A DNA stretch of 53,000 nt, taken from the NCBI GenBank assembly GCA_028870715.1, contig JAGWOZ010000004.1, forward strand, positions 1-53,000, in the 5' to 3' direction. The stretch is from Betaproteobacteria bacterium. Its GTDB lineage: Bacteria; Pseudomonadota; Gammaproteobacteria; Burkholderiales; Burkholderiaceae_C. The translations under genes were made by a program, and so were the position numbers. The notes below the pieces were generated by a model. It was not told where the DNA came from and made no database searches. It saw only the letters and a list, made by a program, of their open reading frames with translations. The stretch's first letter is position 1. The number at the start of each line of letters is the position of its first letter. This document shows, in pieces, positions 1-53,000 of this stretch.

Positions 1-220
1 GATCGACCAGGCGCTTGATCACGACCCCCGTGATCTCACTTGCCACGCTGATGCGCGAAGGCGTGATGATGCGGCCTGTGGCGACCACGTCCTGCACCAG
101 CGGACGGCTCGCCACCCGGTAGGCCACGACCAGCGGCCCGCGCCACCAGTCAACCAGCCAAACTGCGGCCAGCACCAGCACAACAACGGCGGCGATCATC
201 CAAAGGAAACGACGAGGCAT
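1..220 (-). CDS. HlyD/RND-type efflux membrane fusion protein, N-terminal part (truncated by window edge)
   Basis: Reverse translation MPRRFLWMIAAVVVLVLAAVWLVDWWRGPLVVAYRVASRPLVQDVVATGRIITPSRISVASEITGVVIKRLVD: N-terminal TM followed by the MFP 'V.ATG.I.P...V.VASEI.G.V' motif. Confidence 0.7.
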   Translation of the reverse strand, partial: MPRRFLWMIAAVVVLVLAAVWLVDWWRGPLVVAYRVASRPLVQDVVATGRIITPSRISVASEITGVVIKRLVD

Positions 221-296
221 AGGGGTAGAGCGGAAGGGAAATGCGCGACGGACGCATCATTGTCCGACAAGCGCGCAGCAGCGCGCTCCCAAATGG

Positions 297-1118
297 TCAA
301 GCAAGCCCGCCGGAACGCCTTGCAATCAATCTGCCTTCGCGCAGAGCGACAATTTCGCCTTCGGCAAGGGCCTCCCAATTGCCACCGCCCAGGGGCACAC
401 TGGCCAGCATGGTCAAGGGATGATCGCCGGCATGGCTGCTCCGCACCTGCATGCCCGCCGCTTCCTGAACATGTGATCCCGCCGCCTTGCGACGCAGCAG
501 ATGCAATCCGGGCGTGCGGACCACCCCATCGGCCTGGCGACGGCGGTGCGCATGGGCGAACAGCACGTCACCGTCCGTATAGAGAAAATTGGCGGGGCCG
601 ATGGGGCGCAAACCCTCGGCGAAGGTCGCCATGACATCGAGCCTCGCCTCGACGCTCGGAATCTCCCTCTGCCACAGAGGCGCAAGCATGCGCAGAAGCT
701 GGCAAAACACGTGCTCCGAATCGGTCTGCCCGATAGGCCTCCAACATCCGGGACCGAGCGGCCAGCGCGTCTGGATGTCAGGGAGGTCGCCGTTATGGGC
801 AAACGCGTGTCGACGCCCTGCCAGCTCGCGTGAGAACGGTTGGGTGTTGGCAAGGGCCACCGGCCCGCGCGATGCGCGACGCACATGCGCGAGCACTAGC
901 GTGCTGTGAAAGTCGTGATCTTCCAGCACGCGCACGAAGGCGCTTTGCACTGCGGGCATGGGCTCACGCAAGACATGGGCATCCGCACCATCGAAATAGG
1001 CCGCGCCCCACCCGTCGGGGTTACCACCGTGGATGTGCGCGCCGTGCAGCGCGAACTCGGCAAAGCGGAGTCGAACCCGCGCTGGGCGGGCGCTATTGAC
1101 AGCGAACAGTTCGCACAT
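297..1118 (-). CDS. class II glutamine amidotransferase (YafJ-like)
   Basis: MCELFAVNSARP N-terminal Cys nucleophile, NPDGWGAAYF, LVLAHVRRAS, THNQPF-like motifs. Confidence 0.9.
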   Translation of the reverse strand: MCELFAVNSARPARVRLRFAEFALHGAHIHGGNPDGWGAAYFDGADAHVLREPMPAVQSAFVRVLEDHDFHSTLVLAHVRRASRGPVALANTQPFSRELAGRRHAFAHNGDLPDIQTRWPLGPGCWRPIGQTDSEHVFCQLLRMLAPLWQREIPSVEARLDVMATFAEGLRPIGPANFLYTDGDVLFAHAHRRRQADGVVRTPGLHLLRRKAAGSHVQEAAGMQVRSSHAGDHPLTMLASVPLGGGNWEALAEGEIVALREGRLIARRSGGLA

Positions 1119-1138
1119 GGGAGTGGTCGGATCGGCCC

Positions 1139-1879
1139 TTAGCGCTGCAGTTGCACGGAGCCCTGGACATTCACGGTCAGCGTGTACACGCCAGCCTCGA
1201 TGGGGACAGGCGCCTCGGCAGGGCTGGCGGCCACCAGGGCGCGGAACATGGGTCGTGGCGCGGGTGTTAGTCCTTGCAAGTTCCCAACGCTGACGTCACG
1301 CAGGACGTAGTCCCGGTAACCGAACTCGCGCGCCGCGGCTTGGGCCTGGACACGGAACTGGGCAATAGCCATTTTCGTGAGCCGCGCTTGTTCACGCGCC
1401 TGGAGATCGCCCGAGATCTCCGTGCCAGTGCCTGCAACTTGCAGGGTCTGCCCGAGCTGTCCAAGCAGGTGACCCAGCGCGACAAAGTCCGCCGATTTGA
1501 GGATCAACTCACCACGCACCATCCAGCCGTCCTGCTCGCTTTGACCGGAAACCGTCCGGTAGCGCGGCGTGGTCTGAAAACCTCCGGTCTGGACTGTCAC
1601 CCCAGCTGTGGCATGCGCTGCCTCAACAGCCGCCTGCAGAAGCCTCGCGACCTCGACGTTGAGGGCTGCAGCGTCGGAACCCTGGCGCACTGCGGCCAGC
1701 GTCGCCACGGCGCGGTCGGGCTTGACCTCACTGCGCGCCACAGCTTCGAGGTGCACGATGCCTGATGGCGCCGAGGCGCAACCCTGTGCAGCCCGCGAGT
1801 GCGGTGTGGGCAATGGTGGCTGGGCCTGGCAGGCCACGGACAGGAGTGCCGCTGGCAGCGCGGCAAGAAGCCGCTGCAT
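1139..1879 (-). CDS. SIMPL domain (DUF541) periplasmic protein
   Basis: Signal peptide MQRLLAALPAALLSVACQA; 'VARSEVKPDRAVATLAA' and 'RYRTVSGQSEQDGWMVRGELILKSADF' typical of SIMPL/DUF541. Start chosen at the signal peptide Met. Confidence 0.8.
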   Translation of the reverse strand: MQRLLAALPAALLSVACQAQPPLPTPHSRAAQGCASAPSGIVHLEAVARSEVKPDRAVATLAAVRQGSDAAALNVEVARLLQAAVEAAHATAGVTVQTGGFQTTPRYRTVSGQSEQDGWMVRGELILKSADFVALGHLLGQLGQTLQVAGTGTEISGDLQAREQARLTKMAIAQFRVQAQAAAREFGYRDYVLRDVSVGNLQGLTPAPRPMFRALVAASPAEAPVPIEAGVYTLTVNVQGSVQLQR

Positions 1880-2134
1880 CAAGGCTTTCGAACTAAAACG
1901 GGAACGCGGGCTCATGTGCCGACTCCGGTGCGAGCAGTACATGCCACCATAACCCAGCGGGCTATCCGGCAGCAAGCGCCGACAGCGAAAGCTGCGAGCG
2001 CCCGGCACATGTCGCCACCATTCCCGATGCTGAGAACCGGCGTGGCTTGTGCACTTAAGGCAGTCCTAAGCCGAGGCAAGGATCATTCATCACAAGCTCA
2101 TTTGATCCCATCCGATTTATTCCGGAGGCACACG

Positions 2135-3613
2135 ATGAAATCCAGAAAACTTTGGGCAGCCCTGGTCGCGGCCGGCGTCATCGGCTCCAGCGGCTTTATG
2201 GCCTATCAGTTCAGCTATGCCGGCATGCCAGCGCATGTGGAGATGAACCACAAGGCGGTGCCCCTGTTCAACAATCCGCCGGCTGCTGCGATGCCAGCTG
2301 CGGCCGTGGGCGGACCGAATTTTTCCACCATCGTGAGGGAATTCGGCCCGACGGTGGTGCACATCAATGTGCGCGGAGAGACACAGGCCACATCAGGGGC
2401 CGACATTTCGCAAATACCGCCGCAATTGCGCAATTCCCCATTCTTCCAGTTCTTTCAGCAGTTTCAGAACCAGCAGCCGCATCAGGTTCCCACCGAGGGT
2501 CTGGGCTCGGGTTTCATTATCAGCTCCGACGGGCTCATCCTCACCAACGCCCACGTGGTCAAGGATGCCAAGTCAGTGACGGTGACACTGACCGACCGTC
2601 GGACCTATAAAGCCAAGGTCCTGGGCTATGACACCAAGACCGATATCGCCGTCGTGAAAATCCCCGCGACCAACCTGCCTACGGTGCGCGTGGGCAATCC
2701 GGCCACCCTTCAGGCCGGCGACTGGGTTCTCGCCATCGGTTCGCCCTACGGTTTTTACAACACTGTGACCGCAGGCATCGTGAGCGCGAAGAGCCGATCG
2801 TTGCCCGACGATGACATGGTGCCGTTCATCCAGACCGACGTGGCGGTCAACCCTGGGAACTCCGGTGGCCCGCTTTTTGACACCAAGGGCGAGGTCGTGG
2901 GTATCAATTCGCAAATTTTCACGCAGACCGGAGCATTCGAAGGCCTGTCGTTTGCCATACCGATCAATGTGGCTGAAGCCGTGGCCAAGCAGATCATCCA
3001 GAACGGCCATGTCGAACATGCCAAGCTGGGCATCGCCGTGCAAACCGTCTCGCAGCAACTCGCCAACTCCTTTGGGCTTCAGACCCCGCGCGGCGCACTG
3101 GTGGCCGATGTATCCAAGGGCAGCCCCGCCGCAAAGGCCGGCATCAAGGCCGGGGACATCATCCTCAGTGTGAATGGCGAACCGGTGAATGACTCGGCAG
3201 ACCTGCCGATGATGATCGGACTGATGCAACCCGGGCAACCCGTCAAGCTCGGCGTGTGGAGCGACCATCACGAGAGCACGGTCACCGCCAAGCTGGGCAG
3301 CTTCAGCAACGACATGGTGTTGGCCGACGCGAGCACCGCCGAGGGTGGTCACGGGCTGGGGCTCCAGGTGCGCCCGCTCAAGCCCACTGAGGAACAGCAG
3401 GCTGATGTGCGTCATGGCCTGCTGGTGGAAAACGTTTCGGGTCCAGCCGCTCAGGCGGGTGTGCAATCCGGTGACATTCTGCTGGCGGTTGACGGCAAGC
3501 CTGTGGACAACGTGGCGCAGGTTCGCTCCATCCTCAAGAGTTCGGGCAAGACCGTCGCCTTGCTCATCCAGCGCGGCAACAACCGGATTTTTGTGCCCGT
3601 GGAAATGGGCTGA
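2135..3613 (+). CDS. Do/DegP (HtrA/MucD)-family periplasmic serine protease with two PDZ domains
   Basis: Catalytic triad motifs TNAHVVKDA, TDIAVVKI, GNSGGPLF; two PDZ repeats; N-terminal signal anchor; GGAGG RBS before ATG. Confidence 0.95.
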   Translation: MKSRKLWAALVAAGVIGSSGFMAYQFSYAGMPAHVEMNHKAVPLFNNPPAAAMPAAAVGGPNFSTIVREFGPTVVHINVRGETQATSGADISQIPPQLRNSPFFQFFQQFQNQQPHQVPTEGLGSGFIISSDGLILTNAHVVKDAKSVTVTLTDRRTYKAKVLGYDTKTDIAVVKIPATNLPTVRVGNPATLQAGDWVLAIGSPYGFYNTVTAGIVSAKSRSLPDDDMVPFIQTDVAVNPGNSGGPLFDTKGEVVGINSQIFTQTGAFEGLSFAIPINVAEAVAKQIIQNGHVEHAKLGIAVQTVSQQLANSFGLQTPRGALVADVSKGSPAAKAGIKAGDIILSVNGEPVNDSADLPMMIGLMQPGQPVKLGVWSDHHESTVTAKLGSFSNDMVLADASTAEGGHGLGLQVRPLKPTEEQQADVRHGLLVENVSGPAAQAGVQSGDILLAVDGKPVDNVAQVRSILKSSGKTVALLIQRGNNRIFVPVEMG

Positions 3614-3751
3614 CTCCGGTTAGCGCGGCACTCAGCGGGACCATCGCACAGCCACAACAGCGGGACAGGAGCGTAAATCCGGTGCTGGAGGGCGCGCCCT
3701 CCGCGACGGGCCTCGGCCAAAGCAGTCTTCAAGCGAGCGGCAGGAAGTTGA

Positions 3752-3788
3752 GGCGGGCGGGAATGCGATTCTCGCCCGCCACTTTTTT
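3752..3788 (+). terminator. intrinsic terminator downstream of the HtrA gene
   Basis: GGCGGGCGGGAAT-GCG-ATTCTCGCCCGCC (13 bp stem with one G.T wobble) followed by ACTTTTTT. Confidence 0.85.
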
Positions 3789-3894
3789 CGAGTATGTCAG
3801 TGCATCTGTCGGCTCGCCGATGCCTGGATAAGCACAAGCGAAGCCCCCAAGCCGACGCTGGGGTGCGATCACCCGCTGACCGGTTATGCAGCGC

Positions 3895-5598
3895 TCACTG
3901 ATCGATGCTGATTTCCTGCGCAAGATTCGGGCCGCCTGGTCCACTCGGTTGGGTGAAACTCACTTCGACAGTTTGGCCAACGGCCAATGCGGTTCCCTGC
4001 GGCTTGATCGTTGCGCCGCCAATCTGGATCTGCACGTTGTTGACCATGAAACTCGTCGCGTTCAGGCCAAAGAGCGTTCCCTTGATTTCCAACGTCGGCG
4101 AGGAAGATCCGCCGTCTCCGCCATTTGCGCTGGATGTGGCGAGCCCCGAAAACGACACGCTGTAGGCCGTCAGCCCACCAGCCGTGTTGGTCGCTTCAAT
4201 CTCCACACTTGCACCGTTGATCAGCTGGGATGCCGAGCCATTGCTGTACACCACGTTGGGCGCCAGGATGACGCTCGCCATATGCGCTGCGCCCTCGCTT
4301 TGCCACGTCAGCGTGAAAGTGCCCGCTGCCGCATTGAAGGTGCTCACCGTACCTTGGTAATCCACCGTTTCGCCGTCGCCGGGTTTGGCCAGCAGCGCTA
4401 CGCTGCTGGCGTTCACCACGTTAGCACCGCCGCTGGCGACATTGCCGACGATGTCCACGAAGACGCCGTTGCCCAAGGATGCGGCGCTCCCACCGGTAAA
4501 GACGACGCCCTGCCCGGAAGCATCAACAGGCACGCCCCGAACCAGGAAACTGCTCGCGCTGACGAACCCCGTGATCGTGCCGCGCAACTCTACCTGCGAG
4601 GGATTGGCGGCGTAGCTTCGAATGCTGCTGGCCTTGACCACACCGCTTGCGCCATCGATTTGCCCCTGCACGACGACATATTCACCCAGCGTCAGGCCTT
4701 GCACAACTGAGGCCAAGGATGCATCGCTGGCATCCACCGGAATGCCGTCCACCTGAAAGCTGGCTCCGGAGCGCGCGGCAACGAGCCCACCCACCTGCAC
4801 CGCGCCTGCAGTGCCTTGCAGGGTATGGATCCGAATGAGGTCTGCTGCGATCACGTTCCCCGATGGCTGCGCGCGGCTCCATACATTCACCAGCTGGCCG
4901 TTGGCAAGTGACGCCTGCGATGGCTCCACCGCAGTCGACGCTCCGATCTGCACGATGGTGCTACCAATCTGGAAGGTTCCTGTTGCCGGATTGAGCTTGG
5001 CCACCACCCCGGTGACGCGCGCCACCGGATTCGTGGCTGGCAGCTGCTCGATGCGCGTGGCCTGGATATAGCCCTGTCCGCTGGCATCCACTCCATATGA
5101 TCCGTGCACGCCAACTTGCATACCGTTGCTCAATCCGGAATATCCGGATAACCCCGTGTAGTACGTCACCGGACCCGCCGCAGGATTCGCGTTGACCCGC
5201 ACGGCAACACCGTTGACGGTGAAACCTGAACCTGAGGCGTCCAAGTTTGCAACCACTCCCATCAGTTCGGGCTCGATCAACACGGTGGAGGGATTCCCCT
5301 GGCTGTCGAGCCGGACCTGCAACTGGTCGCCCAGGTCCACGGCTGTCGACGGCGCCTGTGCCGCCTCGCTTTGGTCTGTACCAGCAAAGTAGTTCGGCGT
5401 GGCGCTGTTGTAGGCCGTTCCGTCGACAACCACGCTCCCGAATCCGGTCACCGTCCCCATGGAAATCCCGGTTCCACCCGTTCCAACGCCACCGCTGGAC
5501 GCAAATGTCCCGCCCCCGCCGCAGGATGTCAGCAAAATGCTCAGCAGTAGCGTGCACAGGGCGAGTGCAGCCCCAATCAGCGATCTATAGGTCTTCAC
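3895..5598 (-). CDS. lipoprotein with tandem DUF5666-type repeats
   Basis: GTG start with GGAGG RBS; lipobox LLTSC followed by GGGG; about seven repeats of the type 'G.V..F....F.V.G..V...........G..V.V.G.......A..I'. Confidence 0.8.
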   Translation of the reverse strand: MKTYRSLIGAALALCTLLLSILLTSCGGGGTFASSGGVGTGGTGISMGTVTGFGSVVVDGTAYNSATPNYFAGTDQSEAAQAPSTAVDLGDQLQVRLDSQGNPSTVLIEPELMGVVANLDASGSGFTVNGVAVRVNANPAAGPVTYYTGLSGYSGLSNGMQVGVHGSYGVDASGQGYIQATRIEQLPATNPVARVTGVVAKLNPATGTFQIGSTIVQIGASTAVEPSQASLANGQLVNVWSRAQPSGNVIAADLIRIHTLQGTAGAVQVGGLVAARSGASFQVDGIPVDASDASLASVVQGLTLGEYVVVQGQIDGASGVVKASSIRSYAANPSQVELRGTITGFVSASSFLVRGVPVDASGQGVVFTGGSAASLGNGVFVDIVGNVASGGANVVNASSVALLAKPGDGETVDYQGTVSTFNAAAGTFTLTWQSEGAAHMASVILAPNVVYSNGSASQLINGASVEIEATNTAGGLTAYSVSFSGLATSSANGGDGGSSSPTLEIKGTLFGLNATSFMVNNVQIQIGGATIKPQGTALAVGQTVEVSFTQPSGPGGPNLAQEISIDQ

Positions 5599-6490
5599 GG
5601 TGTCCTCCCGGGGCCGCCGTATCCGTGGACGATGAGTCCTCTGCGGAGTTCTGGGACCAGAAATACGTGCCGAAGCGGATACGGCAGGTGGCGTCGTTGC
5701 TGTGCAGGTCGGCATCGTAGCGGCGTGTCGCCTCGGCGATCATCGTGCTGCGCGCGTCCGCCCAAAGCTTGCGCGCCAGCGCACCCAGCGCCTCGGCCGA
5801 CTCCGCCGTGATGCCCTCGGCGAACACGCTTTGCTCCAGCCGCGGCCCCTGCCCCCGCAGGTTGCCCACCGCCGCCCAGGCGTGGTCCGCCAGATTGGCG
5901 CTGAACAGCTCCAGAATCTCGCGCGACCCCGGCGGTGGCACAAAACCGTCGCGGTGCGGCACGACCATCTCCTGGCCCTTGACCACCTGCACCTGCACCA
6001 GCCCCAGCCGCAGCAGATCGCTCAGCACGCTGTACGGGTGCACATCGCGCGTGACGCTGCGCGCCAGCGTGTCGAAGGATGGCGACGGCCCCAGTCGCGG
6101 CAGAGGCCTGGGCCGCTTGCGCCGGTCGCGGTACAGCGGATCCTGCACCCAGCGGGCGAACACTTGCGAGCTGATCGACAACTCCTGTGCGATGCGGCCC
6201 CGCAGCCCGTTCTCGCGCCACTCCCGCACGTCCTTGCGATGCACCCCGCTGAGCGTGCTGATGGCCGAGTCGGTGTCCTTTTGCCCCGTACGCAGCAACT
6301 CCACGCGCGCCTGCTCGATGAAGACCGGCTTGAGCTCGGCAGCCAGCCGCGTGTAGTCGATCCCCGCGGCCAGCAGCAACTGCACAAGCGGCGCCATCAC
6401 AGGCGCCAAGGCGCGCAGCGCATCGTCCGCCGCCGGCAGGGGGTGCGCGGGCGAGTTGACGACGGGTAATGGGCTTGGGGGGCGTCCCAT
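5585..6490 (-). CDS. DUF6502 family protein (putative HTH-type)
   Basis: ALAPVMAPLVQLLLAAGIDYTRLAAELKPVFIEQARVEL..TDSAISTLSGVHRKDVREWR; 14 nt overlap with the downstream DUF5666 gene. Confidence 0.75.
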   Translation of the reverse strand: MGRPPSPLPVVNSPAHPLPAADDALRALAPVMAPLVQLLLAAGIDYTRLAAELKPVFIEQARVELLRTGQKDTDSAISTLSGVHRKDVREWRENGLRGRIAQELSISSQVFARWVQDPLYRDRRKRPRPLPRLGPSPSFDTLARSVTRDVHPYSVLSDLLRLGLVQVQVVKGQEMVVPHRDGFVPPPGSREILELFSANLADHAWAAVGNLRGQGPRLEQSVFAEGITAESAEALGALARKLWADARSTMIAEATRRYDADLHSNDATCRIRFGTYFWSQNSAEDSSSTDTAAPGGHREDL

Positions 6491-6540
6491 GGACGGGTGG
6501 CGTGTCAAAAAGATGACAGGAGTATACGGCAAAAAACTTC

Positions 6541-6568
6541 TTGCATGTTATTTTTTCCCAGCTATTAT
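6541..6568 (+). promoter_or_regulatory. putative sigma70 promoter of the Gly-tethered lipoprotein gene
   Basis: TTGCAT-N16-TATTAT in the divergent intergenic region. Confidence 0.5.
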
Positions 6569-6633
6569 TCCGCTCAATCCCGCGACTGCGGGGTGTGCGC
6601 TTCCATCTCGATCCATCCTCTTAGGAGTTCGCC

Positions 6634-8292
6634 ATGAAACATCCGACCGCCGCATCGATCCGTCCGTGGACCCTGTTGCCTCTGGCCGCAGCCCTCGCCT
6701 TGAGTCTTTCCGCGTGCGGAGGCGGTGGTGGCGGAAGCGTGGGTTCACTCACAGGCACTCCAACAGCAGGTAAAGCCACACTGAGCGGCACGGCAATCGA
6801 CGCGCCGATCGCTGGCGCCTCGATCACGATTACCGCCGGTGCTCCGCTGAACGATACGGGCGCAACAACCGCAGGCACGATCACGGCTGGCAGCAGCGGT
6901 CAGTTCACCATCACCGTCGCCCTGCCTGCGGGCAACGTGCCAATCTTCGCAAACGCTGTGGACCCGGCAAACCCGGGCGTCATCCTCACCAGCTATCTGG
7001 GCTCATCAAGCGCGCTGATTGCAGCCGGCACGCTCACAACATCCAATCTCCCCGATCTGGACATCAGCCCTGTGAGCACGGCAGCGTTGGCTGTGTATGC
7101 GCAGACAAACGGCAACAGCTATGCGGGCCTGACGCCGACGACTTATGCGTCCACCCTGCAGACGTATCGCAGCGATATCCTGGCCATTGCCGCGGCCATC
7201 AAAGCCGTGGGGGACAACCTCTGCACCCCAAGCCCTGCGCCTACCTCGACGACGAATCTCGCGGCAGAAATTGCGGCGGGCTCCAATCTGACCTCGGGCA
7301 ATTCCACAACCCTCACCACGGCCGCAACCACTCTGGGCGGCAACTGCCCCACGGTTCTTGCAAGCCTTCCGCAGGAGATGGCAGCCGACCCGGACTTCGC
7401 GCCGGAACTGGATCTGGGTGACGTAATCGATGCGGGGATTCAGAGCGTGACTGCGGGCACCTATCAACTCCAGGGAGTCATTGCCGAAACAGGGATGACA
7501 AGCGCCAGCGGCGCCCAAACCACACCGAACCCTGCCAGCGTATTCACGGACAGCGCAATCACCGTCGATGTCAGTGGCAATGTCACCTCCGCGGACGGCT
7601 ACGTCAAGGGCACGCTTGTGGGCAATCTCATCAACTTGAGCGTGACGGATGGCGCACAGAGCTACACCCTGCGAGGCAAGATCGGTTCCATCCCGACCGC
7701 GCTGGTCACCGGGGGCCCGTCTTATTCCATTCAAAGTGGCGGCGCGAACACTGCAACCCAGACATTGACAAACTTCGAGGCGGTGCTAGCGCCCGCTGGA
7801 GCAACGCCCGTGTGGAATGGCATCGCAGCGCCCACCGGTGCGTCTCGGCACGACGGCGTGTCGTGTATGACTGGCTTTCCTGTGCGTCTGGACGCCTTTG
7901 GCAACGAGATCGGTGGCGGCAGCGTCGGCGAGTGCATTACGCCCTCGGCGACGGGCTGGACCATGACGCAAGCCGGCCAGGGTGCTGCATTCAATTTCGA
8001 TGACAGCACGTCGAATCTGAATCCGCCAAGTCTCTCAGCTTCCATTTGGACTGAGTTCTCAAGCTCCACTTCGCCTTTCATCCTGACGGACTCCAGCGCA
8101 AGCTTCTCACGTAACGGAGGCACCCCAACACCGGGCACAACGTATTACGTCATGGGCACGCAGGCCGTGGTGTTTGCCAGCGCAAACGGCAACAATTTGC
8201 TCAGTTTGCACGACACGCCCCTGATCCGAATCTCCGAGATGCCCTCGAATGAAGGCGGCGATTCGAGCAGCCAGCAACAGCAGGATCATTGA
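6634..8292 (+). CDS. large Gly-tethered lipoprotein of unknown function (552 aa)
   Basis: Signal/lipobox LAAALALSLSACGGGGGG; beta-rich carboxypeptidase-regulatory-like start 'LSGTAIDAPIAGASITI'; AGGAG RBS. Confidence 0.75.
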   Translation: MKHPTAASIRPWTLLPLAAALALSLSACGGGGGGSVGSLTGTPTAGKATLSGTAIDAPIAGASITITAGAPLNDTGATTAGTITAGSSGQFTITVALPAGNVPIFANAVDPANPGVILTSYLGSSSALIAAGTLTTSNLPDLDISPVSTAALAVYAQTNGNSYAGLTPTTYASTLQTYRSDILAIAAAIKAVGDNLCTPSPAPTSTTNLAAEIAAGSNLTSGNSTTLTTAATTLGGNCPTVLASLPQEMAADPDFAPELDLGDVIDAGIQSVTAGTYQLQGVIAETGMTSASGAQTTPNPASVFTDSAITVDVSGNVTSADGYVKGTLVGNLINLSVTDGAQSYTLRGKIGSIPTALVTGGPSYSIQSGGANTATQTLTNFEAVLAPAGATPVWNGIAAPTGASRHDGVSCMTGFPVRLDAFGNEIGGGSVGECITPSATGWTMTQAGQGAAFNFDDSTSNLNPPSLSASIWTEFSSSTSPFILTDSSASFSRNGGTPTPGTTYYVMGTQAVVFASANGNNLLSLHDTPLIRISEMPSNEGGDSSSQQQQDH

Positions 8293-8698
8293 AACTGGGG
8301 GCGTCCGACTTGATCGCCCTGCGTCCATGGCGTCGCACGTCGGCCTTCTGCAGGCACAATCCTGCCAGAAGGTCGAGGGCGGACAAGCGGATGCCCCGAC
8401 TGCGCTTGACTCGCGCTGGGGTTCACCGGGCGCTCGGCCAAGACGCTCCGGAACTTGGCGCGCAGCTGCCTGCATGACCGGGGTCGTCGACCCGAGACAT
8501 GAAACCGGCGTATCAGTCAGTACCACCTGAAGGCCGGTTCCTTGTATGGGTCCACGAGCGTGCCGTTCAGGCTTAGGGCATGCCACACGCTAGGGCTGGA
8601 ATAAGTGGCGCGCGGGATGATTCGTACCAGACTTGATGCGGCAAGGGAATGCTCAAGAACTGCATGGACAAGGCTGACCACTAAACGGAATTGAAATC

Positions 8699-9013
8699 AT
8701 GATGCGCAAAACCATATTCAAGGGTCTCTCTGGCGCCGCCTTTGCGCTTGCCCTTCTGCCTGCCGCGCGCGCCGATGGCGACCCTTTCTGGTCGCTCGCG
8801 GTGGGCGTGCCAGGACTCGTCGCGAACCTTGGCAACGTCTACCCAGTCGCCCCCCAACCGGTATACGTCGCCCCACCGCCTGTGCAGTATGCCCCTGCCC
8901 CGGGTTATTACCTGGCCCAGCCGTATGCACCGGCGCCGCCTTATTACTATGAAAGGCGGCGTCATTGGCATGGCGACCACCATGAAGACCATGGCGACGA
9001 GGGCGACCGCTGA
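8699..9013 (+). CDS. small secreted Pro/Tyr-rich protein with His/Asp-rich C-terminus
   Basis: Signal peptide ...FALALLPAARADG, then PVYVAPPPVQYAPAPGYY and C-terminal HWHGDHHEDHGDEGD. Confidence 0.65.
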   Translation: MMRKTIFKGLSGAAFALALLPAARADGDPFWSLAVGVPGLVANLGNVYPVAPQPVYVAPPPVQYAPAPGYYLAQPYAPAPPYYYERRRHWHGDHHEDHGDEGDR

Positions 9014-9677
9014 GCCCAGCGTTACGTCTGTTTGAAACGCGCGCCGCTGGCCTGGCCCCCACAGGATTGAGCCGCGGGCCGCGCGGCTTGTCAGCGCTGG
9101 GCACCCCCTTCCAAATTCTCGCGACCCGCTCAAGACAGCGGTGGGACACACCCCTGTCCGTCGCGCCCGCGCAAGGCACTTGCACGCAAAGCCCGTCCCC
9201 GAAATCGCACACTGCAGCTTAGGGCCGGCGTCATCGGCTCACCGCCGTGATGGCGAGCGGAGCAAAGCACACTGCTGACTTCCACCCACAGTTGGGGCCG
9301 ACGGGCACGCCATGGGCAGCGTGGAACGGCGCATCAGGCAGAGTGTCTGCATTGCGCCCCAGGCAAGCCGGCCTCAGAAGCTTGGCAGGACGCCTCGATC
9401 GCCACGCTCGAAGCGCGTGAGACGCTGTGCAAGCGTCATGCGAGCGACGCAGGCGCGCGCATGCGACTTCGTGCAGCCGCCTGGCGCAAAGCTCGCCCAA
9501 CGCCGGCCAGTAACCCCGGATCGAGCCCGGACCTCATCCCCCGCGCCCCCAACCCAAGATCACGGGCTTTGCCACGGATGGACCCAGTCCGTTAAGCTGC
9601 CGCCCTATGGTTGCCCATTGCGCGCCGCGCGCGGTCACCACCCCAACGAAACCCCTTGAAGCAATTTCCTGAGTCAC

Positions 9678-11342
9678 ATGGCGCAATACGTCTTCACAAT
9701 GAACCGCGTCGGCAAGATCGTTCCGCCGAAGCGACAAATTCTCAAAGATATATCCCTATCTTTTTTCCCCGGAGCGAAGATCGGCGTCCTGGGCCTTAAC
9801 GGGTCGGGTAAGTCCACCCTGCTGCGCATCATGGCTGGCGTGGACAAGGACTTCGAGGGCGAGGCCGTGCCGCTGGCCGGCACGCGCATTGGCTATCTCC
9901 CTCAAGAACCGCAGATCGACGCCGGGCTGACCGTGCGCCAGGCCGTCGAGGAAGGGCTTGGCGGTGTGCTCGCTGCCAAGAAGCGGCTGGACGAGGTCTA
10001 TGCAGCCTATGCCGAACCCGACGCCGACTTCGACAAGCTGGCTGAAGAGCAAGCGCAGCTGGAAGCCATCATTGCCACCGGTGAGGGCGACAATACCGAC
10101 CTTCAACTCGAAATCGCCGCCGACGCGCTACGTCTGCCGCCCTGGGACTCGCTGATTGGACCCCTCTCAGGCGGTGAAAAGCGCCGCGTCGCGCTGTGCC
10201 GCCTGTTGTTGTCGAAGCCCGACATGCTCTTGCTCGACGAGCCGACAAACCACCTCGACGCCGAGAGCGTGGATTGGCTTGAGCAGTATCTGCACCGTTT
10301 TCCGGGCACGGTCGTGGCCGTCACGCACGACCGCTATTTTCTCGACAATGCAGCGGAGTGGATCCTGGAACTCGACCGGGGCCACGGCATCCCATTCAAG
10401 GGCAATTACACCAATTGGCTTGAGCAGAAAGAGGCCCGTCTGGAACAGGAAGCGCGCAGCGAAGCAGCACATCTCAAGACCATGAAGCAGGAACTGGAGT
10501 GGGTGCGGCAAAACCCCAAAGGCCGCCAAGCCAAGAGCAAGGCGCGCATGACACGCTTTGAAGAGCTGGCCAGTATCGAATACCAAAAGCGCAATGAAAC
10601 CAACGAAATCTTCATTCCCGTCGCTGACCGTCTGGGCAATGAGGTGATCGAGCTTCGCAACGTGCGCAAGACGCACGGCGACCGCCTTCTCGTCGACGAT
10701 CTCAGCTTCAAGGTTCCGGCTGGTGCAATCGTCGGTGTGATCGGGCCGAATGGTGCGGGCAAATCCACGCTCTTTCGCATGATTGCCGGCCAGGACAAAC
10801 CGGATGCGGGGGAAATCGTCGTGGGCCCCACGGTGAAGCTCGTCTATGAGGATCAAAGCCGCGAGGCGCTGCCTGGCGACAAGACAGTTTGGGAAGCCTT
10901 GTCGGACGGGCACGACATCCTCACGGTGGGCAAGTTCCAGATCGCGTCGCGCGCATACGCAGGACGATTCAATTTCAAGGGTGGTGACCAGCAAAAGCTG
11001 GTTGGCCAACTCTCGGGCGGTGAGCGCGGACGCCTTCATCTGGCCAAAACCCTGGTGTCCGGCGGGAACGTGCTTCTCCTGGATGAGCCCTCCAACGACC
11101 TCGATGTGGAAACCTTGCGCGCCCTCGAAGACGCACTCCTGGAGTTCGCCGGAAGCGTCATGGTGAGTAGCCACGACCGTTGGTTCTTGGATCGCATCAC
11201 CACCCACATCCTGGCCGCCGAGGGCGATTCGCAGTGGACATTCTTTGCCGGCAACTACCAGGAATATGAAGCCGATAAGAGGAAGCGTCTGGGCGAGGAA
11301 GGCGCACGACCCCACCGCCTGCGCTTCAAGCCGCTGCGCTGA
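9678..11342 (+). CDS. ettA: energy-dependent translational throttle protein EttA (ABC-F)
   Basis: Two ABC cassettes (GLNGSGKST, LSGGEKRRVAL, LLLDEPTNHLD; GPNGAGKST, LSGGERGRLHLA, LLLDEPSNDLD) and N-terminal MAQYVFTMNRVGKIVPPKRQILKDISLSFFPGAKIG. Confidence 0.95.
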   Translation: MAQYVFTMNRVGKIVPPKRQILKDISLSFFPGAKIGVLGLNGSGKSTLLRIMAGVDKDFEGEAVPLAGTRIGYLPQEPQIDAGLTVRQAVEEGLGGVLAAKKRLDEVYAAYAEPDADFDKLAEEQAQLEAIIATGEGDNTDLQLEIAADALRLPPWDSLIGPLSGGEKRRVALCRLLLSKPDMLLLDEPTNHLDAESVDWLEQYLHRFPGTVVAVTHDRYFLDNAAEWILELDRGHGIPFKGNYTNWLEQKEARLEQEARSEAAHLKTMKQELEWVRQNPKGRQAKSKARMTRFEELASIEYQKRNETNEIFIPVADRLGNEVIELRNVRKTHGDRLLVDDLSFKVPAGAIVGVIGPNGAGKSTLFRMIAGQDKPDAGEIVVGPTVKLVYEDQSREALPGDKTVWEALSDGHDILTVGKFQIASRAYAGRFNFKGGDQQKLVGQLSGGERGRLHLAKTLVSGGNVLLLDEPSNDLDVETLRALEDALLEFAGSVMVSSHDRWFLDRITTHILAAEGDSQWTFFAGNYQEYEADKRKRLGEEGARPHRLRFKPLR

Positions 11343-11371
11343 CGCAACCGTGTGCACCGAGCCCCGTCGGG

Positions 11372-11764
11372 ATGCGAACGATGCAACCCGCAAGTGAACC
11401 GTGTGCGGACGGTTTGATCGTTGCGTGCCTGTGCGCACAGTGGTGCAGCGTATGCCGGCAATGGAAGGCCAGCTTCGACAGTCTCGCCACGCAATTTCCG
11501 CAAGCGCGCTGGTTATGGGTAGATGTGGAAGACAACGCGGAAGTGCTCGGTGATTTCGAACCCGACAACTTCCCCCTGCTGGCCGTGCAGCGGGGGGCTC
11601 ATCTGGTGTTTTGCGCCACGCTGCCCCAGCAAACAGGAATTTGGCAGCGTCTGATCGAGGAACTTGGGGCGCTGGATCCGGCACAGGCGCTCAAACAGGC
11701 CGAGCGCTTGTGCCGCACGACCGCTGTGCAACTGGATCTTCGACAGCTCACATCCGGCCTGTGA
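11372..11764 (+). CDS. thioredoxin family protein
   Basis: CAQWCSVCRQWKASF..WLWVDVEDNAEVLGDFEPDNFPLLAVQRG. Confidence 0.75.
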   Translation: MRTMQPASEPCADGLIVACLCAQWCSVCRQWKASFDSLATQFPQARWLWVDVEDNAEVLGDFEPDNFPLLAVQRGAHLVFCATLPQQTGIWQRLIEELGALDPAQALKQAERLCRTTAVQLDLRQLTSGL

Positions 11765-11776
11765 TCGGGCTGTCTC

Positions 11777-12058
11777 TCAGCCGATCACAAAGCCATGCGG
11801 ATCGTTATCGGGTTCGACATCGATCACCGTGACAGCCGTCACTCGGCTGGCCGGCGACCCCGCCCAAAGCCATTGGTGAATGCATTCCACGGCTTGCGGG
11901 TCACCACAAGCAAGCACTTCGACGCGCCCATCAGGCAAGTTACGGGCGTAGCCGGTAATGCCAAGACCCAACGCCTCGGAACGGGTGTACGCACGGAACG
12001 AGACCCCTTGCACCCGACCACTGACAACGAAACGCTTGCACACTCCGCCACCGCCCAT
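11777..12058 (-). CDS. acyP: acylphosphatase
   Basis: RFVVSGRVQGVSFRAYTRSEALGLGITGYARNLPDGRVEVLACG. Confidence 0.92.
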   Translation of the reverse strand: MGGGGVCKRFVVSGRVQGVSFRAYTRSEALGLGITGYARNLPDGRVEVLACGDPQAVECIHQWLWAGSPASRVTAVTVIDVEPDNDPHGFVIG

Positions 12059-12412
12059 GCTGACTCCCTCATGCGTTCGCGACTGACACGTCGTCACCGC
12101 TCAAGCTGCGGCTGTGGCACGCTTGCACAATGGCTACGCACCCATGGCACACGCGAGACACTGGGGACCGCCTCCGCAAACGCAGCGCCCTCAACAACGA
12201 TGCGGCCTTGCCGCGGGACGCCGGGACGATGCATGCATGAACAACGCTGCGAATCACGGTCAATGTCGCTGACCATGGCACCTCGCCCCGCGCCGCGCTG
12301 GGTTCAGCGGCGGATCTGCGAATGGCACCAATGGCGGCCGCGTTGAAGAGCCAACCCGGTACCCGGCGCATCTGGTCATGGGCCGGCGCCCGGCGCAGTG
12401 CATGCTGCACCT

Positions 12413-13147
12413 TCACGTCGTCCCCCTCCCAACGGCCGTGCTGCGTGCGCCGAAAAGGGCTGTGCCTACGCGCACGATCGTCGCGCCCTCGAGCACGGCC
12501 GCTTCCAGATCAGCGCTCATACCCATGGACAGGGTGTCGAGGGCGAAGCCCTGCCGGTTGAGTGCCTCCATCAGTGCGTGCAACTGCGCGAAGGGCGCGC
12601 GTTGCGCCTGAATGTTCTGGCTCGGAGCCGGGATGCACATGAGCCCGCGCAACCGAAGGTTTGGCAGCGCGCCCACGGCCTTGGCCAAGTCCTCCAAGGC
12701 CTGCGGCGGCACACCGCTCTTGCTGGCCTCGCCGCTGACGTTAACCTGCAGGCAGATCTGCAGCGGCGCAAGCACATGACCGTCGCGCTCCACGGGACGC
12801 TGCGCCGAAAGCCGCTGAGCAACGTGCAGGCGGTCCACACTGTGCACCCAGTCGAACTGTGTCGCCACCTCTCGCGTCTTGTTGCTCTGCAGCGGGCCGA
12901 TGAAATGCCAGCGAAGTCGCGGATGCCTGGTGCGAAGGGCTGCAATCTTGCCCACGCCCTCCTGGACGTAGTTCTCGCCGAAGTCAATCTGTCCGCAGGC
13001 GGCGAGCTCGGCCACGGCATCGGCCGAAAATGTCTTCGAAACCGCCAGGAGGCATACCGAGGCCGGATCGCGCCCGGCAATCGCGGCCGCGCGGGCAATG
13101 CGACTGCGCACATCAAGCAGACGGTTGGCTGGGGTCGATTGGGTCAT
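12413..13147 (-). CDS. YggS/PLPBP family pyridoxal phosphate homeostasis protein
   Basis: LLAVSKTFSADAV, DFGENYVQEG, WHFIGPLQSNKTR, LSMGMSADLEAAV..G.T.VRVGTALFG. Confidence 0.93.
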   Translation of the reverse strand: MTQSTPANRLLDVRSRIARAAAIAGRDPASVCLLAVSKTFSADAVAELAACGQIDFGENYVQEGVGKIAALRTRHPRLRWHFIGPLQSNKTREVATQFDWVHSVDRLHVAQRLSAQRPVERDGHVLAPLQICLQVNVSGEASKSGVPPQALEDLAKAVGALPNLRLRGLMCIPAPSQNIQAQRAPFAQLHALMEALNRQGFALDTLSMGMSADLEAAVLEGATIVRVGTALFGARSTAVGRGTT

Positions 13148-13283
13148 GGACGGGCCGGGTAAGAGAGTAAAGCTTTGATCGTTCCGTGGAAACAACACGC
13201 GGCACCATGCGATGGGACAAACCTGCGGTGAGGAGGCAGGCTGGCCCGTAATATAAGGAAATTGCCAATCTTGGGGGATTGCA

Positions 13284-14330
13284 GTGGACATCACGCAACT
13301 GCTGGCTTTCAGCGTGAAAAACAACGCATCGGATTTGCACCTGTCGGCCGGACTGCCGCCGATGATCCGGGTGCATGGAGACGTGCGCCGCATCAACGTT
13401 GAACCGCTCGAGCACAAAACCGTGCATGCGATGGTGTACGACATCATGAGCGACGTGCAACGCAAGCATTTCGAGGAATATTTCGAAGTTGATTTTTCGT
13501 TCGAAATCCCGGGCCTGGCGCGCTTTCGCGTCAATGCCTTCAACCAAAATCGCGGCGCTGGTGCGGTGTTCCGGACCATTCCGAGCAAGATCCTTACCCT
13601 GGAAGACCTCAACGCCCCGAAGATCTTCGGTGACCTGGCCTTGAAGCCTCGCGGTCTCGTTCTTGTGACGGGCCCCACAGGCTCGGGCAAGTCGACCACC
13701 CTCGCAGCCATGGTCAATCACCTCAATGAGAATGAGTACGCACACATTCTGACGATCGAGGACCCCATCGAGTTCGTGCATGAATCCAAGAAATGCCTCA
13801 TCAACCAGCGTGAGGTCGGTCCCCATACCCTGAGTTTTTCCAACGCCTTGCGCTCGGCCTTGCGTGAAGACCCCGACTCCATTTTGGTGGGAGAGATGCG
13901 CGACTTGGAAACCATACGGCTGGCTCTCACCGCGTCCGAAACCGGACACCTCGTGTTCGCCACGCTGCACACATCCTCCGCACCCAAGACCATCGACCGC
14001 ATCATCGATGTGTTCCCCGCAGCAGAGAAGGACATGGTGCGCGCCATGCTGTCGGAGGCGCTGGTGGCCGTAATTTCGCAGACCCTTTGCAAGGTCAAGG
14101 ACGGCTCTGGTCGCGTCGCCGCACACGAGATCATGATTGGCACACCGGCCATTCGCAACCTCATTCGCGAGAACAAGGTTGCCCAGATGTACTCCATGAT
14201 CCAGACGAGCCAAGCTCACGGGATGCAAACGCTGGATCAAAACCTCGCCGACCTGGTGCGCCGTAACGCCATTTCGGCAACGGAGGCCCGTGCGAAGGCC
14301 AAGCAGCCTGAGAATTTCCCCGGTGCGTGA
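13284..14330 (+). CDS. pilT: type IV pilus twitching motility ATPase PilT
   Basis: MDITQLLAFSVKNNASDLHLSAGLPPMIRVHGDVRRI; Walker A GPTGSGKSTT; IREDPDSILVGEMRD-like motif. Confidence 0.96.
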   Translation: MDITQLLAFSVKNNASDLHLSAGLPPMIRVHGDVRRINVEPLEHKTVHAMVYDIMSDVQRKHFEEYFEVDFSFEIPGLARFRVNAFNQNRGAGAVFRTIPSKILTLEDLNAPKIFGDLALKPRGLVLVTGPTGSGKSTTLAAMVNHLNENEYAHILTIEDPIEFVHESKKCLINQREVGPHTLSFSNALRSALREDPDSILVGEMRDLETIRLALTASETGHLVFATLHTSSAPKTIDRIIDVFPAAEKDMVRAMLSEALVAVISQTLCKVKDGSGRVAAHEIMIGTPAIRNLIRENKVAQMYSMIQTSQAHGMQTLDQNLADLVRRNAISATEARAKAKQPENFPGA

Positions 14331-14415
14331 ATTCTGCCCCGCCAGCTAGCTCACACCATCATCCAACCCACCAGCGCCCACGTTGATTCGGGCACGTCGT
14401 TCGCCACCGACCACC

Positions 14416-15045
14416 ATGAAAAAAGTCTTCGAGATGCTGCGCAGGAGCAAGCCCGTTGAGCAAAACGGCGACGAAGGTGCGGAATCCCAGTTTTTCACCA
14501 CAGGTTTCCAGGACGTTGACGATGCCACGGTGCCTGTCGTGCACTGGGCCGAGCGCGCCAAGGCCACTGGCGCACGCAAACTGGCGCGTCCGGCGCCGGT
14601 CAAGCGGCTGAAGGATCTTTGGAGTCGTGACCGCTTCATGGCAGGACTCACCCCCGACGACCTGGAGAAATGCGCCCGGTATTTCGAGTTCTACGCCGTC
14701 GATGCCAACAAGGACCTGATTGAGCAAAACGAGTACGGTGGATTCATGCTGGTGATGTTGCACGGCGTCGTGGCCGTGGACCGGCAGCAGCCTTGGGGCG
14801 AGCGCCTCCGCCTGACGGAGGTCAGGGCTGGCAATGTGCTGGGTGAAATGTCGCTTCTGGATGCCGGACCGCGCTGGTCGTATTGCACGACGCTGAACCC
14901 CACGGAGGTCGCGGTGCTCGAGGCAGGTGCGCTCGACACCATGATGGAACAGGATCCAGGCTCCGCCGCGCGGCTGATCGGCTCGCTCGCGCGCCGCCTG
15001 TCTCTGCGCCTGCGTAAACTCGGTGCAGCCTCGCAACCCGCATGA
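14416..15045 (+). CDS. cyclic-nucleotide-binding-domain protein between pilT and pilU
   Basis: cNMP-fold (LIEQNEYGGFMLVMLHGVVAV.....V.AGNVLGEMSLLDAGPRWSYCTTL); located between pilT and pilU. Confidence 0.8.
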   Translation: MKKVFEMLRRSKPVEQNGDEGAESQFFTTGFQDVDDATVPVVHWAERAKATGARKLARPAPVKRLKDLWSRDRFMAGLTPDDLEKCARYFEFYAVDANKDLIEQNEYGGFMLVMLHGVVAVDRQQPWGERLRLTEVRAGNVLGEMSLLDAGPRWSYCTTLNPTEVAVLEAGALDTMMEQDPGSAARLIGSLARRLSLRLRKLGAASQPA

Positions 15046-15100
15046 TGCACATCTCTCCACGCCGTCCCGACAAGGCCGCATTTGACCAGGGAGCCATCTG

Positions 15101-16234
15101 ATGGAACGCGACCAAGCATCCAAATTCGTGCAAGATCTGCTGCGGTTGATGGTCAGCCGCGGCGGCTCCGATTTGTTCCTTACCGCCGACTTCCCCCCCG
15201 CCATCAAAGTCGACGGACAAGTCAGCAAGATGTCGGCGCAGCCACTGACGCCGCAGCACACCCAGGCACTGGCGCGAGCCATCATGAATGATCGCCAGTC
15301 CTCCGACTTTGAACGCACGAAGGAATGTAACTTCGCGATCGCGCCCGCAGGCATTGGGCGGTTTCGCTGCAATGCGTTCCTCCAGCAGGGCAACATCGGC
15401 TTGGTGCTTCGCCTGATCCCACAGACTCTGCCAACGATCGAAAGCACCGGCCTGCCCCGCGTTCTTGAGGAACTCGCGATGAGCAAGCGCGGCCTCATCA
15501 TTTTCGTGGGCGCCACGGGCAGCGGCAAAAGCACCTCAATGGCGGCAATGCTGGATTGGCGCAATGAGCACTCCTATGGCCATATCGTCACGGTCGAGGA
15601 TCCCATTGAATTCGTCCATGCGCACAAGAACTGCATCGTCACCCAGCGGGAGGTTGGCATCGATACCGACACGTGGGAGGCCGCGCTGAAGAACACCTTG
15701 CGCCAGGCCCCGGACGTCATCCTGATGGGCGAAATCCGTGACCGCGAGACCATGGATCACGCCGTGGCGTTTGCCGAAACAGGGCACCTCGTCCTGGCCA
15801 CGCTGCATGCAAACAATGCGAACCAGGCACTGGATCGCATCGTCAACTTCTTCCCCGAAGAGCGCCGCAATCAGCTGCTGATGGACCTGTCGCTGAATCT
15901 CAGGGCCCTCATTTCTCAACGGCTTCTGCCTCGTCAGGACGGACGCGGTCGCATGGCGGCAGTGGAAATCATGATCAATTCCCCGCTGATCGCCGATCAC
16001 ATCTTCAAGGGCGAGGTGGGTGAGATCAAGGATGTGATGAAGCGTTCGCGCGAACTCGGCATGCAGACTTTCGATCAGGCCCTCTTCGACCTTTACGAAG
16101 GCGGCCAGATCAGCTACGAGGATGCGTTACGCAATGCCGATTCGGTCAACGATCTGCGTCTGCGCATCAAACTCGATAGCAAGCGCGACCAGCAGGATCC
16201 ATCGAGCGGAACCGAACATCTGGCCATCGTCTGA
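15101..16234 (+). CDS. pilU: PilT/PilU-family twitching motility ATPase PilU
   Basis: GSDLFLTADFPPAIKVDGQVSK, Walker A GATGSGKSTSMAAML, LRQAPDVILMGEIRDRETM. Confidence 0.95.
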   Translation: MERDQASKFVQDLLRLMVSRGGSDLFLTADFPPAIKVDGQVSKMSAQPLTPQHTQALARAIMNDRQSSDFERTKECNFAIAPAGIGRFRCNAFLQQGNIGLVLRLIPQTLPTIESTGLPRVLEELAMSKRGLIIFVGATGSGKSTSMAAMLDWRNEHSYGHIVTVEDPIEFVHAHKNCIVTQREVGIDTDTWEAALKNTLRQAPDVILMGEIRDRETMDHAVAFAETGHLVLATLHANNANQALDRIVNFFPEERRNQLLMDLSLNLRALISQRLLPRQDGRGRMAAVEIMINSPLIADHIFKGEVGEIKDVMKRSRELGMQTFDQALFDLYEGGQISYEDALRNADSVNDLRLRIKLDSKRDQQDPSSGTEHLAIV

Positions 16235-16302
16235 ATTCCCGAGGGATCGGCTGCAAGCCAACCCCGGCGGACCCTTTTTGTCTATTCTGATCTGAGGCGT
16301 AC

Positions 16303-17436
16303 ATGAAATTATTCTGGCCCCTGTTGCTTTGCCTGGGTCTGTGCACCACCGCACAGGCCGGCGATCCCGGCCTGACCGAGTCACAAATCCTGATTGGCCA
16401 GTCAGCACCGTTCACGGGGCCCGCTGCGCAGCTTGGCATCCGCCTTCGCATGGGCATCGAGGCCTACTTCAAGGCGGTCAATGCCGAAGGCGGGGTCGAC
16501 GGCAGGCAGCTCAAGCTTGTGAGCCTGGATGACGGCTACGAGCCGACACGCGCCGTGGCCAACACCAAGCAATTCATCGGGGGCGACAACCAGGTGTTCG
16601 CCCTGCTTGGCTACGTCGGCACACCCACGACCCTGGCGGCAAAGCCCATCATCGACGCGGCGAAGATCCCGCTCGTCGGCCCATTTACCGGAGCCATGGC
16701 GCTACGCGCGCCTGTGGACCGCTATGTTTTCAACATCCGCGCCAGTTACAACGACGAGACACGGCGGATCGTCGACAACTTTCTGTTCCTCGGCCTGAAG
16801 AAGGTCGCCGTCTTCTATCAGGACGATGCGTTCGGCAAGGCTGGCCTGTCCGGCGTTGACGCTGCCCTTGCCGCGCATGGCCTCAAGCCGGTGGCCACTG
16901 GCACGGTGCAGCGCAACACGGTGGATATCGCAGCCGCGCTGAAGTCCATCCTGCCTGCCAAGCCCGATCTCATCGTTGAAGTGGGTACCTATACGGAAGC
17001 AGCGGCCTTCATCAAGGCTTCGCGCGCTCAAGGCTACGGCGGACAGTTCGCAAATGTCAGCTTTGTTGGCTCCGAAGCGCTTGCCAAAGCGCTCGGCGCC
17101 GAGGGTGACGGCGTGATGATCACCCAGGTTGTGCCCTTCCCCTATTCCGGGGCCAGCGCGATCGTGCGTGAGTACCAGAGTCGCATGGTGACAGCAGGGC
17201 ACAAAGACGACTACGACTTCACAAGCCTGGAAGGGTATATTGACGCCAAGGTCCTGGTCCAGGCGCTGCGCAAGGCCGGACACTCGCCAACGCGCACCAC
17301 CTTCATCGATGCGCTCAACGGCATGAGCGCCGACGATCTGGGCGGCTTCATGGTGCACTTTTCACCCGCTGACCATGCCGGCTCAAACTATGTGGATGTG
17401 ACAAGCATCACCAAAAGCGGCACATTCAGGCATTGA
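16303..17436 (+). CDS. ABC transporter periplasmic (branched-chain amino acid-type) substrate-binding protein
   Basis: Signal peptide; ILIGQSAPFTGPAAQLGI..GIEAYFKAVNAEGGVDGRQLKLVSLDDGYEPTRAVANTKQFI. Confidence 0.93.
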   Translation: MKLFWPLLLCLGLCTTAQAGDPGLTESQILIGQSAPFTGPAAQLGIRLRMGIEAYFKAVNAEGGVDGRQLKLVSLDDGYEPTRAVANTKQFIGGDNQVFALLGYVGTPTTLAAKPIIDAAKIPLVGPFTGAMALRAPVDRYVFNIRASYNDETRRIVDNFLFLGLKKVAVFYQDDAFGKAGLSGVDAALAAHGLKPVATGTVQRNTVDIAAALKSILPAKPDLIVEVGTYTEAAAFIKASRAQGYGGQFANVSFVGSEALAKALGAEGDGVMITQVVPFPYSGASAIVREYQSRMVTAGHKDDYDFTSLEGYIDAKVLVQALRKAGHSPTRTTFIDALNGMSADDLGGFMVHFSPADHAGSNYVDVTSITKSGTFRH

Positions 17437-17481
17437 ACCCAACGACCTTCCGGAGTCCTTGGGTGACTCGATCAGCAGTCG

Positions 17482-18012
17482 ATGCAATACGCCAAGACTC
17501 CAAAGGGCCCGGCTGAAATCCGCGGTCGATCGTTGAGCCGCCCACTGCGCCATGTCGCACTCTGCGTGAATGGCGATCGGAACTCCATGGCCCTCATTGC
17601 ACTTGCGCGGGCCTGCGGGCCACCGGCAGACGCGCTGCAGAAGCTTCGTGGCTTGGGTCTGATCACCGCCGCGGACCCCCGGCCCGACGCAGGAGCGCCC
17701 CGGCGCAATTTGATAAAGAGCCAGAGCGTGTCGGCATTCGATGCGCTGGGGCCCGACACCCTGCAGCCGCTTGAACAGGGTCCCGACGCCGCGGGCGCGT
17801 CCGGCGACGACTACCTGCGCTTCGATGCGCACATGAAGGCACTCCTCGGCGCACACATGGCGCTGCTCAAGGCCGACCGCCTTCCGCTCAAAATCGGGCA
17901 ATGCAATACAGTCGAAGAGCCTCGCGCCCTCCTTCCCGAGTTGGAGGTTGGCCTCATGAAGGCTGCAGGCAGCGGTCGTGCCCGTGCGCTGCTGCATGAC
18001 CTCTCGACTTGA
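17482..18012 (+). CDS. hypothetical protein, possibly winged-helix-like
   Basis: 176 aa ORF in an otherwise empty interval; 'DALQKLRGLGLIT' looks like a winged-helix element; start uncertain. Confidence 0.45.
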   Translation: MQYAKTPKGPAEIRGRSLSRPLRHVALCVNGDRNSMALIALARACGPPADALQKLRGLGLITAADPRPDAGAPRRNLIKSQSVSAFDALGPDTLQPLEQGPDAAGASGDDYLRFDAHMKALLGAHMALLKADRLPLKIGQCNTVEEPRALLPELEVGLMKAAGSGRARALLHDLST

Positions 18013-18037
18013 CGAAGCCGGCCAACAGCATCGACTT

Positions 18038-19285
18038 TCAACGGGTGCCGAAAAACCAAGTGCAGACCGCGATCGATGCCACGATCCCTGCCAAGTCCGC
18101 CAGCAGCGCACAGCCCACGGTGTGGCGCACCCGGCGAATGCCCACGGCGCCGTAATACACAGCCAGCACGTAGAACGTCGTCTCGGTGCTGCCCTGCATG
18201 GTGGCTGCGGTGAGTGCCGGGAAACTGTCGACGCCATAATGCTGCATGGTCTCGATGAGCATCGCGCGCGCGGCGCTTCCAGAAAATGGCTTGACCAGCG
18301 CTGTGGGCAGTGCCGCGACGAAATCCGTATTGAGCCCCACGCCCTTCACCACCCAACGGATGCCGTCAATCGCATAGCCCAGAGCCCCCGAGGCACGCAA
18401 CACGCCAACGGCACACAGCATCGCCACGAGGTAGGGCAGCAAGTCACGCGCCACGTCGAATCCCTGCTTGGCACCCTCGATAAAGGCCTCATAAACCGGT
18501 ACGCGCTTGATGGCCCCGGCGAGCAAGAAGACAATGATGACGCCAAACAGCGCCAAGTTGCCAACCAACGATGACGCGTTGGCAAGCGTCGCCGCCGATA
18601 GCGTGCCCAGAAACGCGAGCAGTCCTCCCAGCAGCAGCGCAAGGGCAGCCATATAGGCCAGCGCCACCGGATCCCAAAGCTTGAGGCGCTGCATAAAGGC
18701 CACGCTTAGAAGCCCGACCAGAGTGGAGGCGCTGGTGGCCAGCAGAATGGGCAGGAACACCAACGTCGGGTCGGCCGCCCCCTGCTGCGCACGGTACATG
18801 AAGATGCTTACTGGCAGCAGCGTCAGGGACGAGGCGTTGAGCACCAGAAAAAGGATCTGTGCATTGCTCGCCGTGTCGCTACTGGGATTGAGCGTTTGGA
18901 GCTCGCGCATTGCACGCAGCCCGACCGGTGTGGCGGCATTGTCAAGGCCAAGCACGTTGGCGGCAAAGTTCAGCGTGATGAGGCCGATCGCCGGATGGCC
19001 CTCGGGAACCTCAGGCATCAGACGTCTGAACAGCGGCCCAAGCGCACGCGCAAGTGCAGTGACGAGTCCGGCCCTCTCGGCGATGCGCAGAAGTCCCATC
19101 CAAAGCGTCAGCGTGCCGAACAACAGCAGCATCACATCAACCGAGAGTTTCGCCATCGCGAAAAAGCTTCCGACGATGGCCGCGAACACCGCCGGGTCCC
19201 CACCCAGCAACCAGCGGGCCAGAGCCGCCATCGCCGCTACAAGAAAAAAGCCGAGCCAGAGACGGTTGAGCATAAAGGGGCGCAT
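18038..19285 (-). CDS. nucleoside-recognition/SpmA-SpmB-like fused membrane protein
   Basis: Hydrophobic protein with LNFAANVLGLDNAATPVGLRAM (SpmA-type) and GALGYAIDGIRWVVKGVG...PTALVKPFSGSAARAM..ET (SpmB-type) motifs. Confidence 0.85.
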   Translation of the reverse strand: MRPFMLNRLWLGFFLVAAMAALARWLLGGDPAVFAAIVGSFFAMAKLSVDVMLLLFGTLTLWMGLLRIAERAGLVTALARALGPLFRRLMPEVPEGHPAIGLITLNFAANVLGLDNAATPVGLRAMRELQTLNPSSDTASNAQILFLVLNASSLTLLPVSIFMYRAQQGAADPTLVFLPILLATSASTLVGLLSVAFMQRLKLWDPVALAYMAALALLLGGLLAFLGTLSAATLANASSLVGNLALFGVIIVFLLAGAIKRVPVYEAFIEGAKQGFDVARDLLPYLVAMLCAVGVLRASGALGYAIDGIRWVVKGVGLNTDFVAALPTALVKPFSGSAARAMLIETMQHYGVDSFPALTAATMQGSTETTFYVLAVYYGAVGIRRVRHTVGCALLADLAGIVASIAVCTWFFGTR

Positions 19286-19684
19286 GCCGATCAAAATGGA
19301 TCACCGCATGGTAGGGCTTCGCACCGCGCGGAGGTACCGCGAGCGCTGGCCAGTCATGCCGGCCACCACCTCCCCAAGCACACTGGCCGCGACGCGCTGA
19401 ACCGACGGCCTCGCCTGCGGCAGTTTGGGCTCACCCAACCTGCCGTGCACATTGATCGAGTCCTCGACGCCGGGCGCGTGGTCCCGCGTCCACGCCTTGC
19501 GCTCGCCCGCTGACGAGACCGAGGTGGCAGCCGCATCCCCGTGCCGCGCCTCGACGCACCGGGTCTTCAGCCGTACGTCGTGCAAAAGAGCCTTGCGCCG
19601 AAGGCGTGAGAATTTGAACACCCCGGGGCTGGATCCGACGCCCGCGAATGCTCCTTCTGGATGTCGTGAATTTCCGGTTGCGGG

Positions 19685-21718
19685 TTAGCGGCGTATCGGC
19701 TTGCGCTTGGGCACAGCAGGCTTGCTGCTCCCGGCACGGGTGCTCGCACGCAGCGTCGGCCGTCCCGATCCCGCAACTGCCTTTGCGCGTGAGACGCCCT
19801 CGACCGGAAGGGTCTTTGACCCCTCGCCAATTGGGCTGAGCTTCAGTTGGTGGCCCAATACCCAGGTTTTCTGCAGGGTTCGCATGACGTCCCGCGGCAT
19901 GCCCGCTGGCAGATCCACAAGGCTGTACTGGTCGCGAATGGCAATATTGCCAATATGCTTGTTATCCAGTCCGGCCTCGTTGGCGATGGCGCCCACCAAA
20001 TTGCGTACTTCCACGCCATGCGCACGCCCCACTTCCACGCGGTAGGTTTCGAAGGCCATCTCGCCGGGCATCGGTTTGCCCCGGCGTGGCGCAGGACGCG
20101 CAGACTGGGCATCGTCTGGCTCATGCACCGCGTGCGCCTTCTCGAGGCGCGCCTCGAGCACCCGCTGCTCCAGTTCGCCAAGTGCTGCGTCAGCAATGTC
20201 GGTGAGACCCCGAGGCTTGGCGCGCGTTGGCTTGGGTTCGCGCGCTGCAGGCGTCACGCGATCGGCTCCATGCACCTCGCGCTCGAAACTCTTCGTGCGT
20301 GGCGCACGCGCTGCTGGGCCTGCAGAGCGCTCCCGGGCGCGGGCGCCCAAGCCTTCGCTGCTCAGTGCAGCAGTGGATTCCGATCCGGGCGCAAGCAGAA
20401 GCGGCTTGCCACCTTGCACCATGCGCGCAAGCGCCGCAGCGATCTCGATGGCCGGAACGTCATGCTCCTGCTCATAGCGTTCGATCAGGCTTTGAAACTG
20501 CTCAAGCCCTTCTTGTTCACGCGCCTCGGTAATGCGATCCAGGAAACGGGCAATGCGCTTATTGTTGACGTCCTGTGTGCTCGGCAACTGCATCGGCGTG
20601 ATGGGCTGGCGCGTTGCCCGCTCGATCGCGCTCAATAAATGCCGCTCGCGCGGCGTCACGAACAAGATGGCCTGCCCGCTGCGCCCGGCCCTTCCGGTGC
20701 GGCCGATGCGATGCACATAGCTCTCCGTGTCTGTGGGAATGTCGTAATTCACCACATGGCTGATGCGATCCACATCCAATCCGCGCGCGGCCACGTCGGT
20801 GGCCACAAGAATGTCGATCTGCCCGTCCTTCAGGCGTTGCACGGTGCGCTCGCGCTGGGCCTGGAGAATGTCGCCGTTGAGTGCTGCCGTGGAAAAACCG
20901 CGAGCCCCTAGCTTTTCGGCCAGTTCCTCGGTGGCCAGCTTGGTCCGAGCGAAGACGATCATGCCATCGAAGGTCTCGACCTCCAGAATGCGCGTGAGCG
21001 CGTCAAGCTTGTGCAGGCCACTGACCATCCAATAACGCTGCTGGACCTGTGTGGCCGTACTGGTTTTGGCCTTGATCGTGATTTCCGCAGGCGTGCGCAA
21101 ATGGGTGCTGGCAATGCGCCGGATCGCTTGCGGCATGGTCGCCGAGAACAGGGCGACTTGGCGCGTAGGTGGGGTCTGCTTCAGGATGGATTCGACGTCA
21201 TCGATGAAGCCCATGCGAAGCATTTCATCCGCTTCATCCAGCACCATGTGCGCCAAACCGTCGAGCTTGAGCGTGCCGCGCTCCAAGTGGTCGATGATGC
21301 GCCCGGGCGTGCCCACCACCACGTGGGCACCCCGCTTGAGCGCGGCCAGTTGCGGTACATAGCTCTGGCCGCCATAGATCGGTAGAACATGAAAGCCCGA
21401 GAGGTGCGTGGCGTAGCTGGAAAACGCCTCGGCCACCTGGATGGCAAGTTCACGCGTCGGTGCCAGCACCAGCGCTTGCGGGTACTTGCGGGCCACATCA
21501 ATGCGAGCCAGGATTGGCAGAGCGAACGCAGCTGTCTTGCCCGTTCCGGTCTGTGCCTGGCCAACCAGATCGCGCCCTTCCAGGAGGATGGGTATGGTGG
21601 CTGCCTGGATGGGCGATGGCGTCTCGTAACCCACGTCGCGTAGCGCCGCCAGGAGATGCTCGGGGAGGCCCAAGTCGGCGAAGGATGCGGGCTGGCTTTC
21701 GGGTGCTGGGCTTGACAT
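19685..21718 (-). CDS. ATP-dependent DEAD-box RNA helicase (DeaD/CsdA-like, with C-terminal RNA-binding DbpA-type domain)
   Basis: SFADLGLPEHLLAAL.DVGYETPSPIQ, AQTGTGKTAAFALP, VLDEADEML, SATMP, HRIGRTGRAGRSG, RVEVGRAHGVEVRNLVGAIANEAGLDNKHIG. Confidence 0.95.
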   Translation of the reverse strand: MSSPAPESQPASFADLGLPEHLLAALRDVGYETPSPIQAATIPILLEGRDLVGQAQTGTGKTAAFALPILARIDVARKYPQALVLAPTRELAIQVAEAFSSYATHLSGFHVLPIYGGQSYVPQLAALKRGAHVVVGTPGRIIDHLERGTLKLDGLAHMVLDEADEMLRMGFIDDVESILKQTPPTRQVALFSATMPQAIRRIASTHLRTPAEITIKAKTSTATQVQQRYWMVSGLHKLDALTRILEVETFDGMIVFARTKLATEELAEKLGARGFSTAALNGDILQAQRERTVQRLKDGQIDILVATDVAARGLDVDRISHVVNYDIPTDTESYVHRIGRTGRAGRSGQAILFVTPRERHLLSAIERATRQPITPMQLPSTQDVNNKRIARFLDRITEAREQEGLEQFQSLIERYEQEHDVPAIEIAAALARMVQGGKPLLLAPGSESTAALSSEGLGARARERSAGPAARAPRTKSFEREVHGADRVTPAAREPKPTRAKPRGLTDIADAALGELEQRVLEARLEKAHAVHEPDDAQSARPAPRRGKPMPGEMAFETYRVEVGRAHGVEVRNLVGAIANEAGLDNKHIGNIAIRDQYSLVDLPAGMPRDVMRTLQKTWVLGHQLKLSPIGEGSKTLPVEGVSRAKAVAGSGRPTLRASTRAGSSKPAVPKRKPIRR

Positions 21719-21952
21719 GGCTATGATGAATTTGGAGTCGGTTTCTCGGATCGGAAACCCACTGTGATGGAAATTGGGCTGTGCCCCTGCTGCAATTGTG
21801 CGCCAGACCCGGTTGCCGTCGAACCTGCCTGACTGCGGGGGACCCTGCGTGGCCCCCAACGGTCGACTTTTTTCGCACAATAGCAGCTTATCGGCGCTGT
21901 GCATTGCCCTGAACGCGCAAGCGCACCGTCCACGTTTCGTATTTCCGCACGC

Positions 21953-23299
21953 ATGCAAAGGCACACCATGCACTCGCCATCTGTTTCCTCTTCGCTGCCT
22001 CGCATCGTCATCGTTGGGGGCGGCGCGGGCGGCCTCGAACTCGCCACCCGTTTGGGTGACTCCTTGGGCCGGCGCGGCCGTGCCGAAATTACGCTCATCG
22101 AGCGAGGACGCAGCCATCTTTGGAAACCTCTGCTGCACCAGGCGGCCGCCGGAACACTCGACATTGACGACAACGAGCTGAACTACCTTGCGCAGTCCAC
22201 CTGGCATCATTTCAAGTATCGATTGGGCGCAATGGAAGGCCTGGACCGCGCGGGCCGGCGCGTATTGGTTGCGCCGACCCTGGACGATGACGGACGCGAG
22301 ATTGTGCCCCGGCGCAGCTTCGACTACGACATTCTGGTCATCGCTGTGGGAAGCCAGAACAACGACTTTGGCACCCCTGGCGCCGCAGAATACGCCATCG
22401 CACTCGACACACCGGAAGACGCACGACGGTTTCACAAGCGCCTCGTCAATGCCTGCATTGCCGCGAACACACAGGATGGTCCGCTACGCCCGGAGCAGCT
22501 CAAAGTGGTCGCCATCGGCGCGGGTGCCACTGGCGTAGAACTGGTCGCCGAGCTTCACAATTCCACCCGGGTACTGGCCGCCTACGGGTTGGACCGCATC
22601 GATCCAGAGCGCGATGTCCGGCTGAGCCTGGTGGAGGCTGCCCCGCGCATCCTTCCGGCCTTGTCCGAGCGACTGTCTGCTTCGGCGGCAGCTGAGCTTG
22701 CCAAGCTCGGGGTACAAATGCACACGGGCAAGCGCGTCACCGCCGTCACGGCCACCGGCGTGCACACGGCTGATGGAGACTTTCTGCCCGCTGAGCTGGT
22801 GGTCTGGGCCGCAGGCGTCAAGGCCCCGGACTTCTTGCGCGATATCGATGGCCTGGAAACCAACCGAACCAACCAACTCGTCGTCTTGCCCACTTTGCAG
22901 ACGACGCATGATGCTCGCATCTTTGCCATGGGCGACTGCGCCGCCTGCCCTTGGGAAGGGCATGCTGGCAACGTGCCGCCGAGAGCGCAGGCGGCGCACC
23001 AGCAGGCAAGTCTTCTCGTGCACCAGTTGCCGCGCCTGTTAGCAGGAAAACCATTGCAGGCCTTTCGTTACCGGGACTTTGGCTCGCTGGTTTCACTGGG
23101 CGAGCACAGCACCGTTGGAAGCCTCATGGGTGGATTGTCCAAGGGCAGCATGTTCATTGAAGGCCATTTTGCCCGGTTCATCTACTGGCTGCTCTACCGC
23201 ATGCATTTGCACGCGATCCACGGTTTCTGGAAGACGGTGTTTCTCACACTTGCGCGCATGATTTCGCGCACGACTGAGCCCCGGATCAAGTTGCACTGA
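21953..23299 (+). CDS. NAD(P)/FAD-dependent oxidoreductase, type II NADH dehydrogenase
   Basis: PRIVIVGGGAGGLELATRLG; VVAIGAGATGVELVAELHN; FAMGDCAACPWEG. Confidence 0.92.
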   Translation: MQRHTMHSPSVSSSLPRIVIVGGGAGGLELATRLGDSLGRRGRAEITLIERGRSHLWKPLLHQAAAGTLDIDDNELNYLAQSTWHHFKYRLGAMEGLDRAGRRVLVAPTLDDDGREIVPRRSFDYDILVIAVGSQNNDFGTPGAAEYAIALDTPEDARRFHKRLVNACIAANTQDGPLRPEQLKVVAIGAGATGVELVAELHNSTRVLAAYGLDRIDPERDVRLSLVEAAPRILPALSERLSASAAAELAKLGVQMHTGKRVTAVTATGVHTADGDFLPAELVVWAAGVKAPDFLRDIDGLETNRTNQLVVLPTLQTTHDARIFAMGDCAACPWEGHAGNVPPRAQAAHQQASLLVHQLPRLLAGKPLQAFRYRDFGSLVSLGEHSTVGSLMGGLSKGSMFIEGHFARFIYWLLYRMHLHAIHGFWKTVFLTLARMISRTTEPRIKLH

Positions 23300-23491
23300 G
23301 CCGCGCCAAAGCGATCGCGTTACGCATGCGCATCGCCGTGGCAACCGACAATTTTGAGCTTGAACTCCTGGCGTCGACCGCCTTTGAAGGTGCTCAAGCG
23401 GACCCGCTCAGCCTCATTCCGAGCCCCGATCCACTCGCAGGCGGCGCTGGGGGGCACAGCATGGCGTGTTGATCAGACGCGCACGATAGGC

Positions 23492-23518
23492 AAAAAAAAT
23501 GCCAAGCAGAAGCTTGGC
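23492..23518 (-). terminator. intrinsic terminator of the 74-aa peptide gene
   Basis: On the minus strand GCCAAGC-TTCT-GCTTGGC-A-TTTTTTTT (perfect 7 bp stem plus U8). Confidence 0.85.
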
Positions 23519-23565
23519 CAAGGGGGGAGGAGACAACAACCGGCACGTGACCGGCGAGAGCATTC

Positions 23566-23790
23566 TTAATCTTTTTTCTCGCCTTCTTCTTTCGTCTTTT
23601 CCTGCGCTTTTTCCGGTGCGGAGGCACTGCTCTTGGCCTCCTGCTGAGCGACCGTTGTGGCTTGTGCGGTAGTCTCGGCCGGCATTCCGGCAGCATGAGC
23701 CTGGCCCCACATCATCGAGGCCGCCAACAGAAGGGCGGCGCTCAGTCCAAATGCGAAAGTCCAGAGTTTCTTTGAGAAGGAAGGTTGCAT
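23566..23790 (-). CDS. small secreted peptide, charged low-complexity tail (unknown function)
   Basis: MQPSFSKKLWTFAFGLSAALLLAASMMWGQAHAAGMPAETTAQATTVAQQEAKSSASAPEKAQEKTKEEGEKKD: clear signal peptide with AHA-A cleavage; bounded by a sigma54 promoter-like site and a terminator. Confidence 0.7.
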   Translation of the reverse strand: MQPSFSKKLWTFAFGLSAALLLAASMMWGQAHAAGMPAETTAQATTVAQQEAKSSASAPEKAQEKTKEEGEKKD

Positions 23791-23861
23791 GGGTTCGTCC
23801 TTTATCTTGGGCTATCTGATCCAGGATTGAAGGGATGGATCTTTCTGCGACACCCTATCTA

Positions 23862-23877
23862 AGCACATTACGTGCCA
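23862..23877 (-). promoter_or_regulatory. sigma54 (-24/-12) promoter upstream of the 74-aa peptide gene
   Basis: Minus-strand TGGCACG-TAAT-GTGCT; GG and GC separated by exactly 10 nt; one mismatch to TGGCACG-N4-TTGCW. Confidence 0.75.
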
Positions 23878-24033
23878 GCATTATTTTCAATGCAAAATCA
23901 ATAAGTTATGAACGTTCAGGCAGGCCTGCTGGCATTGGTGCACAGCGAGACGCCGTTTGAGCGCCCCGAACGTCGCCTCAACCCGACGCTTTGCCCGGGG
24001 ATTTCGCAAGGAACTGTTTTTGCTCACCTATTT

Positions 24034-24051
24034 TGTCGCTTATGAACGACA
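24034..24051. promoter_or_regulatory. GlrR-type enhancer (UAS) inverted repeat
   Basis: TGTC-GCTTATGAAC-GACA, a perfect TGTC-N10-GACA, about 190 nt upstream of the predicted sigma54 start site. Confidence 0.6.
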
Positions 24052-24062
24052 ACGACACGTTG

Positions 24063-25412
24063 CTATTCGCTCGTCTTGAACAACGCCGGTGAAAGCGCGT
24101 GCTTTTGCAACAGCCGGTAGAACTCGGTACGGTTGCGCTGGGCAAGCCGCGCCGCCTCCGTGACCTGGCCACCGGTCAGTTTCATCAGATTGACCAGGTA
24201 TTCACGCTCGAAGCGGTCCTTGGCCTCTGCATAACTCAGAATCTCCGTCGGCTTATTGCGCAGTGCACGCGCCACGAGCGCGGCGGGAATGCGTACCGTG
24301 GTGCACAGCGCACAGCACTGCTCGACGACGTTCATCAACTGCCTGATGTTGCCTGGCCAGTCGGCGCGCATCAGCAAATCCAGGGCCTCGGGCGCAAAGC
24401 CGACGATGCGGCGTCCATGCTTGGGGGCCAGTTTCTCGACGAAGTGCTGCGCAAGCGGACCTATATCCTCGCGGCGTTCGCGCAAGGGGGGAATATGCAG
24501 GTTGACGACGTTGAGCCGGTAGTACAAGTCTTCGCGGAATTGCTGCTGCCGGATGGCCTCCTCCAGATCCCGGTGTGTGGCCGAGACAATGCGCACGTCC
24601 ACGGCGACGGACTGGGCCGAGCCCACTGGTCGGATCTCACGCTCCTGCAGTACGCGCAACAGCTTGGCCTGCAGCGCCAGCGGCATGTCTCCGATTTCGT
24701 CCAAGAATACCGTACCGCCCTGCGCCGTCTGGAACAAGCCCTTGCGCGCCGAATCCGCCCCGGTGAAGGCTCCCTTGGCATGGCCAAAGAGCTCGGATTC
24801 GAGCAGCGCCTCAGGAATGGCGGCGCAATTGATGGCCACGAACGGCCCGCGCCGCCGTGGACTCGCCTGGTGCACAGCGCTCGCCAGCATCTCCTTGCCC
24901 GTTCCCGACTCGCCCTGAATCAACACGCTGGCTTCGCTTGCTGCCACAAGCGCCACCTCGTCAAGCAGCGCGTTCATCAGCGGACTTGCAGTAACGATTT
25001 CTGGGAATCGCTGCTTCGCTGGCTTGCCCACCGCGGGGCTGCCAGTGCCTACCGCGCGTGCGAGCAACGCAAGCAGTTCCGGGGCTTCGAAAGGCTTGGT
25101 GAGGTAGCCAAAGACTCCACTCTGGGCCGCTGCCACCGCGTCCGGAATGGTGCCGTGAGCAGTGAGAATGATGACGGGCAGTGACGGGTCTGTGGAGTGA
25201 ATGCGCTCGAACAGCGCCATACCGTCCATTCCCTGCATACGCAGATCGGTGATGACAGCTCGCGGACGCGCCACGGCCAACCGAGCCAGCGCCTCCTCAG
25301 CACTGGTTACAGGCACCGGTTTGTAACCGGCCGACTGCAGCCGCATGCCCAGAAGGCGCAAAAGATCGGCATCATCATCAACCACAAGGACGCTTGGCGC
25401 AGTCACGCTCAT
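24063..25412 (-). CDS. glrR: sigma54-dependent response regulator, GlrR/QseF-like
   Basis: Receiver domain (VLVVDDDADLL, VITDLRMQGMDG, LTKPFEAPEL); AAA+ GESGTGKEMLAS, GAFTGA; C-terminal HTH; operon order with qseG and glrK. The start could be the upstream Met at 25424. Confidence 0.88.
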   Translation of the reverse strand: MSVTAPSVLVVDDDADLLRLLGMRLQSAGYKPVPVTSAEEALARLAVARPRAVITDLRMQGMDGMALFERIHSTDPSLPVIILTAHGTIPDAVAAAQSGVFGYLTKPFEAPELLALLARAVGTGSPAVGKPAKQRFPEIVTASPLMNALLDEVALVAASEASVLIQGESGTGKEMLASAVHQASPRRRGPFVAINCAAIPEALLESELFGHAKGAFTGADSARKGLFQTAQGGTVFLDEIGDMPLALQAKLLRVLQEREIRPVGSAQSVAVDVRIVSATHRDLEEAIRQQQFREDLYYRLNVVNLHIPPLRERREDIGPLAQHFVEKLAPKHGRRIVGFAPEALDLLMRADWPGNIRQLMNVVEQCCALCTTVRIPAALVARALRNKPTEILSYAEAKDRFEREYLVNLMKLTGGQVTEAARLAQRNRTEFYRLLQKHALSPALFKTSE

Positions 25413-25491
25413 GTCGCTGCGCACTCAAGCCTGGACGCAGGCGCCCCGCCCGGATCCGTTTCGGAGGGCGCCTTGTGGGCCCGAAAATCGC

Positions 25492-26115
25492 TCATTTCGC
25501 CTTTCCTGGCCTGCTTTGCGTTCGATCCTGCAATTCGACCTCCAAATTCTTGATCTGGCCGATCTTGTCTTGAAGATCAGCCACCTGCTTGTTGGCGCGC
25601 GCGAGCTCCGTGCGCAACTGAGACAGCTCCAGGGTCTGCCGGCTCAGTCGCTGGATTACCCGAATGAACTGAATCGAGGCTGGGTCATCCGTCTGCGTAT
25701 CCAGCTTACGGAGCAAATCCTGTGCCTGAGTGGCCTCCTCAGTGGTGGGCGCAGCACGGGCTATGAGCAAATAGGCCAATTTGAGCTTGTCGGCAGGGGT
25801 GCGCTGGGCACCGAGCGCCTGCAAGTGCTGCATTTCAGTATTGGCTGCAGCCTGCGATTCGACGGCGATCTTCCGCAAAGTGTCGCCAATCCACGCCATG
25901 CTTAACGGCTCGGGCTTGAACACGGACTGTAAAGCCGTGATGGGGGAGGACGCGGGCTGTACCTTGGATGGTGCACCGGGTACCGCGGCGCTTGCATGCG
26001 GCGGATACGCAGTGTCAGGCCGGGCAGGCTGCTGCAATGGAGCGCACCCTGCCAGAGCCGCAAACACGCTGACGAGCATAAGCCGCCTGAGCAGGAATTC
26101 GGTTGGATGTCTCAT
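25492..26115 (-). CDS. qseG: QseG/YfhG-like outer-membrane lipoprotein
   Basis: Lipobox LAGC; C-terminal coiled coil 'LSQLRTELARANKQVADLQDKIGQIKNLEVELQDR'; located between glrK and glrR as in enterobacteria. Confidence 0.65.
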   Translation of the reverse strand: MRHPTEFLLRRLMLVSVFAALAGCAPLQQPARPDTAYPPHASAAVPGAPSKVQPASSPITALQSVFKPEPLSMAWIGDTLRKIAVESQAAANTEMQHLQALGAQRTPADKLKLAYLLIARAAPTTEEATQAQDLLRKLDTQTDDPASIQFIRVIQRLSRQTLELSQLRTELARANKQVADLQDKIGQIKNLEVELQDRTQSRPGKAK

Positions 26116-26148
26116 GACGCCTCGATCAAAAGGATGTGCATCGGCCCC

Positions 26149-27726
26149 TCAGCCCTTGTCATCGGAGGGCTGTGTCGAAACCCAGTCGGAAGAGGACTCG
26201 GGATCGCCCTCGAGTGCTCCGGCTCCTTCACTCTGGTCGGTATTCGCAGCAGCTGCCACCGCATGCGCCTTGCCTTGCGCGGCAGGCAGATCTGGGCGAA
26301 GTGGCAGATGCACGCAAAAGCAGGCGCCACCATCCCCCTGGGTCTGACAAAGTTCAATATCACCGCCATGCAATTGTGCATATTCCCTCGCGATGGCCAG
26401 GCCCAGACCGCTGCCGGTTGCGGCGGCGGGCGGCTGCCGGCTGCCCTGGAAGAAGGGCTTGAAGAGGTGAGCACGGTCCTCTTCGGCCACGCCCGGGCCT
26501 TGGTCGCACACCATCACCTCCACGGTCTCCGTTGCGCCCCGCACTGTGATGGCAATGACGCCGTTCACGGGACTGAAACGCATGGCGTTGATCAGCAGGT
26601 TTTCGAATAGGGTATCGAGCTTTCCGCGGTCGGCTAGTAAAAGGGGGGCGCTGCCCTCACGCTGCACGCGCAGCCGCTTGGCTCGCAGCGCCAAGTCATT
26701 GCGCCGCACGAGAGCGTCAAGAAGCGCAGGCAAGTCCACCCCCCCCGAGACCAGCGGATCAAGCTGTCGCTGTGCGCGGCTATAGCCGATGAGGCTCTCG
26801 ATTCGCTGCTGGAGGTCCCGTGCGTTACCGCGCATGATCTGTGTAATTTCGCGCTGTTGCGCGGTGAGCTTTCCGCCCACGCCATCGGCCAGCAGCTCCA
26901 CCCCCTCGCGCAGAGAGGCCAGCGGTGTCTTGAGCTCATGCGAAACATGGCGCAGGAAGCGCAGCTTCTGCTCATCCAGCTCGCGCAGGCGCAGGCGAAG
27001 CCAGTCAAGTTGCTGACCGAGGAATACAAGGTCGACTGGGCCCTGCACCCGTGGTTGAGGCTGCAGGTCGCCAGCGCCCAGCCGGCGAATGGCCTGGTCA
27101 ATCTGCCGCACGGGACGTGACAACAACCAGGAAAAGAGCGCCGCAATCAAAACGGACAAGAGGACGGCGGCTGCCGCCTGGCTGAGCAAGACCGTACGCA
27201 AGGTCTGGGCGCGGCGCGTGAGAGCGGCAACCTGGCTGTCCACCATGGCGTTGCCAGCGACCGTCAGCTGATCGGCCAGGCGACTCAAGGCCGCAAATTC
27301 CGTCGCGAAGGAATCGAAACGCCGAAGGCCGACGTTGGCGGGGTCGTTCAACTGCAAATACAGGGCTCTTTCCCGCTGGCCTATGGTATTGATCCGGCTG
27401 CTGTTGGAAGGACCGAATGGCAGCACGCGTAGCGTCTGCAGCGCATGATCGACGGCCTCGTGCGCATCACGCATACCCGCGCGCAATTGCGGGTCCTGCA
27501 ACACATAAAACTGGCCTGCTGCGCGCTGCAGCGTGGAGATGTCTTCGGCGAGTTGCCGTGTTGTGCGCGTCACCTGGACGGTAATCGCGATGGCTGAGCG
27601 CGTCTGTGCCGCCAGTCGCTCCTGAACGTAGGCGGTATAGCCCATGCCCAGCAAAAGCGGCAGCGTGACAAGCGCAAAACCCACCAAAAGAAGGCTGGAA
27701 AAGGAGCGCGGATAGGGCAGACGCAT
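26149..27726 (-). CDS. glrK: sensor histidine kinase, GlrK/QseE-like
   Basis: Two TMs, HAMP-like linker, FLRHVSHELKTPLASLREGVELL H-box, NLLINAMRFSP N-box, DQGPGV, GSGLGLAIAREYAQLHGG. Confidence 0.88.
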   Translation of the reverse strand: MRLPYPRSFSSLLLVGFALVTLPLLLGMGYTAYVQERLAAQTRSAIAITVQVTRTTRQLAEDISTLQRAAGQFYVLQDPQLRAGMRDAHEAVDHALQTLRVLPFGPSNSSRINTIGQRERALYLQLNDPANVGLRRFDSFATEFAALSRLADQLTVAGNAMVDSQVAALTRRAQTLRTVLLSQAAAAVLLSVLIAALFSWLLSRPVRQIDQAIRRLGAGDLQPQPRVQGPVDLVFLGQQLDWLRLRLRELDEQKLRFLRHVSHELKTPLASLREGVELLADGVGGKLTAQQREITQIMRGNARDLQQRIESLIGYSRAQRQLDPLVSGGVDLPALLDALVRRNDLALRAKRLRVQREGSAPLLLADRGKLDTLFENLLINAMRFSPVNGVIAITVRGATETVEVMVCDQGPGVAEEDRAHLFKPFFQGSRQPPAAATGSGLGLAIAREYAQLHGGDIELCQTQGDGGACFCVHLPLRPDLPAAQGKAHAVAAAANTDQSEGAGALEGDPESSSDWVSTQPSDDKG

Positions 27727-27765
27727 AGCGGCTGAATGGCCCGAGAAAGACGCAAGTCGAAACTC

Positions 27766-27789
27766 GCCGCATTATGCGGCCACGTGGCC
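27766..27789. repeat. overlapping palindromes in the glrK upstream region
   Basis: GCCGCAT-T-ATGCGGC (27766-27780) overlapping GGCCACGTGGCC (27778-27789). Confidence 0.6.
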
Positions 27790-27941
27790 ATGCAAGCTCG
27801 CAAGCACCCGATCGACGGGCAATGCCGCGATTCGCGCCATGCAGCACGGCACCCAGCCGTTGCTCGTTCCCGCCCTCCGCCTCAGGGGGAGTCCCCGAAG
27901 CCAGCCTGGTGCACTGGCAAGCGTTGGTTCGCACACAATGA

Positions 27942-28784
27942 CTAGGGCGTAAATCCTTCCAGGACCGATTTCCCCACTCCATCCTGCCCGAGAACGCGCG
28001 CCAGCCAAGGAAGCACGCTTTCCAGGCTCTTCTGCAAGCCGAAGGGTGGATTGATGACGAACATGCCACTGCCCATCAGGCCGTACCCATCTGCGCGTGG
28101 AGCGCTGGTGGTGAGTTGGGCATGCAGCCAACTGGCTGGCGCCATGGCCTTAAGACGCTTGGGCAAGCGGATGGCTTCGAGACTTTGCAGCTGCGGGTAC
28201 CAAACGCAGTACACACCGGTCGCGAAACGCATGACGGCGTCGCGCAAGGCGCCCACGAGTTGCCCGTAGTCGCTGTCGAGTTCATAGGATGGATCAAACA
28301 GGACGACACCGCGCCGCGTTGGCGGCGGCAATAAAGCCCTGAGCCCCGAAAATCCGTCGCTGTTGCGAACTTCGACGTGGGGCTGCTGGCCCCACGTGGC
28401 GTTGAGCACACGAAAATCCGTTGTGTGCAACTCGAACAGCCGCATGCGGTCTTGCGGGCGCAGCACCATGCTCGCCAATGCTGGCGACCCAGGATAAATG
28501 CGAAGGTCGCCGTCGGCATTGAACTCGCGGATGCGCTGCACATAGGCTGCAACGGGCGGGGGCAGATCCCTGCGGCCCCAAAGCAAACCAATGCCCGTCT
28601 GGTATTCGGCCAGCCGCTGCGCCATGCGCTCGGCAAGTTTGTAGCTTCCCGCCCCGGCATGGGTGTCGATGTACCAGTAGCCCTTTTCTTTTGCGCCCAT
28701 GCGCTCAAGAACGCCAAGCAGGACAATGTGTTTGAGAACGTCGGCTGCGTTGCCGGCGTGGAAGGCGTGTCGGTAGGCGAGCAT
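27942..28784 (-). CDS. rlmJ: 23S rRNA (adenine(2030)-N(6))-methyltransferase RlmJ
   Basis: MLAYRHAFHAGNAADVLKHIVLLGVLERM; YIDTHAGAGSY; VVLFDPSYEL; MFVINPPFGL. Confidence 0.95.
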   Translation of the reverse strand: MLAYRHAFHAGNAADVLKHIVLLGVLERMGAKEKGYWYIDTHAGAGSYKLAERMAQRLAEYQTGIGLLWGRRDLPPPVAAYVQRIREFNADGDLRIYPGSPALASMVLRPQDRMRLFELHTTDFRVLNATWGQQPHVEVRNSDGFSGLRALLPPPTRRGVVLFDPSYELDSDYGQLVGALRDAVMRFATGVYCVWYPQLQSLEAIRLPKRLKAMAPASWLHAQLTTSAPRADGYGLMGSGMFVINPPFGLQKSLESVLPWLARVLGQDGVGKSVLEGFTP

Positions 28785-29141
28785 CGCAGAGTTCGAGTGT
28801 GGGATCCCGAACTGTAGCGCGTGGGACTGTGTAACTGCCTGCCAAGGTCCCACCAATCCCCACCGCCAGGCGCGCCGTTCCTTGCGTTGGGTGTCCCGTT
28901 GCGCCGGACGTCGAACGCCGCCACACGATGGGTGTGGCGCGTGGCGCCGATGCGCGCTGAACCGAGGCTGGGAAGGGGGCGCGGGGCGGCGACGGCCTTT
29001 CTTGCGATCATCCCTCCGTCGGATAACAGCCACCAAGTGGTTCGGTGGCTGCAATGCGCTGCCTTCGCGTGCGCCGTCGCGCATGGCGTTCGTGGACCGT
29101 CATGCGCGCGCAGGAGCTCAGGCGCCGCGCGAAGAATGCCC

Positions 29142-29324
29142 TTATTTCCCAGGCGCGAGCGAGCAGTGCCCGGCATCGGGCGCTGGGCCGTTTCCGAGAG
29201 CCAGAGGGGGCGGTTCGGCAAATCGCTGGTGCGGGGTGCTCGTGCGCCAGTCCAGCACGATCAGCGCCAATAACACAGCCCATAGGGCGCATGTGGCCCA
29301 TGATTTTTTGCACGGAAGTTTCAT
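29142..29324 (-). CDS. small hydrophobic/exported peptide (tentative)
   Basis: MKLPCKKSWATCALWAVLLALIVLDWRTSTPHQRF...: single TM/signal-like segment immediately downstream of yeeE; weak RBS. Confidence 0.35.
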   Translation of the reverse strand: MKLPCKKSWATCALWAVLLALIVLDWRTSTPHQRFAEPPPLALGNGPAPDAGHCSLAPGK

Positions 29325-29338
29325 TGCGCGAATCGCAG

Positions 29339-30514
29339 TCAGCCTTGGATGCTCAGACGCCTGCGCAGGCGCACACCGAGCACGCTACCGAGGAAGGCGC
29401 AGCCAAACCAGACCCAGCCATGCAAGCTGCCGGTCGCGATCCCGGAAAAATAGGCCCCCACGTTGCAGCCGAAGGCCAACCGCGAACTGTATCCAAGCGC
29501 CAACCCGGCCAACACCGACGCGGCCCACGTTCGCGCGTTCAATCTCACACGGGCGTAAGCCTTGCCCCTCCAGCGAGCAGCGATGAGTGCGCCCAGAAGC
29601 AGCCCAAGATCTGTGATGCTGGTATTGTCAGCCAACACGCTGGCGTGAAGTTGCGCCTGTTGCGCTGGCAGGCCCCAGAAAGCGTTGTGACGCAGATCCA
29701 CGCCGAGTGCCTGCACGATCTTGCCGCCCCATAGTCCCAAACCGTAGACGATACCCCATGGCTGTCCTGCCACCACCAGATTGGCTGCACCCAAAAGACC
29801 CAATGCCACGGCCGCGATCCAAACCGCCCCACCCTGCCAACGCGATGGCTGACGTGAACGCAACCGCCAAAGCAACGTCGCCAGCGCGGCGAGCGCACCG
29901 AGTTGCACGGTCAAAGTCTGCCACACACCCAGCACCTTCACGAGATCCACTGGCGGTAGCGCGCCCAGAGCCAGCCAAGCTGGCAGCTGCGCTGCACCAA
30001 AGAAGCTGCCAAACACGAAAGCCGGGAACACCGCGAGGCTTATTGGATGGCCCGCCCCCGCCTTGTACAGCGTGCCCGAACCACAGCCATCGGCGACTTG
30101 CATGGCCGCGCCAAACACGAAGGCGCCAACCAAAAGACTGATGGAAAGCGGCCCGTCGGCCCCTTGCAGCTCGGGATGCGTACCGAGCAATGGCACGCTG
30201 AATACCATCGCAATCGCAATGCCCACGAACTGCGCCCACAGGCCCTTGGGGTCTCGATCGGTGATCCACACCCTCCAACCCGTGGTGAAACCAAACGCCG
30301 CGGCAGACAGCGCAAGACCGTACCCAACGCCGATGCACCACAGAAGTCCCTGACGCCAGCCGACCAGCCAGGTGGTGATGGCAAACCCGGCAAACGCTGT
30401 GCCCAATAGGAGTGCTCGCCGGCCCCACGCAAAAGCACCAGGCGTTTCACGCGCCAGGCGGAGCAAATCCGCCGAGGAGCCCGTTTCGGAAACCGTGTTC
30501 AATGTGCCTGCCAA
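29339..30514 (-). CDS. YeeE/YedE (TsuA-like) sulfur-compound transporter family protein
   Basis: VADGCGSGTLYKAGAGH and FGCNVGAYFSGIATGSLHGWVW Cys motifs; polytopic membrane protein. Confidence 0.9.
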   Translation of the reverse strand: MAGTLNTVSETGSSADLLRLARETPGAFAWGRRALLLGTAFAGFAITTWLVGWRQGLLWCIGVGYGLALSAAAFGFTTGWRVWITDRDPKGLWAQFVGIAIAMVFSVPLLGTHPELQGADGPLSISLLVGAFVFGAAMQVADGCGSGTLYKAGAGHPISLAVFPAFVFGSFFGAAQLPAWLALGALPPVDLVKVLGVWQTLTVQLGALAALATLLWRLRSRQPSRWQGGAVWIAAVALGLLGAANLVVAGQPWGIVYGLGLWGGKIVQALGVDLRHNAFWGLPAQQAQLHASVLADNTSITDLGLLLGALIAARWRGKAYARVRLNARTWAASVLAGLALGYSSRLAFGCNVGAYFSGIATGSLHGWVWFGCAFLGSVLGVRLRRRLSIQG

Positions 30515-31596
30515 ATTTGTCTGAGCTGCGCCCAGAGCTGTTCGGTACGCGTGGGCACATGGACCATGGGCTCATCGGCGCGCGACCAGTCCACCATGGA
30601 GCCAGGATAAAGCCTAACGTTCGGCACATGCAACAGCTGCGACAGGATGAACCAGTTTGTGGCAGCCCAGTGTCCTGTGTTGCAAAACGAGATGACCGGC
30701 TCGACACCCTCAGGCTGAGGCAGGCCTGCAGCGATGCGCTTGAGCACTGCCATGTGTGGGAGTTCGCCGGAGCCGCGCGGAAACCAGCGCGCATTGTCGA
30801 AATTCAACGCGCCCGGCAGGGTGCCAGGCTGAAGCGCTGCTGGCGCCTTGGCTTTACCGAGGTAAAACGCCGCTGGGCGTGCATCCAGCAACAGCACGCC
30901 GCGCGGATCATGCACCGCCTGCACCACCTGTTTTCGGCTAGCCAGAATGGATAAATCCAAGTGCGGCACAAACGCTGAGGGGGGCACTTGCGCAGCCTTG
31001 CGTGTGACACCAAGACCGGCCTGCGTCCACGCAAGCATCCCGCCATTGAGGATTGCCAGGTGCGACACTCCAAGCCATTTAAGCGTCCAGTAGACTCGGG
31101 CTGGAGCGCCGAAGTCGCTCGGGCTGTCGCCGTCAGCCACCAGCACCACACGCGTTCGCGATCCGATGCCTAACCGCCGCAGCAACGCCGTGTAATCTGC
31201 GACCGCAAGCAACTGCCCCGGGTTATCCGCGGGACCGCGCCAGGAAGAATACGGCGCCCACAACGCGCCCGGGATGTGGCCGGCAGCAAAGGTCGATGAG
31301 CCGCCATCATCTTCGCGTATGTCCACTACACGCACCTGCGGCAGCACCGCGTGCAGTTGAGCGGGCGTGAGTAATGGGCCAAACGTGCCTCGGGCCGCCG
31401 GGATCGTGTCCAGACCAACGTCTGGTGAAGTCATGGCGCTCGCGCTTTGACTCAAGGCCCAAGCGGCGAGCAGCCAGAAAAGCACGATGCCACTCTTGAG
31501 ACGCGCCCAGAGGCTGCCTAGCGGCAGGGCCGGACGAACGGAGGAGCGCAGTGGGACGTCGGCCTTCGTGCGGCTTTCGGATCTTGTGGGGTTCAT
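30499..31596 (-). CDS. exported rhodanese-type sulfurtransferase (thiosulfate/3-mercaptopyruvate sulfurtransferase-like)
   Basis: Two rhodanese domains; VDIREDDGGSSTFAAGHIPGAL; active-site loop ISFCNTGHWA; N-terminal signal; 16 nt overlap with the yeeE-like ORF. Confidence 0.88.
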   Translation of the reverse strand: MNPTRSESRTKADVPLRSSVRPALPLGSLWARLKSGIVLFWLLAAWALSQSASAMTSPDVGLDTIPAARGTFGPLLTPAQLHAVLPQVRVVDIREDDGGSSTFAAGHIPGALWAPYSSWRGPADNPGQLLAVADYTALLRRLGIGSRTRVVLVADGDSPSDFGAPARVYWTLKWLGVSHLAILNGGMLAWTQAGLGVTRKAAQVPPSAFVPHLDLSILASRKQVVQAVHDPRGVLLLDARPAAFYLGKAKAPAALQPGTLPGALNFDNARWFPRGSGELPHMAVLKRIAAGLPQPEGVEPVISFCNTGHWAATNWFILSQLLHVPNVRLYPGSMVDWSRADEPMVHVPTRTEQLWAQLRQIWQAH

Positions 31597-31734
31597 GGCC
31601 AACATTGTGAGCAATGCCGGATCCCGTGGGAAATACAGTTTCGCCATACGCATAGAACTGTCGGATATAAAGGCGGCGGATAACACACGAGCCGCCCCTT
31701 ACAGGCCACAACCAGCCGAGCGTGAAGCCTGAGC

Positions 31735-31760
31735 CGGCTGCCGCAAGGCGCCGGCAGCCG
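31735..31760. repeat. inverted repeat (hairpin)
   Basis: CGGCTGCCG-CAAGGCGC-CGGCAGCCG, perfect 9 bp arms. Confidence 0.6.
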
Positions 31761-31817
31761 AAGACCCCGGGCCGCCCCGAAGCGCCAGTACGAGAAAAAC
31801 GAGCACCGGGATTTGGC

Positions 31818-31952
31818 ATGCCCGCATTGCCGAGTCAGCTGCTCGACCTGGGACGCCAAGGGCGCTGCAAAGCTGTGGGCGCCGTCCCGGCGCATCACAC
31901 CGCGCGGCAATGTGCCGCATGCGGACACGTACACCCCGGCAAGCGCAACGGC
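31818..31952 (+). pseudogene. degenerate TnpB (IS200/IS605-type OrfB) C-terminal zinc-ribbon remnant
   Basis: MPALPSQLLDLGRQGRCKAVGAVPAHHTARQCAACGHVHPGKRN resembles TnpB '..FRRQLEYKA..G..V.AVPAHHTS..C..CGHV...NR'; the second CxxC half and the rest are missing. Confidence 0.55.
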
Positions 31953-32079
31953 CGTTTAGTGGGGGCGAAGGTTGGTTCAACGCATTGGCTTGCTGTGTTC
32001 AGCCCCAAAGCCTCGCCCGTCGCGTCTGTGCAGGCCTTTACGGCAGAAGGGAAGAGATTTGTCGCCCCTGCCGCTTTAC

Positions 32080-33561
32080 CTAATACCGCCTCGTTCCACC
32101 CGCCAATGCGATAAACAATCGGGCAGCCAGCGCGACAAGCGGGCGTGTCCACCACGCAACACGACGACGCAGGTGTCGGTCATCGATGGGCACGGCATGG
32201 GCCAACTCACTCTGCACATGCGCAGCTAGCGAACGCGCAAAACGTGCATCGCGAACCATGACGTTGGCCTCGCGGTTGACCAGAAGTGACAGCGGATCAA
32301 TGTTGGAGCTGCCCACGGTTGCCCAAGCTTCATCCACGACTGCCACCTTGCCGTGCAGGTAGGCACGCTGGTATTCGCAGATGCGAACGCCTGCTTGGAG
32401 CAGTTCGCGGTATAGCGCATGCGCAGCCCAGCCAGCGGCCCGGTAATCAATGCGACCCTGCAGCAACAGCGTCACGCGCACCCCCCGCCCCGCAGCTCGC
32501 TTGAGACTTTCTCGAAACGCCTGACCAGGGTAGAAGTATGGTGACATGAGAAGAACTTGCGCACGCGCATGGTCGATCGCGTGGATGTAAGCTCGCTCGA
32601 TCGCGCGGCGCTGCAGGAGGTTGTCCCTCACCACAAGGGCTGCACGCATGCCAGATCGACCATCGGAACAGACGCGGTGCTGCCGACCCTCACCCGCAAA
32701 CAATCGCTTTTGCGGCGCCTGGACCTCTTCGCGCGGTGGCGCCTCGCCACCCCAAGCAAGGAGTTCGTCCAGATAGCGCTTGCGTGCGCTGCGTGAACCC
32801 AGCACATCAGGTCCGGGAGCCCTTCGCAGCTGGCGCTGCACACTGCCCGTTGCCACTGTACGCAGCCAGAGTCGACGCATGCTCCAGAGCGCCTGTTGAG
32901 CCACCAAGCCCCGCACCTGTACCGCGTAGTCCAGACGCGGCTGAGCGGTCCACCCATGATGGATATCCAGCCGATCGTCAATCAGGTTGATACCGCCAAT
33001 AAAGGCTGTTTCGCCGTCAACGACGCACACCTTGCGGTGTAGCCTACGCCAATGCCCACGTTGAATGAGATCCAACCAGCGACGCCACGGTCGGTAGACC
33101 ATAAACTCCACACCGCTTCCATTAAAGAGCGCTTCCAGCCTGGGCACACTTCGAGCCGAACCCAGACCATCCACCATCACCCGCACCTGCACGCCCCTCC
33201 GGGCGGCATCCACCAATGCTGCAGCAAGGTCGAGTGCCAAAGCATCGTCGTGAAAGATATAAGTCTCCAGCCAAATGCTGGTGTGCGCCTTCGCCCATGC
33301 GGCTTTGAGCGCAGGAAAGAGTGCCGTTCCATAAGGCAACAAGTCGACGCAATTACCGGTGGACCACGCCGGCCCTAGCGCCGCGTCCTCGTCACCATCC
33401 GGGTCCAGCCGAGCCCCACCTCCCGGCTGCAGTCGCAGCCAGCGTGCCGCCTGCCAGGTCGCGCGCAGCCAAGCCCGCACGCTGACGAATCGAGCGGCTC
33501 GCCGAGGAGTGCGTCGAAAAGCACTACGGGTACGTACGGGTGTGGCGAGCGGAGCAGGCAT
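32080..33561 (-). CDS. clsB: cardiolipin synthase B-like phospholipase D family protein
   Basis: HRKVCVVDGETAFIGGINLIDD and HGKVAVVDEAWATVGSSNIDPLSL HKD motifs. Confidence 0.9.
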   Translation of the reverse strand: MPAPLATPVRTRSAFRRTPRRAARFVSVRAWLRATWQAARWLRLQPGGGARLDPDGDEDAALGPAWSTGNCVDLLPYGTALFPALKAAWAKAHTSIWLETYIFHDDALALDLAAALVDAARRGVQVRVMVDGLGSARSVPRLEALFNGSGVEFMVYRPWRRWLDLIQRGHWRRLHRKVCVVDGETAFIGGINLIDDRLDIHHGWTAQPRLDYAVQVRGLVAQQALWSMRRLWLRTVATGSVQRQLRRAPGPDVLGSRSARKRYLDELLAWGGEAPPREEVQAPQKRLFAGEGRQHRVCSDGRSGMRAALVVRDNLLQRRAIERAYIHAIDHARAQVLLMSPYFYPGQAFRESLKRAAGRGVRVTLLLQGRIDYRAAGWAAHALYRELLQAGVRICEYQRAYLHGKVAVVDEAWATVGSSNIDPLSLLVNREANVMVRDARFARSLAAHVQSELAHAVPIDDRHLRRRVAWWTRPLVALAARLFIALAGGTRRY

Positions 33562-33669
33562 GCGCTGCGATGGGTCCAGTCCGTGACTCTGACATTACAT
33601 TGCCCAATTGTGCCCGCCCTCGTGGCGGCCAATCGAGAAACCCGTCGAACTTGAAAATCGCAGGGCCCA

Positions 33670-34560
33670 TCAAGAGGGCGGCTGCGCGGGCGTGCCATGG
33701 GACGCTTGGTGCACACCGGGCGACAAAAGGCCCCCGTGCTCGCGTTCGAGCACAACCAGCAACGGTGCATGGTCAGAGAGCCGGGCCCACCCCGCCCCCC
33801 AACCCAGGCTAACCAGTCGGGCTGCGTACCCGCGCGCATAGATGCGGTCCAACGGCATCAGTGGAAGCCGCGCAGGGTAGGTACGCACGCGCTGACGCCA
33901 GCGTGGCTTGCGCGCATCGCGCCGCTGCGTAACCCTTGTGGATACATCGGTCAACTGAACGGCACCGAGTTCGGCGCCGAGCTGGCCGCGCCAGTCGTTG
34001 AAGTCTCCAGCCACGATAACGGGTTCGTCAGGCGGAACCTGGCTCGTGATGTAGTGAACCAGTCGCGCAATCTGGCGCTTGCGGCCCCCGCCGAAGAGGC
34101 CAAAGTGCACCACGATGGCGTGCAGCGTTTGCTGTGCCGGCGCGGCCTCGGGGACCGGCACACACAGACGCACATGGAGCAGCCCGCGCTGCTCGAACCG
34201 GTGGTCCGATACGTCGTGATGCTTCACGCTCAGGATCGGGTAGCGCGACAGCAACGCGTTGCCGTGCTCGCCATGTCGGGTCACGGCATTGGTGTGGTAG
34301 GCCGTATGCATACCCAGGCCCTCCCCGAGCAACTCATGCTGCGGCTGTTCAGGCCAATGCGCAAACCGCCGGGCGTGGCGCTGGTGGACGAATTGCACCT
34401 CTTGGAGAAACACGAGGTCAGCATCAAGCCCGCGCAGCGCTTCCTGAAGGTCGTGAATGCTGAGTCGCTTGACCGGACCCAATCCCACAACACCCTTGTG
34501 AATGTTGTACGACGCCACACGCAGGGCGCTGGAGGTGGGAGGTGACGCTTGCGATGTCAC
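33670..34560 (-). CDS. endonuclease/exonuclease/phosphatase family protein
   Basis: VASYNIHKGVVG, DLVFLQEVQ, VIVAGDFNDWRGQ, LSDHAPLLV. Confidence 0.92.
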   Translation of the reverse strand: MTSQASPPTSSALRVASYNIHKGVVGLGPVKRLSIHDLQEALRGLDADLVFLQEVQFVHQRHARRFAHWPEQPQHELLGEGLGMHTAYHTNAVTRHGEHGNALLSRYPILSVKHHDVSDHRFEQRGLLHVRLCVPVPEAAPAQQTLHAIVVHFGLFGGGRKRQIARLVHYITSQVPPDEPVIVAGDFNDWRGQLGAELGAVQLTDVSTRVTQRRDARKPRWRQRVRTYPARLPLMPLDRIYARGYAARLVSLGWGAGWARLSDHAPLLVVLEREHGGLLSPGVHQASHGTPAQPPS

Positions 34561-35072
34561 CTTGAATTCTCCGTCCCCAGGCGCCGCGGCAATTGCCGGA
34601 TCGCTTCAGCGTTCGATGCTGAAAAACATCGCCTTGCGGCCTCTTCCCAGGGAAGCCACACCTGCGCGCGATGCTCCCGCGGCGCCAGGGTCACCGGTAC
34701 TGGAGCCGGCAATTCCAGGCTAAAGACGTGCTCGGTGTTCTTCCATACGCCGGGCGCGTAGCGGTGGCGCCACAAGGCATAAATGTCATAGATGTTCGAC
34801 AGGTGCCAATCGCGCAGCGCCGACCACGGCACTCCATCGCAGCCGATGCGAATGCCGGTTTCTTCCGCGACCTCGCGCGCTGCCGTGTCGCTGAGAATCT
34901 CACCCGGCGTATCCACACTACCCGTGACACTCTGCCAAAAACCAGGTTGCCGGGCGCGCTCGATCAGAAGCACATCAAGCTGCCGCGTGTGTATCACGAC
35001 CAGAACGGACACCGGAATCTTATAGATCTCGGCGTGCGCTGGACAGCTTGACGGGGAGGGAGAGGCTGACAT
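34557..35072 (-). CDS. nudB: dihydroneopterin triphosphate diphosphatase (Nudix) NudB
   Basis: FWQSVTGSVDTPGEILSDTAAREVAEETGI Nudix box; ATGA overlap with the downstream EEP gene. Confidence 0.92.
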   Translation of the reverse strand: MSASPSPSSCPAHAEIYKIPVSVLVVIHTRQLDVLLIERARQPGFWQSVTGSVDTPGEILSDTAAREVAEETGIRIGCDGVPWSALRDWHLSNIYDIYALWRHRYAPGVWKNTEHVFSLELPAPVPVTLAPREHRAQVWLPWEEAARRCFSASNAEAIRQLPRRLGTENSR

Positions 35073-35193
35073 GGGTGAGCAATCGGGGAAATGCCTGCAC
35101 GGCGCTGAACCGCGCCGTGCTCATGTTAGATCCCGAGGCACGTGCTGCCATGACTGGCGAATCCATGCCCTGAGTCTTGATGAGGGCGTTCGC

Positions 35194-36312
35194 TTACGTG
35201 CCGGCACGTCTGCCGCGCACTGCAGTCGCCAATTCACGCAGCAACGCCAACGTGTCGCCCCAACCCAGGCAAGCGTCCGTGATGGAGACGCCGCTTTCAA
35301 GGGGCACTCCAGGGCGCAGCTCTTGCCGGCCTTCACGCAGATGGCTTTCAATCATCACCCCAATGATGCGCCGCTCACCCGCTGCGATGCGCGTCGCAAT
35401 GTCGCGGGCGACTTCGATCTGCCGACGGGGCTGCTTGCCGGAGTTGGCGTGCGAACAGTCGATCATCACCTGCTCACGCCGGCCTGCACGACGCAGGGTC
35501 GCGCAGGCGTCCTCGACTGCCTGCGCGTCGTAGTTCGGGGTCTTGCCTCCACGCAGGATCACGTGACAATCGGCATTGCCGCGGGTCTCGAATATTGCAG
35601 CCACACCCATCTTGGTCATACCCATGAAGGCATGGGCGTTGTCTGCAGCGACGATGGCGTCAGCAGCGACCTGAACCCCGCCGTCCGTGCCGTTCTTGAA
35701 TCCGACAGGGCAGCTGAGGCCCGATGCCAGCTGGCGGTGGCTCTGGCTTTCGGTGGTGCGGGCGCCTATGGCGCCCCAAGCAATGAGGTCACTGAAATAC
35801 TGCGGCGACAGCAGATCGAGAAACTCGGTCCCGGCCGGCAATCCCAGCGCGCCAATCTCCAGCAGCAACAACCGTGCTCGCCTCAGGCCCTCGTTGATGC
35901 GAAAGCTGCCATCAAGCCGCGGGTCGTTGATGTACCCCTTCCACCCGACGGTCGTGCGCGGTTTCTCGAAATACACGCGCATCACCGGAACCAACGCGTC
36001 ATCCAACTCTTCACTGGCCGACGCGAGCAGACGGGCATATGCCATGGCCTGCTCGTGGTCGTGAATCGAGCATGGCCCCACCACAACGACCAGTCGGTCA
36101 TCCGCTCCTTGCAAAACCGCAGCAATATCTGCGCGGCTACGCTCGACGACAGCCTCGACTTGCGACGTCACGGGCAGCTCTTCGAGCAGAAGCGCCGGCG
36201 ACACCAGCGCGCGTACTGCCTTGATACGGGTGTCATCGATGCGGGTCGTGTCGAGGGTCGCGTCGGCACGGCCGGCCTCGCGGTCATGAGAGGGGTCATC
36301 GATGCGTGGCAT
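35194..36312 (-). CDS. aroG: 3-deoxy-7-phosphoheptulonate synthase (class I DAHP synthase)
   Basis: VVVGPCSIHD, RVYFEKPRTTVGWKGYINDP, PAGTEFLDLLSPQYFSDLIAWGAIGARTTESQ, MIDCSHANSGK, GVMIESHL. Confidence 0.95.
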   Translation of the reverse strand: MPRIDDPSHDREAGRADATLDTTRIDDTRIKAVRALVSPALLLEELPVTSQVEAVVERSRADIAAVLQGADDRLVVVVGPCSIHDHEQAMAYARLLASASEELDDALVPVMRVYFEKPRTTVGWKGYINDPRLDGSFRINEGLRRARLLLLEIGALGLPAGTEFLDLLSPQYFSDLIAWGAIGARTTESQSHRQLASGLSCPVGFKNGTDGGVQVAADAIVAADNAHAFMGMTKMGVAAIFETRGNADCHVILRGGKTPNYDAQAVEDACATLRRAGRREQVMIDCSHANSGKQPRRQIEVARDIATRIAAGERRIIGVMIESHLREGRQELRPGVPLESGVSITDACLGWGDTLALLRELATAVRGRRAGT

Positions 36313-36773
36313 GTATCAATCCTTGGCGAACAAATCAGAGTCGATCCTGTTGATGCCCATCGTGGCCCGCCCAGCCAAGCGCAGGGTAAGCGTGAGCACC
36401 GCTTGGCCATATGCGTGCCGCCGCTCGGCGGCACCTGCTTCCATGACAGCCGACGAGGGTGGCAAACACATTGCACAGCTGGAGCTGTTCCGCGAATGCC
36501 GACCGGCGGTTGGATCGCAAGCCCAAAGACGTCCCAACCTGGCTGGTGTTTGGCAATTTCGCCAGCGCTGGCTCACGTGCGCCCGCCTTTGCGGCGGCCT
36601 TCCCTCCTGCCGTGCGCTGCAAGACCGCCTTGCAAGCCCGAATTGGGTCTGGATGGCGCGAACCGCTGTTGGGCCTGTGGTGCGCCAGACATTGGTCGAG
36701 ACCCGAAGCGGTTCGCGCATTGCCCGCCGAATGAAATGGGTGAGGGCAAAAACATTGCCCCTGGCCATTTCTC

Positions 36774-38573
36774 TCACTCCACTGCCTGCGCCTGCCGTAG
36801 GCGGATGTGCAGCTCCTTGAGTTGCTTTTCATCGACCGGGCTTGGCGCATTCGTCAGCAGACACTGCGCGCGCTGTGTCTTCGGAAAGGCGATCACGTCG
36901 CGAATGCTGGCTGCGCCAGTCATCATGGTGACGATACGGTCCAGGCCGAATGCAATGCCACCATGGGGCGGAGCCCCGTATTGAAGCGCGTCGAGCAGGA
37001 AGCCAAACTTGGCGCTTGCCTCCTCCGCTCCGATGCCAAGTGCTGCAAACACCTTGCTTTGCATCTCGGCGCGGTGAATGCGCACCGACCCCCCACCGAT
37101 CTCCCAGCCATTCAGCACCATGTCATATGCCTTGGCCAGACAACGCCCGGGGTCAGTGGCGAGGTAATCGACATGCTCATCCTTGGGCGCCGTGAACGGA
37201 TGATGGCAGGCCACCCAGCGCTGTTCATCGTCGTCGAACTCAAACATGGGGAAATCGACGACCCACAGGGGTTTCCACGCGTCGTCAAACAACCCATGCG
37301 ACTTGCCAAAGTCGCTGTGGCCGATCTTGACGCGCAACGCGCCGAGCGCCGCGTTGACGACTTTGGCACGGTCAGCGCCAAAGAATATGAGGTCCCCGTC
37401 CTGAGCGCCGCTGCGCTGCAAGATCGCCGCGATGGCGGCGTCGTTCAAATTCTTGACAATGGGTGACTGCAGGCCTTCGCGACCCTTGGCCACGTCGTTG
37501 ACCTTGATCCACGCCAGACCTTTGGCGCCGTAGATCTTGACGAAATCGGTATAACCGTCAATCTCGCTGCGGGTCATATCGCCGCCGCCCGGCACGCGCA
37601 GCGCCGCCACGCGCCCGTCCGAAAGTTCAGCGGCCGCAGCAAACACCTTGAAGTCCACGTCGCGCATCACGTCCGTGAGTTCGGTGAATGCGAGCTTGAC
37701 GCGAAGGTCGGGCTTGTCAGAACCGAAGCGCGCCATGGCTTCGGCGTAAGCCATCGTGGGGAACGGATCGGCCAACTGCACACCAAGCACGTCCTTGAAC
37801 ACGGTGCGGATCATTGCCTCGAACAGCGGGCGGATTTCATCTTCCCCGAGAAACGAGGTTTCGCAATCGATTTGCGTGAACTCGGGCTGGCGGTCGGCGC
37901 GCAAATCCTCGTCTCGAAAGCATTTGGTGATCTGGTAGTAGCGGTCAAAACCGGCCACCATGAGCATCTGTTTGAATAGCTGCGGCGACTGTGGCAATGC
38001 GAAGAAGTACCCGGCGTGGACACGACTCGGCACAAGGTAATCCCGCGCCCCCTCCGGTGTGCTCTTGGTCAGCATGGGAGTCTCGATATCGATGAATCCC
38101 TGTGCGTCCAGGTACTGCCGCACGGCCATGCTCACGCGGTAGCGCAGCTTGAGGTTGTGTTGCATCTGGGGGCGGCGCAGATCCAACACGCGGTGTGTCA
38201 ATCGCGTGGTCTCGGAAAGATTGTCGTCATCGAGCTGGAAAGGTAACGCTGCAGATGGGTTCAATACCTGCAAGGTATGGCACAGGACCTCGACCTTGCC
38301 TGAGGCAAGGTTCACGTTTTCGGTGCCTGCCGGGCGCGAACGCACCACGCCGACCACCTGGACGCAGAATTCATTGCGCAAACCCTCAGCTGCCGCGAAC
38401 ATCTCGGCGCGGTCGGGATCGCATACCACCTGCACGAGACCCTCGCGATCGCGCAAATCAATGAAGATGACCCCGCCATGATCTCGCCGGCGCTGCACCC
38501 AGCCGCAAAGGCTGATGCTGTGTCCGAGCAGTGCTTCGGTAACGGCGCCGAGGGTATGGCTGCGTAGGCTCAT
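36774..38573 (-). CDS. aspS: aspartyl-tRNA synthetase
   Basis: [58 protein letters not shown]. Confidence 0.97.
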
Positions 38574-38664
38574 GATGTGTGGGAGAGATAGGAAGGGTGG
38601 GCAAAAAGTCAGGAATTGCGAGAGTACGCTGCGTGCCGTAGCTGCAGCCGTCTCACGCGCAGGT

Positions 38665-39306
38665 TCAATGCCCCGTGGTCGCGGGCGTGTGGGGGTGGGG
38701 CGCGACGACACCCATTGAAATCACGTACTTAAGCGCCTCATCGACGCTCATCGCCAGCTCCATCACCTCAGCGCGCGGCACCATCAGGAAGAAACCCGAT
38801 GTGGGGTTGGGCGTGGTCGGCACGTACACGCTGATGTGCTCGCTGGGCAGATGTGCGGCGACCTCCCCGGCAGGGGAACCGGTAACGAACGCGATGGTCC
38901 ATGACCCAGCGCGCGGGTATTGCACCATGACAGCTTGACGGAAGGCCTGTCCGCTGCTGGAAAACAGCGTATCCGACACCTGCTTGACACTGCTGTAAAT
39001 GCTCTTGACGATGGGAATGCGTGCCATCAGCCCGTCCCAGCGTGCAAGCCACCATTGGCCAACAAAATTGGCGACGAGCAAGCCTGTAAGCACTATGGCC
39101 GCGAGCACAAGTACAACGCCCACGCCTGGAATGCTCACAAGCCGATCGAGCGCGGGCGCCGAACTCGGGGCTACCGCGCTAAGTGCGCCAACCAGCGCGC
39201 GGAAGATGCCGTCAAACACAGACAACAGCTGCCACAGCACCCAGATCGTGATGGTCAGCGGCAGCCAGACCAGCAAGCCGGCCATAAAAAGGTTTTTTAG
39301 GCGCAT
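38665..39306 (-). CDS. DUF502 family membrane protein
   Basis: [65 protein letters not shown]. Confidence 0.93.
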
Positions 39307-39405
39307 GCGGGCAGCCCGATTGGCGGGCAGGCAAAGGCGGGCGTTGACATCATTGAGCGACGGCGCTGGCTGGGCCGCATCGCCGGAGGACAGGATCCAC
39401 GCAAT

Positions 39406-39687
39406 TCAGTGGCACGCGCAGGACGCCCCGCAGGGCGTGGCTGCTACCTCCGTCTTTGGCGCAGCATCCGGTTTGGCCGCGCTGGCGGCCGTGGCGCTGG
39501 TGCCCGCCCCCTTGAAGTCAGTCGCGTACCAGCCCGAGCCCTTGAGCTGGAATCCAGCGGCCGTAACTTGCTTGCTCAACGCATGCTTGCCGCAAGCGGG
39601 GCAGACCGTGAGCGGGGCATCAGACAGCTTTTGCAGCGCGTCCATGCTATGTCCGCAGGACTCGCATTTGTAAGCGTAAATGGGCAT
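39406..39687 (-). CDS. FmdB family zinc-ribbon protein
   Basis: MPIYAYKCESCGHSMDALQKLSDAPLTVCPACGKHALSKQVTAAGFQLKGSGWYATDF. Confidence 0.95.
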   Translation of the reverse strand: MPIYAYKCESCGHSMDALQKLSDAPLTVCPACGKHALSKQVTAAGFQLKGSGWYATDFKGAGTSATAASAAKPDAAPKTEVAATPCGASCACH

Positions 39688-39853
39688 GACAAACTCCGGA
39701 TGGAGAGACTCGAATACAAAAGGAGATGGGTACGGCGCCGCAGGGTTCAAGGTGGCTTGCATGTGTCATGCATGCATGAACCGCAGCAAAATCTGTGCCG
39801 ATTATAAAAGCACCACTCCTGATCGGTCTCGTCGCCCCGGATCCTCGTGCCCG

Positions 39854-40540
39854 TCAATCGCCTGGAATCGTCACTCGGTGCCGGCCACTTTGCTGCGGAA
39901 AACCGGCCAATGCCGCGTCGGCCAGTTTTTGCGCGACCGGCGCGAGCCGCTGGTCATAGGACCCGCTCACGGCGCTCGTGCGGTAGACCAAGGCGCCCGT
40001 GGACGTATCACGGATCTCCAGCTCGAATACCCGTTCGTACCAAGGTGGTGGCCATGACATTCCTGACCACCACCAAGGATAGCCGCTGTAAATCCACGCG
40101 CCGTTTGGCAGCAGGATCGGAGCACCAGGCGGCGGCCAAGCGCTCGGGAAGCTGGTTTCGAAGTCCACATAACTGCGGAAACTGTAGCGCGCCGTAAAGG
40201 GTGCCGGCTCGCCAAGCAGCGGGACCATGTGAGCGCGCGTCATCGCATCAGCGACGGCAGTCTGGAAGAGTGCCGCCTCGGGGCTGTCCGCATTCGCAGG
40301 GGCAGCCTGCACCTGCACCTTGGCCCCGACCAGCGCTGGAGGCGCTGGCTTGGGCGTCACCACATCGACGCGCACCGCAGTCAATGTGGCGCAGCCACCC
40401 AGAAGCATCAAAGCGCCTGTCACCATCACCTTGCCCAACCGCCAACGCAACCGCAGCGCTTGCTGGACCTTCTTGCTTCCCGGATTCGAAAGCGGGCACA
40501 ACTCGGTTCCGCCTGTGGCAAAGGTTGCGTGCATGAGCAT
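39854..40540 (-). CDS. DUF4136-like lipoprotein
   Basis: Lipobox LLGGC; RYSFRSYVDFETSFPSAWPPPG...FELEIRDTSTGALVYRTSAVSGSYDQRL; start uncertain (40540 or 40426). Confidence 0.65.
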   Translation of the reverse strand: MLMHATFATGGTELCPLSNPGSKKVQQALRLRWRLGKVMVTGALMLLGGCATLTAVRVDVVTPKPAPPALVGAKVQVQAAPANADSPEAALFQTAVADAMTRAHMVPLLGEPAPFTARYSFRSYVDFETSFPSAWPPPGAPILLPNGAWIYSGYPWWWSGMSWPPPWYERVFELEIRDTSTGALVYRTSAVSGSYDQRLAPVAQKLADAALAGFPQQSGRHRVTIPGD

Positions 40541-40594
40541 GGCATCCTCGATCGGTTTGACCCGCCTATCGTATACGCGACGGGCACAGCCTGT

Positions 40595-41548
40595 TTAGAG
40601 TCCCTTCTGCCATTGGACAGTCGCCACGCCATCGCGTTCCCCATTGCGAGACGGCAGCGCGTCTGACCAGGTGGGCTCGTCAAACGCAATGTCTCCGTTG
40701 ACGTCCGGCCGCCCGCTGGGCCGCAGACTGGCAAATGGGTATGCGTTGCGATCGAGCAGATGCGAGGGAATGACCTTGCCGAGAGCGCCGAACATGGTCT
40801 GAAGGCGGCCGGGGTTGGATTTTTCCCACTCGCGCAGCATGCCGGCCACCTGCTTGCGCTGGAGGTTCTCCTGACTGCCGCAGAGGGTGCACGGGATAAT
40901 GGGAAAGGCTCGGTGATCTGCCCAACGAGAGAGATCCTCCTCCTCCACGTAGGCGAGAGGACGGATGACGATGTGGCTGCCGTCGTCGCTCACAAGTTTC
41001 GGGGGCATGGCTTTGAGCTGGCCCCCGTGGAACAGATTGAGGAAAAAAGTCTGCAGGATGTCGTCGCGATGGTGGCCAAGTGCAATCTTGGTGGCGCCAA
41101 GCTCACTGGCCACCCGATAGAGGGCCCCGCGGCGCAGGCGCGAGCAAAGGCTGCACATCGTCTTGCCCTCGGGGATGAGGCGCTTGACGATGGAATAGGT
41201 GTCCTGTTGCTCGATGTGGAAATCCACGCCCCTGCTCGTCAGGTAATCGGGCAGCACATGGGAGGGGAAACCAGGCTGCTTTTGGTCAAGGTTGACCGCG
41301 ACGATTTCGAAATCCACGGGTGCGCGCTTTTGCAGGCCGAGCAGGATGTCGAGCAGTGCATGGCTGTCCTTGCCGCCCGACATGCAAACCATGACCCTGT
41401 CGCCGGACTCGATCATTGCGAAGTCATCGATGGCTTGGCCGACAAGGCGGTACAGGCGCTTCGATAATTTATTGGCCTCGCGCGCCCTGCGTTGCGCCCG
41501 TGCATGGGTATCCACTGCAGCCACCTCGTTCACGAAGTGCGTGTTCAT
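40595..41548 (-). CDS. ttcA: tRNA 2-thiocytidine biosynthesis protein TtcA
   Basis: [20 protein letters not shown]-loop; [31 protein letters not shown]. Confidence 0.95.
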
Positions 41549-41946
41549 GATGCGCTGTCCTTGATGCGAAAGACCTCGACACCCACAGCCTGGCAGTCGG
41601 GATAGACGTCGGGCTTCTCGGTGGCAACGCGCACGGCGCGCACACCCGCGTGCTGCAGCATCAACGCAGCCACGTCGTCGCACAGGGTCTCCTGCAGATG
41701 AATGTGGCCACGCGCCAAGCGCTCCGCGATGGTGCGGCGCATGAAGTCGTAGTCCACGACCTCCTCAAGCTTGTCCTGCTTCGGCGTGGAATACGCATAA
41801 GGCACATACAAGTCCACGTTGATCACCACGCGCTGTTCGCCACGCTTCTCGAAGTCGTGCACGCCAATGTTGATCCGCACCTCATAGTTTTTCAGAAAAA
41901 GCCGGCGACAGTCGGCCAGAGCCGGATGATTGAGTGCACTGATCAT
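41545..41946 (-). CDS. folB: dihydroneopterin aldolase-like protein FolB
   Basis: [72 protein letters not shown] overlap with ttcA. Confidence 0.88.
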
Positions 41947-41985
41947 GGAATATTTCCGTGGCGATTGCGGAGGGCTCCGCGCGAT

Positions 41986-42792
41986 TCACTCGGGTTGTTT
42001 GCGGGCAAGAAAGACCACGTCACGCGATTGAGGCGCGAGGTGCTGGCCACCGTCCACGACCAATGTGGTGCCGGTGACCGCCTTAGCGCTGAGCATATAG
42101 CGCACGGCCTGAGCCACATCGTCGACAGCGGAGGCGCGGCCCAGGGGAGTCAGGGTGTGGGCCGTGGCGAATTCCGCTGCCGTCATCGTCCCGGATGGAA
42201 GGGTCACACCCGGTGCAACGCCGACCACGCGCAGTATCGGTGCAAGCGCCTGCGCTAGCAGCGTCGTTGCCTCAAGCAGCGCGGCCTTACTCAGCGTGTA
42301 GGACAGATAGTCGGGATTCGGGTTCCAGAGCTTCTGGTCCAAAATGTTCACCACACAACCCTGCCCGCCCCGCTCGCGCAAAAGCTCGTGCAGCCCCTGA
42401 GCCAACAGAACGGGAGCCAGGGTGTTGACGCGCCAGTGGCGCGCAGCCAATTCCGCGCTGAAGTCCGTAGCGTCGTCATATTCGAACAACGACGCATTAT
42501 TGACCACGGCGTCCAGTCGTCCGAAAGTCCTTGCCACGTGCTGGGGAAGCGCACGAGCGGCTTCCTCGTCGGCCAGATCAGCGGCGAACGCCTCAGCCCT
42601 TGCCCCGCACCCCACGAGAGCAGAGCAGGTCTGTCGCGCATCGTCCGACGAGGCGCGGTGATGCACGGCCACATCCCACCCGGCAGCTGCCAGGTCCAAT
42701 GCGATCGCTCGCCCCAAGCGGCGTGCCGCCCCTGTGACGAGCACGACGGGGCGAACGGGCATGGATTCAGTGGCGAGGCTGGAAGACGACAT
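41986..42792 (-). CDS. SDR family oxidoreductase (pteridine reductase/FolM-like)
   Basis: VVLVTGAARRLGRAIALDLA; LDAVVNNASLFEYD; YLSYTLSKAALLEATTLLAQ. Confidence 0.88.
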   Translation of the reverse strand: MSSSSLATESMPVRPVVLVTGAARRLGRAIALDLAAAGWDVAVHHRASSDDARQTCSALVGCGARAEAFAADLADEEAARALPQHVARTFGRLDAVVNNASLFEYDDATDFSAELAARHWRVNTLAPVLLAQGLHELLRERGGQGCVVNILDQKLWNPNPDYLSYTLSKAALLEATTLLAQALAPILRVVGVAPGVTLPSGTMTAAEFATAHTLTPLGRASAVDDVAQAVRYMLSAKAVTGTTLVVDGGQHLAPQSRDVVFLARKQPE

Positions 42793-44035
42793 GAAACCTA
42801 AAATTGCAGCGATGAACAGGTTGCAGAGTCTATCGCCCGACGCCGCGCAGCACCGGGCCCGTGCATTGTTGTCGCATATTGAGCAGGCGATTGCCGACGC
42901 GGGCGGCTGGATCGCATTCGATCGGTATATGGAGTTGGCACTATATGCACCCGGCCTCGGTTATTACGCTGCCGACCCGGGTGTGCTGGGCGCTTGGGGT
43001 GGCACCAGCGACTTCGTCACCGCACCCGAGCTCACCCCCTTGTTCGCCGCCACGCTCGCTCGACAAGTCGCCGACGTGTCAAGGCTCGAAGGTCTGGACA
43101 CCATCGTCGAGTGCGGCGCAGGAAGCGGCCGCTTGGCCTGCGACCTTCTCGCTGCGCTCGACGTGCAGGGATGGCTGCCTCGGCAATATGCGATCGTCGA
43201 GGTGTCTGCCGCGATGCGCGCGCGCCAGCAGGACGCTGTGGCCAGGTTGCCCGCGCATCTGCGCGACCGCATCAAATGGTGGGATGCGTTGCCCGACTGC
43301 TTTGACGGCGTGGTCATTGGCAACGAGGTGCTGGATGCGATGCCCGTGAAGCTCGCCGTACGCACGACCGAACGCTGGCTTGAGCGGGGGGTGACGTTTG
43401 CCGGCGATCCCCAGCAACCTCTGCGCTGGGTCGACCGCGCCACTGCGATGGAGCTGCGCCCGAGCATGCAAGCGCTTCCCCCGGGTGCGGTCACCGAATT
43501 GCATCTGGCGTCCGACGCTTTTGTCGCCACTCTGGGTGAGCGCCTGCGCCGCGGCCTGCTCCTGTTCCTGGACTATGGCTTTCCGGCGCACGAATACGAC
43601 CATCCACAGCGCGCATGCGGCACCTTGCGCTGCCACCGCGCCCACCGCGCGCATGACGACCCGTTGTGGCAACCTGGCACCTCGGACATCACGGCGCACG
43701 TGAACTTCTCCAGCGTCGCGCAGGCTGCGGCAAGCGTGGGACTCGACGTGCTGGGCTACACCTCGCAAGCGCGCTTCCTGCTCAATTGCGGCCTGCTTGA
43801 CGTGCTCGGATCTGCAGTGGCTGCCGGGCAGGACGGCGTCATCGGCGCACCAAGAAACCGCGCGGGCCTGGCGCAAACAGCTGCCGTGCAGCGTCTGCTG
43901 TCGGAAGCCGAGATGGGGGAACTGTTCAAGGTCATCGCGCTGGCACGCGGGCTGCGCGCGCCCCTCATGGGCTTCGTCCAAGGCGACCGCAGCGCAGCGC
44001 TGCGGTCGCACGTCGCGTCGGAGGCGGCATGCTGA
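42791..44035 (+). CDS. SAM-dependent methyltransferase, MidA/NDUFAF7 family
   Basis: FDRYMELALYAPGLGYYAAD; GTSDFVTAPELTPLFAATLARQ; ECGAGSGRLACDLL; GNEVLDAMPVK; LLFLDYGFPAHEYDHPQRACGTLRCHRAHRAHDDPLWQPGTSDITAHVNF. Confidence 0.93.
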   Translation: MKPKIAAMNRLQSLSPDAAQHRARALLSHIEQAIADAGGWIAFDRYMELALYAPGLGYYAADPGVLGAWGGTSDFVTAPELTPLFAATLARQVADVSRLEGLDTIVECGAGSGRLACDLLAALDVQGWLPRQYAIVEVSAAMRARQQDAVARLPAHLRDRIKWWDALPDCFDGVVIGNEVLDAMPVKLAVRTTERWLERGVTFAGDPQQPLRWVDRATAMELRPSMQALPPGAVTELHLASDAFVATLGERLRRGLLLFLDYGFPAHEYDHPQRACGTLRCHRAHRAHDDPLWQPGTSDITAHVNFSSVAQAAASVGLDVLGYTSQARFLLNCGLLDVLGSAVAAGQDGVIGAPRNRAGLAQTAAVQRLLSEAEMGELFKVIALARGLRAPLMGFVQGDRSAALRSHVASEAAC

Positions 44036-44226
44036 TGTGGCTGCTCCTGTTCATTCTCGCCTCCGTCGTGTTCTCGGCGCTACTTCCCTACCTTGAGCGC
44101 TACGGCTTCGGCCGCCTGCCGCTGGATCTGCGGTTTCGTGCCTTTGGACGCGAATGGCTGTTCCCCCTCGGCTCCACGTTTCTGTTGTCGCTGATTGCTT
44201 GGGTCTTGGCGCGGCTCTTGCGTTAG
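44029..44226 (+). CDS. DUF2905 family small membrane protein
   Basis: MLMWLLLFILASVVFSALLPYLERYGFGRLPLDLRFRAFGREWLFPLGSTFLLSLIAWVLARLLR; 7 nt overlap with the upstream gene. Confidence 0.88.
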   Translation: MLMWLLLFILASVVFSALLPYLERYGFGRLPLDLRFRAFGREWLFPLGSTFLLSLIAWVLARLLR

Positions 44227-44461
44227 AACCCCTTGGGCAGCTCGTGCGCAAGGGGCATGCGCGACCCGGTTCGCGGTGGATTGCTCATCGGCCCTGCCCA
44301 CAAGGGGCCGGCGCAATGCATGCCACCGGGCATGTCGAAGGCGCCCCGCTCGCACGCAGGAGCACTCCACGGCATCGAACCTCGAGCACGGGCCTCAAAG
44401 CAACCTCGTGAGGATCCTGCCATGCCCCACAGCCCCGAGGATGAGGTTGTCGAACAGAGGA

Positions 44462-45802
44462 TCAGGCGGCGCCATTCGCATCCCGCCTCCACGCATGCGG
44501 AGAGGGCGGTGGGGGCGGTGAGGACTGTGGCCGCTGCGCCCAGACCTTCCAAGCCGCGGTACCGATTGCCACTTGCATGAGCAAAACCAGCGCCACGCAG
44601 CCCGGCCACCCTTCATGTTCCCACACGAGGCTGGGGGCCAACGCCCCAATGCTTCCGCCGAGGTAGTAGCACAGAACGTACAGCCCCACGGCCGATGAGC
44701 GTGCGCGCGTTGCGAAGGCCGGCACCTGCCCGGTGGCCATCGACTGCGCGATGAACACACCTGCCGAACTCAGCGTGAGCCCCACCACGATGGCCGGCAG
44801 CGCCGGAAGCAGCGTCAGCAGCATACCGCCGCTGGACAACACCATTGCTGCGGCAAACACACGCCGCTGGCCGAACCGCCAGGCCAGCCTCCCAGCCATG
44901 GGCGTCACAATCATGCCAACCAAATAGACCGCAAACAGCAGGCTGAGTTGGCGCAAATCCAGCCCGTAGGGCGCCGCGGCCAGATAAAAGCTCACGTAGG
45001 TGAACGTGCAGACCTGCGAGAACAAAATGCCGAACCCGATGGCATACGTACCCAAAAGCTTCGGGTTGCGCAGATGCAGCGGCAGGTCAGCGATTGAGGC
45101 ACGCAGGCTGGCGCTTGCTCGAAAGTCCCGCGACGGCGCCAGGCCCTGCGCGATGATCAAAAGAAAGACCGCATTGATCGCGCCCAACACGATGAAAGCC
45201 ACCTGCCAGTCCCAATGCGCCGTGACCATGCCCGCAATAAATCGGCCAAGAAACCCCCCTGCGACCGAGCCGGAAATGTACAAGGCCGTCACGGCGGGCG
45301 CGTCCCTCGCAGGCCATTCCTCGCCAATATAGGCCACGGTGGCAGTAAACACGCCCGGAATGAAGATGCCCTGAAGAAGGCGCCAAACCAGAAGACCGTC
45401 CAAGCTATGGGCCGTACCGGCCAGAACTGTCGTAACGCTCAGACCGGCCAGGGACAAGAGCAACACCCGTTTGCGCCCAAAGCGATCCGACAGACTGCCG
45501 GAAAACGGTGCCGCAAGCGCAACGGCAAGCGTCGTGGCCGTGATCGTCAGGCTGAGTTGCGCCACGCTGGTGTGGAAGACGCTTTGCAGGGTCGGCAGCA
45601 GACCCTGGGTCACGTACATGGTGAAAAACGCACACATGCCTGCCGCAACCACCGCCACGCGGCTGCGCCATCCTGGAACCCGCGCTGTCGGCGTCTGGAC
45701 CCGATCGGTTCGATTGTGCGTTGCGACAGGAGCAGCGGGCGCGTGGAGGACGTTCATCGTTTGAAGAGGAGCATGAGCAGAGCACCAAGCGTAGTTGGTC
45801 AT
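44462..45802 (-). CDS. MFS transporter
   Basis: SGSLSDRFGRKRVLLLSL; 12-TM pattern; start either 45802 or 45757. Confidence 0.9.
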   Translation of the reverse strand: MTNYAWCSAHAPLQTMNVLHAPAAPVATHNRTDRVQTPTARVPGWRSRVAVVAAGMCAFFTMYVTQGLLPTLQSVFHTSVAQLSLTITATTLAVALAAPFSGSLSDRFGRKRVLLLSLAGLSVTTVLAGTAHSLDGLLVWRLLQGIFIPGVFTATVAYIGEEWPARDAPAVTALYISGSVAGGFLGRFIAGMVTAHWDWQVAFIVLGAINAVFLLIIAQGLAPSRDFRASASLRASIADLPLHLRNPKLLGTYAIGFGILFSQVCTFTYVSFYLAAAPYGLDLRQLSLLFAVYLVGMIVTPMAGRLAWRFGQRRVFAAAMVLSSGGMLLTLLPALPAIVVGLTLSSAGVFIAQSMATGQVPAFATRARSSAVGLYVLCYYLGGSIGALAPSLVWEHEGWPGCVALVLLMQVAIGTAAWKVWAQRPQSSPPPPPSPHAWRRDANGAA

Positions 45803-45818
45803 ATTTCATATGGGAAAT
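45803..45818. promoter_or_regulatory. putative LysR-type operator between MFS and LysR genes
   Basis: ATTTC-ATATGG-GAAAT inverted repeat in the divergent intergenic space. Confidence 0.4.
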
Positions 45819-45850
45819 TGATTTTTCATAAGGCTCGATATGATTCTGAT

Positions 45851-46744
45851 ATGGAACTTCGCCATCTGCGTGCCTTCCTTGCGGTCTTTGAGGAGCGCAA
45901 CTTCACGCGTGCCGCAGCACGCCTGCACATCTCGCAACCGCCCCTGTCACAGCAGATCCAGGCACTGGAGGCCGAACTGGGAGTGCGTCTGTTTGAGCGC
46001 GGCCGCGGCGGAGCAACCCCGACCGCAGCAGGGCGGAGCCTGATGCCTCGGGCGCGCGCCATCTTGGATCAGATGCACCACGCCGCCGAACAGGCGCGGC
46101 GTGCGGGACGCGGTGAAACCGGGAGTCTCGCGGTGGGTTTTGCCGGATCCATGCCGTTTTCCTTGGTGATGCCGCAATTGCTTCGCGACTTCCGCGCGGC
46201 CTGGCCTGACGTGGCCCTGCAGTTGCGCGAGCAGCCTTCGCGTGCCCAGATTGACGATTTGCTCGCCGGGCGACTCGACGTCGGCTTCATCCGCCCCACG
46301 TCACATGAGCATTGGGACGCGATTGAACGCCGCCTGATTCTTCGTGAGCCGTTGCTGCTCGCTTTGCATACCGAACACCCTTCTGCCCGACATGAGCGCC
46401 TGAGCCTGAGCGCCTTGCGCGACGAACCCTTCATCCTGTACAGCGCGACGCTGGGATCGGGTCTGCGCGAACAAACGCTCGCCCTGTGTCTTGCTGCCGG
46501 ATTCGCGCCGCGTGTCGCCCAGGAAGTGCATGAGATGCCCACTCTCATCAGCCTGGTGTCGGCGGGCATAGGCGTGGGTCTGGTGGCTGCATCAATGCAG
46601 CGCGCCCAAATGCCCTATGTCCGCTACCTGCCCCTGGAGGACGCCGGAGCGTATAGCGACATCTTGTTGGCCTTCAAGCGCGACAACCCCTCAGCGCCGC
46701 TGCACAATTTCTTGGCGCTGCGCCCAGCGTCAAGCGACGTCTGA
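45851..46744 (+). CDS. LysR family transcriptional regulator
   Basis: MELRHLRAFLAVFEERNFTRAAARLHISQPPLSQQIQALEAELGVRLFER. Confidence 0.95.
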   Translation: MELRHLRAFLAVFEERNFTRAAARLHISQPPLSQQIQALEAELGVRLFERGRGGATPTAAGRSLMPRARAILDQMHHAAEQARRAGRGETGSLAVGFAGSMPFSLVMPQLLRDFRAAWPDVALQLREQPSRAQIDDLLAGRLDVGFIRPTSHEHWDAIERRLILREPLLLALHTEHPSARHERLSLSALRDEPFILYSATLGSGLREQTLALCLAAGFAPRVAQEVHEMPTLISLVSAGIGVGLVAASMQRAQMPYVRYLPLEDAGAYSDILLAFKRDNPSAPLHNFLALRPASSDV

Positions 46745-46753
46745 ATCAATCGC

Positions 46754-48007
46754 TCAGGCCTCCAGTGTCCGCGCGATAGCCTGTTCACGCGCAATCTGCA
46801 CGGCTCGCGCGATGGCGCCGCCTTTGTCGCCGCCCTCCCCAACCCCGCGCGCCACGGCCCCTGCATCCACGCCCAGCGCCGCCTTGAGCACGGTTTGCAG
46901 GCGCACGCGCTGCGGGTAGGGTTGATGCGGGAAATCACCTCCCCTGCCTCGATGGTCTGCCTCGCAGGCCTGCAGAACCAGGGCAAAGCGCGCCGGACGA
47001 CGCAACGCGTCGCAGCGCTGGAGCAGGCGCAGAAGTGCCTGGGGGCCGAGATCCAGACTCCTGTGAATATTGCCGTGCTCGGCTGCCACCACGGCCGCGA
47101 GTTCGGCGCAGTCGCTGGGCACACGCAAGCGCTGCGCTACGGTGCGTGCCAGGGCCACGCTACGCGCCTCGTGCCCGGGGTGCCGGGGAAGCACCTCAGG
47201 AGCCGTGGTGGCCTTACCCAGGTCATGCATCAGGCACGCCCAACGCGTAGAAAGGTCCGCGCATAGCAGCGCGGCGGCCTGCAACACCAGCATTTGGTGC
47301 TCGCCGCAGTCCACTTCCGGGTGGTAGTCGGCGCGCTGCGGCACACCCCACAGCGCGTCCAGCTCCGGAAGGATGCGCGCCAGCGCCCCGCATTCGCGCA
47401 AGACCTCAAAAAAACGCCGCGGATAATCCTCCATCAGTGCTCGCGCCAATTCCTGCCATACCCGTTCTGGAACCAAGGCATCCACTTCGCCGGCCTCGAC
47501 CATGTCGCGCATCAGCTTCAGGGTCTGCGGTGCCACCGTGAAATCGCCAAACCGCGCGGCAAAGCGAGCCAGCCGCAGAATGCGCACCGGATCCTCGGCA
47601 AATGCCGGGCTAACGTGGCGCAGGACTTTGGCGTGGAGATCGGGCTGGCCGCCGTGCGGATCGATGATGCGCCCCTGCGCGTCCTGTGCCATGGCATTGA
47701 TTGTGAGATCGCGCCGGCGCAGATCCTCATCCAGCGTGACCCCCGCACCAGCCTGCACCGCAAAACCCCGGTAGCCCAGGGCGGTCTTGCGCTCGGTGCG
47801 CGCCAAGGCGTACTCCTCGTGTGTGACGGGATGCAGGAACACCGGAAAGTCGCGCCCAACGGGTGTGAAACCTGCATCCTGCATCTGCTGAGCCGTCGCG
47901 CCCACCACCACCCAATCGCGGTCATGCACAGGCCGCCCCAGTAGCGCGTCGCGCACCGCTCCGCCAACCACATACACGGTTCCTGGTACAGAGCCTTGCG
48001 CTGCCAT
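46754..48007 (-). CDS. cca: multifunctional CCA tRNA nucleotidyltransferase with HD domain
   Basis: VYVVGGAVRDALLGRPVHDRDWVVVGAT; RRRDLTINAMAQD; HDLGKATTAPEVLPRHPGHEARS. Confidence 0.94.
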   Translation of the reverse strand: MAAQGSVPGTVYVVGGAVRDALLGRPVHDRDWVVVGATAQQMQDAGFTPVGRDFPVFLHPVTHEEYALARTERKTALGYRGFAVQAGAGVTLDEDLRRRDLTINAMAQDAQGRIIDPHGGQPDLHAKVLRHVSPAFAEDPVRILRLARFAARFGDFTVAPQTLKLMRDMVEAGEVDALVPERVWQELARALMEDYPRRFFEVLRECGALARILPELDALWGVPQRADYHPEVDCGEHQMLVLQAAALLCADLSTRWACLMHDLGKATTAPEVLPRHPGHEARSVALARTVAQRLRVPSDCAELAAVVAAEHGNIHRSLDLGPQALLRLLQRCDALRRPARFALVLQACEADHRGRGGDFPHQPYPQRVRLQTVLKAALGVDAGAVARGVGEGGDKGGAIARAVQIAREQAIARTLEA

Positions 48008-48118
48008 CGAATCCCGCTTCGCGTCCATGCAGTGAGCATAAAGCAACACTTTGCGCATTGGCGGCCGCATCCCCTGTACAGGGCTTGTCGAGTCGACGCG
48101 CTCGGCTATAGTCGCGCC

Positions 48119-50683
48119 ATGCCCTACGATCCGCCACGAGCCGACTTCCCCGCCGCATCGGACGTCGCGGCGGCGGCCGGCCCGGCCGGGCGTGCAGGCG
48201 CGTCGCCCGTTGGCCCCGAATCCATGCCGCAGTGGCTCGACGCTTTGCCTGCGTTGTTCGCCTATTTTGACGCTGAAGGCCGCCTGCGCCAATGCAATGC
48301 TGCCTATGCAAACTGGCTGGGCAGACCGGCTCTGGAGATCCTCGGCCTGCGCCTGGACCAGTTGCTGGGCCCCGAGGACGTGGCCTTGGTGGCGCCCCAC
48401 GTGCGCGCAGTACTGGCCGGCCGGCCAGCCCTGTATGCCCGCGAGCAGATCCATGAGCGGGACATCCGGTGGATGGAGGTACGCCTGCAGCCTGCATGGG
48501 AGTCGAACGCGCGAGGCCAGCCGCCGCAGGTTGTGGGTTTTTATTGCCTCGCGCTCGACCGATCGGCCAACAAACAGCAGGACGACCGCAGTGCACTGCT
48601 CAAACATGCGGCGGGTGTCACCTTCTGGACGCTCGATCTGCGACAGGGCGTGCTGCGCAGCGAACAAAACTGGCACGATCCAGCGCGGCTTGACGAGCCC
48701 GCCGAATTCACCACCGGGGAATTCCTTGCCATGGTGCCGCGCCCCGATCGGGACATCCTGATCCAGGCTGTGCAGGCGGTGATGCGAAGCGGCGAACAGG
48801 TCGGCCCCAGCGTGGAGACGCGCATTCTCCGCAAGGATGGCAGCGTGGTGTGGACCCGTAACCAGGGCTTGGTGAGCCGCCGATCCGCGTCGGGCGAGCC
48901 GCTGGAGCTCATGGGCATCAGTCTGGACATCGGCGCTGCAAAACTCGCGTTGGATGAATTGCAGGCGAGCGAACAGCAGTTCCGCACCTTCGCCGAGCTC
49001 TCGTCTGACTGGTTCTGGGAACTCGACGCTGCCGGCCGTTTCACCAGCGTGAGCGCCAGCTCCCTGCGCAACCGTCACGTGCAGCAGGTACGCGACGCCG
49101 TCATCGGTCGCGAATGGCGCAGCGTCAATGCGGCGCTGGCCAGCTTGCCTCAATGGGTGGCCCTGAATACCCTCATGAAGCGCCAGCTCCCATTCCACGA
49201 TCTTGTGCTGCCGTTTCGCAGTGCGGGTTCGAGCACGCGCTGGTGGAGCTTGAGCGGAACACCGGTATGGAATGCCAAGGGCCTGCTCGGCGGCTGGCGT
49301 GGTGCCGCGCGCGACATCACCGCACAACGGGAGGCCGAAGACAAGCTCTACGCCGCCGCCTACACGGATGCGCTCACCGGCCTGTCCAATCGCGCCGGAT
49401 TCGAGCGCCTTTTGCAAGCCGCGCTCGGGCAATCCCCAGAGCCCGGCGGTAGCCTTCTCTTTATCGACCTGGATCAGTTCAAACAGATCAACGATAGTCT
49501 GGGCCACGGCATGGGTGACCGCCTCTTGGCCGAGGCCGCGCAGCGCATCCAGGCGACCCGCCGCGCGGGTGACCTCACAGGTCGATTTGGCGGCGATGAA
49601 TTTCTCGTGTATGCGCGCCGCACGGACATGAATGCGACGGAGGATCACCTCGCGTTGGCCGAACAGCTTCGCGCGGATCTGGCGCGTGCCTACGACGTGG
49701 ACGGCCGCGTGCTGCACACCACGGTGAGCGTGGGCGTGGCCCATGTCCCCCGCGATGGACGCACGATTGTCGAACTGCTCAGCCACGCCGACGCCGCGTT
49801 GCACGAAGCCAAGGCGCTTGGCCGCAACCGGGTGCAGGCCTTCACGCCAGAGTTGCAATCGCGCGTGCAGCGCCGCGCGCGGCTCGAAGCTGAACTGCAC
49901 GCCACACTGGATGCCAATGGCTTCGAGATCGCTCTGCAGCCGATCGCCCGGCTGATTGGCGACGCCGCGCCCGACGCACCCGCGCGCAGCCGTTACGCCA
50001 TCGCGAGCTTCGAGGCGCTGGCCCGCTGGAGACGCCTCGACGGCGAGGTGGTCGGCCCCACGGAGTTCATCCCCATCATCCAGGATCTGGGCCTGATCTC
50101 CCAATTCGGCCGACAAATCATCCACAAGAGTCTTCTGGCCCTGCGCCGCCTGCGCGACGAGTTCGGCTACGCAGGAAGCATGTCGGTGAATGTCTCACCC
50201 GCGCAACTCAAGGGAGGCTGTGTGGAATGCCTGCGCGAGGAATTGGGCGCGGCGGTTATTGATCCTGCACTTCTTATCATCGAACTGACGGAAAACCTGC
50301 AGATCATGGCCTGCGGCGATTGCCTGCGCACCCTCAACGACATTCGCGCCCTAGGCGTGAACATATCGCTGGACGATTTCGGCGTGGGGTTCTCCAACCT
50401 GGAGTACCTCACCCGGCTTCCGGCCTCACAGCTCAAGATCGACCGCGCGTTCACACACGGAGTGGCTGCCGATCGCTATAAGGCCGCCGTGGTCACCGCC
50501 ACGCTGGCCATGGCCACCAGCCTTGGGCTGGACACCGTTGCCGAAGGTGTGGAAGATGAGTGCGATCTGCACTGGATCGAACAGACCGGCTGTACCCAGG
50601 TCCAAGGCTTGGCGCTTTGGCCAGCCATGGACCTCGAGACCGCGGCCGCGCTACTGCAGCAAACCACCGAGACGATGAATTAG
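48119..50683 (+). CDS. PAS-GGDEF-EAL bifunctional c-di-GMP signalling protein
   Basis: PAS-like segments; RAGDLTGRFGGDEFLVY (RxxD I-site and intact GGDEF); FEALARW (EAL), SLDDFGVGFSNLEYL (DDFG). Confidence 0.93.
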   Translation: MPYDPPRADFPAASDVAAAAGPAGRAGASPVGPESMPQWLDALPALFAYFDAEGRLRQCNAAYANWLGRPALEILGLRLDQLLGPEDVALVAPHVRAVLAGRPALYAREQIHERDIRWMEVRLQPAWESNARGQPPQVVGFYCLALDRSANKQQDDRSALLKHAAGVTFWTLDLRQGVLRSEQNWHDPARLDEPAEFTTGEFLAMVPRPDRDILIQAVQAVMRSGEQVGPSVETRILRKDGSVVWTRNQGLVSRRSASGEPLELMGISLDIGAAKLALDELQASEQQFRTFAELSSDWFWELDAAGRFTSVSASSLRNRHVQQVRDAVIGREWRSVNAALASLPQWVALNTLMKRQLPFHDLVLPFRSAGSSTRWWSLSGTPVWNAKGLLGGWRGAARDITAQREAEDKLYAAAYTDALTGLSNRAGFERLLQAALGQSPEPGGSLLFIDLDQFKQINDSLGHGMGDRLLAEAAQRIQATRRAGDLTGRFGGDEFLVYARRTDMNATEDHLALAEQLRADLARAYDVDGRVLHTTVSVGVAHVPRDGRTIVELLSHADAALHEAKALGRNRVQAFTPELQSRVQRRARLEAELHATLDANGFEIALQPIARLIGDAAPDAPARSRYAIASFEALARWRRLDGEVVGPTEFIPIIQDLGLISQFGRQIIHKSLLALRRLRDEFGYAGSMSVNVSPAQLKGGCVECLREELGAAVIDPALLIIELTENLQIMACGDCLRTLNDIRALGVNISLDDFGVGFSNLEYLTRLPASQLKIDRAFTHGVAADRYKAAVVTATLAMATSLGLDTVAEGVEDECDLHWIEQTGCTQVQGLALWPAMDLETAAALLQQTTETMN

Positions 50684-52368
50684 CCTGCGGCAATGCCGCC
50701 ATCGCGCAGCGCGCGGCGCAAAATCTTGCCCACCGGGGTTTTCGGCAACTCCTCACGGAACACGATCTGTTTGGGTCTCTTGTACCCGGTGAGCCGCTCC
50801 GCCATGAAGGCCTTGAGCGCATCTTCGGTCAGCAGCGCATCCTTGCGAACGACGAAAAGCTTCACGGCCTCGCCCGAATTGGCATCGGGCATACCCACGG
50901 CTGCGGCCTCCAGCACTCCAGGGCACATCACTGCCACATCCTCCACTTCATTGGGATACACGTTGAAGCCTGACACAAGGATCATGTCCTTCTTGCGGTC
51001 GACGATTTTCACGTACCCCTGTGCGTCCATGATGCCGACGTCTCCGGTCTTGAAAAATCCATCGGCCGTGAATGCCTTGGCGGTTTCATCATCACGCCCC
51101 CAGTAGCCGCGCATGACCTGCGGCCCACGGACGGCGATCTCCCCGGCTTGACCGATGGGTAGAGGCCTTCCGTCGTCGTCGACGACGACGATTTCCGTCG
51201 ATGGCAGCGGCATCCCGATCGTGCCCGAGAAATGGTCCGTGTCAGTCGGGTTGCAGCACACCGAGGGTGACGTCTCGGACAGCCCGTAGCCCTCACAGAT
51301 GGGGCATCCAGTGCGCTCCAGCCACTTGCGCGCCACGGCCTCCTGCACTGCCATGCCGCCGCCCAGCGAATTGATCAGGTGCGTCCAGTTGACCCTATCG
51401 AAGTCGGGGTGGTGCAGCAAGGCGTTGAAAAGCGTGTTGACCGCCGGAAACGAGTGAATCTCATAACGGGCCAGCTCTTTGAGTGTGCTGGTCAGGTCAC
51501 GCGGGTTGGGGATCAGGATCATCATTCCCCCTTGCGCCGCTGACAACAGCATCACAACCGTGAACGCGAAGATGTGATACAGGGGCAACGCGCATACCGT
51601 GTTGAGATGCTCAAGTCCCGGGGCCTTGCGCAGTGCTGGCTGGTTCCACGCATCGGACTGCATGACGTTGGCGATGAGGTTGCGGTGGGTAAGGGTCGCG
51701 CCTTTGGAGACTCCGGTGGTGCCCCCCGTGTACTGCAGCACGGCCACGTCTTCCGCAGTAATGTCCGCGGGCGTGAAATGCATCGCGCTGCCCTCATCCA
51801 GCGCCTTCTTGAATCGCACGTGGCCAGGCAAGCTGTAGCGAGGCACCAGACGCTTCTTGTGCCGCACCACGTAATTGACAACGGGTCCAAGCGGAAACCC
51901 CAGCATTTCACCCATGCTGGCCACGACCACCACGCGCAAGGCGGCGCGCTCCTCCACCTGTTCCAGCGTGTGGCCGAAGTTTTCCAGAACGATCATCGCA
52001 GTGGCACCGCTGTCGCGCAACTGGTGCTCGAGCTCACGGGGCGTGTACAGCGGATTGACATTGACCACCACCATCCCGGCACGCAGGATGGCCGCTACCG
52101 CGATCGGATATTGAGGCACATTGGGCATCATGACTGCAACCCGATCCCCAGGCTTGAGCCCCTTGTGCTGCAGCCAAGCCGCGAATGCCGTCGAGTGTGC
52201 CTCCCATTGCGCATAAGTCGTGCGCCGGCCCATGAAGGCAAAGGCCGGCTTGTCGGCGTACTCGGCAAAGCTGCGCTGCAGCAAGTGCGCAAGAGAGCGG
52301 TAGCTCCCGGGGTCGATATCGGCAGGCACCCCTTCGGGGTATTGCGCGAGCCAGGGGCGATCCATCAT
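50680..52368 (-). CDS. fadD: long-chain-fatty-acid--CoA ligase
   Basis: YTGGTTGVSKGATLTHRNL AMP-binding motif; GYGLSETSP; YVKIVDRKKDMILVSGFNVYPNEVED; PKTPVGKILRRALRD. Confidence 0.93.
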   Translation of the reverse strand: MMDRPWLAQYPEGVPADIDPGSYRSLAHLLQRSFAEYADKPAFAFMGRRTTYAQWEAHSTAFAAWLQHKGLKPGDRVAVMMPNVPQYPIAVAAILRAGMVVVNVNPLYTPRELEHQLRDSGATAMIVLENFGHTLEQVEERAALRVVVVASMGEMLGFPLGPVVNYVVRHKKRLVPRYSLPGHVRFKKALDEGSAMHFTPADITAEDVAVLQYTGGTTGVSKGATLTHRNLIANVMQSDAWNQPALRKAPGLEHLNTVCALPLYHIFAFTVVMLLSAAQGGMMILIPNPRDLTSTLKELARYEIHSFPAVNTLFNALLHHPDFDRVNWTHLINSLGGGMAVQEAVARKWLERTGCPICEGYGLSETSPSVCCNPTDTDHFSGTIGMPLPSTEIVVVDDDGRPLPIGQAGEIAVRGPQVMRGYWGRDDETAKAFTADGFFKTGDVGIMDAQGYVKIVDRKKDMILVSGFNVYPNEVEDVAVMCPGVLEAAAVGMPDANSGEAVKLFVVRKDALLTEDALKAFMAERLTGYKRPKQIVFREELPKTPVGKILRRALRDGGIAAG

Positions 52369-52426
52369 GCTGTCTCCTTCCGTCGTCAGTGCCCGCCCCG
52401 TCAGGCGAGAGCCCGACGCCAAAAAG

Positions 52427-52440
52427 CGAACGACCGTTCG
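52427..52440. promoter_or_regulatory. palindromic operator-like site upstream of fadD
   Basis: CGAACG-AC-CGTTCG, about 60 nt upstream of the fadD start codon. Confidence 0.45.
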
Positions 52441-52520
52441 AAAATTTCCCGTAAGGATAACTGGCACATCGCGTTTTGAACAGACTGACCGAGCGACGGC
52501 GCCCCGTGCAGGCCGCGATT

Positions 52521-53000
52521 TCAGGTTTCCGAGATTGTGATGCTTGGGAACCTGGCCGAATAGTCCTTCGCACGCTGCGCCACTTTGACTGCCAGCTTGC
52601 GCGCGATGGATTTGTACTCCAGCGCGGCCATTCCCTCGGGATCAGCCACCACGCTGGGATGGCCGCTATCAGCCTGCTCGCGAATGCGCAGGTCCAGCGG
52701 CAGGCTGCCCAGCAACTCCACCCCGTAGTCCGCGGCCATCTTCGCTCCGCCGCCCGCGCCGAAGATATGGTCGCTGTGGCCGCAGTGGGGACACACATAC
52801 ACAGCCATGTTCTCCACGATACCCAGCACCGGCACCTGCACCTTCTCGAACATCTTCAAACCCTTGCGTGCATCGAGCAAGGCGATGTCCTGCGGGGTGG
52901 TGACAATGACGGCACCCGTCAGCGGGACGCGCTGTGACAGCGTGAGTTGGATGTCGCCGGTACCCGGGGGCATGTCGACGATGAGATAGTCCAGATCCTG
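52521..53000 (-). CDS. Mrp/ApbC family P-loop iron-sulfur carrier protein, C-terminal part (cut by window edge)
   Basis: [75 protein letters not shown]. Confidence 0.95.

Follow-up and report, generated by a model that had tools for sequence, protein, structure and literature searches.

A probable GlrR- and sigma54-activated small RNA gene directly after glrR in Thiomonas

The outputs known for the GlrR system are glmY and rpoE, both described in E. coli. We asked what is made by a short transcription unit that directly follows glrR on the minus strand of a 53-kb stretch of betaproteobacterial DNA (hereafter the window; all features below lie on its minus strand), and whether the lasting product of this unit is a peptide or an RNA. 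GlrK-QseG-GlrR systems occur widely across Pseudomonadota (PMC12691602), and the unit offers a defined, testable output of it in betaproteobacteria. An earlier note on this DNA had named an upstream activating sequence (UAS), a -24/-12 element, a 74-aa open reading frame (ORF) and a terminator, and we found all four where it placed them. It had overlooked a second UAS, a consensus site for IHF and a C-rich tract before the terminator, and the letters it gave for the UAS were the plus-strand version of a near-palindrome. For comparison we used the window genome and the 26 other Thiomonas genomes that hold glrR (n = 27); a close glrR was present in 27 of 28 genomes of the genus.

Three genes lie upstream of the unit, in transcription order a kinase, a lipoprotein and a sigma54-dependent response regulator. 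The sensor histidine kinase (26149..27726; Pfam HAMP, HisKA and HATPase_c) is GlrK/QseE-like: among solved structures, residues 5-477 matched 9m08_C best and over the whole length (E 3.2e-58), while the next-best structure covered the kinase core only (E 1.4e-23). 9M08 is the structure of a QseG-QseE complex (PMC12691602). The lipoprotein between glrK and glrR (25492..26115; lipobox LAGC) had no match in Pfam or among solved structures; only its position and its lipobox mark it as QseG-like. The response regulator (24063..25424; Response_reg, Sigma54_activat and HTH_8) is GlrR/QseF-like, its best match among 112 NCBIfam families being NF011695 (GlrR) with 587 bits, against 440 bits for the runner-up and under the equivalog cut-off of 763 bits.

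The promoter region that follows glrR holds two UAS copies, an IHF site and a -24/-12 element. UAS1 (TGTCGTTCATAAGCGACA, 24034..24051) reads TGTC-GTTCATAAGC-GACA from 24051 to 24034 and was kept in all 27 genomes; a weaker copy, UAS2 (CGTCGGGTTGAGGCGACG, 23971..23988), lies 63 bp from it. Across the genus these sites are of the type TGTCG-N8-CGACA, doubled in 26 of 27 genomes (63 bp apart in 22, 64 bp in four) and single in the remaining one. The window also holds an exact IHF consensus (TAACTTATTGATT, 23896..23908), which showed no mismatch in the eight genomes closest to the window and at most one mismatch in 21 of 27, where shuffled sequences led us to expect 0.4; it lies 31-32 nt upstream of the -24 element, or 44 nt in two genomes. 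The sigma54 -24/-12 promoter (TGGCACGTAATGTGCT, 23862..23877) has the spacing GG-N10-GC and was kept in 27 of 27 genomes, and its geometry predicts a transcription start at 23851, counting 12 nt on from the C in the GC of the -12 element. The window's own genome encodes RpoN, which over the genus was identified in 26 of 28 genomes. Because QseF at the E. coli glmY gene uses TGT-N12-ACA sites, IHF and sigma54 (PMC6075780), the Thiomonas promoter has an architecture of the enterobacterial glmY type, and its sequence leads us to infer that GlrR controls the unit.

This arrangement, with a UAS and a -24/-12 element directly after glrR, was found in all 27 genomes and, among 20 glrR loci from other Burkholderiales, in 14. 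A lack of such conservation would have spoken against the earlier note, so this result favours its proposal of a GlrR/sigma54 unit adjoining glrK-qseG-glrR. A composite pattern of UAS, 75-105 bp and sigma54 promoter occurred at 25 places in the 28 genomes, 21 of them at this locus, and its reversed control matched once; judged by this pattern, the architecture appears largely limited to the post-glrR locus. The UAS by itself was discarded as a marker since TGTCG-N8-CGACA was no commoner than its reversed control in most genomes.

The other end of the unit is still more strongly conserved. The intrinsic terminator (23492..23518) has a perfect 7-bp stem with a 4-nt loop, GCCAAGC-TTCT-GCTTGGC, followed by A and U8, and is the only perfect stem of at least 6 bp followed by T5 within the window. 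Across the 27 genomes its arms were invariant and its loop was variable. The invariant block CCCCCCTTGGCCAAGC (23512..23527) joins a C-rich seed (23527-23519) to the 5' arm of the terminator (23518-23512), and CCCCCCTTGGCCAAGC-N4/5-GCTTGGC was identical in all 27 genomes, giving 23 invariant nucleotides between variable flanks and around a variable loop. Four-fold degenerate sites of GlrR from the same genomes had a mean pairwise identity of 0.64 and a minimum of 0.44. When 20 syntenic loci (11.5-19.5 kb) were compared, this 3' element was the only stretch of the window of 14 nt or longer common to all of them, coding DNA included. It occurred exactly once in 27 of 28 genomes of the genus, while 93 other genera of the order had no copy; a search over 85,488 species placed it on 24 contigs, every one of which matched this genus. 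The unit is followed by a DEAD-box helicase gene in some clades and by a convergent gene in others, so conservation of the terminator is not owed to a shared neighbour. In the clade that holds the window and in the sister clade, the tract reaches further 5' as GGTTGTTGTCTCCT ahead of CCCCCC (23512-23545 in the window, and the corresponding place in the eight nearest genomes).

Between promoter and terminator most genomes carry the ORF (23566..23790), which encodes a 74-aa exported peptide with a signal peptide, the cleavage site AHA|AGMPAE and a low-complexity tail of A, Q, E and K. An ORF of this kind was present in 21 of 27 genomes, each with a signal peptide and AGMP[AP][ED] straight after the A-X-A cleavage motif; AGMP was invariant in all 21, while the tail was variable across the genus. 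Ratios of pN/pS were 0.17, 0.35 and 0.62 in three clades, so the peptide is probably translated. Searches that included Pfam and NCBIfam gave no family for it. A weak match to BRANT (NF047414) fell under the cut-off and we ascribe it to chance, as the genome search gave no match in Thiomonas.

The ORF was missing from the other six genomes. On the GlrR tree its absence corresponds to three changes, at least two of them forced by well-supported branches, and at each loss the promoter and terminator were retained. Sequence comparison indicates that an RNA of 71-144 nt is left in the three lineages without the coding part. The genomes thus show a conserved promoter, an invariant RNA end and repeated loss of the ORF, and because the 3' tail is invariant while the peptide has been lost several times, the lasting product of the gene is probably a regulatory RNA. 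The earlier note had proposed either the peptide or the transcript as the product; the RNA alternative, which agrees with the invariant 3' end, is the better supported, while the emphasis on the peptide does not hold for the six genomes that lack it. Its suggestion that the peptide feeds back on QseG or GlrK found no support.

We therefore consider it likely that the unit is a gene activated by GlrR, sigma54 and IHF that has been conserved for making a small regulatory RNA, in most species as the 3' end of a peptide mRNA. In the proposed mechanism, phosphorylated GlrR would bind UAS1 and UAS2 while IHF bends the DNA, and sigma54-RNA polymerase would start near 23851 and end after ~360 nt. In most species, that of the window included, this RNA would first encode the exported peptide of ~74 aa, which makes the unit probably a dual-function mRNA/sRNA in those species. 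The last ~35 nt would consist of a single-stranded UCCCCCCUUG followed by the terminator hairpin and U-tail, as in small RNAs of the Hfq type, with CCCCCCUUGG as the candidate tract for acting on mRNAs. The C-rich seed would pair with G-rich Shine-Dalgarno regions and probably block translation of target mRNAs, and the 3' part might perhaps be freed by an RNase. We give about even odds to a more far-reaching version as a whole, in which the unit is a dual-function RNA making both an exported peptide and an anti-Shine-Dalgarno sRNA that acts in trans, is a betaproteobacterial counterpart of GlmY by position and control and not by descent, has repeatedly discarded its coding part while keeping the sRNA, and occupies a slot after glrR that serves as a general site for GlrR cargo.

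Predicted folds of the transcripts are compatible with a small RNA. The shortest forms, 71-76 nt (L028, L030, L031), start with a hairpin, leave AUCCCCCCUUG open and end in the terminator hairpin and its U-tail, the layout of base-pairing sRNAs. The seed was predicted to be unpaired at ~0.8-1.0 in these three and in L032, paired in L026 and partly paired in L006, L014 and L024. The short forms have, as Hfq-dependent sRNAs do, an unpaired conserved seed beside an intrinsic terminator with a U-tail, and the accessibility of the seed varies with the predicted full-length fold. Among full-length folds the seed ranged, depending on the genome, from open to partly or completely paired, and processing may matter for this reason; a role for Hfq and pairing in trans are likewise suggested by the sequence. 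An hfq gene was identified in 27 of 28 genomes of the genus and not in the window's own assembly, which is incomplete. Covariation lends no support to the structure because the stem arms never vary in the 27 genomes.

In the main competing explanation GlrR controls what is essentially the gene of a small exported envelope peptide, and the 3' end is nothing more than its terminator. The signal peptide and AGMP[AP][ED] of 21 of 27 genomes and the within-clade pN/pS of 0.17-0.62 agree with this, as do the envelope proteins driven from the equivalent promoter slot in other genera, but the ORF is gone from six of 27 genomes by about three losses that left the promoter and 3' end in place, and a plain terminator needs no 23 invariant nucleotides that include an unpaired C6UUG. 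We regard it as unlikely. A doubtful candidate, ranking just after it, is that the C-rich tract and stem act in cis, by stabilising the mRNA at its 3' end, by binding a protein or by letting another RNA pair with this mRNA; the tract lies invariably at the 3' end and our searches found no genus-wide target in trans, but it is also kept in transcripts of 71-76 nt that lack an AGMP-type ORF and offer hardly anything else that could be stabilised or regulated. An operator or other DNA-level element overlapping the terminator, to which the invariant perfect palindrome CTTGGCCAAG might point, is very improbable, as conservation also spans the C6 on one side, the far stem arm and the T-run and leaves the loop free, and the site is single-copy and in most genomes hundreds of bases downstream of the promoter.

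On the preferred reading, that of a regulatory RNA, the seed is complementary to Shine-Dalgarno stretches rich in G (AAGGGGGG). When targets were predicted in two genomes, using 400 kb of each with an overlap of only ~140 kb, nothing convincing emerged. The start region of ybjQ, with CCAAGGGGGG, could form 10-12 bp with the seed in five related species (-24 to -28 kcal/mol); this complementarity was confined to these five species of one subclade and was lacking in the others. In loci L245, L246, L247, L248 and L251, CCAAGGGGGG sits at the Shine-Dalgarno position of the ybjQ-family gene. A screen for AAGGGGGG upstream of ATG was rejected because it returned many sites, mostly within coding DNA, and favoured ordinary Shine-Dalgarno sequences too.

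Several characterised systems resemble the unit in part. GlmY is a QseF/GlrR- and sigma54-dependent sRNA encoded beside qseEGF in Enterobacteriaceae (PMC6075780), and it shares with the Thiomonas unit the adjoining kinase-lipoprotein-regulator genes, UAS repeats of the TGT-N12-ACA type, IHF and a sigma54 promoter. The Thiomonas unit differs in lying after glrR and not before glrK, in its C-rich seed resembling an anti-Shine-Dalgarno sequence, in having an ORF in most species and in giving no match to the Rfam GlmY/GlmZ model at the gathering threshold or at E<=10. Activation by sigma54 is also known for the Qrr sRNAs (PMC10162802), and the shared trait is a small RNA gene that sigma54 transcribes with the help of an NtrC-type regulator, as predicted for our unit; the input system is another one, and our unit matched no Qrr model in Rfam and has an ORF in most species. 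The betaproteobacterial sRNAs S17/bdhR1 (RF02278) have an ultra-conserved C/U-rich segment near the 3' terminator, a precursor with a small ORF, Shine-Dalgarno-directed targeting and a housekeeping (sigmaA) promoter (PMC11722255). The first three traits recur here, the targeting as a prediction, whereas the promoter is of the sigma54 type, sequence and locus differ, and RF02278 was not matched.

The Qrr sRNAs are controlled by sigma54 and LuxO in vibrios and are not known to contain an ORF. CpxQ is an sRNA from the 3' end of the mRNA of cpxP, which encodes a periplasmic protein. Here too the output of an envelope two-component system would be an mRNA that encodes a periplasmic protein and ends in an sRNA; the difference is that CpxQ is under Cpx and the Thiomonas unit under predicted GlrR/sigma54 control, and that for the latter processing and Hfq dependence are predictions. 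In its predicted control our unit is like GlmY or Qrr, but neither the GlmY/GlmZ model of Rfam nor RF02278 recognises it. No Rfam family matched it; SorY (20 bits against a gathering threshold of 111) and SorX (13.9 bits) gave weak matches under threshold and were set aside. Among the papers searched, none mentioned Thiomonas together with an sRNA. The unit suggests that GlrR gained an sRNA output from an unrelated sequence, and the genomes of the genus line up naturally from a coding mRNA down to an RNA that is purely an sRNA, with promoter and seed fixed.

Outside Thiomonas, we looked at 20 glrR loci from other genera of Burkholderiales (L099-L118), and in 14 of them a UAS and sigma54 promoter directly followed glrR. 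The cargo of this slot included glycine-zipper proteins (L111, L113), a BON protein (L110), MdoG (L101) and an OpgH-like glycosyltransferase (L104); it differs among genera and is mostly related to the envelope. Downstream of glrR in this set the promoter slot was kept across Burkholderiales while the cargo varied. Just after glrR in L112 and L114 we noted short terminated sigma54 transcripts (~95 nt in L112, ~63 nt in L114) that have CU-rich stretches and lack any complete ORF before the terminator; they are possibly independent sRNAs in the same slot.

Within Thiomonas the unit appears to be a main cis output of GlrK-QseG-GlrR, much as the earlier note had proposed for this system outside enterobacteria, but it is not the sole one. 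A second UAS pair with a sigma54-like promoter was found downstream of pyrE in at least three genomes of the genus (three examined; L192:4226-4430, L193 and L194:4433-4633), with UAS copies 65-67 bp apart. This promoter drives an exported protein with a BON domain in T. delicata, and in L193 and L194 it is followed by just a short ORF with a similar N-terminus.
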